Assembly (NCBI GenBank): GCA_018398765.1
Contig: JAHBMJ010005906.1
Span: forward strand, 17,040-60,640
From: Chromera velia
Taxonomy: Eukaryota; Sar; Chromeraceae
Direction: 5' to 3'
DNA length: 43,601 nt
In this document: one piece after another, positions 1-43,601 of the stretch
Numbering within the stretch: the stretch's first letter is position 1
How the letters are laid out: each line of letters starts with the position of its first letter
Notes under the pieces: model-generated
What the model saw: only the letters and a program-made list of their open reading frames with translations
Told to the model about the DNA's origin: nothing
The model's database searches: none
Position numbers and translations under genes: made by a program

Positions 1-2328
1 TTGTCTTCGGGTTCTTCCTTCCCTTCTTCTCTTCTCTAGAGCTGCTTTATCTGCCTCTGCCTGCTTTGCAAGCATTGTCTGTGCCTCGTCTTCTTGTTTC
101 TTCCACTCTTCTGGGGCTACCTGCTTGTTCCCGGCACGCCTTCCCTTTTCCATTTCTCTCTCCAGTGAAGAGATCTGAGAGGAGAGAGCAGGCTTTCCCC
201 CCTCCCTCCCCTTTGACTCGGCATCTTCCTCATTCCCTTTTCCCTCCTCCTTCCCATGTCCAACCCCCTTGTTCTCCCCATTCCCTTCTTCCCCCCCTCT
301 TCCATCATCACTTCCTATTTCTGTCTCCTGCTGGACAGCAGCTAGTGAGGGGACAACAGCTGCAGGAGCTGCCGAACGATTCGGAAAGACACTTTCGACA
401 GGCTGCTCTTCTATCTCGCCTCTCTCCTGGCCCCCGTCTCTTCTACGCTCAGCAGCCTCAGCTTCTTCTTTTCCCTCTCTCTGTTCTGATGCAATCTGTC
501 TCTTTTTGAGCCTGTCTCTTGTCTCTTCTTCTTCCGAAAGGTGCACCCCCCCAGGGTCTCGTCTGACTTGGGCGGCAGGGCTGTCAGACCCACCCGGGTG
601 CGACATGTGTCGCTTGAGGGAAGAATCTTTGGCCGCCTCCGGAGAGAAAACAGAAGACTCCACACCCATGGAATGATCTCCACTGCACGCTAGAAAGGCA
701 GAAGGAGGGAGTGCAAAAGACCCCCCTTCGGTTCCATCTGTAGGAGGATTCAAAAGACCCCCCTTCGGCTGCTGTAGGGGCATCTCTCCTGCTGCGGCAG
801 CTGCAGCTGCCCCACTCTCACTGGCCACAACAAAAGCAGAGGGAGGTGGGCCCCCCCCCCTGCCGTCTTCCCCCCCCCCCTCCCGTTCCCCCCCCTTCGG
901 TGGCCCTGCAGACCTCGTTGTGACGGACGAGATCCACTGACTGGTGACGTTTTGCTTTCGACTGATCCTCCCCTGTGCTGTGTTCAGAAGAAAAGACAGG
1001 GTGGAGAGAGAAAGAGATCGGAGTTTGTCGCAGAGGGCTTCCTCCAACATTCCCTCGTCGGTGAATGAGCCGAGCTGCAAAATAGTTGGCTCACGTTCCT
1101 CCTCAGTAAGACCAACACGTCGCTCTGCCTCCTCCTGCTTCAACTCAAGCTGCTGCTGCTGCTGCTTTCGTGAAACAGGCTGGGAGACGGAACGGCGACG
1201 TCCGCCTCCTACCTTTGGAGGTATGTAGGGATTTCCCATTCCCCTCTCTTCCTGCCCCTTGTCCACCAACAACGCCTTCTTTGCTGCAGCATTTTGGTTC
1301 TTCTTCGGAAGGAGAGACAAAGGAGGCTGATTTATCTTTGGTCGATCCTCCTGGATGTAGTAGCGGTACCCAGTGGTGCACAGGAATTTAACACCAGCGT
1401 CTCTCGTCTTCTCAATTCCTTCCTGCAGTGCCTTGTGCACATCCAAGGCTGGGTTCTCTTTGATAGCTCGGAAGAGTTCAGGAAACGCTTGCTGTTGTGC
1501 GTTTTTAATCAGCCTGCACGCATAGAGAAAGACAGGGGAGAAACGATACAAACAAAATGAGAATGGGATGAAGAGGAGGGAACGACTGAAACTGTGAAGC
1601 CGTCTCGCGACTGAAGACTGAAGACACAGACCGACACATGTGCAGACAGACAGCCGCGATAAAAGACCGACATGCAGCCACATACACAGAGACGGGCAAA
1701 GACATAGAACAAACTGACACAGACCAACCAGACAAACAGCTAGCCCGGATAAAAGACCCGCAGCCACACACACACAGACTTGCAAATACATGAAGACTGA
1801 CGCTTTTGCCAGGTTTTCACCCTCGTTTTTCAGCAGCAGCTCGAATTCCTTCCTCTCTTCCATTTCCAGTTCATCATTCCCTAAAGCAAGGTAACAGTAC
1901 CAGAGAGCTTCCCGTGTGTCGGCCAACACGGACCGACAGAACGCTGGCCACTCCCAATGCCCCGTCCCAGAAGCTTTCATCTCTGTTTTGTAAACAGACC
2001 CCTCATCTGTTTCATACTTGAAAGACTTGGGCTCAACTGCCCACTCCACAATCGCATCTCTCAACCCGAAAGCAACCAAAGGATCCAGGGGACACTTTCC
2101 CTCCTTGATGGACTTCAGCAGCTCAGATGGTCTCCTTCGAAGGACTTTCGATTTCCATTCCGTCGAAGATTTTTTCAACGCCTTCTTTCCCTCATCGGTA
2201 TTCATAATATCTGGAATCTGTCTCCCTACCACCCATTTGACAACCTTACTCCCTCCTATTGAGGAAGACGGCTGTCTGGCCTCCGATTCCGATGTTTCAC
2301 CATCGAGAATTTCATCAAAAATGCCCAT
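1..2328 (-). CDS. Unknown multi-exon gene, 5' part (runs off left edge)
   Basis: Reading leftwards, an ATG at 2328 opens a 539-nt exon (2328-1790) with no stop and normal protein composition (starts MGIFDEILDGETSESEARQP). A GTATTT donor follows; the next exon begins at 1513 after a ...GCGTGCAG acceptor. The junction splits an ATG codon cleanly (AT|G) and the frame continues as LIKNAQQQAFPELFRAIKEN. This second exon is rich in Gln/Lys/Glu (a CAG run near 1160) and reaches a TGA at 818-820, just after long G/C homopolymers at 850-905. A neighbouring frame then stays open with coiled-coil-like, Glu/Lys/Ala-rich sequence to position 1, changing frame again near the C runs at 180-300. I think this is one acidic coiled-coil protein with homopolymer frame errors. 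No family recognised. Confidence 0.6.
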   Translation of the reverse strand, partial: MGIFDEILDGETSESEARQPSSSIGGSKVVKWVVGRQIPDIMNTDEGKKALKKSSTEWKSKVLRRRPSELLKSIKEGKCPLDPLVAFGLRDAIVEWAVEPKSFKYETDEGSVYKTEMKASGTGHWEWPAFCRSVLADTREALWYCYLALGNDELEMEERKEFELLLKNEGENLAKASVFMYLQVCVCVAAGLLSGLAVCLVGLCQFVLCLCPSLCMWLHVGLLSRLSVCTCVGLCLQSSVARRLHSFSRSLLFIPFSFCLYRFSPVFLYACRLIKNAQQQAFPELFRAIKENPALDVHKALQEGIEKTRDAGVKFLCTTGYRYYIQEDRPKINQPPLSLLPKKNQNAAAKKALLVDKGQEERGMGNPYIPPKVGGGRRRSVSQPVSRKQQQQQLELKQEEAERRVGLTEEEREPTILQLGSFTDEGMLEEALCDKLRSLSLSTLSFLLNTAQGRISRKQNVTSQWISSVTTRSAGPPKGGEREGGGEDGRGGGPPPSAFVVASESGAAAAAAAGEMPLQQPKGGLLNPPTDGTEGGSFALPPSAFLACSGDHSMGVESSVFSPEAAKDSSLKRHMSHPGGSDSPAAQVRRDPGGVHLSEEEETRDRLKKRQIASEQREGKEEAEAAERRRDGGQERGEIEEQPVESVFPNRSAAPAAVVPSLAAVQQETEIGSDDGRGGEEGNGENKGVGHGKEEGKGNEEDAESKGREGGKPALSSQISSLEREMEKGRRAGNKQVAPEEWKKQEDEAQTMLAKQAEADKAALEKRRREGRTRRQ

Positions 2329-2499
2329 TCTGGATCACAAAAATGACTGCAAGTGCCAAACAGCACCAAGCAGAACAATCTTGCCACGAGACTTTCCCCC
2401 GACACAGATACAAGCTAATGAGTCCTACTGGTATGGTATGGTGCCGATTTGACCATCTGTACTGCACCACAGCTTATAAGAAAGAGAAGCAGAAGAGAG

Positions 2500-2935
2500 G
2501 ACTCTTCCCGAGCAAAATTTGCTCGGGGAACTTTTCCCGAGCAAAATCTCCGAGCGGGAGCTCGGGCGCCCGAGCGCGAGCTCGTGCCCCGTGCGCCGCT
2601 CGGAGGCGCGCCGTGTACGACGCGTCGCGAAAATTTTCGCGGGGATTTTGGGAAAAAAATACCCCCGCGAAAAAACTTCGCGACAGAGAAAAAAAAAACT
2701 TTTTTGCCTTGACCCTTCGCCACGCCATTTTTTTTTTTTTCGCGACGTTTTTTGTTTCGCGACAATTTTTGAACTTTTTGGAAAAAACGTCGCGAAAACT
2801 AAAATTTCGCGACAAACTTCGTGGTGTCGCGAAAAAGTCCCGAAATTTGGATTTTGTCGCGAAAAAATGGGGGCGTCGCGAAGTAAAATTTCGTCGGAAA
2901 AGCCCGCGAAAGTCGCCGCTGTGCAAGGGTGCCCT
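2500..2935. repeat. TCGCGA-rich palindromic block
   Basis: The hexamer TCGCGA occurs about nine times, spaced irregularly among A/T homopolymers. At the left end are near-perfect palindromes: 10-bp arms CCCGAGCAAA / TTTGCTCGGG at 2506-2526, a third partial copy of the arm at 2537-2547, and the 16-bp palindrome GCTCGGGCGCCCGAGC near 2561-2576. GT dinucleotides are scarce on the minus strand. The block directly abuts a coding-like exon on its right and lies about 170 bp upstream of the start of the gene at 2328. It could be an inserted non-autonomous element, a satellite seed or a promoter-type CpG block; nothing decides. Confidence 0.7.
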
Positions 2936-3280
2936 GAAGACATCCAAGAGCTCAACATACAGATCCCCCCAGTCTCTTTCGTTATACCCTCTCTGGACTA
3001 CACTGCAAATCAACTCTGCATGGCGCATTTTCAGAAAACCCCTTTTGCTGACCAACGTGTCAACAGGAGGCGTCGCATCTGTAGAGCGAGCATTCACTTT
3101 GACAAATCTGGACACAGGCGTTTCTTCACTCTTCCCTTTTGCCCGCCCCCCTCCGCCTGGCTCGAGATGGAGCGTGTATCTGCTCGACCCCAAGCAGGTG
3201 ACGAGCTGCTGAAACACGTCCTCTGCCCGTCGAAAATTTCTTCCACAATCTGTGAGACCGCTCGTGAATTCAGCATGGCA
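2936..3280 (-). CDS. Coding-like exon of an unknown gene
   Basis: The minus strand is open with ordinary protein composition: it reads DVFQQLVTCLGSSRYTLHLE, then a Gly-rich stretch, then DTLVSKRGFLKMRHAELICS and WGDLYVELLDVFRAPLHSGD. Upstream a CTCACAG (near 3262) could be the acceptor. At the other end the reading frame runs without a clear GT donor straight into the TCGCGA block, where it stays open for 150 more codons of Lys/Phe/Arg junk. It could be the last exon of one gene, an upstream exon of the gene starting at 2328, or an exon disrupted by insertion of the block. No family recognised. Confidence 0.45.
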
Positions 3281-3642
3281 TGAGGTCCATGCAAACGCTG
3301 TACAGAATCACTATAGACATACAGAGAATTCGATTTCCGAATGCAAGGTCAACTAACTGCAACCGAAAGAGCAGCAGCACTCTCATGGTTCATCTACATA
3401 AAGCCGGCATGTCCTGTCCATCTACAGCAACGGTCGACTCCTGATCGATTGTAATGGTTACCGACAGAGCCTCTCCCTTCTCTTGTTTCTCTAAGTTCTA
3501 TTTTTCTCTTAAACGATTTCTAAAGACCTCAGACTTTCTGCAGTCAACTCTCCCATGCAGCTGGGCGTTTTCAGTTCCCTCGCAGCGCCGTCGTTCGAGT
3601 TCCTGAATTGACCGACGAGCGAAGAGAGAAGCAAAAGATCAA

Positions 3643-3758
3643 GTCTGTGTTCGAGTCTGTGTTCGAGTCTGTGTTCGAGTCTGTGGTCGAGTCCGTGGTC
3701 GAGTCCGTGGTCGAGTCTGTGTTCGAGTCTGTGTTCGAGTCTGTGTTCGAGTCTGTGT
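3643..3758. repeat. 12-bp minisatellite (GTCTGTGTTCGA)n
   Basis: Nearly ten head-to-tail copies of a 12-bp unit, GTCTGTGTTCGA, with variants GTGGTCGA and GTCCGTGG in the middle three. The unit is a multiple of three, so several frames stay open through it (Val/Phe/Glu/Ser repeats on plus, Thr/Asp/Ser/Asn repeats on minus). A short CA tract follows at 3771-3794. I see no gene in 3291-3642 or in 3760-4174 that I can support. Confidence 0.9.
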
Positions 3759-4174
3759 CGACCCACGGGCACACACACACACACATACACACACGCGTGC
3801 AGGGACACATGAAAACTCACCACAAAAATGGCTCCTGCAGCTGGAGTAGCGGTTGGAGATGCTCTCGACAGAGTGTCTTCGTCCATGCAGTGCCGTACCA
3901 CCTCCAGCCTGCCTCACGGGTGCTGAACCCCCCAAGGGATTTCCTTGCCACTGTACCCCCTGTCCACCCCTACCGTCCCTCATGTCGAGTGCCTCCCTGA
4001 GCGCCACGAGGTTGTCTTCCCTTCCCCTTCCCCTTGCCCACATACCCTTTGCCCACTCCTTGTGCGCGTGTTTGGGAATGCCAGGCCGGTCAGGCCGGTC
4101 GACCCCCCGGACCGCATAGGCCCTGCCTATTCACCCCCTCCCATCCTCTGGGGTCAAGCAGGTGCTGTCTAGAT

Positions 4175-4870
4175 AAGTTAACTTCTTTTTCCTTATACAG
4201 CAGCGCAGCGATCTCTCTCGATGTCACGGCACAGCTCAGCCGAGCGCTCGCCTGAGCAAGTTATCACCGCACCCTCCCCAAATCACCACCCCCTCTCCAA
4301 ACGCTCTCTCTCTCTCTCTCTCTCTCTCTCTGCGTGTGTTGTTCATGTGTTGTTCCCTCACTGACCTCGCGGAACGAGCAAAGGGGCGCCAGGGGTGAAA
4401 GCAGGAGGGTGAAATCGGTAGGAATAGTGGAAGGGGCGTGGGGGGGGGACGAATAGAGGAGGAGGTGGAAGAGGAGGCAGAGTGGGTGGAGGCGGCGGCG
4501 GTGGAGCGGGGGGTTCTTTTACCCAGAAACGAATCGCACTTTCTACGGAGTCCGCGATACGCTGTTTCGGGGGGCCTCCGAAGGCGTACGATACTGCTGG
4601 TCTGCCGCCCATCACCACAACCCGGGCAGGTCCTGGACCACCGAGGATTCCGTGAGTTTGGAAGAACTTTGTCGTTGTATGAACATGCACCAACGTGGTT
4701 TGTTGTCTGGCCTTCTTTTACTCGAATCATTTTGATTGCAATAAGAAGGCCATAGTGCTTCTCGTATCCTTCGTACACTGATAGTGTCCCAAATCCCCCC
4801 CAGGCCCTCCTAATCTGCCTCACAACAATGTACTCCCTCGTGCTGTCTCCCTCAAACTGAATTGAACGAC
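4175..4870 (-). pseudogene. Dispersed repeat R1, copy 1, with protein-kinase glycine-loop fragment
   Basis: Two blocks, 4175-4292 and 4693-4870, match 35887-36006 and 36011-36180 closely. On the minus strand the second block encodes the start of a kinase N-lobe: VRQIRRAWGGFGTLSVYEGY followed by an AIKMI lysine strand. Compared with the copy at 36 kb (GLGGFGTVYEGYEK) the first glycine is replaced by Trp and two residues are inserted inside the loop, so this copy is broken. The second block ends at the exact point where repeat R2 begins. The 400 bp between the two blocks are absent from the other copy. Confidence 0.7.
4357..4692 (-). CDS. Coding-like segment inserted between the halves of repeat R1
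   Basis: The minus strand is open and protein-like: VHVHTTTKFFQTHGILGGPG, then RVVVMGGRPAVSYAFGGPPK, QRIADSVESAIRFWVKEPP and a proline-rich tail, closing at 4358. It is continuous with the kinase fragment only in another frame. A (TC)n tract at 4303-4331 lies just beyond. The family is unknown. It could be an exon of a gene captured into the repeat, or the original middle of the repeat that was lost from the copy at 36 kb. Confidence 0.4.
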
Positions 4871-5490
4871 CCCTTCACCTCTAGACGGCTGAGAAGAGGA
4901 AGCTAGGGCCACAAGACAAGTCGCAGCCACAGGGCACATGACAAGGAACAAAAGGACTGCGTCCGGGACGCGATCGGAGGCAACCGAAGTCGACAGCTTA
5001 AGAAAACAAAAAAGAAGCAAAACTCTGCCAGGCTTGGAGCGGAGACAGACGACGCGGCAACAACACACACAGGTGCTCAGGGGTGTGAGACTCGTTACCA
5101 GCCGCCCGGAACTCAAAACGGACAAACTGAACGATTTCTGCTCAGAACCTGCCGCCAACTGTTGGAAGTATACCTCAGCCGCTTTTTGGACGCAGTGGGA
5201 TCTCAGGGAGCCGCGAGTTGAATAAGTGCACAGAAACGTGCTTCATGCAGGCACACATACGTGAGTATACACGTGTATCAAATGAACGACGCATGCGACA
5301 CGGAGCATCTGCTGACTGAAACGGGGACGATCCCCATGACGATCTGAGAGCCCTGTTGCGGCTGTGGCGGCCAGAGAGCGCATGCGTGGAGGAGCGTCTC
5401 CTCGCCTGCAAACATACAATGGAAAGCGAGGCATCTGTGGACGGACCTAATCACATGCAGGCATGACGGCCACCTGAGCACTTGACCCAG
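4871..5490. repeat. Dispersed repeat R2, copy 1
   Basis: About 620 bp that align almost base for base with 30079-30852, starting at CCCTTCACCT and ending near GGCCACCTGAGCACTTGAC. Shared landmarks include GGAACAAAAGGACTGCGTCC, TTCTGCTCAGAACCTGCCGC and GAGTATACACGTGTATCAAA. The second copy has an extra ~165 bp with a hairpin. Divergence is a few percent with small indels. No open frame is conserved between the copies, so it looks non-coding: a SINE-like, LTR-like or non-autonomous element. 5491-5750 shows nothing further. Confidence 0.85.
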
Positions 5491-5751
5491 GTGGCCTGCC
5501 ATGCCCGACCCCATTCGCCATGCAGCCCTTAGAGAATTCCACCAATACCAGGCAGGCAGGGGAGAGGGGGGAAGAATGCGTCAATTGGGATGGCAAAAAA
5601 CCAGAACTGTATAAGCACAAGGTGCAATTCAAGTGCAATCACGTGGATTCACGCATGTCTGAGAACCGGCGAGAAGACTCGCAAGAGCAACGGTACAAAA
5701 TGTACAAGGATTCGCAACCTCCGCTGGATGGGGACAAAGTGTGAGAGACAG

Positions 5752-6178
5752 TCAGCAGCAAAGAGAAGAATATCTTCTACGTGCATCAGAGGCACAGCAA
5801 TAATCTCTCCGTTTCTTTGCAGACACACTTTCTCTCAGCTCCACCCACCCCTCTTCCTTCGCAATCTTCCTGAAACTCTGTGTGTAGAGACAAGGAGCGT
5901 CAGCCAGTCCATACATGGCTTCGAGCACGCAACCCCCTTTCAGCCACTCAGGCAAACCATCAGCTGTATACCTGCAGAAAAAGAAACGTGAATGCCGTTG
6001 TTCATGCAAGATGCCGTCCCTGATGATTTCTGAAGGCTCCGTGATGTTGTCGGGAATCTGCATCTCGATCGGAAAGCACCGCTTGTATTTTGAATTCCAG
6101 GAATCCAAAAAGGAGAAAGTGTGCGGATATACTGCTGCGATGTCCCGCAGTATATATCTGAAACCCCTGGCTCACCAG
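5752..6178 (-). pseudogene. Ty1/copia-type reverse transcriptase fragment
   Basis: The minus strand reads GLPEWLKGGCVLEAMYGLAD followed by APCLYTQSFRKIAKEEGWVE. This matches the RVT_2 (copia) segment in which a K-x-ALYGL-x-xAPR-xWY motif precedes a short helix; here Trp/Tyr of the second part is changed to Leu/Tyr. Upstream in the same frame lies PIEMQIPDNITEPSEIIRDG. The frame closes at 5752 in non-homologous sequence, and upstream it meets a stop at about 6185. The YxDD box is not found, so this is a remnant. 6190-6920 contains only a GT microsatellite and no gene I can support. Confidence 0.55.
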
Positions 6179-6760
6179 CTGGCGTGAGGGTGGTCTGTGC
6201 TGGTTGTGGCACTCGGGGTCTCCTCACCGTTGTCTTAGTCGTCCCTTGGGGGGCTTCCCACACCCTTTGCACCCAATAGTGACTGTTACTGCCTTCATTT
6301 TATAATGACTGGATAGAACACTACAGCTCACAATATCTCCTGATTTGAATCAAGATGGAGACCAACGTCATTCTAAGCGACCATGTAGCTGTCTGCTGCA
6401 AGAAGCCTGTCTGCATGCAGCAACCTGGATGGATGGTTGGTCACTCCCCAACAGATCTGCCAGCCAAGGAACACACGCCCCGGGAGTTAACATGAATGTG
6501 CACAGAGGGAAAAGCACGTAGCTAGGTCCTCAGATTTGGACACAATGAAAATTCCTGGCTTCGTGTATACTTTGGAAGTCAAGCCTGCACGATGAAGGGT
6601 CATGCCATGCAATAGAGATGCAGGAAGACGCTGCATGCACGTGTCCTCATATATCGTATATGTGCGACAATGATGCTTCTATAAACAGTACCTGCTGGTC
6701 ATGCAGAGATATGTTGCAGCCTACTTTGGCTGCTGTGCTTCCAGCGACCGTGGATGAAAT

Positions 6761-6761
<1 letters not shown>

Positions 6762-6797
<36 letters not shown>
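6762..6797. repeat. (GT)n microsatellite
   Basis: An uninterrupted GT run of about 36 bp. It creates artificial Cys-Val reading frames. Confidence 0.95.
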
Positions 6798-6921
6798 AAT
6801 CGAAACCCCCCCGCCCCCCACAAACAGGGCAGCCGAATTCAGTTTCTGGCACAGCGCAAGAAAAGAATCGAACTCTCCCCCCCGCTCCCCCTTTGATTCA
6901 ATGGGAGGCACACGCAAAGAC

Positions 6922-7741
6922 CTACCAGAAGCAAAAACCTTGCAAGGTGAACGATAGAGTGTACTTGACCGGTCCTATGTACCGATTTGCTTCGTAGTCT
7001 TTGACTGTGGGGGCTACTGCAGTAAATACGGTGGAGTCGGGTTTTATCCCTGCCTTCCGCAAGGTACACTGGTCATCCTGCAGTTGTTTGCCGTTCACAA
7101 TCAGGCGCAAGATGTGCATGGAGACTCCTGTTTGCCTTTTCACTTCCTCTCTCAAATGCAGAACAGAGGACAGCGGTGACAGATCGTGCGGCCGTGGGGA
7201 TCCTTGATGAAGATCTGCATGGCGCCTGAAAGTCTCGAAGCCAAAGGAATTAAGTGCTCGATCGTCCAACCGGAGCTTTCAGTCTGACCAACTGTTGCGC
7301 ACACCGGCCTTCGTCTACATACGGTCTTCTCAACAAAAATTTCTCTCTTATGGGCACGTCTCCACGCCAACTTGGCACCGGAATGCTGATGAAAGGTAAA
7401 GCAATGAAACATAATACAATATCACATTATATCACCTCACCCTGTCTCTGTGACGGGGGTCATCCCAACCGAATACCGGCTCTCTTCGCGTTCTGTTGTC
7501 TATGATATTCTTTTTGAAGCCCCCCTCGACTTTTCCCCAACCCAGAAACCTTGCAATGTTATGGCAAACAGAGACGGACTCGTGTGTCTTCATCTCTCTC
7601 ATGCAGATCTTGATTTCATCATTGACTTTCCATTCGTTTGGCTCGTAATCAGGTCGAGCAAATTTAGGGTCGGGGCACATGTTTTTTGAGAAGTAATCGC
7701 GATTTTGGTCAATCAGTGAATACAACTCTGTCTTGATCTCT
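6922..7741 (-). pseudogene. Two-exon fragment ending in a frameshifted ubiquitin-like domain
   Basis: Exon a (about 7741-7441) encodes ELYSLIDQNRDYFSKNMCPD and on to WDDPRHRDR, then a GTGAGG donor; exon b starts at 7385 after TTTCATCAG and continues in phase (HSGAKLAWRRAHKREIFVEK). At 7220 it enters MQIFIKDPHGRTI, very close to the first strand of ubiquitin (MQIFVKTLTGKTI). One base later the frame is lost, and the neighbouring frame carries the rest of the fold: HLREEVKRQTGVSMHILRLI, VNGKQLQDDQ and AGIKPDSTVFTAV, aligned with the ubiquitin helix, the GKQLED loop and the last strand. The final Gly-Gly is absent. Either a pseudogene or a one-base sequence error inside an otherwise sound gene. 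Confidence 0.6.
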
Positions 7742-7743
7742 AA

Positions 7744-8010
7744 CTACAGCGTACGCATGCATGCAGAGAGGTAGCTCTTTAGTGTCTCGCCCCTCTGCCG
7801 AGTGAGGAACTCAGTGAAGGAGCGCTCAGCTTTGGTCTGTGCATGCCACAGGCATGTCCTTGATGAAGTCGGAAAGGACAGCCTGGAGAAGATCTTCGGA
7901 CGTGTACCCTTCTGGAGAGCGGTTGTGGATCGACTTCTGCATGCACCGGTGCATGACTCTCTGAATTCAAGGAGCTTCCTCCGAAGTGCATATATACTCA
8001 GGGTTTTCGC
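7744..8010 (-). pseudogene. Coding remnant upstream of the ubiquitin-like fragment
   Basis: Two minus frames carry protein-like sequence that must be joined by a frameshift near 7850: SPEGYTSEDLLQAVLSDFIK (7860-7925), then QTKAERSFTEFLTRQRGETL KSYLSA (7760-7845), ending in a TAG at 7744. The second piece has the look of a retroelement gag helix (basic, FxEFLxRxR pattern), but this is only an impression. It is followed in the same frame, after the TAG, by the exon starting ELYSLIDQ, so both may belong to one element. Confidence 0.3.
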
Positions 8011-8388
8011 CTTTTTTGAAAACATTAAGGAGCTACAAAGGTGGACGGACAGATGCGAGGCGCATACGCATTGCAGCTTGTGTACTGACCCTGCCACTTT
8101 GGAGTGCTCCATTCCATGCACCCCTTTGCATGGAAGGTGCACCCATGCACCGTAACTGCATGCGTTCAAATGCAGATAGAACGCAAAAGGCACAGACGCA
8201 GTGGTTCATGCAGAAAGACAAGGAAAGCAGTCGAAAAAATTGACTCTCGAGCCAGCAGGGCAGACTTTCTCTGCATGGTTCTGCAGAATCAAGAGTCAGA
8301 GAAGCGATGCGGGTCACAATGGAGACATGCAGACCGGAAAGTTTCATCTATAGGGGTTGACCCGCACCTCTTCCTCCTCGATCAAGCT

Positions 8389-8690
8389 TCACTGGGACGA
8401 AATCCAGCTCGACCCTCTTCTCCCTCTGAGACTTATACAAGTCTCTGTCCCGATCGAACCTGAACCCTGAGCCGCTCTACAGACAAAGAGTCGGCACTGT
8501 CGGGGTTTCTGTAGAGGAGGGACACACCTATACGTCTGACAGGTCCACAGTTTTCCGAGAGAACCTCCGTCCCCCATCCCCCCGCATGGGTCATCTTGAG
8601 GGTCTCCTCGGCAGGTCTCTGCTCTCCCTCTTCGAACCTCTCGATCTTCCCTCTGTTTTCCCTTCTCAGGGAGGAACGGAGAAAATGCAC
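8389..8690 (-). pseudogene. Frameshifted coding remnant
   Basis: The minus strand encodes ENRGKIERFEEGEQRPAEET and GVSLLYRNPDSADSLSVERL in one frame, then RFDRDRDLYKSQREKRVELD in another, with the switch near 8465-8475. Composition is protein-like throughout, but no family is recognised. It lies immediately downstream of the transposase end described next and may be part of the same element. Confidence 0.3.
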
Positions 8691-8767
8691 GGTTGCTGGA
8701 TGGGGAGTGAGAAAAACCGGACGAAAGAAAGTTGGCAGCATGCATGAGTATACCGGAGCGGTACACA

Positions 8768-8910
8768 CTCTAACACCGCTTTTTTCAATTCATCAATGGA
8801 TGAATACACTTTGTTTCGCCCATAGACTTTCCCTTTCAACCATGCAATCACTTTTTCGACCGGTTGTATATCAGGGGAATAAGGGGGCTGTCCTCTGCTT
8901 GCCCTCGACT
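8768..8910 (-). mobile_element. Tc1/mariner-IS630-type DDE transposase, C-terminal remnant
   Basis: On the minus strand: GQPPYSPDIQPVEKVIAWLK, then GKVYGRNKVYSSIDELKKAV. PPYSPD-x-xP-x-E is the hallmark around the last catalytic acidic residue of DDE_3 (IS630/Tc1/pogo) transposases, followed as usual by a Lys-rich helix and a helix with the ELKKAV pattern. Upstream (8911-9370, minus) several short frames look like decayed coding DNA with many stops, so the first two catalytic acids cannot be placed. No terminal repeats were found. Confidence 0.65.
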
Positions 8911-9454
8911 TTGCATTACTAAATGATCAGGCCTTAAGGCATGAACATTGCTCAGTCCAATGCGTGTGAGTGTGCCTCTGAGAGAACTGTTCCCCGATCC
9001 AGGGCACCAAGAACCAGTCCTGGGGTCAAAGGAATGTCCCGCACTGCATTGATACTGTCTTCTGCACCTGGAATCATGATTTCAGTTGCTCTCTAAGGTG
9101 GTCAAATACGGTCAAGAATCACCAAATGCTGGCTTTCCAACGTGTGAGTGCTGTAAGCACGCACAATTTGCGTTTAGCAAACTTTCGGTCTCGCCATACA
9201 CTGCTGAAGAGGGCGTCCGCAGTTGTGGTGACTTCAAACGAACCGGTGTTCTCAGCCAAGTGGTCGGTTCCTTTTGGGCAGCACAGCCGTCTGAAGCCAA
9301 TTCCAGTCGTTCTGCAGCTTCTCTGCCTGCTCATGGAGCAGTCTCCACCTGCAAGAAGACACAAAATGCAACGACTTCAATGCAGAAAGAAATCCAGATG
9401 GGAAACATCCCAACTTGAAGCACTTCATTGCAGTTAGGATTCATGTGGGTGAGC

Positions 9455-10226
9455 TCACAGACCTTCGGTTGTACATGCCTTCCTGAGTATACGGGCAACA
9501 GTTGGGCTCGCTTCGCATTTGATCCGCACCTCTCCCTCCTCGCATGCATGAAACATTTCGGGAGGAACGCCGTCCATGAATGAGAAGAGTCGCCCTTCAG
9601 AATCGATCCATTTTCCTTCTTGAAGGCATGCAGTTGAGTTCCTCCGCGTTGATGGTCGAGTCGTCAAGCAAGAGGACGGGAGAACAGGACTGAAACTATC
9701 GCAACGTGCGAGGCAGTCGTCTGAAAGTCTATCTGCCAAGACTGCTTGTTTGTCTCTTTCTCTCTCAGAGTCCCTCGGCTCGTCGGGACGCCTGTCCGAT
9801 CGTTTGATGTCTGTTCGTCCAAAGATACCGGGGGCGGAGGGCGCAGGGACGGGGGAGGGAAGCAAGGCGCAGGGACAGCGTGTTGGAGTCTGCGCGGAGG
9901 CGATGAAGGATCCCTGAGAAGAAGCTCCCTCTCTCTTTGTGCAGCAAAATATCGCTCAATCCGCCGCACAGAGGAAAAAAAGACTGCGTCTTCTCAGTGC
10001 GATGCACTCGCGACTCGAGGACCAGCAAGCTGTCAAGGAGCCCGTCTGGCCTGTACGAGTGGAGAAGGATTTGCTAATCAATGTCCAGACACTTCTTGTA
10101 GATGTGTAAGAGCTCCGCGAAGATGGCATCGTTCGGACGAGAAGTGGCTGCCTCACCTCGTATGAGCAGTGGAATGGAGGACTGACGCAGCCATTCCTTC
10201 ACCACTTCTCTCTCTGGAACAGACAT
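9455..10226 (-). CDS. Unknown multi-exon gene, divergent from the helicase block
   Basis: The start region reads MSVPEREVVKEWLRQSSIPL (ATG at 10226) and on through RPNDAIFAELLHIYKKCLDI to about 10083. A middle part (9970-9740) reads RRIERYFAAQRERELLLRDP followed by a proline-rich linker. The last part (9720-9455) reads STACLQEGKWIDSEGRLFSF and ends TVARILRKACTTEG with a stop at 9455. The three parts lie in different frames, as expected for exons, though I cannot fix every splice site. The start lies only a few bases from the left end of the helicase reading frame on the other strand. No family recognised. Confidence 0.45.
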
Positions 10227-10264
10227 GACCCTGCATGTGAGGGCTGGGGGAGAGCTCGGCTGCG

Positions 10265-11779
10265 TTGAAGACAAGAACTCTGGGGGGAGTCCACGTCGTC
10301 TTCACGAACTGCAGTGTAGAGCACGTGAACGCCTTTCTCTCAGGAAAGCAGTCATTCGTTCCTTTTCCTTGTTTCATGGGAGGGGCAGGCAGCGGAAAGA
10401 CGCATGTGTTCGCTCTGGCGATTGCTTATTGCATTTGTCGTGGTTTGCGTACATACGTTAATGCAATCGCAGCCCGTCGTGCACAAGCGTTTAATCAGCC
10501 GCACGAAGCCGCTTTCTTGAGACACGGTATTCCTGGTGACAATTTGACGGCTGCCAAGATGGCACAGTCTTTTTTTTCATCTGTGCAGAAGCATCCCATT
10601 GATTTGCACGTGTTACAGAGAGCTCATGTGTTGGGTAAAGACGAACTGGGTGCCTACTCTGCTCAATATTTTGCTGCTCTTGATTTATTTTTTCGCTCGA
10701 TAAAGCCAGGGCGAGAAGGAACGAAAGAGAGTCGTGTGCCTTTTGCAGGCAAACTCGTCATGGCAACAGGAGATCCTGTACAGCTGGAACCGTGCAGCGG
10801 TCGTCTGATTTGGAGTTCATCTCTCATGCTGAATTGTTTTCGAGTTCTTCCTTTTCGGCACACTGTGCGGTTTCAAGACCCGGTACAGAAAGAGCTGGTC
10901 GACTTACTTGGCAAGCCTTTTTTGAGGGAGGAAGAGGTGCAGAAAGTCGTTGACATTTTGCGAAGCCATACCCGCTTTGTTGAGGAAGAAACAGACATCC
11001 CAGCTGTTGACGAGGATTTCATGGTCTTTGCATACGGCCGCAAAGGTGCCACTGCCGCTCGGACCAAGAGGAAGGTGGAGCGTCTGCAGGAAATGCATGG
11101 GACGGGACAAGGAGTTACTTTTTGTGCAACAGATTACATCGTTGGCTCGTTGGCCACCGACGCGTGCGGTCGACCCACTTCGCTTGCCAGACATAAAGAA
11201 GCGCTCGACTACGGTTGTCGTGAAATGGACGAGTTGTACGTGATTGAAGGCATGGCAGTTGAATTTACCCAGAACAGAAATCCTGGGAAAGAAGGAGGTT
11301 TTACGCGGGGTCGTTTGGGCATTGTCGACTCAACACCGTCTCCCGACGCGACTGAGATTTATGTTCGAAAGGCTCCGCGGGGGTTCGTTGGTTTTAAGAG
11401 CGAGGCAGAACGACAGAAGGGTGAGTGGAGAAATTGGGAACTGACCAAAGTGAGACGAGCAAGAACCCGAGATTACGTCAAGGCAGATGGGCAGTACTTG
11501 CAGCGAGAGCAGTTCCCGATTCGTATTGCAGGGACCTCGACGCTGCATAAATTGATGGGAGACACAGTACCGAAGCTTGCGACTCGTCTCGATCCGCATG
11601 ACAAACAATACAAATATATTGGTCGCGTACCATGCTCCTTGAGTTTGTGTCTCGGCCTCGGTCGCTGTCTGATCTTTATTTTGTCGGTAAAAGGGAACGA
11701 AACCTTGAACATGTTGCTCATCTCGCTTGAAAGAACTCTGCTTGGATTGCCTACTCGATCAGACGGTTGGAATCTATGA
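10265..11779 (+). CDS. Pif1-type SF1 DNA helicase (N-terminal module of a helicase/GIY-YIG/J-domain block)
   Basis: An uninterrupted plus frame (open from 10241) with the SF1B/Pif1 motifs in order: Walker A GGAGSGKT (residues 39-46), motif II as KDELGAYSAQYFAALD (125-140), motif III MATGDPVQLEP (166-176), a RF-x-DP arginine region near 200, and HKLMGDTVPKLA (motif V position) near 425. Pif1 helicases unwind DNA 5'-3' and occur in replication, in Helitrons and in some viruses. No ATG precedes Walker A; the frame opens after a TGA at 10238, so the N-terminus is missing or lies in an unseen exon. Near 11600-11625 the frame shifts: the adjacent frame carries FVSRPRSLSDLYFVGKRERN, the expected final SF1B motif, and leads into the nuclease. 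No introns within 1.4 kb, unlike the neighbours. Confidence 0.85.
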   Translation: MKTRTLGGVHVVFTNCSVEHVNAFLSGKQSFVPFPCFMGGAGSGKTHVFALAIAYCICRGLRTYVNAIAARRAQAFNQPHEAAFLRHGIPGDNLTAAKMAQSFFSSVQKHPIDLHVLQRAHVLGKDELGAYSAQYFAALDLFFRSIKPGREGTKESRVPFAGKLVMATGDPVQLEPCSGRLIWSSSLMLNCFRVLPFRHTVRFQDPVQKELVDLLGKPFLREEEVQKVVDILRSHTRFVEEETDIPAVDEDFMVFAYGRKGATAARTKRKVERLQEMHGTGQGVTFCATDYIVGSLATDACGRPTSLARHKEALDYGCREMDELYVIEGMAVEFTQNRNPGKEGGFTRGRLGIVDSTPSPDATEIYVRKAPRGFVGFKSEAERQKGEWRNWELTKVRRARTRDYVKADGQYLQREQFPIRIAGTSTLHKLMGDTVPKLATRLDPHDKQYKYIGRVPCSLSLCLGLGRCLIFILSVKGNETLNMLLISLERTLLGLPTRSDGWNL

Positions 11780-13389
11780 TAGGTGAAAAGGGGACAGCGA
11801 GTGGCCCGTTCAAGTTTGATGTAAATTTTGACTATTTTCCTTTTGAGAGTCAGACAGAGAGCCTTTCTTTTTTCAATCGAGGGTGCGCGTACTTCCTGGT
11901 TTCCTCGAAGGACCCATCGCAGTGGTACATTGGAGAGACGGAGGACATGGTCAATCGGCTGCAAGAACATCACAAAGGAAGGGGGTCGTCATTCACTGCC
12001 CGGCCTCATTTGCGCTCATCATGGGTGGTGTATGGGGTGGTCACAGGGTTCCCGGGCATGGCAACAGACAAAGACAATGCGGCTTTACGGAAAAAATTTG
12101 AGAAAGCGATTCGCGGTCGATTGCAGTATAGAAAAAAGAAGGTCGGGCGTGTCTCCGCGATCGATGCATACACCGAAATGTGCGAAGAGGCGAAGGTGTT
12201 CAATGACAGGAAAGATTGCATGCCGATGAAAGATGAATCCGAAATGCGTTCTTTTCCGACCATGAATTTACTGTCAGTCCGGCTTGTGCGTGATCGTGCT
12301 GTAGCTGCGGCAATGCGTTCAGAAAGCGGTAACAAGGAAATGCATGAACGTGACTCACCCGATAGGGAAACGGATGCACCTGTCCCTTGTGGCAACGATG
12401 TTCACGATGCTTCGGGGACTGGCCGTTCGTCTCCCTGCACAGGTGTCAAGAATCACTCAAGTTCTCAGAAAGGCTCTCTGATCCCCCCTGATCCTTCCTA
12501 TGCTTTCTATGAAGATCAGACGATTCCTCCCTCTTTGCATGCCGCTGGGTGTGATTGTGCAATTTGCAAGAAAGACAGACAGCAACTGAATGAGTTGTTC
12601 GTTAACCGCTCCGCTGAGATGTCTGAGTTACATGACCGAGCAGACTCCTGGTGGGACACAAATTGTGATCTGTGGGCAGCAGAGAGAGCAGCGCGAGGAG
12701 CAGATGCAACCGACGGGGACGTGTTTCGTGACAGCGATTTCGAACCTGAGAGTGATATCGCGCTCACACCGGTAAGCGATGGAGTAATGGGGAGTGGGTG
12801 GGAGGGTGAAGATCCACGCGAGTACAAACATGAAGAAGGCATGGCTGATCAGCGTTTCAGAGACGGCAACGGCGCGGGGGAAGGGGAGGATGCTGGTTCT
12901 GATGGAGCTCCTGCACAAAGAGAAGACACGCAGGAGGGAAGGGAAGGTACAATGGGGGATACATCAGATGAGAATTCCGACAAGCAGTCGGCTCGTGGGA
13001 ACGCATCTGGTGCGCAGGCAGGAAGCTGTGAACAAAACCAGACGTCCCGCAGTAAGAAGGGGGGGGAGGGGCCAGTGGCTGGGTTGCATGTCAAGTCGAC
13101 AGCGAATTTTGTTTTTGATGAAGAACGGGGTGGGTGGGTGTTCAAGCAAACGGGCAGGGCTCCAGAGACAAAGTACGAGAGGGATCAATTGTTGGATGAA
13201 CTTGAGATGGAACGAGAAGCTGCCTATCATGAAGAGGAAGTCGAAGAGGATCTGGAGGATGAGGAGTTTTTTGCAGACGATAGTGAAGAGGAAAAAGAAG
13301 CGTGGAAAGAGTATCGGGGAGAGATGCCGGATGTGCAGAGACTTGCAACCCCATACCGTAGGAGAGCTGCGGAATTTTTTCATCAGTGA
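11776..13389 (+). CDS. GIY-YIG nuclease with long acidic C-terminal region
   Basis: From the first ATG (11776) residues 35-110 hold a GIY-YIG fold: CAYFLVSSKDPSQWYIGETE with DMVNRLQEHHKGRGSSFTAR next. The Tyr pair, the Arg of NRLQEH and the following Gly-Thr context fit metal-dependent GIY-YIG endonucleases. A candidate metal-binding CDCAICKK lies near residue 255. From about residue 300 the protein is strongly acidic and disordered, ending EEFFADDSEEEKEAWKEYRG. The frame actually extends upstream through a TGA (11728-11730) into the last helicase motif, and downstream the TGA at 13387-13389 is followed in frame by the J-domain protein. So this may be the middle of one polyprotein. Role inferred: target or intermediate cleavage for a mobile element. 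Confidence 0.8.
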   Translation: MIGEKGTASGPFKFDVNFDYFPFESQTESLSFFNRGCAYFLVSSKDPSQWYIGETEDMVNRLQEHHKGRGSSFTARPHLRSSWVVYGVVTGFPGMATDKDNAALRKKFEKAIRGRLQYRKKKVGRVSAIDAYTEMCEEAKVFNDRKDCMPMKDESEMRSFPTMNLLSVRLVRDRAVAAAMRSESGNKEMHERDSPDRETDAPVPCGNDVHDASGTGRSSPCTGVKNHSSSQKGSLIPPDPSYAFYEDQTIPPSLHAAGCDCAICKKDRQQLNELFVNRSAEMSELHDRADSWWDTNCDLWAAERAARGADATDGDVFRDSDFEPESDIALTPVSDGVMGSGWEGEDPREYKHEEGMADQRFRDGNGAGEGEDAGSDGAPAQREDTQEGREGTMGDTSDENSDKQSARGNASGAQAGSCEQNQTSRSKKGGEGPVAGLHVKSTANFVFDEERGGWVFKQTGRAPETKYERDQLLDELEMEREAAYHEEEVEEDLEDEEFFADDSEEEKEAWKEYRGEMPDVQRLATPYRRRAAEFFHQ

Positions 13390-13401
13390 CTCCCTGAAGG
13401 C

Positions 13402-13737
13402 ATGAGTGCAGAAGAGTTTTTCAGAAAGATGGGCGGGGAAGAGGAGGACAGGGAAGAGGAATTTGATGAAGAGGATGCAGGGCCTGTGGGCAGCGACATG
13501 TCTTCTCTCGAGGAAGCGTTGACCTTTTTCGATCTCTCTTGTTTCCCTCAAAATAAGGAGGAAGTCCGTGACTTGAAGCGACGGTACAGGCAACTGGCCT
13601 TACTTCTTCATCCGGACAAGAATGTGGACGCGTCACCTGCAGAAAAGGAAGAAAGGGAAAGCGCCTTCAAGAAAGTCAACTCTGCATATGCATATGAATG
13701 CATCGTGCGCGAACTGCGTGCGAGAGGGCTCAGCTGA
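13402..13737 (+). CDS. J-domain (DnaJ-like) protein or C-terminal J domain of the upstream protein
   Basis: The 111-residue frame has an acidic start followed by a J domain: EVRDLKRRYRQLALLLHPDK with NVDASPAEKEERESAFKKVN and SAYAYE. The HPD tripeptide that stimulates Hsp70 ATPase is intact, and helices II and III are in place. The frame is the same as that of the GIY-YIG gene, which stops only 12 bases earlier, and the acidic composition is continuous across that stop. It is therefore either a separate small co-chaperone or the C-terminus of a helicase-nuclease-J protein. Confidence 0.75.
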   Translation: MSAEEFFRKMGGEEEDREEEFDEEDAGPVGSDMSSLEEALTFFDLSCFPQNKEEVRDLKRRYRQLALLLHPDKNVDASPAEKEERESAFKKVNSAYAYECIVRELRARGLS

Positions 13738-14195
13738 GTGACTCTGTGATGCACCTCTGAATGTGCATGTAACTGATTTGGAATCTCGACAGATGCATGT
13801 CTGCATGTGCGTGTGCATGGTTTGGAGCCTCGACGGATGTCTGCATGGGAGCTGCTTGGATTGAAGCCTGCAGATGGCTGGACGCGCGGCTGCCTTTTGT
13901 GACTGAACTGACTTGCTTGCGCAGCTGACTTTTGTGACTGAACTGACTGGCGTGACATGTGCATGTGCATGTTCATAAGTGGTATGCATGTAAATGCTCC
14001 GCAGTGCATCAATGGTGGTACGCTGTTCTATGAAAGGTGAATGCAGACCGGCGATTGGCTGACTGAGATGCTGACCTGAATGTGAGTATTATCATATACA
14101 TCACTGTTCATATATCATTCAACCTACTAGGCACCATCGAAACGTTCATAGTATCCAGTCGCAGCTACACCCAGTCACTCAAACGTCTTCTTCAT
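13738..14195. other. Intergenic region rich in TGCATG motifs, with a 20-bp direct repeat
   Basis: No gene seen. TGCATG/CATGCA occurs many times between 13750 and 13995, and a direct repeat CTTTTGTGACTGAACTGACT occurs near 13893 and, with one change, near 13929. No inverted repeat matching the left side of the helicase block was found. Confidence 0.6.
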
Positions 14196-15026
14196 TACAG
14201 AGACTCTCACGGTCTCTATCTGCACTCTCAGTCACATAAAATGTATCCCCTCACTCACAGACCCTCTCAATCTCTATCTGCGTTATCGGTCACACAAACT
14301 GTCTCCTCTCACTTACAGATCCACAGAAGCTCTATCTGCATTCACAGCCACACAAACTGTCTCCTCTCTCTCTCAGACCCGCCAGTTGCTATCTGCACTC
14401 TCAGTCGGACAAACGCTCTCCCCTGTCTGTCAGACCCACACAATCTCTATGTGCACTCTCAGCCACACAAACGTTCTCTCCTGCCTCTTGGACCCAAACA
14501 GTCTCTATCTGCATTATCAGTCAGAAAAACGCTCTCGCCTGACTCTCAGACCCACACAGTCTCTATCTGCACTCTCAAGCACCTGACTCTCAGGCCCACG
14601 CAGTCTCTCTTTGCACTCTCATTCACACAAACACTCTCTCCTGACACACGGACCCACACAGTCTCTTTCTGCATTCTCAGTCAGACAAACGCTGTCCTCT
14701 CACTCTCAGACCCACACTGTCTTTTTCTGCATTCTCAGTCACACAAACGCACTCCCCTCACTCTCAGACCCACACAGTCTCTTTCTGCATTCTCAGTCAC
14801 ACAAACGCTGTCCCCTCACTCTCAGACCCACACAGTCTCTTTCTGCATTCTCAGTCACACAAACGCACTCCCCTCACTCTCAGACCCACACAGTCTCTTT
14901 CTGCATTCTCAGTCACACAAACGCTGTCCCCTCACGCTCAGACCCACACAGTCTCTTTCTGCATTCTCAGTCACACAAACGCTTTCCCCTCACTCTCAGA
15001 CCCACACAGTCTCTTTCTGCATTCTC
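14196..15026. repeat. 58-bp minisatellite
   Basis: About 14 tandem copies of a 58-bp unit containing TCTGCATTCTCAGTCACACA and CTCAGACCCACACAGTCTCT. Copies are diverged at the left end and nearly identical from 14650 to 15010, which points to recent expansion there. Because 58 is not a multiple of three and the unit lacks stops, a long frame (14082-15098) passes through it, but this is an artefact. A (GA)n tract follows at 15077-15094. Confidence 0.9.
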
Positions 15027-15154
15027 GAAGCAAAGAGACAGACAACATACAGTCATATAGACACACACACGCACAGAGAGAGAGAGAGAGAGAGGTGAGA
15101 GGTGATCTCCCTTTCGTTGGCCCGCGATTGAGGTGGGCCCTTTCTTTTTCCCAA

Positions 15155-15870
15155 TCACCTGACCTTCCGGGCAGCGGCCATGAAGGCCCGGGCTCTCTCT
15201 CCCGCCTCTTCAGTCGACAGGGTGGACGTCCTCCTTGAGCGTCTTCCGGTGGCAGGGGAGGCGCACGGCTTGCGGTTGGACCCCCAGAAGGAGGGGGAAA
15301 AGACCGGCGCTTGCAGTTGGACCCCCGGAGGAGGGGCATCACGGCAGTGAAGCGTTCGCCTTCCTTCTTCCAGAGGGGCGAACCCTTCTCCAGCTCGGCG
15401 AGGAGCATCTCGTTCCCTTCCGCGAATGCTGCACGATGCGATTAGCAGATTTACGTGCAGAGAGAACAAATCATCAGTCACAAGAACCATTAGAGCTACG
15501 GCTCGTTTGCAGTGAACAAGGAGCAAAAAGGAAAGATCAACGTGAATGACTGAAGACATGATGCAAACCCACCTTCGCGTTTATGGAGGTGGTTTTGAAG
15601 TTGGCGCTCTTGATTACTTTCTGCAGGCAGGAAGGCAGGCGGCAGAAGGGAGAAAAGAGGAGAGATCGTGAAGCATCAATGCCATACGTTTGCACTCGTG
15701 CAAGCCTTTCTTCTTCTGAATTGCGTTACCTGCTTTTGCTGAAAGAGGTCCTGACGGAATTGTACATATTCGTCTCGGGTTGGAAAGCGGGACTCCGCGC
15801 TGGTCGAAATTTCTTGGAAGCGGGCTTCCCCTTCAAGTGTAAATGCTTCAACAGTTTCTCGCAAAGTGAA
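15155..15870 (-). CDS. Unknown gene, three exons visible
   Basis: Exon 1 (about 15870-15731) encodes ETVEAFTLEGEARFQEISTS and DEYVQFRQDLFQQKQ before a GTAACG donor. Exon 2 (about 15626-15579) lies between CTGCCTGCAG and GTGGGT and encodes KVIKSANFKTTSINAK. Exon 3 starts near 15433 after CGTGCAG with AFAEGNEMLLAELEKGSPLW and FTAVMPLLRG. It then passes C/G-rich homopolymers and changes frame before ending in TLSTEEAGERARAFMAAARK and a GTGATT donor near 15157. The phase between exons 2 and 3 does not fit perfectly. No family recognised; 14-residue repeats or membrane segments are not present. Confidence 0.45.
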
Positions 15871-16217
15871 GGGACAGAAGTTGCAACATCAGATGCATAA
15901 GACCGGATCAGGAATCACATACACTTTCAACCCGTCCGGATCCATCCCAACCAAGGAAGGAAGGAAGGAAGGAATACATGAAGCAAACAAGCGAGGAAGT
16001 AAGAAGAAAGGCAAACAGTCACTCAGGAAGGCAAGCACACAAGCCAAAGACAAACACTCTGAGACAGCGGAAGAAAGAGAGAGATCAGACGGACGGACAT
16101 ACAGGCTAACGCAGAAACACATGCGCGCGAACACGCACGCACACGATCATGGTCTCTCTCTCACACACACGTCCACACAGGATGAATTGTGCAAGCAAGT
16201 AAGTAAGTAATTACTTA

Positions 16218-16342
16218 CTTACACACACACAGACACACACACACACACACACACACGCACGTGCACACACTCGCACATGCACACACGCACGCACGCACAT
16301 GCATGCATATACGCACACAAACACACACACGCACACGTTCTT
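16218..16342. repeat. CA-rich microsatellite tract
   Basis: Compound (CA)n / (GCAC)n tract, preceded by a TTACTTACTTAC palindrome with AAGTAAGTAAGT at 16195-16220. A GGAA-type tract lies at 15955-15974 and another (CA)n at 17040-17059. I see no gene between 15900 and 17280. Confidence 0.9.
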
Positions 16343-17287
16343 CTGAATGCAGAGATGGTGATAGAAAGGCAGAAGGAAAGGGAAAGACGAGCAGGCAAAA
16401 GGAAAGTTGACCCATGCAGGCCTGACACTGTCAAATCAAAAAAAGATAATGAGTGCAGGGGAAAGGGAGCAAGGGCCGACGGTGAAGAGAGAGGAGAAGT
16501 TTGGAGAGAGGGAGAGGGCATGCATGCATGAGAGGAGGACGAATTTGATGAGAAGTGAACAAACGATCAAAAGGAAATGCGTCGAGACATGAAGCTGTAC
16601 AGGATGAAGTGAGAAGAGAGAGGGAGCGGAGCTGCCGCGATGAAGCTATTGACCAGGCAGGCAAAGAAGGGTGCATGGAGGGTGATTTTGTTAATGCGGA
16701 AAAGGCCGACAGCTCGTGCATTCACTCACGTCTTGACAGTCTGAGAGAGAGCCCCGATCCGTTCCACCTTAGAGTCCCGGTCTCCAATCGAGGAGAAAGG
16801 ACACGCACAGACAGAAAACAACAGGTAGAATGAACGAGGGGATCAACAGGGTCACCCCGATTGTGGAAAACATCTGACCAGCAACCCACAGAGTGACAGA
16901 GGCATGCGTGAGGGGATGCCCTGCAGCCAACCGCCCCAGATCGTCGACTTCCTGTTATAGAGGACGTGCTTCTGCAGACATAAAAGAACGAAAGAAACAA
17001 CAGGGCGTGAGAGAATTTATGTTGAGTGTGTGAAGAAAGCACACACACACACACACACGCAAATCCCCTTTTTCATCCTACCATGCAGCTGCAACGCACA
17101 TGAAAGAATTTGAGTCTCGCCATTTCCAGCTGCTCTCCACGCAGGCTGGGGCGATTCAGGACAGTTGAAAAAATGATACTAAACCAGCCACCCGGCTATT
17201 CAAGAGAAACACCCTCTTCAAAGAGAAGAAGTCAAAGAGAAAATGTCAAAACATGAATGAGTTCATGAACCAATCAAGTCTTGCTTT

Positions 17288-17930
17288 TCATTCTAGGCCG
17301 CCACTTCCGGAGCGCACAAAAGAGTCCCTGGCAGACACCACACGGATCCCTCTCTCCCGGATGACCAGACCACGATCTCTTTGCAATTGATCCACGGTGC
17401 CGGAGAAACGCATTTCTGCATCTCTCGCCCATCTGAGACTCAGATCGTCCCCCCTGTACACTCCAGAGATTTTGAAGTGCGGTTTCGCAAGCTTGAGGAA
17501 GTCGGTGACGCGCATCTCATCACCATCTTCCCCATCATCACAATCCTCCATTCTGTTTCTCTTTCATCCGATCCGGATGCAATGCTGACGGCGCCTTTGC
17601 AACTTTCTGTCCTGTAGGAGTGATATGGCCGTCGTTTTGAAATGCCGTCCGGTCCATCCAGTCCCTGAACTCCTTTTTGAGCTGTGACACACGTCTGGAT
17701 GGTTCTGCCTGGCTGACTTTTTGATCGGGGGGAAGCCCCCCATGCGGAGCGTGGGATCCCCCCCTTCCCCATGCATTCTCAGGGCCTTCAACACGCATTC
17801 CACTGTATGGCACGAGACAGAGAGAGCGGCACGCCTGTCTCGGAACAGATTTGAGATTCTGTCCCTCCTCTCTCCATGCATCTCTTCTTTGAAGTCCTTC
17901 ACTCACTCTTCTTGATTGCCGACTGCGGAG
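17288..17930 (-). pseudogene. Coding remnant with transposase-like helix-turn-helix
   Basis: Minus frames carry KDFKEEMHGERRDRISNLFR with LSVSCHTVECVLKALRMHGE (17900-17770), then SQLKKEFRDWMDRTAFQNDG (about 17690-17630), then EDCDDGEDGDEMRVTDFLKL to a stop at 17288. The three parts lie in three frames within continuous sequence. The first has the helix-turn-helix look of Tc1/IS630-type transposase N-termini (SxxTVxxVLKALxM), so the whole may be a decayed transposase, but no catalytic motif is visible. Confidence 0.35.
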
Positions 17931-18578
17931 GCACCGCCCCCCAGCAGCAGGTCGTCGGACGTCGGCACCAGCGTGACCGGATGGACGGAATGATGGTCAG
18001 ACGACTGGGGAGGTAGAAAGTGTTGCTGATGATTGCTAAAGTGTTGTCGATGTTACATTCACCCCCCTTGCTTGTTGTTGTTGTTGTTCTTTCTTGCTTC
18101 CTGTGTCTGAATTGTCACTTCCCACTTCTGCAGGGATACCCGAAAGGCTTTCGAGAAAAGCGGAGGCGCCTACCTTTGCACAGGGTCCTTCTGGCAGCTT
18201 TGTTGCCTATAGAGGTTTGGTAGCGGACACGGGCCTGCATGCAGCAACACACCATCACAAATTCAGAAATGCTCCTCCTTCATGATGATGATATATAATA
18301 TCTTGTCAGACAGACAGAGAGGAGGGCGGGCGGGCGTCGTCCCTCTTGGGGGCTCCGTAAACGAGCGGAATCAGCTTCGTTTTCGTCTTCCTCGCCACGC
18401 CAGCTCACCTTATACCTCGCCCTCCCCCATCTCTATGACAGCGCTATACTGCTACCGCTCCTGCTTCCGCCGCTGCCTCCTCCTAATAAAGATGGATGGT
18501 AAAAGCGAGATGCAAACAGAAGCGCCAAATATAAAATAATTTGGACATGCCCAACTTCTTATTTTGAGGCATATGGAG

Positions 18579-18851
18579 TTACTGAATAGAATGAAAATCG
18601 CAGGAGCACCGACTCGAACAAACTCTCACGTACTTCACGATGCAATTGGCTTCCTCCTCGGTGTCGCAGAATTGTCGATAATTAAGGAAGAGGCACCACT
18701 GGCAGGAGGAGCCGCCAAGTTGTGGGACATACAAGAGTCGAATTAAGAAGCTCACCGGACCCAAGCAAGGCCTCCAGACCTTGTAATGTTCTCTTGCAAG
18801 GAGGGGGTTGTCGAAGGTCACGTCACAGCTGATGGAGAAGTGCGCTTCCAA
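18579..18851 (-). CDS. Unassigned minus-strand open frame
   Basis: A 90-codon frame with fairly protein-like composition (HFSISCDVTFDNPLLAREHY, SSCQWCLFLNYRQFCDTEEE), cysteine-rich towards its end. No splice sites, domain or partner recognised. 17930-18560 shows nothing I can support as a gene. Confidence 0.25.
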   Translation of the reverse strand: MEAHFSISCDVTFDNPLLAREHYKVWRPCLGPVSFLIRLLYVPQLGGSSCQWCLFLNYRQFCDTEEEANCIVKYVRVCSSRCSCDFHSIQ

Positions 18852-19079
18852 CGCTGCCTAAGGCTTCACCTCGGTGAAAGAGGTTTGGCTGGGACGCACT
18901 AGGGCGGCACACAACACAGACTCCCTGTTTCTTCTCTTTAGAGAGTCCAAAGAATCAGAAAGAAGGGGGTGACAGGGGAAGCGAAAAGAAAAATAGTGGA
19001 AAGACAGGAAGGAAAGGTTCAGGTGCTAAAGGCTCAGAAGTCCCAATCGAATCTCACATTCGTCCCCTGTCAGAAGAGA

Positions 19080-19370
19080 AAGGGTGTATACAGTTTCCTC
19101 AATGCCCTCAGATACTCAGGCGTCCATACGAACTTGAACGGCTCTCCCACCTCGAATGGTCTCAAATGTGTGAAGGTTGATGCAGCCACCGCATTCCTTC
19201 AAGCACCCTTTGAGCATGACAAGACCGTCCTTGTCAAACTCCCGGAAATCCATTCGAAGGTCACAGGTGAGTTCCCTCTCTGCACAAGTGGAGCATTTGG
19301 AATTCCCCTTCGAGCCCTTTATGGATTTACTTTTTCGCCTCGTCTCTATACCAACTGGTTTAAGCTCCCT
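19080..19370 (+). pseudogene. Second Ty1/copia reverse transcriptase fragment, plus strand
   Basis: The plus frame reads CVKVDAATAFLQAPFEHDKT with VLVKLPEIHSKV, then FGIPLRALYGFTFSPRLYTN. These are the D-x-x-x-AFL-x-A motif with the first catalytic Asp and the ALYG-x-x-x-(S/A)PRLY motif of RVT_2. About 15 residues between them are non-matching, and there is no YxDD downstream, so it is a fragment. It lies antisense to a minus reading frame that begins at 19774 and probably ends before this fragment. Confidence 0.6.
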
Positions 19371-19449
19371 CCCTGCCGCCCCTCTTCCGTCGCTTTCGTC
19401 TCCCGCCCTGCCCTGCTCCTGCCCCGACCTCTCTCCTCTTTGTAGCATA

Positions 19450-19973
19450 TCTTCACTGCTTTCAGGTTTCAAACCTTCAACTTCAGCGCAAGAAAGGGCT
19501 TCCTCTTCCCCCCTCAGATTGTGTGGAATCTGCAAAAACGACAGAGGAACGACCTCTCCGGGAGCAAAGCGAGAAAGGGGGGGAAAGGTCTTTGGAGATG
19601 ATGTATGTACCCCCCCCTTTCCACAAGAGCACAAAGTTAGAAGACTCATCAGCGTCTCCTTCTCCTTTTTTTCCCCCTCCCCCCCAATTTCATCAAAAGC
19701 AAATCGAACGGCCTTGACGTCAACATGAGAGCCAGTGGGGACCAGCGCCACACCCATATCCTCTACATTTGTATCTAAAGGAGAAAGGGAGAGAAAAGGA
19801 GAGAAAGCTAGAGAGACGGAGAGAGTATAGGAGAGAGAGAGAGAGAGACGAATTGTTTCTGTCTGCACTCTCTCTGCACATGTCATTGATTCACCGTTTG
19901 TTCATTCGTTGCAGACAGAAAAAGGCCTAATTTGTCCCTCTTCATGTTTGTGATCGCATTCATTTGTTTCCAA

Positions 19974-20040
<67 letters not shown>

Positions 20041-20192
20041 GGTGAAACGCTTCAGCTCCAAACAAAGGGAGTCCTTCTTCTGGGGCGGCATCTCGGCATC
20101 CTTGCGAACCATCGCTTTCAGAGAACTCAGATCGCTCCTGTCGTCGTTGTCCACGGTCGTGGACTTGACCGAGATCTTGCCTCCCATTGAGC
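19450..20192 (-). CDS. Unknown gene, two exons
   Basis: Exon 1 starts at 20192 after CGAATTGCAG and encodes GSMGGKISVKSTTVDNDDRS, DLSSLKAMVRKDAEMPPQKK and DSLCLELKRF, ending near a (GA)n/(GAAA)n tract at 19975-20040. Exon 2 starts at 19774 after TTTCTCCTTTAG and encodes TNVEDMGVALVPTGSHVDVK, AVRFAFDEIGGEGEKKEKET and a long polar stretch; its reading frame continues to 19116 but the part below about 19450 is antisense to a copia fragment. No family recognised. Confidence 0.4.
19975..20040. repeat. (GA)n/(GAAA)n microsatellite
   Basis: Purine tract of GA repeats turning into GAAA repeats and back. A shorter GA tract lies at 19829-19850. Confidence 0.95.
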
Positions 20193-20430
20193 CTGCAATT
20201 CGCCATTGTACGTGCATCGCCGGGAGAAGATGCACTGGAACAAACCAGAGAGGTTCAAGATACATACACGCATTTCGCGCGTCGACACCGAATCTTTTGT
20301 ACTTATATTGCGCTATGTGTCCGTCGATCGGATGTCATCGCTGACAGCGCTGCCCTGGTATATGGCGGCGGTGCTGGTGGACCTTCCCCATGTCAGAGCT
20401 TGACGCTCGCACCAAGGCTTTATAAAGTAT

Positions 20431-20432
<2 letters not shown>

Positions 20433-20467
<35 letters not shown>
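20433..20467. repeat. (GT)n microsatellite
   Basis: Pure GT run of about 35 bp between two minus-strand genes; a CA tract occurs nearby at 20582-20600. Confidence 0.95.
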
Positions 20468-20468
<1 letters not shown>

Positions 20469-20682
20469 CTATGTCGAGGAGAGGGGTTAGAAAATGTTGT
20501 CGGGAGGCTGGGTGAGGTGGTCGTGTGGGGGCGCTTCCAGGACTGTCTGTCTTCTTTTGTTTTCCCTCTTTTTTTTTCACATACACACACACATACACAT
20601 AAGGGAGACCCGCGACTAACGAAGAAAAAGACCTCGTCACTCTATGCCCTCCTCGAGAAGCAGAACCACCATCACACGGTTG

Positions 20683-21081
20683 TCATGACAGGATCGCTGA
20701 AGTGGGCCAGCTTCCCATGGTCACTTCCCATGTCGTCTTGAGAGCGTCCTTCAGGTCCCTTTGCCGAAAGGAGCTTCCTCCTCCGATTTGGGAAATTGCC
20801 CGCTTAAGAGCCCCCAGGAATTCACCTTTTTTGTTGAACACATTCACCAGCGGCTGCACGGACGTCAGATGGGCAGAGACAAGCCCGCGGAGGCTCCCAA
20901 AGAGACCATAGAGAGAGAGGAGCGTGTATCATCTGTAATCCGGAACACCGCCACGCAGTAGTGGGGACGAACGGAGGACCCGAGGCACTCCATCGCCGAC
21001 TTGATATCCGCACACTCCTTCCATGCACTCTGTGGACAGCACTGCCCGTCTTTCTTTTTCGTCAGAGAAGACGAGACCTGC

Positions 21082-21112
<31 letters not shown>

Positions 21113-23052
21113 CAAAGACACGCTCTCGAGAAGAAGCAGAATCCGAGGTGACCACCATGCAACAGCAGGACGATTCAAGGCAGTCTCCACCAGTCAGAAA
21201 ATAAGAGACACACACGTACCCTCCTTTCTTTTTCCATGAGGATATTCAATGAAAAAAAGAGAGAGGGAGAGAAATACTGCATGTACATGCAGGCTTCAGA
21301 ATCTCTTTGCTTACTAACCCCCCCCCCCTGGGCCCGGACGTGAAGAGGAGGGCTCAGAAAGGACCTCCCCCCCATGCACCCCGGCAAATTCCATCCAATC
21401 GTCAATCGTCCCAAACCTTCAGAGATGTCGAGGAGCTGCGACGGAACAACCTGGCCGTTTTCGGTCAAGAACTCCACCAGCGCGTCTACCCACCTGCACG
21501 AAATAGGGGGGAGAGAGTCCGCTTGTCATCTGGTGCTTTCTTCTGGCTGATCCACTACATGTAGCCAACACCAACACCGCGGTCGCAAAAGAGGTTCAGC
21601 GCGTCTGTCTGGCGCCTGACTGCTTTCTGTCTGAGGCTTCTGCTCTCCCCGTCTCCTGAAGGCCGTTGTAACAGGGGGGAAAGGAAGAAAAGCGAGTCGG
21701 TGCAAGCCTGACTTTCTTTCTCCACCTGCTCACCCACCGCCTGCCTGAGAGACTGACCGTCTACAACCTTCATCCACCAAGGAGCTGGAAGTGCCCTCAA
21801 GGAGCCACCGCTCGATCCTTTGGATGTACTGCTCGATTGACATTGGCATGTCGAAATGGATCTGCAGAGAGCCACGAGAGCAGAAGCCTTTGGGTAGGCC
21901 GAATCAAGTATGAGCAGAGAACCGACTTCCGACTCCAGTGAGAGAACCTCACTCAGCCTCAGAGTCTTTCTCATATACTGAGGGACGCAAGACACGAAGT
22001 GAAGCCTGCACCGCAATGATGCTGACGCTGAATACCTCTCATGCAAGGCACTCACCACACCCGCCCCAAGGCACCCACCAGAAAATCGAGACCATTCAGT
22101 GACATGTCCAGCGCGTCAATCACAACAAGGACGTTTGCAGATCCAGCCTTGAAAACCCTCAGCCCCTCCTGACGCTGCTCATCTGGAAGGCCCTCGTGGA
22201 TGACGACAGCCCCCATCCCTTCATTCTGGATTTTCACAGCACACCTCTCGACAGCTGCACACCCAAACACGCACACAGTCACAGACAGACGAAAAACACT
22301 CGAAAATGGGCAACAGAGGCAAGCAGGGCAAAGACAAAATGGGCGAACCAGGTCCGACATACACACCATCCACATCAAGAAAGGACCCTGCATGCATCAC
22401 GAACATCCCAGCTCATGCAGTCGTCATTTCATTAGAACCGAACAGGCAAAAGGGCCAAATGGGCAAAAGAGCCAAACAAGACTCTGCACTGAGAGGGGTG
22501 GTCTCTCCTCTTTAATCACCTGTCTCTTCTCTTCTGGTCAAGGGTAAGGTGGAGGAGAAAATGAGTGGTGACATCATCCACATACAGTTGATTGCACTTG
22601 TTCTTTTTACTCATCTCCCTTATCTCCCAGAAGACTCACGCACCAGATGTGTCATTGCAAATGACGATGGTCTTCGCGCTGCCCGACACAGAGCTGCAGT
22701 GTTCCACTGCCATTTCCAGCTTGTGGGGGAATCCCTGCATGGCATTGCAGCTAGATCGATTCGATCGAACACAAGGATCGAGAAGCGAAGAGAAGAGAAG
22801 GGAGGAGAAGCGAAGAGAAGAGAAGGGAGGAGAAGGGAAGAGACGAGACGAGAAGAGGAAGCAAGAACAAGAGAAATTAAGTCTTGAATTACAACGTTCA
22901 CTGACAAATTTTTGACAGTCTTAAAACTACGTGCTTGAGCCATAACACAATCCATCTGCTGCCCACTCTTTGATTAAGGTCTTCAAAGCTGTAGTTCCTC
23001 AGGGTCTCTCTCGCGCAAAATTCTTCAGGGTACTCCATCAAGAGGTCCTTCG
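20683..23052 (-). CDS. DEAD-box-type RNA helicase C-terminal half, divergent motifs
   Basis: Exons with matching phases: 23052-22931 (KDLLMEYPEEFCARETLRNY, then WIVLWLKH), 22734-22644 (SAKTIVICNDTS, motif IV), 22254-22079 (AVERCAVKIQNEGMGAVVIH, VFKAGSANVLVVIDALDMSL, NGLDFL), 21861-21738 (IHFDMPMSIEQYIQRIERWL), 21485-21417 (ALVEFLTENGQVVPSQLLDI), an exon near 21040-20890 (PQSAWKECADIKSAMECLGS), and a last exon 20853-20683 (PLVNVFNKKGEFLGALKRAI ... stop). Spacing resembles RecA domain 2 of DDX41-like helicases. The ATD of motif V is VID, the RG-x-D arginine is lost and HRIGRTGR is QRIERWLLE, so ATP-driven unwinding is doubtful although the gene structure looks maintained. RecA domain 1 was not found; 23490-23100 may hold further exons (a Ser/Lys-rich exon ends near 23417). 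Confidence 0.65.
21088..21115. repeat. (GA)n microsatellite
   Basis: GA run inside an intron of the helicase-like gene. Confidence 0.9.
22785..22865. repeat. Purine-rich 23-bp tandem repeat
   Basis: Two full copies of a 23-bp unit beginning GAGAAGCGAAGAGAAGAGAA plus a degenerate third, in the intron between two helicase-like exons. On the transcribed strand it is a long pyrimidine tract. Confidence 0.8.
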
Positions 23053-23525
23053 CTGAAACAAATGTCTGCCTCCACAAAGCAGAAGCAAGGAGCTAACGCG
23101 CGAGAGGGGGGGGCAGCAAGGCAATACAGAAGGCACAGGCGACGCAGGAGTCATTGCCATTTTCCAAGCGGGTCGGCCCAGAGTTTTCGCCATCGCTCTT
23201 GTGATGCAAAACTCCATTTGGCGGAGAATGGCAGTCGTGCATGGTAGACCAGAGGTTTGGGAGACCCCAGCCGTTGCGAGGGGAAGCAGCGGCAGCAGCC
23301 TGAACCTGGGAGTTTTGTCGTCTCCAACAATAAAATTTCTCTGAACTACTGCTCCTCAAAATCACTGCACACACACAATTGAGAACAGCATACAAATATC
23401 GACACACCTTTCTTCGGAGACGTCGCTTCAGTCGAGGAACCAGACCCCTTCCGCTTCGAACTTCCAGTCGGCGATGACTCTGCACAATACAATCCTAGCC
23501 TAGCCAATTAGTCATTCAAAGACAT

Positions 23526-23842
23526 TTAACGCAGTCTTAGCTCGTCTATTTCGATCATTCTTTCTTCACGCCCTCCCTCCTCTGAACTGCTACCTTCGAG
23601 GGAAGGCATTGAGTCACTGGTTTCGGCTTCCTCTCCGTCAATTATTTCTCTAACTCTCCTACGCACATTCACTCTTCGAATTCTCCTTCCTCTCTGTCTA
23701 GATCCTCTAGACCTTTCACGCAACCAAAGAAAGAAGAACAGAACAGACAAGACTCCAAACACATAGGCACAAAGATGGGTATCCACGAGATCGAGTCCAT
23801 CAGGTTCTTTCCCCTGCTCCTTCTCTCCCTTCAATGATCTTC
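23526..23842 (-). CDS. Single-pass membrane protein, last exon
   Basis: The exon starts at 23842 after ACGTGCAG and reads SLKGEKEQGKEPDGLDLVDT, one hydrophobic helix (LCAYVFGVLSVLFFFLWL) and a highly basic stop-transfer region (RERSRGSRQRGRRIRRVNVR), then an acidic Ser-rich tail ending IEIDELRLR at the stop (23526). By the positive-inside rule the basic C-terminal part should be cytosolic. Upstream exon unknown; the coiled-coil exon at 24441 is on the same strand 300 bp upstream and could belong to it. Confidence 0.5.
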
Positions 23843-24127
23843 CTGCACGTAATTATGTTCCCCCCCAGCCACGGATTTACTTACACTAAATACAGAGACA
23901 AAAATACATACACAAATACACCCCCCCCCAATACGACAAAATCCAATTTACTAAAGATAATATGCCAGAACAGAAACAAGGAAAAGACTAGTGGAAAGAG
24001 GAAACATACAGTGCTGCGTGACGGCACGACAAAGACGTCAGACACAATGTGATCGACACAGAACAGTGCAATTCTACAGTCAGCAGAAAGCAAACGCGGA
24101 TGTGAGGGGCGGATGGTGTGGTTGGCC

Positions 24128-24441
24128 TGACCCGCGGACTCTTTCTTCACGGTGACCTTCTTTCCTGTTGCCGCCGCACTTGAAGAGGAGGAGGCGGCTG
24201 CACCTCCAGAGGCAAACCGCGAGAAGTCGCGTCCTTCACGAAGGCCGCGAAGTTCCCCACGCAGCTCCGCCGCCTCATCGCGTGCACGATCTCTTTCCTG
24301 TTCGGCGGCTCGCCTCTCGTCAATTGCGTCGACGAGGGCGGCACGCAACCTGTCGACTTCTTCTGCCCTCTGCCTCAGCAGTCGTTCTGCGATCACAGTA
24401 AACATATATACAACCTCAGAAAGAAAACTGACGTTAGCCAT
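24128..24441 (-). CDS. Coiled-coil exon
   Basis: ATG at 24441, then a short hydrophobic start (MANVSFLSEVVYMFTVIAER) and a regular Arg/Glu/Ala heptad stretch (LLRQRAEEVDRLRAALVDAI and on for about 60 residues), followed by a Ser/Ala linker and KKVTVKKESAG. The reading frame continues to 23881, but the later sequence is not protein-like and probably intronic. Possibly the first exon of the membrane-protein gene ending at 23526. Confidence 0.4.
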
Positions 24442-24529
24442 TGGTTCCTAGTATCAAAAGTGATAAACAGATTTTGTCTGGAAGAGAATTGATCAAATAT
24501 AATGTATAACAATGTCTGAAAGAGTTGAT

Positions 24530-24800
24530 TGTGACATGTTTCATCGTGGTTCTTCACCAGTTCCTACTAGTTCCTAGGTAAAAAGTAGGTGTCCGGCGCT
24601 TTGGTTCCTAAGTTCCTAAAACTTGGTTCCTGACCCTCTTCCAAGGAGGAACTCAAACTAGAATCAAAAGGTAAAAATCATAAGGTGCGAGTAAGAATCA
24701 ACAGGAACCAAGCTAGGAACCAAGAAATAAAGCATAGGAACCAGACCAGGAACCAGAGGAATCAGCATGTTATGCTTAGGAACTAACAGAAACTACACAA
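24530..24800. repeat. Cluster of GGAACC / GGTTCC motifs
   Basis: GGTTCCTA/AGTTCCTA occurs about six times in 24425-24635 and its complement AGGAACCA about six times in 24640-24790, giving a loose inverted arrangement around 24640 (TTCCAAGGAGGAACT). No coding potential. It sits just downstream of the hAT-like gene, where subterminal transposase-binding repeats would be expected. Confidence 0.65.
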
Positions 24801-25269
24801 AAAATCCAAAAGAAAGCTGCCTTCTTGACTCAAGGTGCTGTGGAGCTGCTTGTGGCACCTGCAGAATCCCCAGACTGAGCTGCTGCTGCTGCTGCCTCCA
24901 CCGTAGGGAAGCCATCTTCCGCAAAGGTTATCTTCTTTGCGTCTGAGCGATGTGCAATGGCGGACTCTCTCCCAAAGTGCTTGATGAAGTTGTCAACTTT
25001 TGTGTTTGCCTCCGACTTCGAACACAGTACTGCCAGGTGATGTGTGGGAGTCTCTCCACCACCAGAGCTCCTGCCCCCTTCAAAGCTCCGTCTGTGATCA
25101 CCTTCACGCACTTCTTCTGCCAGAAGATCTCCTCTTTCTGCAAACACACACAAGAGAGAGAGAAAAAAGGTGAGAGAGAGGCGGGGGCGAGAAATAGGGA
25201 GAGGAAAGAGAAAAGGAGAGGCAGTAAAGAGACCTAAAAGGAGAAAGTGAGGGAGAAAGAGGGACCAAC

Positions 25270-25587
25270 CTGAATGAGCCCGATCCAAAGCTCCGCCATG
25301 TATTCGTCGGACTTGGTTGCGGCACCAGGGTAGTGATGGTCGATGAGAAGTGCCTTTCCATTCGCCACAAGCAGGAAATTTATCACAGGACGCTTCTTCG
25401 AGTCACTCCATCCATCCGAAACCGCACTCCACCCCGACCTGTCCACATGGGGATGCAGGATGGACCGGCCGGCGTTCTCAGAGGTGCTCTTCAGCTCAGG
25501 GACGATGTTCTGATGGGAATGGGTTCCACGAAACATGTCGTGGCGATCGGGAATGGGGGCAAATCGCCGTTTCCGGTAATCTGCGAT
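25270..25587 (-). CDS. DUF659 exon of hAT-like transposase
   Basis: Exactly 106 codons between TTTCTTTCTGCAG and CAG|GTTGGT. It begins IADYRKRRFAPIPDRHDMFR and contains DRSGWSAVSDGWSDSKKRPV followed by INFLLVANGKALLIDHHYPG. S-x-SDGW-x-D-x-x-x-x-P-x-INF is the signature of DUF659 around the first catalytic Asp of hAT transposases. The exon itself is intact. Confidence 0.75.
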
Positions 25588-25843
25588 CTGCAGAAAGAAA
25601 AACAGCAAAAACACAGAGAGAGATGTGAAGAAAAATATTTGGTGAGGTGAAGAGTGAGTCAAAAGACTGGAAGGCACCACACTGACCATTTCGTGAAAGG
25701 CCGGGTCATCCAAGACGTTCGGTTAGACCCCACACTCTGACAGCCATCGACCCGTTGACATCGCGCACTTCGTTCTGCCATTGTCTCCAATTCGGAGCTG
25801 TCCCGGGTTTACTGGGGCGAGAGGTCCATCAGCCCCCCCCCCN

Positions 25844-26164
25844 CCGACAGACCACCGACAAACCACCGGAAACCCAACGACAAACCACCGACAGACCACG
25901 GATAAACCACCGGAAAACCAACGACAAACCACCGACAGACCACCAACAAACCACCGACAGACCACCAACAAACCACCGACAAACCACCGACAGACCACCA
26001 ACAAACCACCGACAGACCACCAACAAACCACCGACAGACCACCAACAAACCACCGACAAACCACCAACATACCACCAACAAACCACCGACAGACCACCAA
26101 CAAACCACCGACAATCCACCTACAAACTACCGACGAACCGTCGACGAACCACCGACAGACCACC
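25844..26164. repeat. 11-bp minisatellite (ACCACCGACAA)n
   Basis: Nearly thirty copies of an 11-bp unit, ACCACCGACAA, alternating with ACCACCAACAA and ACCACCGACAG, often in a 22-bp or 33-bp higher-order pattern. The array begins right after a C-run containing the only N of the window (25843). It lies between the N-terminal and DUF659 exons of the hAT-like gene and keeps several frames open artificially. Confidence 0.95.
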
Positions 26165-26689
26165 TGATCAGAAAAGGATGCCGGAAATCGCCTACCCCTT
26201 CTTTCAGGCGTTCCTTACGGTCCAAGTGCACCTGCCGGGCATTGACCACAGACTCCCTCTGGTTGCCTCCAGAAGGTCGATCCGTGAGGCTGCCAGTCTC
26301 TCGATTTCTTTCCGCTTTTTTTGCAGCTCCTCAGACACAGATCTAAAGTCCTTCTTGCTTCTCACGGTTGCCCACCTTTTTGTGGGTTCCCCCACGCAAT
26401 CAACAAGTGAGAAGACCATGCAGCAACCAGCAGTAACTGTCGAGAAGTCTTCTTGATCGGCTGCTGCTTCTCGCTCGGCTGAGCATGCCGGACCTTGCTC
26501 ACAAAAAACTCAAACAGCTTCTTCTGCTCCTCGGCAGAAGAATGACTAACGTCGGATGTCAGCCGTACTTCCGAGGTCTCCATAGCTGACTATATGAAGA
26601 CATGCACTGGGGGCTAGAGAACGATCGAGCTATCAGCAACAAACAATGGAGAGGAGTACGTGAAGTGAAAAAGTGCTGGCGGACGTCAA

Positions 26690-26960
26690 AATATATAATT
26701 TTGGTGCGCGCGTCGGCCCGCCAGGCAAATTCTGGATTTTAGCGCGGCCTTGGCCCGCGGACTTTTGAGCGTTGTGAAGTTTTTATGCCCTGCTGGTGCA
26801 AAAGCACGTCCGCATATTGAACACTGAAAGCATGACTGTGCAGATTGTGTTCTCGACCAGTTGTGGATTTTGTTCCACTTTGAATTCCCTCGACTTGCGG
26901 ATTTTGCAACGCACAAAACGTGCAAATTCCGCAACTCCGCGGAAATGCATGCATAAAAGA
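26690..26960. other. CpG-rich segment with inverted repeats
   Basis: Clusters of GCGCGCG, CCCGCGGAC, CTCCGCGG and a hairpin-capable pair GCGGATTTTGC / GCAAATTCCGC at about 26897-26931, interleaved with TTTTG tracts. The style recalls the TCGCGA block at 2500-2935. It overlaps the weak 3' end of the minus reading frame described next. Confidence 0.4.
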
Positions 26961-27394
26961 AACAAAATGTACCGGGTCTCCGAAGGAAAATCGAGAATGG
27001 GATAGGCACTGAAAGGAATGCGTGCTGTTTCGGAAGAGAGATTTGCTGACCATGCAGAAACAGGAAGTCTAGTTTTTTCACGCTCACAAGACAATCTGTA
27101 TATTTGGTTCATGACAACGGACATGAGCGCTCCGACACTCTGAATGCATATATGTGTCTGCAGGGGCCGACCGAGCTTCAAAGGCACGTTGAGTGGGGCG
27201 ACCTCTTCAGAAAGAGTCACCTTTTCCCAGTCAACTGCTTCTGCTGTACACTGTGTCCAACCTCCACACCTCCAGTACTCCCAAGGTGTGAAACAAAAAC
27301 ATTTTCTGCCATGAGAAGTAAAGTGCCCGGTTGGACTCATGAGAAGAATCTTGATCATGCAGGGAAAGCATGCTTCGGTGAATGGGATCCACAT
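26783..27394 (-). CDS. Unassigned minus-strand frame of about 200 codons
   Basis: Open from an ATG at 27392, with protein-like segments CGGWTQCTAEAVDWEKVTLS, EEVAPLNVPLKLGRPLQTHI and NQIYRLSCEREKTRLPVSAW. The last 60 codons overlap the CpG-rich segment and may not be coding. No family recognised. It follows directly the repeat-protein exon at 27355-27790 and could be its continuation after an intron or frameshift. Confidence 0.35.
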   Translation of the reverse strand: MWIPFTEACFPCMIKILLMSPTGHFTSHGRKCFCFTPWEYWRCGGWTQCTAEAVDWEKVTLSEEVAPLNVPLKLGRPLQTHICIQSVGALMSVVMNQIYRLSCEREKTRLPVSAWSANLSSETARIPFSAYPILDFPSETRYILFLLCMHFRGVAEFARFVRCKIRKSREFKVEQNPQLVENTICTVMLSVFNMRTCFCTSRA

Positions 27395-27960
27395 GGCTGA
27401 TGTTTTTCCATTGCAGGGATGAGGTAGTCTTTGCAGAAGACCATGTACTTGTCTGGAGTGAGCCGTTTGCTCTGTTTACCTCCTCTCTCAACCTGGTTGC
27501 CTTCCTGCGTCCCCGTGTGTTTGCCTCCTCTCTCAACCTGATTGCCTTCCTCCGTCCCCGTCTGTTTGCCTCCTCTCTCAACCTGGTTGCCTTCCTCCGT
27601 CCCCGTCTGTTTGCCTCCTCTCTCAACCTGGTTGCCTTCCTCCGTCCCCGTCTGTTTGCCTCCTCTCTCAACCTGGTTGCCTTCCTCCGTCCCCGTCTGT
27701 TTGCCTCCTCTCTCAACCTGGTTGCCTTCCTCCGTCCCCGTCTGCATGGTTGCCTTCTTCTCTCCCGAGGCGCCGTTTCTTGCCACAGCACTCCGCTCAG
27801 CATGTCATCCCAACCTTCTGAGGCAAGGGGGGGGGCGAAATCGAAACCTCCCTCCGACTCTCCATCCGAGGACGACGAATAGTTCTCCCCATGAAATGAG
27901 CCGTACTGACGGAGACGTCCGTCCCGAGTAAACATTGCCCGGCGCAATGGCATTGCCCTT
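27355..27960 (-). CDS. Exon with six in-frame 15-residue repeats
   Basis: The minus strand carries a 45-bp unit repeated about six times, so every frame repeats with a 15-residue period. In one frame the unit is QTGTEEGNQVERGGK and the frame continues with RLTPDKYMVFCKDYLIPAME to 27355. In another the unit is RGRRKATRLREEANR and is preceded by AMFTRDGRLRQYGSFHGENY and SSSSDGESEGGFDFAPP. Which frame is used cannot be decided; the upstream protein-like part favours the basic frame, the downstream part the polar one, so a frameshift across the array is possible. Confidence 0.4.
27475..27744. repeat. 45-bp coding minisatellite
   Basis: About six copies of a 45-bp unit (plus strand CTGTTTGCCTCCTCTCTCAA and on), nearly identical to each other. 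The period is a multiple of three, as expected for an array held in a reading frame. Confidence 0.9.
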
Positions 27961-27984
27961 CCAGGCACTCCGTTGCCCTTCCAG

Positions 27985-27985
27985 A

Positions 27986-28017
<32 letters not shown>
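27985..28017. repeat. (CA)n microsatellite
   Basis: CA run of about 33 bp, probably in an intron upstream of the repeat exon. Confidence 0.95.
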
Positions 28018-28020
<3 letters not shown>

Positions 28021-28162
28021 CACACACGTACACACACACAAGGAAAAAAGGGAATGATACGATCCGTTAGAAAACTCAGATCGAAAGTAAATTTGAGAAA
28101 GAAACATACGGACAAAACCCATGCACATACTGCACCAGCTGGCTGACTGTATGGTGGGTTGG

Positions 28163-28390
28163 TTCACTGCAGGGAGGCCTTCCATCGTTTTTCTGCCAAA
28201 AACGGGAGGTAGGCGCGAAGAAGTGGTTCACAATCACCATCTGACCGACCTTGCTCCCCTTGTCTTTTACTTTTAGGAGGGGGAGGAGGGGAAGGAGGGG
28301 GAGCAGGAGGGGCGACATCCTCATTGACAACTGTCTGTAGCCAAAATCGCGCACGCATCAACAACACTTCGCGCAGGTCTTTCTGTTTAC
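28163..28390 (-). CDS. Proline-rich exon of unknown gene
   Basis: The minus frame reads VLLMRARFWLQTVVNEDVAP, then a proline run, KSKRQGEQGRSDGDCEPLLR and AYLPFLAEKRWKASLQ. Composition is protein-like, with a CTGCAG near 28170. The region 28370-28455 resembles 29060-29160 (both contain AGGTCTTTCTG-like and AAACGCACGTTGTGGAAGGA-like stretches), a diverged duplication. 28400-29240 otherwise shows no gene I can support. Confidence 0.35.
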
Positions 28391-29243
28391 AGCGTGAATT
28401 GATTCAAAGCAGGTAAAAAAAACGCACGTTGTGGAAGGAAGCAGAGAAGCGAAGGGCTCTCTGCATGTGTTGCTCGATCTGTCTTATGGTGCGTGTAGGT
28501 GTGGGTCTACATGTATATACGCCTGCCTGTGTATGGAATTGTCAGATGTGAGAGTGCCAGGCACGCGGGAACAAAAGAAGGAGAATGGACCGGGGAAAGG
28601 AGGAAGGACTGCAGGAAGTAAAGCAGAGAGCTAGTACAGAGACACAGAAAGGAACGAGCATGCAGGCGAGCATACAGGTAGGGAGAGTCTCATAAAGATA
28701 GGCAGAGAGAAGGAGGGAGAGAGAGACAGTGAGAGGAGAGAGAGAAGGAGGGAGAGCGACTGCAGATACATTGCGCAGAAAGGCGAGAACAGAGCCAGTC
28801 TTTCTTCACATCCGCAAAGAGGACGGCAGAAATCATGCATGCACCATGCATTAAGGCGATTCAGAGAAAAGAGCACCGAACAGCTAGGCCATCTGCCCGG
28901 CCGTCGTCATCTCTCTCACCTTTTCCTTCGCATAAGCTTCCTCGCTCGTGACGACTCACTATACTGACCCTTTCGTCAATGCGCCGGACCGAGGAGGTGA
29001 GTGAGATCTCGTTGTCATTTCTCTGCAGGCATGCATCAACAATTCGCACGTTGCGTGCACAGGCCTTTCTGTCTGTTTGCCGTGTGAATTGAGTCGATGG
29101 AGACAGGTAGAAAGAAAAAAACACACATTGTGGATGGAAGCAGAGAAGCAGAGAAGCGAAGTGGAAAAGGCTGATCGAAAACGAATTACATTGATTCAGA
29201 AAGGAATCGTTTGTCCCCACGCTTCGCTTCCGGACCCACTTCA

Positions 29244-30098
29244 TCATGACGCAGAAGCAGCGAGATGGGAAGCTTCACCACCACGATCTTCCCCTCGGGA
29301 TTGCAGGATGATCCTCAGGTGCTCTGCCATGCACCGAGAGGTATGCCCAAATGCACACCAGAGCGAAGAGCTGGAAGCCAGCAGAGCCGAGCCCCATGCA
29401 CGACCCGACGTGCCCCCATCCTTTTCCCGCCCGTAAAGAAACTTCAACCCCCACATAGCCCGCGCAACACAGAAAGACAAGAAAACCGCCACGCGGTATA
29501 CAGGTCCACCCCTTGGTGAACCCTCCTCACGAAGAAGCGGAAGTCCCTCTCCTCCCACTTGAGCACCCCAAAACACCCGGCCCAGCCTGCCTGGAAAACA
29601 ACAAAGTACTCCACAAAGTGGGGGGGTATAGTCCGTCCTTCAAGCTCTCTGGCAGGAGGGCACCAAGGAAGTCTTCGAAGAAGAGAAGAGAGCCGCTCAG
29701 ATCTATACAGACTCGCAAAATGAGGCCGCCGCCTCCAGGACCTCCCCCCCCCTGCCACAGGGGAACCAGATCCCTGCCGCCGCGCACACAGCGTAGACCG
29801 CAGGGGCATGCAGCCAGAATTACCGCAAGACGGGGCCTCCTTTCCGCCAAGGAGTTGACCCGCATGTGGCGAACAATTCCCCAGAGGACCTTTTTGGCCA
29901 TTCCCGCGTTCCCCTGCCTATCCTCATCCGAAGAGGCATCCGATGCCTCTTCCTTCTCCCTTTTCTTCCTGCTCGCCTCAAGAAGCGTCTGCTGCCACTG
30001 CAGCATCACCTGCTTCTGCTTTTCCTTTCTTTCCTCCTCTACTCTTGCGAAGGCGGTCTTCTGGGACAAGATCACTTTCCCTTCACCTCAAGACGACC
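29244..30098 (-). CDS. Putative multi-span membrane protein, with frame changes
   Basis: The first part (30098-29640) is a clean frame: TAFARVEEERKEKQKQVMLQ with a charged helix, then VRHMRVNSLAERRPRLAVIL, RVCIDLSGSLLFFEDFLGAL and LPESLKD. At a run of eight G/C near 29621 the frame shifts to PPHFVEYFVVFQAGWAGCFG and FVRRVHQGVDLYTAWRFSCL, and shifts again to ARAMWGLKFLYGREKDGG, ending at 29244. Read together they give a basic N-terminal helix and three or four amphipathic or hydrophobic segments, reminiscent of peroxisomal PEX11-like proteins, but without a diagnostic motif. The 5' end abuts repeat R2. Confidence 0.4.
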
Positions 30099-30852
30099 GA
30101 GAAGAGGAAGGGCCACAAGACAAGTCGCAGGCACAGGGCACATGACAAGGAACAAAAGGACTGCGTCCGGGACGCGATCGGAGGCAACCGAAATCGACAT
30201 CTTAAGAAAAAAAAAGAAGCAAAGCTCTGCCAGGCTTGGAGACGGGAGACAGACGACGCGGCAACGACACCGACAAGTGCTCAGGGGTTTGGGACTCGTT
30301 ACCAGCCGCCCGGAACTCAAAACGCACAAATTGAACGATTTCTGCTCAGAACCTGCCGCCAACTGTTGGAAGTACCTCAGTCGCTTTTTGGACGCAGTGC
30401 ATGGGATCTCAGGGAGCCGCGAGTTGAATAAGTGCACAGAAACGTGCTTCATTCAGGCACACATACGTGAGTATACACGTGTATCAAATGAACGAGGCAT
30501 GCGACACGGAGCATCTGCAGACTGAAACGGGGATGATCCCCATGATGCGGTCGCCATCCTTCAGACTGAAGCGCTCCACGCAGGGACGGTTTCGGCTTGT
30601 AGGCACTCGCGAGCGAATGTCTTCTTGCCGGGCTCCCTGGTTCTTGTCCCCCCCCCCTTTTGAAGTCGGGGAGGGGGGAGAAGAACCAGGGATCCGTCAG
30701 AGATCTTAACGTCGACCTGTTGCGGCTGTGACGGCCAGAGAGCCCATTCATGGAGGAGCGTCTCCTCGCCTGCATACATACCATGGAAAGCGAGGCATCT
30801 GCGCACGGACCTATACTGACCTGCATGGCGGCCACCTGGGCACTTGACGCAG
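30079..30852. repeat. Dispersed repeat R2, copy 2
   Basis: Second copy of the repeat at 4871-5490. It differs by small indels and by an internal extra segment at about 30553-30716 with 11-bp perfect arms CCCTGGTTCTT / AAGAACCAGGG flanking C- and G-runs (30635-30691), a strong hairpin. The left end falls at the start of a protein-like frame. 30853-31480 holds only short repeats (GAGGATACCT; GCCATGACTGTCA) and no gene. Confidence 0.85.
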
Positions 30853-31480
30853 CGTGTCTCCCTGCACGTCTAATTTGACATGTGAAATCGACCTCTCCAT
30901 TAACTGCAAAGGCCGTATCCCAATTAGGCTCCCATGTACGCGAAGGCGTAAATTCAAAGGATCAATCAACATGATAGATTTTCACAGAGAAAGGACTGAC
31001 ATTCAGCCTGTTCCCCGCGACCTTGTGTGCCCGCATCCATGCTATGGCGTCCCATGTAGCTTCGACGTTCACAAACTTGACGATCGCCCTGCCATGACTG
31101 TCATGACTGTCACATAGGATATATAGGCATAACTACGGTTAGCAACACTGAGGGTGGTTGAGGATACCTGAGGATACCTGAGATTACTTGAGGTATACTG
31201 AGTCGTCCTGAGGACCGCTGATACCCAAGCACTCCTTTATCTTTCAAGTTGCATGCAAAGCTAGAGGAAGGGGTGGCCCGGTTCGGGCACGACTCACCTA
31301 GAAGAATCATGTGATTTTTACAAATATCAGAAGGGCATGGATTACTTGCATACATCCATGTATAGTCACGTCAGAACTGTCAACTGTATCCCGAGAACAC
31401 CTCAAGCCACCTCACGCTGACTGAGAGAGAGAGAGAGAACACGGCTTGGAGCCCTTATGTCTTGAAGAGGCTCCGACATT

Positions 31481-31640
31481 TTACTGCTCCTCCTGCCGAA
31501 GCTCGTCTTGGGTCGGGGAGCGAGCCGGAACATTCTCTTCCACCTTGACGTTTGCATCGGAGGGGCTGGCTCCGTATTCGCGCTGCCCCCGGTCCTCTCT
31601 TAGCCTGGTGGCAGGCAAATTGTCACTCGGCGTGCCATAT
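31481..31640 (-). CDS. Short C-terminal exon, unknown
   Basis: The minus frame reads SDNLPATRLREDRGQREYGA, SPSDANVKVEENVPARSPTQ and DELRQEEQ with a stop at 31481. It is polar and probably disordered. The upstream limit is unclear; CATGACTGTCAC motifs at 31640-31690 lie outside it. Confidence 0.3.
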
Positions 31641-32159
31641 ATCATGACTGTCACATATTCGAAAAACACATATACTGCCATGACTGTCACTTTCATAGCA
31701 ACATCATAGCACACCGCCTTCAATTCTACCTTCGACATCACGCAGCACAATAGGTAGCCGTCATGGAAGACAATGAGGTGACTGCGAAAACGCGAGAGAC
31801 AACAGCAGCACCATAGAGGGAAATTGCGCACAGAACCGGCGAGCAAAGGCACAGAGAGTCAGACATAGGCGTCCTCGCCACGTCGCGCAAAAAATCCAAA
31901 ACCTTCACCCAGCCCTTCCACAAAGCGGGATCCGTCTCCTCTGAATGCCACCATGCGACACAACCTCGTGAATCCAAGAGAAACTTCAGAGAACAGGCGA
32001 CAAAAACACACAGAAAATCCAGAGAACAGTTCACACACAGTCGGTTTCTGGAAGCGAACCGTCCACATGGACCCCGGCTCGATCCCTGCAGGAGAAGGGC
32101 CAAGCCCGATCGCATTGGAGAGCTACCAGCTCACCCTTAGTCCCCAACCTCCTTGCCTC

Positions 32160-32474
32160 ACTCAGGACCTCCTCGGAAATTGGAGGGTCGTAAGCCGATT
32201 CGACAGTCCGTCCCTCGCAATTCGTGTCCTCTTCTTGAAAACAGGGAAACAGGCGCTCTCCCTCCCCCCGATTTTCGCCGTGCTGTCCTGCCAGACCAGG
32301 CAGTTTGCCGGTTTTGCATCCCTGTGCCACACACCCTTCTTGTGCAGGTACCCAATGCCATGCACACAGAAGGCCGTGCAACACGCATTGGACCATCTGC
32401 TCAGTCAAAAAAACGGATTTCTTGAAGAGCCGGCGCAGATCAGAGTCTCCCACTTCCATGACTGTCTCCATGTC
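32160..32474 (-). pseudogene. MAPK-like protein kinase catalytic fragment
   Basis: The exon starts at 32474 after CATGGTTTCTGCAG: METVMEVGDSDLRRLFKKSV, FLTEQMVQCVLHGL. A one-base frame change near 32370 is followed by MHGIGYLHKKGVWHRDAKPA with NCLVWQDSTAKIG, the catalytic loop (HRD-x-KPxN) of CMGC kinases; LFKKS-x-FLTE and PANCLV are typical of alveolate MAPK-like kinases. After KIG the DFG and APE elements are missing and the frame stops at 32162. Further left (31740-32115) the strand has protein-like WHSEETDPALWKGWVKVLDF, perhaps a later exon. Probably a decayed kinase, or a real one with homopolymer errors. Confidence 0.5.
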
Positions 32475-32730
32475 CTGCAGAAACCATGCATTCAAACAAC
32501 AATAACGAACCTGGGAGAGTCAAGCAGCAGTACCACGGAAACAAGACGCATCTTCAGTCTTCAAACAGTGGAGGGACATATTAGTAGTCAAAATTGCAAT
32601 CTCGTGAGGTCTCAGCCCCTCTCCATTCCGCCACCACATTTCCGAGAGCGTTGGCCATTCTTGGTGAGAAATCCATGTTGAAGGGAAATTGAATTAGGCA
32701 TTCTGAGGAGATCGGAAACTACTTCAGAAC

Positions 32731-32734
32731 ACGT

Positions 32735-32767
<33 letters not shown>

Positions 32768-32784
32768 CACACACACACACACAC
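32731..32784. repeat. (CA)n microsatellite
   Basis: Compound CA/GCAC tract of about 54 bp. Confidence 0.95.
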
Positions 32785-33225
32785 GCACGCACCACCCATC
32801 CCACACACCCATAATTTGGACAGGCCACCGGACAGCCTGATCTGCGGAGAATTGGTGCACTTTCCTCGGCTTTGGGCTGCAGCGCCCGGGACTGCTGGTG
32901 CTGAGCATCAGCTTCGACACCAACTGACTGCAAGAGACAAGAAAACTCCATTTTGTGAGGAGCAAACTAGCAAGATGAATGGAATCAGAAGGAATCGATC
33001 AAGTGGACGTCACAGACAAACCTTTTCCTCTTCTGGATGATCTGTTGAGCCAAAGTCTTCAGATTTGTGCCCTTGTCCTCTTCCATTGCTGCTTGCTTTT
33101 GCTAACTGTCTTCAACACGCAAGAAGCGTTGCAGCGCAGGTTGTCAGATTGAGAACGAAAGTTTCACGCCTGTCCAGACAAAAGGTGAGAGTTTCGATCG
33201 TCTTGGTCTGTGGAGATGTGCGCTT

Positions 33226-33690
33226 CTACAGGGGAGAACAGTTTTGAGAAGGCATGAATGCGTGCACAACACACGATCGAGGCTGTATCTTAAGCCTGGC
33301 TGCCGGCGTTCTAAAAACCATCCATGCAACCAACCAGTGAACGACCGCAGTGTTGTCTGCGAACAATTCATCCGGAATAGCAATTCTCGTCATGCACATG
33401 GACGGACATGCATAAGTTTCCAAAGCCTTTTTCGTCCCATTGAAGATTCCGTCTCTGCATATATGCCCACCGCCTTGAGCGCCCCCTTCTGCAGCTCAGG
33501 GAAGTCTTCACATCCCACGAACCACCTCACCAGTTTCGCCGCGCCTTCTGCCACGTCTCTTGCCTTTCTCTCTGTCTTCTCATCTGTCGACTCCGTCACA
33601 GAGTCTCTCTCTTTGACCACTCTCCCACGATATGACCATACGCAGCATGCGTTCCTCCACTCCATCGTACAGGAAGAGAAAGAAAGAGAC
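33226..33690 (-). CDS. Unassigned coding-like region
   Basis: Overlapping minus frames look coding: GVEERMLRMVI near 33660, RGRVVKERDSVTESTDEKTE and AKLVRWFVGCEDFPELQKGA, LKAVGIYAETESS down to about 33430, and IPDELFADNTAVVHWLVAWM (33390-33320). At least two frame changes or introns are required. No family recognised. Confidence 0.3.
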
Positions 33691-33989
33691 GCCGCAAGAG
33701 GAAAAAGTGTCTAGAAGCTCAATGCACGCATCCGTATCCCTCCCCTCACCAACTAGCCGACCAACCAACCCACCCATTGAATGCAAAACGCAGATCCACC
33801 CAAAATCAAAGACCAAGGAAGAGGAACGGACCGCCCCGGACAAAAAGTTGGTACGTCCAGGAACAGCAGACGGGGGCAAACAAGTGAGACGTGACACGAT
33901 GTGACAGTGACAGTGACACGCTCCAGCACGACACAGAGAAGTAACAAGACCCCCTTTTCCCTTCCTTTCTTTCTTTATCACCCTTGCAA

Positions 33990-34246
33990 GCAGACAGGCA
34001 GGCAAATAGATGCAAATGTAGTCAGAGAGTTAGAAACGTTGGAGTTGGATGGAAAGAAGCACAAACATGTGTTGGTCGACTCATCATTTCAAAAGTTGAT
34101 CGAGCGAGGGAACACGAGGAAGGAGACAACCACAGGTCTCCTTGTAAGGAAAATAAGTCCAACCGATTACTTCAACCCTGGTCACTATGAGAGTATCTGG
34201 CTATATACACGTGTGTGCACTTCTCCGACACGCCCTGGCCTTTAAC
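33990..34246 (+). CDS. Possible plus-strand exon
   Basis: The plus frame reads DANVVRELETLELDGKKHKH, VLVDSSFQKLIERGNTRKET and VRKISPTDYFNPGHYESIWL, ending in TAA at 34243-34245. Composition is clearly protein-like; a CCCTTGCAAG lies just upstream as a possible acceptor. No family recognised. 34250-35027 shows no gene. Confidence 0.35.
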
Positions 34247-35027
34247 TTCTACCTCACTCACACGCCACCGCAGGTTCCCAGAACGGCCTGCAGCCCACTC
34301 ATGCAGCAGTGCGCTACCCCCAGTCCCATGCAGGGCGGGTGAAAGGTGGAGGCCTCGGGTTCTGCCATGACCTGCAAACAGATATGCATTCTATACGCAT
34401 TCGTCAGAGAGAAAAGGCAGGAGTCACTGTGCGGAAACCAAAATGCCTCTCAAAATATCGACACGCCGACTGACAAACAAAGCGACGCTCGGTGAACTGA
34501 GACCTACCAAGACAGACACAGAGTTATCGAGAGTGACTGAACGAAGCCATGACTGAAAGAGATGACAGACTACCTTAGACTCAGGGAACAGTGAACAGTC
34601 GACAGGGTCCTCTTTCGCATCTCCTGCATTTGCTTCTGCATCTCCTGATGGGTATGCAGGAGATGACTCACTGACGTAATCAGAGGTGAGAGCACCTGAG
34701 ACTCTGTGAGACCGAATCTCTGACGAGGAGAGAGACCAATGAGGCCCCTCTCGAAAACCTCACTCGCCCCCCCCCTCTGCCCCCTGACCTGCAGTCCAAG
34801 ACTGATTGTTTGACTATCGTGGACCCAGGAGCAGACTGACTAACTGACTGATCGTATCGGAAGAGGGCGACAGGCGCTCAATTATAGAGATGGGATAGGA
34901 GTCTTATAGCAGAGTCTTCCTATACGCATGATGGCCCGGGCCAGACTCGCTCATTCGTGTGTAATTAATGCGTGTGTTTTCTCTTGCATGAACAGCGTTG
35001 CACGAGATTTGTACTTATGGGTGCACA

Positions 35028-35536
35028 TCATGATGGATTCCTTCCTGATGAATGTTCCTTGCAAGTCATCACGAGACGCTCTTTAATTTCCAGGTACAAA
35101 TTTTGAAGCTGCTTTTGCCTCGCTTTTTGTGTGATGTTGTGGCGGTAGTCGCTGAGGTACATTTCCCTTTCGTCTGGGAGATTCCTTTCTATACGGTCAC
35201 ATGCGATTGCGTTTCGGCTTTTGTGCACAGACTTCACAACCATATAGAAAGCTACAACTTTCTTGCACATGTCGTGGATGGTTCTCCACTGCAACCAGTA
35301 CCTCTCATCTTCATCTACAAATTCTATCCGCTTGCTGTCGTCCAGGAAGTCTAAGTAACCCTGGGGAGACAGAGAAGAGTATAGGGCCAGTAAGGGGTCC
35401 TCTTATTTTGATTGTAATCTCTCTCTATTACTTGTCGACGTATGTTTTGTTTCAGTGCTCTTTTTTCGTGTCAAAAGTACTCATTGCTTACCATTTGAAC
35501 TACAAGCTCATTGAGTTTGGCTACCTGATTCGTCAT
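35028..35536 (-). CDS. Small complete two-exon gene, unknown function
   Basis: Exon 1 (35536-35492) is exactly 15 codons, MTNQVAKLNELVVQM, followed by GTAAGC. Exon 2 (35360-35028) starts after TCTGTCTCCCCAG in phase 0: GYLDFLDDSKRIEFVDEDER, then YWLQWRTIHDMCKKVVAFYM and LSDYRHNITQKARQKQLQNL, stop at 35028. The protein has 125 residues, no signal peptide and no membrane segment, and is mostly charged helix. Both splice sites are canonical and the frame is clean, unusual for this window. The 131-bp intron has no repeat. Function unknown. Confidence 0.7.
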
Positions 35537-35886
35537 GGTTAGCGAGAGCCACTTCCCTTTTTAAAGACACGGTATCTGCTTCATGGTGTTGTCGGAGACG
35601 GCTCCGTGTTTGCCGCCCGTATAGACGGTAAAGCTAATTTGAGAATAACGACTTTTACATGTTCGGGCAACGCTGCAGATGGACACGATCCACCCTCTCG
35701 CCCCACCAGATTCACACAGTCGCTTAGTGAATCCGTGATATCCCCGTCCCCACCCCGGCCCAACGCTTCACGTTTCTTCACATTCGATCATTGATGCATC
35801 TATCCCTCCATTCCTTTTGAAACATTCGTTCATTGTTTCGATTGAAGTTCTGGAACTTTGTCCATTTTGAATCTTCTCGGGGCCCT

Positions 35887-36180
35887 TTAAGTTACCCTCT
35901 TTTTCCTTACACAGCAGCGCAGCGATCTCTCTCGATGTCACGGCACAGCTCAGCCGAGCGTTCGCCTGAGCAAGTCATCACCGCACCCTCCCCAAATCAC
36001 CACCCCCGGGCCGTGGTTTGTTGTCTGGCCTTCTTTTACCCGAATCATTTTGATTGCAATACGAAGGCCAGACTGCTTCTCGTATCCTTCGTACACTGTC
36101 CCAAATCCCCCCAGGCCTCTAATCTGCCTCACAACAATGTACTCCCTCGTGCTGTCTCCCTCAAATTGAATTGAACGAAC
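35887..36180 (-). pseudogene. Dispersed repeat R1, copy 2: kinase glycine-loop fragment
   Basis: On the minus strand: QPVRSIQFEGDSTREYIVVR, QIRGLGGFGTVYEGYEKQSG, LRIAIKMIRVKEGQ. This is subdomains I-II of a protein kinase: glycine loop GLGGFGTVY and the AIK lysine. The frame then runs into TTNHGPG with no donor and ends, so no catalytic core follows. The loop is intact here, unlike copy 1 at 4.7 kb. The MAPK-like catalytic fragment at 32.4 kb is on the same strand but a complete independent gene lies between, so they are probably not one gene. Confidence 0.65.
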
Positions 36181-36390
36181 GGGTTGCAACTTGAGAGGCA
36201 AAGAGTGGAGACACACCGGGATACCGCCCCAATCCGTAACCGTACCCCCAGCAGTTTAGACATGCCCACCGATGAGGCCGCTAGAAACGCTTCAACACAA
36301 GACGGTCGAAATCCGTCCCCCTCTGTGATTCGGAAGGCTGGCAGGAGCGCTTGGACACAACACATCAGTTCTCATTACCCACCGATCACC

Positions 36391-36850
36391 TCAGTTCTGG
36401 ATCCACAAAAACGAATTGGCCTCGAGACGCATTGGCCTCAGAAGCTCTGAGATGAGCAGCACCAAACACGTCTTGTGGGTTCCCTGGAGGGTTTTGAAGA
36501 AGCGGGACATGAGGGCGGGGGTGAGAGGGAGGTTTTCATTGAGGTGGCTTCTGATGGCAGTTCTAATGCAGAGGGATATGGGGAGGGAACGAGTCTGCAT
36601 CATCGGGCACTCACCTTCCTTGCTGCTACTGCGGATCTCAAACGGTAGCCTGTCGGCGGGGCCGCGAAGAGGCCGGCCTGTCTGCGCGGACTGCTTGGCC
36701 AATAGGGAGATCCAATTCAGCCTCCTCAATTTTCTTTCCCTTGTCTTGCCAGAGAAACAGCGTCATCTCCGCTTTGGTTGCTTCCCCGAAATCTGCCTCC
36801 TTGAGTGAGGGACGGAGACGGGCTAGCACTTTCTTCTTCGTCCCTTCCTG
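36391..36850 (-). CDS. Unknown gene fragment
   Basis: The minus strand encodes ARLRPSLKEADFGEATKAEM, TLFLWQDKGKKIEEAELDLP and IGQAVRADRP (36830-36660). After a frame change comes FEIRSSSKE with a GGTGAGT donor near 36615. Farther on, after CTGCCATCAG (36560), SHLNENLPLTPALMSRFFKT and LVLLISELLRPMRLEANSFL follow to a stop at 36391. Fits two or three exons. Upstream two tandem copies of a 24-bp unit (GAGTCGAGTGACATCAAAGG) lie at 36885-36925. No family recognised. Confidence 0.4.
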
Positions 36851-37219
36851 GCAGATCCTCTCTCTCTCCCGAGAGCTGCCCAGAGTCGAGTGACATCAAA
36901 GGTTGAGAGTCGAGTGACATCAAAGGCACTCACTCATGTATTGATAGACACTCTGTATAGGGCCTGTCTAGCGAAGCCTGCCACCCTCCAGGCCGAGTCG
37001 CTGCAGCCGGCATTCCATGGAACAGACTTTAGTATGCGCACATACCAAATTTTATAAAAATGTTCGGTGCTGTCACTAATTGGTAATCTTGAATGATAAT
37101 GCTCAGCCCCGCGCACACGCGGAACGTTTCCGTCCAGGTAGACACCTGCCCGCGTGATGATGTACCCCGGAAAGCTCAAGTTGTCTATATGTGAACGGGG
37201 AAAAGACCCCCCCTTGACA

Positions 37220-37520
37220 CTATAGGAGGTCTTTCATTACGTTGACACTGTGCTTGACAGCTCTAGAGGCCTGGAGGCCGTTCAGAACGTTGTCACTGTG
37301 CCTGACAGACTCAGACAGAAGCTCATCGCTCTTGTCAAGTGTGTGATGGACGTGAAAGGCTTGGTAGCCAAAGGGGCCGATGACAACACAGAGGAAGACA
37401 AGAAGGAATCCCAAGGGCTTTCCGAGGAAGGCTTTCCTCAAGAGGCAGGAGGAACTGGTTCTCGTCCTCTCTCCGGAGGCCGACCGCCCCCTGAAGAGAA
37501 AGAAACGCCAGACTGAGCTC
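37220..37520 (-). CDS. Membrane-anchored protein, C-terminal part
   Basis: The minus frame reads SVWRFFLFRGRSASGERTRT, LLRKAFLGKPLG, one strong hydrophobic helix (FLLVFLCVVIGPFGYQAF), then HVHHTLDKSDELLSESVRHS and an amphipathic helix ending KDLL at the stop (37220). One transmembrane pass followed by a soluble tail of about 50 residues. An in-frame stop lies upstream near 37520, so the first exon is elsewhere. No family recognised. Confidence 0.45.
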
Positions 37521-37800
37521 TATAGGAGACGATCTGACATCCCAAAGCGAGGAGCGTCTCCCACTCCCAGGCTGCATGGGAGAACCTGATGGAAGCGAAT
37601 GCCTTTGCTGAGACCCCGCCTCCCGCACCGGCTCCTGTGCCCGAGGTGCCCTTCTACGTCTTCTCGTGGATCTTGAACTGTTAGAGCAACCACATCACCA
37701 GAGGATCACCGATGTCATTCCCGGCGTTTAGCCAAAGCATGGGCAGGAGATCAGAAGTCTCGTCGCCATTCACTGGCGTAACGAGGATCTCACACGGGTA

Positions 37801-38480
37801 CTAGCACAGCACATACGACGAAGGAAGTATAGCATGCCACAGCAGTCGATCGAGCGTAGGATCAGTCTCTCTCACAGCTTTTAATGCACGAATCAGGGCT
37901 GGTGCAAAACACATTGCCGTCACTATGCATGCCATGCACAGAATCAATTGAAATGCTGCTGTCGGCTTGCAGATACCACCCACTTCATCGAGGAAAACCT
38001 TGCCGTGACGGTCGTGCAGCTTGCTGAGATAGTCCTCGAACCTCCTCTCAATGCAGCTTCAAGACCATTCGCCGCGCAAAATTTCAGTGGCCCCAAATGG
38101 AAAATTTTACGGATGATTGAAACTGCGTCTCCGCCCTCTGTTTGTTGAGAGACAGTGAAAGGACTGAGTCTCTGCGCCCCGCTCTTCGAAAAGTGTAGCC
38201 AGGAAGTCGGGATCAAAGTGTTCAGCCACGCCCAGGCAGTATCCGGCAGTATCTCGGTCGAATTCCAGACAGACGCCATCGCCTTGGCGTTGGCATATAC
38301 CTGTTCAGCAGCAAGCGTCGAACATCCGTCTTGCAAGCAACCGATTGGCCAAGCGCTCTCCTTCAACCCGCAAAAATAATGGACAGAGGACCATGCAATC
38401 AAAGCAAATCGTTTGATGGACGGTAGAAAGATTGCCGACTTGTCCCTCTGCGGACCGGTAGGTATACCCGTTCCATTCAT
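37801..38480 (-). CDS. Unassigned coding-like region
   Basis: Two frames compete. One is open for 178 codons (38477-37944; MASVWNSTEILPDTAWAWLN). The other has stops but stretches that look better conserved: GVAEHFDPDFLATLFEERGA, ERRFEDYLSKLHDRHGKVFL and GICKPTAAFQLILCMACIVT, ending at 37801 with a hydrophobic segment. The second frame also follows on from the MORN-like frame upstream. Probably a decayed or error-containing gene. Confidence 0.3.
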
Positions 38481-38590
38481 CCTCCCATCTGCTTATTCGC
38501 CCTCGTAATAGTCGCCTTTAGAAAAGTCGAACCTTCCAAAGCCCTCCATCATGCCATTCTTCCATTGTCCCGCGTACTTTCCTCCAGAGG
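38465..38590 (-). pseudogene. MORN-repeat fragment
   Basis: On the minus strand: GGKYAGQWKNGMMEGFGRFD, FSKGDYYEGE, a TAA, then ADGRMNG. This is a complete MORN motif (YxGxWxxGxxxGxGxxxxxxGxxYxGEW) in which the final Trp position is a stop codon. A neighbouring frame continues NGYTYRSAEGQVG. MORN proteins are common in alveolate cytoskeleton. Probably a pseudogene or a sequence error. Confidence 0.5.
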
Positions 38591-38954
38591 CGAAACGTGT
38601 GATAGAAACTCACTGTCGCGAGAGAAGTCAACTGAAGGTTTTGCTTATATCCACCTTCTTTCCCGTACAACAAAAACATGCGCGCCCGATCTTTGTTTCC
38701 TTCGGCAGAACTTTCAATCAGAGCTACCGCTCTCTCTCTGCAAATCTGTTGGCTTCCTTTTGTTTGACCTCCCTGAACCCCATTCTCTCGTTCTATGCTA
38801 ATTTGTAATGAGGACAGAAGGTCGGTCAGTCGGTCAGGGTCGCCGTCGCGCGCCGCCTGCGGTTGGCGAAAAATTCTCTCCTTTGCCTGCTTGCTCTGCA
38901 GCCCGCGATCGATGAAATCTGTGTGTATGCGATCGATAATGTCTGTGTGTGTCC

Positions 38955-39200
38955 TTCACCATGCAGGGGCTTCGTCGCAAATGCAGACGTCCCAGTTGCG
39001 CTCCTTTTTGGAGAGTGTTGCAGCGTACAAACCCAGTTTGCGATGGGTTGTTATGAGAACCCCAGCAGCATGCAGTGAAAGGATTCGCCACAGAAGTGGG
39101 GGTATTGAAACCAGGGGAAGGGTGAAAACGTGACGGCAGCGTCCCTCACAGCGGCCCCTGCTCCTATATAGACCCCTGCTAAAAAAAATCCCAGGCTTGG
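38955..39200 (-). CDS. SNF2/ERCC6-like helicase fragment
   Basis: The minus frame reads PPLLWRILSLHAAGVLITTH, RKLGLYAATLSKKERNWDVC, ICDEAPAW and then a TG|GTGAAGG donor near 38955. Spacing and residues resemble SNF2-family motif Ib-II (GVLITTYxxLRLYxxxLxxxxWDYVILDEGH); here DEGH is DEAP. The frame stays open upstream to 39486, but without a Walker A. No downstream SNF2 exon was found, so this may be a remnant. Confidence 0.35.
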
Positions 39201-40092
39201 AAAAGCCGCACCGTCCCTCTGTCACTAGTGAAAATATAGGAACTGTTTTCCGTGGCACGCCCTCGCCAATGTATTCACTCATAGTTGATGCCTCCATCAG
39301 AAGGAGTGCTACATCATAGTACAGTTCACTGCTTGTATTCATGCTTCTGCTTGTGTCTGCTGGCAAGAGAGACACCAGCACAGGAAATCGTGTCCACGTG
39401 GAAAGTCTTCGTCGAGAGACCAGGGGCAAACGTTCGAAGAATGTTGGTGCACGTTCATGCGGAGCACCCTGTCTCCACAAAAACATATTGCGAATTCCCT
39501 GTCTCGCGGGTCGGCCCGAAATGGAGAACTCAAGGCAGACGTCAGATTGAGGTGAAGAGGGAGTCTTTTCTTCTGACGATCATAGAGGTGTCGTGTGCCT
39601 TGACTTGCTCCTGCACGTGCAATCTCTTGCAGAGGGTCGGTGGAGGCCCTGGAGGGACCGTGCTGGGGCGACGACAGAGCATAATCCATCCTACTGCCGC
39701 GTGCCTTCAAGCATTTGTCTTGACGAGATACGCGCCCAAAAGACAAGAAGGCCAGAAGCACACCCATGCAGTCCCCATCGTGGTACTCGTCCCCTCCCCC
39801 CTCTTCGTACTCGTCCTACTCTCCCAAGAGTTCCCTAGAGTGTTGCGAAGTCGAGCGAAGGTGTGGCAAAAATGAACAATACCGATGGACTGGTGGTGGG
39901 TTACATGCAGAAGGAAAGGCTTGTAAGAAAAATTGACTGCTACGAGGGAGGTGCTGTCTTGCGAGGTGGCCTCCTTGCAGGAGATACACTGGCACTCTCG
40001 CTCTGAGAGAGAGAAGGAAGGAAGCGGAAGAAAAAAGGGAACGAAGGAAGGAACTGAATGGCTACGCGCGTTCTGTACCATCATGGAGGTTG

Positions 40093-40817
40093 TCAGTGTT
40101 CCACTTGAAGAGCTTTGTGTTTCACCCGAATCCGAATTCCTGTAGAACGGGGAGAAACGAAGGCTTTCTTCGGTTCCAAAAGCAGTTGTGCATTTGAGAA
40201 TTTTGCAACAGAGAGGGCTAGGTGCATGCTCAAAATAATTCGACAGCGCGGCGACACCTTCTCTTCCGAGGCAGACAGAAAACACACATAGCCGAAATCT
40301 TCTCCGGGAAAAGACAACGCTCGCAGTATGAAAAAGGTTTTCGCTTTCTTTGAGACATGTGACTTTCGTAAAAAGAGAAAAAGGACGGCACAAAAAAAAA
40401 CAAAATAGCGAGATGAATCGAATACGGACTTGAGCTGCTCCGCCAATTCATCCTCCAAAAGTTCCTCGTTGTCCCCCGTTCCCCGTCGGGATTTCCTCAG
40501 ACTTTTGTCTTGGCGGGCAGCGCCACGAAGCCGGAGAACCAGAAAGAGACATGAGTCTTCCTCAACAGAACTCTCGAATACAGCCTTCGAATCGTCCAGT
40601 CGTCTTCCCGCAAAGATGAGACGCTGATCATTTCGGTGGACACCCGTTTTTTTCTCGTATTTGTGGTGGATGCATGCAATCGTGTTCCCGTCTCACTCAC
40701 CTGATCCCACGCTTCAACCGCGCTTTCGGAATCACCTGGAACATCCACCCCAAAACTCTCACACCATGCATGCTTGTCCTTATATGACAGGGCTGCGAAG
40801 GGGTCTGACGAAAACAT
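40093..40817 (-). CDS. Ubiquitin-like domain protein, two exons
   Basis: Exon 1 (40817-40701, 39 codons: MFSSDPFAALSYKDKHAWCE ... VEAWDQ) ends at GTGAGTGAG. Exon 2 starts at 40623 after AAATGATCAG in phase 0 and reads RLIFAGRRLDDSKAVFESSV, EEDSCLFLVLRLRG, matching the second half of ubiquitin (QRLIFAGKQLEDG ... LHLVLRLRGG) with the last Gly changed to Ala. The fold's first half is barely recognisable, about 12 residues short before DQRLIFAG. The tail is KSLRKSRRGTGDNEELLEDE, then a hydrophobic segment (YFVFFCAVLFLFL), which may be a membrane anchor or intron, with the frame ending at 40093. Confidence 0.55.
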
Positions 40818-40854
40818 GATGCATGGGTGTACACAAAGTGCACAACCCGGGGTA

Positions 40855-41255
40855 GCGAGAAGCTTCTCCTATACAGGCCGTTGTTGTCGAAAAGGCTGGA
40901 TCCTGTGGTGATGAGCTCATTTGCAATGTTGGAAACTCTCTGTTGATACGCTGTTCGTCTGAGGCGCCTTGCAAAGAAGACACTGAAACCTTTCAGCGGA
41001 AGCCACTCGCGACGGGTTTTCTTGAAATCGGTTTTGTTGGCGAGAACACTGGTCTCTTCTTCAATCGCTGCGGCAATTTCTTTTTCAATCTGGGAAACGG
41101 ACACCATCGTTGCAGGGCGGCACAAAGCTTCTCATGTGCTGGTGCACACGGTCCCACAACGGAAACAATGCCTCCAAAGGCAGCAATGGCAAGCAGCACT
41201 TTTGCGTGAGTTCTGCGCACGACAAAGAGACCCACAAGTGACTTCCCCACCCCCT
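40855..41255 (-). CDS. Unknown exon(s) upstream of the ubiquitin-like gene
   Basis: After a TTTGCAG acceptor near 41256: GVGKSLVGLFVVRRTHAKVL, LAIAAFGGIVSVVGPCAPAH. After a frame change, from an ATG at 41107, comes MVSVSQIEKEIAAAIEEETS, VLANKTDFKKTRREWLPLKG and TAYQQRVSNIANELITTGSS to a donor-like GGGTTGTG near 40850. It has one hydrophobic segment followed by a helical region. It could be the 5' part of the ubiquitin-like gene, but the phase to the next exon does not fit. 41270-41740 shows only weak frames. Confidence 0.35.
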
Positions 41256-41743
41256 GCAAAGGAAGACCATGCCCCCGCACCCTCAACACCACGAGAACCA
41301 ACCGTGTGGCAGTCCCCCCCCTCCCTCGCAGGGACCCCACACGGCAGGTCACATTCCCCTCCGTAGACCTCGCTGTATAGGCCCCGCTTCACAGCAATTT
41401 GAAGGAGGTGAATTTCCATTCATCCCCCTTCACGGAGGCCAGAGCCCCAACTCACTCTCGACCTCATTCCCTCCGTACTTTGCTTTTTGGAGGGCAGCTC
41501 TGCCACTGCTTCGTCCTCCAAGACCGGCACAAGCGTTGATGACAGCCGGTGCGGTAGTGCACGGGCTGCACTCGAGGCTAGCGAGTGAGATGGAGGGGGG
41601 ACCGACCGGGAAGCAACTGCGGCCCTGAAGCCCTCCTTAACGACTCTGACTCCTTCAGTCGGGACTGCAGCTTGAGTATCACCGCAGCCGAGACGCTTGC
41701 GTGTGCGACAGGCATTCTCGTGTCTGCAGCGACGCACGCATCT

Positions 41744-42363
41744 CTATACTATGCCTCCCTCTCCTTTCCGAGCGCTTCCTTGCTGCCTCTCCTGGACCTG
41801 CTTCTGCGAGGGCCCCCCCTTCTTTGAAGCAGAGGCAGCAATTGTTCTTCCCTGAGGGAAGAAGGAGAAGGAATTCTGGGAGAGGACAGTCACAGTCTTT
41901 CCGCTGCAATTCCGATGAACAGCCGCCCCTACCCGATTCAGGGGTGGGTGGGGACTTACTTGACATAGGGTCGACAAGCGAGAGCAGTTTGGAGCTCGTG
42001 CTCCCAGGTGTTGAAGTACTTTGCACCCATCACTGTGCACAGAGCCCTCGCGTAGTCCCAGGAGTTGTGCCACAATCGACGGTATTGCTGGCCGTCCCAT
42101 GTCTGCAGGCGCGCCAAGTAGTTGGCGCACCGAAAGAAATCGTTCCGGCGATCGCCCTCAAAGACGGCGACACGGTAGCTCCGTTCCCCATCGATGTGTG
42201 TTTGGGACCGCCGCCACTGCCTCGCAGGATGACCGTCGCCTTGCATGACCGTGCAAGGCCCCGGTTCCCTTTCGGTACTCGGCCTCTCATGCAGCCTCTC
42301 GACCTGCCCCCCTGGGCCATCTCTCTTCTTTCCCGGACGAGATACCGAAGTGCCCTCATGCAA
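41744..42363 (-). CDS. Two-exon gene of unknown function
   Basis: Exon 1 from the ATG at 42363 (MHEGTSVSRPGKKRDGPGGQ) to 41960 contains SQTHIDGERSYRVAVFEGDR, NDFFRCANYLARLQTWDGQQ and WDYARALCTVMGAKYFNTWE, ending RPYV-AA before a perfect GTAAGT. Exon 2 (41903-41744) after CGGAATTGCAG completes the Asn codon and reads GKTVTVLSQNSFSFFPQGRT with a Gln/Lys/Ser-rich tail and stop. The total is 187 residues with clean splice phases. The start is the first ATG; a later one at 42243 is possible. Many Trp/Tyr residues suggest a folded domain, unrecognised. Confidence 0.6.
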
Positions 42364-42710
42364 ATTTGCAGAAGGACCAGAAAGGAAGAAGAGAATTCAT
42401 GTGCGAAAGACTGGAGCACACGTTTGCCTATGCAGAGAAGAGAAAGTAGATCGAGCAGACGTCCATGCAGAAAGCCACAAAACAAGGAAAAGGCGTGAAC
42501 GTGTTTAGCCAAATGCAGAATTCGGATGGCAACTCGAAGCTGAGGACTGTTTTTGAATTAAGAGATGGACCAAAGACCTCGGCAAAGACACCCTTCAGCT
42601 CAGCTGAGGAAGAGATACGTGTATTCTCAAACTACACTCACCATGCAACTCAACAGGCTGACCGTATAGCCGTACAGATTCCACGCGGATCTCTGAGGAT
42701 CGAGCTCCCC

Positions 42711-43242
42711 TCAGTCATGGTGCCCCCCACCCGCTCTCCTGCCTGCCTGGCGCTCCGGAAGGGGATCCATGCATGGAGACATCTCCGGAGGCCTTCCTCT
42801 CCAAGCACCCCGAGCGGCGTGCGGGTAGATATGGCGACCGAAGAGCGCTCGAACGACGAACATTACCCAGAAGAAGGCTGAAGCGAGCGATACCGTGACT
42901 TTGTTTGTTTCGTGGGGTGCGAGGAGGCTGGTTACCTTCTGTGCTTCGGAAAGGACTGGAGCATCACTGACCTCCGATATCAGACTTGGCCCTCCTCCCT
43001 TAAGGCAGCTTGTACAAAGGTGCATGGGAGCGTTTCACACCCTTGGCTGGATCTACCGCCACTGTTGGGTTGGTCTCTGGTTCGACAACCACTTGTGGTC
43101 GGACGGCGTACCAGATGTCCTTATGAATTCTGACTGACTGACTCTTTTGGATCTCGTCGATGGTGCTGTTGAGAGAGGAACCCCAGATCTGTGAAGAGTC
43201 GTCCGGAGGTGCTGTGTCGCGTTCAGCATCTTGGAATTTGGG
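42711..43242 (-). CDS. Unknown gene with one membrane segment, last exon
   Basis: The exon starts near 43242 after ATATCATTTCAG: TPKFQDAERDTAPPDDSSQI, WGSSLNSTIDEIQKSQSVRI, HKDIWYAVRPQVVVEPETNP and KGVKRSHAPLYKL. Near 43005 the frame changes to GPSLISEVSDAPVLSEAQKV, TSLLAPHETNKVTVSLASAF, FWVMFVVRALFG (hydrophobic) and a basic Pro/Arg-rich tail ending at 42711. Probably one reading frame with a one-base error or mutation. Upstream exons lie beyond the CA-rich stretch at 43500 or off the right edge. No family recognised; 42370-42710 shows nothing. Confidence 0.4.
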
Positions 43243-43601
43243 AGTTTCTGAAATGATATGAAAGAGAAGGCAAGACAGTGGAGCGGGAAACAACACTGTT
43301 GCGTTGAGCTTTGAATGTGGACATGTGGATCGAATACTTATGAGAACGAAGCCCCCCCCTAGCCCCCCCCCCATCTCTATCCATAGTACGTCCCGCTGAG
43401 GGGCACACAGAGTCCCTTCCTGGATTGCAGAATATTGCAGGATTGACAGTCGAAGTGAATTAATGTCTAGGAGGGCAAATGAACGAAGCAAAGCGACAAA
43501 GGCACAAACACGGGCACACACATTTACACGTACATTCACACAAACCCAGACACCTAGATTCACAGACACACACATACGGAAAGGGGAGAGAGAGAGGGGG
43601 G

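What the first reader, a model, noticed from the sequence alone, without database searches (positions are those of the whole stretch)
10241..13737. Intronless Pif1 helicase + GIY-YIG nuclease + J-domain block
Three domains that I do not know as a standard set follow one another on one strand in about 3.5 kb without introns, in a locus where every other recognisable gene is cut by introns and lies mostly on the other strand. Seen: Walker A GGAGSGKT, GDPVQLEP, a YIGET nuclease core, and an HPD-bearing J domain. Known: Pif1 helicases occur in Helitrons and viral replication, GIY-YIG nucleases in Penelope-type retroelements and homing elements, J domains with replicative helicases in polyomavirus T antigen. 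Inference: the block is the coding part of an undescribed mobile element or integrated replicon in which the nuclease opens the target or intermediate and the helicase drives replication or strand transfer, with chaperone recruitment by the J domain.
Basis: partly seen in the sequence, partly recalled or inferred. Interest (0 to 1): 0.88.

Follow-up and report, generated by a model that had tools for sequence, protein, structure and literature searches.

The report
Decayed helicase–nuclease–J-domain mobile element gene
In the alga Chromera velia this stretch looks like the remains of one gene, probably from a mobile element, that joined a DNA-unwinding motor, a DNA-cutting enzyme and a chaperone-recruiting domain, a combination for which we found no match outside this alga.

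Summary
The three domains are real, but they look like one broken gene, not three: Pif1-type helicase, GIY-YIG nuclease (nearest solved relative SLX1), acidic linker, C-terminal J domain. The helicase changes frame near 11600; TGA codons lie at 11728 and 13387. Other Chromera velia copies support the joins: C3422 has helicase end and GIY-YIG in one 368-aa frame, C2428 has linker and J domain in one open frame. Linker and J domain evolved under purifying selection (dN/dS 0.28, 0.18–0.45, 282 codons). A minisatellite of 58-bp period follows the window, C2428, C3422 and C52 copies; a J-domain relic (C2277) and a fragment (C895) lack it. The subfamily without J domain shows a shared 5' edge in four contexts and a derivative without coding match: a mobile-element pattern. 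Helicase followed by GIY-YIG is already known from Tlr1-like helicases of polinton-like viruses. No polymerase was recognised nearby, no packaging ATPase was found in the genome, and a genome search for the polymerase family did not complete. J domain and minisatellite are not mentioned in the four papers checked. Best reading: a degenerate copy of a new mobile-element family, perhaps of Tlr1-like origin. Mobility of the J-bearing subfamily itself is inferred.

The parts
10241..11779 (+). open frame with the Pif1-type helicase, first part (Walker A to the HK motif); the tail of this frame after about 11600 is out of register with the family
10379..10402 (+). Walker A, GGAGSGKT
   Evidence: sequence
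10769..10792 (+). helicase motif III, GDPVQLEP
   Evidence: sequence; motif name recalled
11537..11560 (+). helicase motif STLHKLMG (STVHKQQG in C3422)
11617..11727 (+). end of the helicase (SR motif) in the frame of the nuclease
11728..11730 (+). in-frame TGA between helicase end and GIY-YIG; no stop between these two domains in C3422
11731..13386 (+). open frame: GIY-YIG nuclease plus acidic linker
11890..12111 (+). GIY-YIG domain; nearest solved relative by sequence is SLX1
13387..13389 (+). in-frame TGA between linker and J domain; frame open across this point in the C2428 copy
13390..13737 (+). C-terminal J domain frame (Pfam match 13561-13692, HPD present)
14213..15026 (+). 58-bp minisatellite at the 3' side (rows 14213-14577 and 14582-15026); homology to C2428 ends at 15041

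Best explanation
The block is a recently broken copy of a Chromera velia mobile-element gene. Its ancestor coded one protein: Pif1-type helicase, SLX1-like GIY-YIG nuclease, acidic linker, C-terminal J domain, followed by a 58-bp minisatellite near or at the 3' end of the element. Shown: domain identity and order; helicase-nuclease fusion in a sister copy; linker-J continuity in another; purifying selection on linker and J; dispersed copies sharing the 3' array, and in one subfamily the 5' edge. Inferred: that all four parts were one protein at one time; the nuclease nicks or cuts branched DNA (flaps, forks, junctions, as SLX1 does) at the donor or target; the helicase drives strand displacement so that a copy is made and inserted; the J domain recruits host Hsp70 to take apart the protein-DNA complex or to fold the large protein. 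A Tlr1-like (polinton-like virus or transpoviron) ancestry of the helicase-nuclease part is plausible but not shown.
For: Helicase end and GIY-YIG in one 368-aa frame in C3422; the helicase end of the window in the frame of its nuclease. Linker plus J in one frame in C2428, 92% identical over the J frame. dN/dS 0.28 (0.18-0.45) over 282 codons, J frame alone 0.21 (0.08-0.50). About 23 nonsense changes would be expected in 1155 codons under neutrality along one branch; 2 TGA and 1 frame change are seen, so the break is recent or partly an assembly error. Period-58 arrays: of 71 tandem-repeat rows in 169 kb, 6 had period 58 and all 6 lay in the window, C2428, C3422 and C52 copies. Window-C2428 homology stops at the end of the array. 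5' edge shared by C3422, C52, C895 and C1179 with different flanks. C1179 has the 5' segment and an array like that of C3422 but no coding match; C895 keeps three short pieces. An SLX1 chain is the best PDB match for the GIY-YIG part of both subfamilies.
Against: The 5' edge is known only for the subfamily without J domain; the J-bearing subfamily has two good copies plus one relic (C2277), and only part of the C2428 copy could be read, so its helicase and nuclease were not seen. In C3422 the Pfam scores are below the cut-offs (GIY-YIG 19.8 bits against 22.6; helicase end only UvrD_C_2 at E 0.14), so its helicase rests on alignment to the window (tblastn E 3.9e-5 across stops). No target-site duplications or inverted terminal repeats found. 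C3527 shares sequence with C3422 also upstream of the 5' edge. Two 58-bp arrays (C3854, C1957) have no coding match better than E 0.24 in the readable part of 20 kb around each. C895 and C2277 have no period-58 array in the 10 kb fetched. Purifying selection would also fit a host gene.
Confidence: 0.6

Rival explanations
1. It is a relic of an integrated polinton-like virus or transpoviron-like replicon: the C-terminal part of a Tlr1-like pPolB-SF1 helicase-GIY-YIG protein. (This can be true together with the best explanation, as its origin.)
For: Same order, SF1 helicase then C-terminal GIY-YIG, in Tetrahymena Tlr1, also an alveolate. Helicase-polymerase genes of polinton-like viruses in the dinoflagellate Oxyrrhis are fragmented too.
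Against: No polymerase-like coding upstream: best upstream coding score 8.6, against 12.0 downstream and 12.4 in a control stretch, and no Pfam match at E 0.01 in eight + strand ORFs upstream. Packaging ATPase PF04665: 0 matches in the genome. No relative in three scans of viral contigs, which reach close relatives only. The J domain is not mentioned in four papers on these elements. The genome search for the polymerase family PF03175 did not complete.
Confidence: 0.3
2. It is a host repair or replication gene (Pif1-SLX1-like-J fusion) that was duplicated in segments and then lost in this copy.
For: Purifying selection; low copy number; an annotated gene model exists (P0001).
Against: Copies of the sister subfamily lie in different flanks with a common 5' edge and a common array, and a derivative without coding match exists; no homologue found beyond C. 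velia.
Confidence: 0.15
3. It is a Helitron derivative: Helitrons carry Pif1-type helicases, and other Pif1-like helicases of Helitron look are present in this genome.
For: Pif1 helicase; a hairpin near the shared 5' edge, 9-bp stem in C3422 and C52, 8-bp in C895 and C1179.
Against: The helicases of L006-L013, which I take from recalled features to be Helitron-type, are strong PF05970 matches (126.5-175.4 bits) but gave no phmmer match to the window helicase at E 10 or better. No Rep domain was recognised in the ORFs scanned.
Confidence: 0.07
4. Three unrelated host genes happen to be neighbours.
For: Three separate open frames in the assembly.
Against: Two of the joins are single frames in other copies, and GIY-YIG and linker share one frame here.
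Confidence: 0.03

Closest known systems
Tlr1-like helicase (pPolB-SF1 helicase with C-terminal GIY-YIG or HNH) of polinton-like viruses, Tetrahymena Tlr1 and transpovirons
   Same: SF1/Pif1-type helicase followed by a GIY-YIG nuclease in one protein; present in alveolates; fragmented relatives in a host genome (Oxyrrhis)
   Different: No polymerase, vOTU or terminal-protein part recognised; packaging ATPase family not found; adds an acidic linker and J domain; 58-bp minisatellite at the 3' side
SLX1 structure-specific endonuclease
   Same: Closest solved relative of the GIY-YIG part by sequence, including the PW..(V)..GFP stretch
   Different: SLX1 is a separate host protein (recalled); here the domain follows a helicase; similarity is modest (best E 6.4e-7 for the profile; 0.0077 for the window alone, with a UPF0213 protein second at 0.017)
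Helitron
   Same: Pif1-type helicase in a eukaryotic mobile element (recalled)
   Different: Different helicase lineage in this genome; no Rep recognised; no Helitron ends shown
Polyomavirus large T antigen
   Same: J domain in one protein with a helicase (recalled, not tested)
   Different: J domain is N-terminal there and the helicase is of superfamily 3 (recalled)
Penelope-like retroelements
   Same: GIY-YIG nuclease in a eukaryotic mobile element (recalled)
   Different: No reverse transcriptase was recognised in the ORFs scanned

Membership tests
Tlr1-like helicase of polinton-like viruses | SF1/Pif1-type helicase domain | tested here: met
   PF05970 24.9 bits, just under the cut-off, 26.6 bits over the cut-off; PDB PIF1
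Tlr1-like helicase of polinton-like viruses | C-terminal GIY-YIG or HNH nuclease in the same protein (some members) | tested here: met
   one frame in C3422; same frame as the helicase end in the window, with a TGA between
Tlr1-like helicase of polinton-like viruses | N-terminal protein-primed PolB palm domain | tested here: inconclusive
   nothing recognised within about 3 kb upstream; the PF03175 genome search did not complete; the copies may be truncated
Tlr1-like helicase of polinton-like viruses | helicase groups with Tlr1-like helicases in a tree | not tested
   no Tlr1-like sequence could be fetched; viral contig scans gave no relative
Polinton-like virus | A32/FtsK-type packaging ATPase in the genome | tested here: not met
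   PF04665: 0 matches, 2 candidates scored
Polinton-like virus | double jelly-roll capsid genes and terminal inverted repeats | not tested
   no capsid search was made; no systematic search for inverted repeats around the copies. Of 101 inverted pairs between 6000 and 17500 of the window, the 25 longest shown are GT/CA-type
Helitron | Helitron-type helicase lineage | tested here: not met
   no phmmer match at E 10 or better between the window helicase and frames of L006-L013; that these are Helitron helicases is recalled
Helitron | HUH Rep domain | tested here: inconclusive
   not recognised in the Pfam scans of selected window ORFs; complete copies are lacking
SLX1 | GIY-YIG domain of SLX1 type | tested here: inconclusive
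   an SLX1 chain is the best PDB match, but a UPF0213 protein ranks second; other GIY-YIG types may be thinly represented in the PDB
SLX1 | C-terminal RING/PHD-type zinc finger (recalled) | tested here: not met
   no such Pfam match at E 1 after the GIY-YIG domain
J-domain protein | J domain with HPD motif | tested here: met
   PF00226 E 2.5e-9; HPD in window and C2428

The most novel reading that the evidence does not exclude
Chromera carries an undescribed class of mobile element whose only enzyme is a single helicase-SLX1-like nuclease-J-domain protein: it needs neither transposase, integrase, Rep nor reverse transcriptase, moves by cutting branched DNA and helicase-driven strand displacement with Hsp70 help, and ends in a self-amplifying 58-bp minisatellite.
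Probability: 0.2. Interest if true: 0.88.

Novelty: new variant of a known kind. Interest (0 to 1): 0.6.

Why it matters
If right, a chromerid, a close free-living relative of the apicomplexan parasites, holds a mobile-element family built round a helicase–nuclease protein, and one branch has added a J domain kept under selection. That would make testable how elements without a known transposase copy themselves, and whether recruiting Hsp70 is a recurrent trick of replicating DNA parasites. It could also show what remains when a Tlr1-like viral replication protein outlives its virus. In practice, the public gene model of this locus (P0001) leaves out the Walker A motif, the nuclease and the J domain.

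Tried and rejected
Three independent genes: rejected because two joins are single frames in other copies.

Helitron membership: helicase lineage differs.

Finding relatives outside C. velia: three protein database searches returned only C. velia proteins (P0001; P0002). Searches scored only the 8000 candidates sharing most words, and the length limits may hide long fused proteins. Viral contigs gave none in three scans, bacterial and archaeal genomes none in one, phage records one weak match at E 0.9.

Polymerase family PF03175 in the genome: not completed.

Structure: one prediction of the C3422 frame from a single sequence gave mean pLDDT 37.1, too poor for a fold search; none was run. The window helicase job was never accepted.

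The test 'every 58-bp array lies next to a coding copy' failed for C3854 and C1957. The array search scored only 4 candidate contigs and did not return the arrays of C3422, C52 or C1179, so arrays are undercounted. A comparison of the array units of the two subfamilies gave 45 against a maximum of 43 in 300 shuffles, but the shuffles destroy dinucleotide structure, so I give it little weight.

The MAFFT alignment of three frames (A1) misplaces the helicase parts and was not used. Alignment A4 also misplaces part of its rows; the PDB search made with it is supporting evidence only. PHROGs and NCBIfam added nothing for helicase or nuclease beyond chance-level matches.
Full report
Host. The window lies in the genome of Chromera velia CCMP2878: a UniRef protein of that organism is 100% identical over the matched part, and the window is contig C3977:17040–60640 of the held assembly. 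C. velia is a free-living photosynthetic relative of apicomplexans (abstract of PMC4501334, seen in the listing).

What is there. The frames are related in an unexpected way. The first frame (10241–11779) carries Walker A, GDPVQLEP and STLHKLMG. The last helicase motif, with the SR pair, is not in that frame but in the one that also holds GIY-YIG and J domain. Aligned to C3422, that piece of the second frame scores 66 (0 of 2000 shuffles reach it), while the tail of the first frame scores 19 (1676 of 2000 shuffles reach it). The second frame is interrupted twice by TGA, at 11728 and 13387. No ATG precedes the Walker A motif in the first frame, so the frame is incomplete at its start or has an upstream exon. 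Upstream, no codon usage like that of the block was found (best score 8.6; downstream 12.0; control 12.4). The public gene model P0001 joins 10760–11422 to 12442–13386 by a predicted intron of about 1 kb, and so leaves out Walker A, the end of the helicase, the nuclease and the J domain. Whether RNA reads support that intron I could not test.

Other copies. A genome search with the start of the nuclease frame finds two places besides the window: C3422 (45%) and C52 (39%, with a stop). In C3422 one open frame of 368 aa contains the end of the helicase and the GIY-YIG domain. This indicates that the two domains were one protein in this family, although Pfam alone would not settle it (GIY-YIG 19.8 bits against a cut-off of 22.6). 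C3422 matches the window helicase only from residue 223 on and has three stops upstream of the 368-aa frame. C52 is 87% identical to C3422 over 304 positions with two stops. The J domain has two further matches: C2428, 92% identical, and C2277, 48% with stops. In C2428 the linker and the J domain are one open frame. Only part of that copy could be read, so whether helicase and nuclease precede it is unknown. The DNA just downstream of the J frame matches only the window and C2428 (2 candidates scored).

Selection. Between window and C2428, over 282 codons, dN is 0.087 and dS 0.309, ratio 0.28 (bootstrap 0.18–0.45); linker alone 0.31 (0.18–0.52, 173 codons), J frame alone 0.21 (0.08–0.50, 109 codons). 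Linker and J domain were therefore translated and selected for much of the time since the copies split. If the window copy had drifted freely over half that distance, about 23 nonsense changes would be expected in 1155 codons; two in-frame TGA and one frame change are seen. The break is recent, or partly an assembly error. The C3422–C52 pair gives 0.60 (0.34–1.11) over 300 codons: weak or no constraint, as for relics.

Element anatomy. Between 434 and 834 bp downstream of the coding frame of the window, C2428, C3422 and C52 copies lies a minisatellite of period 58. In 169 kb tested, 71 tandem-repeat rows of period 20 or more were found; all 6 of period 58 were in these four loci. The J relic C2277 and the fragment C895 have none in the 10 kb fetched. 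A search with the window array finds two more arrays, C3854 and C1957, without a coding match better than E 0.24 in the readable part of 20 kb around each. The homology of window and C2428 ends at the end of the array, window 15041. A 286-bp segment in front of the helicase remnant of C3422 recurs, whole or in part, at six other places. In C3422, C52, C895 and C1179 it begins at the same base pattern (AACAARAATAT) with different flanks; C3527 also has it but shares upstream sequence with C3422. C1179 combines this segment with an array like that of C3422 and has no coding match in the 3.3 kb fetched. C895 has the segment and two short coding pieces. This is the pattern of a mobile element with deletion derivatives. 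It is shown for the subfamily without J domain; for the J-bearing one it is inferred from the common array and the nuclease–helicase kinship. No target-site duplication was seen in the junctions printed, and no inverted copy of the segment near the 3' ends. A hairpin lies near the 5' edge.

Domain types. An SLX1 chain is the best PDB match for the GIY-YIG part: profile E 6.4e-7 with the top four all SLX1, C3422 alone 0.00077 with the top four all SLX1, window alone 0.0077 with a UPF0213 protein second at 0.017. The helicase matches PIF1 structures weakly (0.0048; 0.00088 with the four-row profile, whose alignment is partly misplaced). It is not close to the other Pif1-like helicases of the genome: 14 PF05970 matches were listed, one of them the window, and no phmmer match to frames of L006–L017 was found.

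What is known. [quoted passage not shown] PMC11071308 (passages) describes Tlr1-like helicases as polymerase–helicase fusions with C-terminal GIY-YIG or HNH domains. PMC12721341 (passages and section 15) repeats this and describes fragmented polinton-like viruses in a dinoflagellate. So helicase–GIY-YIG is a known order. The terms DnaJ, J domain, Hsp70, minisatellite, tandem repeat and SLX1 do not occur in the main texts of PMC3671162, PMC4642659, PMC11071308 and PMC12721341. One search for GIY-YIG, DnaJ, helicase and mobile element found 0 papers; one for transposon, GIY-YIG, minisatellite and helicase found one fungal genome paper, seen as a listing only. Chromera does not occur in the main texts of PMC12721341, PMC3671162, PMC11071308, PMC10120064 or PMC4642659. 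The genome paper reports about 30 Mb of transposable elements in Chromera (PMC4501334, passages); its supplementary TE table was not available to me, so an existing repeat entry for this family is not excluded.

Mechanism. Most likely, and inferred: the nuclease cuts branched or nicked DNA, the helicase displaces a strand, and copying by host polymerases spreads the element; the J domain brings Hsp70 to remodel the complex. An alternative is that the present protein is the surviving C-terminal part of a Tlr1-like viral replication protein. I could not separate these, because no Tlr1-like sequence could be brought in for a tree and the polymerase search did not complete.

Verdict. The finding is real but different from its description: one broken fused gene in a small family that behaves, at least in its sister branch, like a mobile element. 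New, as far as searched, are the J domain with its selected acidic linker, the 58-bp array and the host. Interest 0.6; new variant of a known kind.

Noticed in passing
C52 (L020/L021), host exons after the 58-bp array: UniRef model P0002 joins a fragment of the element to downstream exons that look like a host gene on the same strand: the C52 copy lies directly in front of it.
   Followed up: partly
L006-L013 and L014-L017: Two other groups of Pif1-like helicases in C. velia, the first resembling Helitron helicases (recalled features), the second another type; four of the twelve have stops inside the match.
   Followed up: partly
C3854:14085-14560 and C1957:13453-14170: 58-bp arrays of the window type without a recognisable coding copy nearby.
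   Followed up: partly
window 8357-8380 and 9519-9542: Two copies of a 24-base stretch, 92% identical, that read EE(G/E)EVR(I/V)K on the minus strand: perhaps duplicated host exons beside the block.
   Followed up: no
window 25844-26164 and 27471-27744: Further tandem arrays of period 22/55 and 45.
   Followed up: no
C3422 copy, helix after the GFPG stretch: Where the window GIY-YIG has KKFE, C3422 and C52 have KKFQ; this may be the metal-binding residue of the family (position recalled), so that subfamily may be inactive.
   Followed up: no
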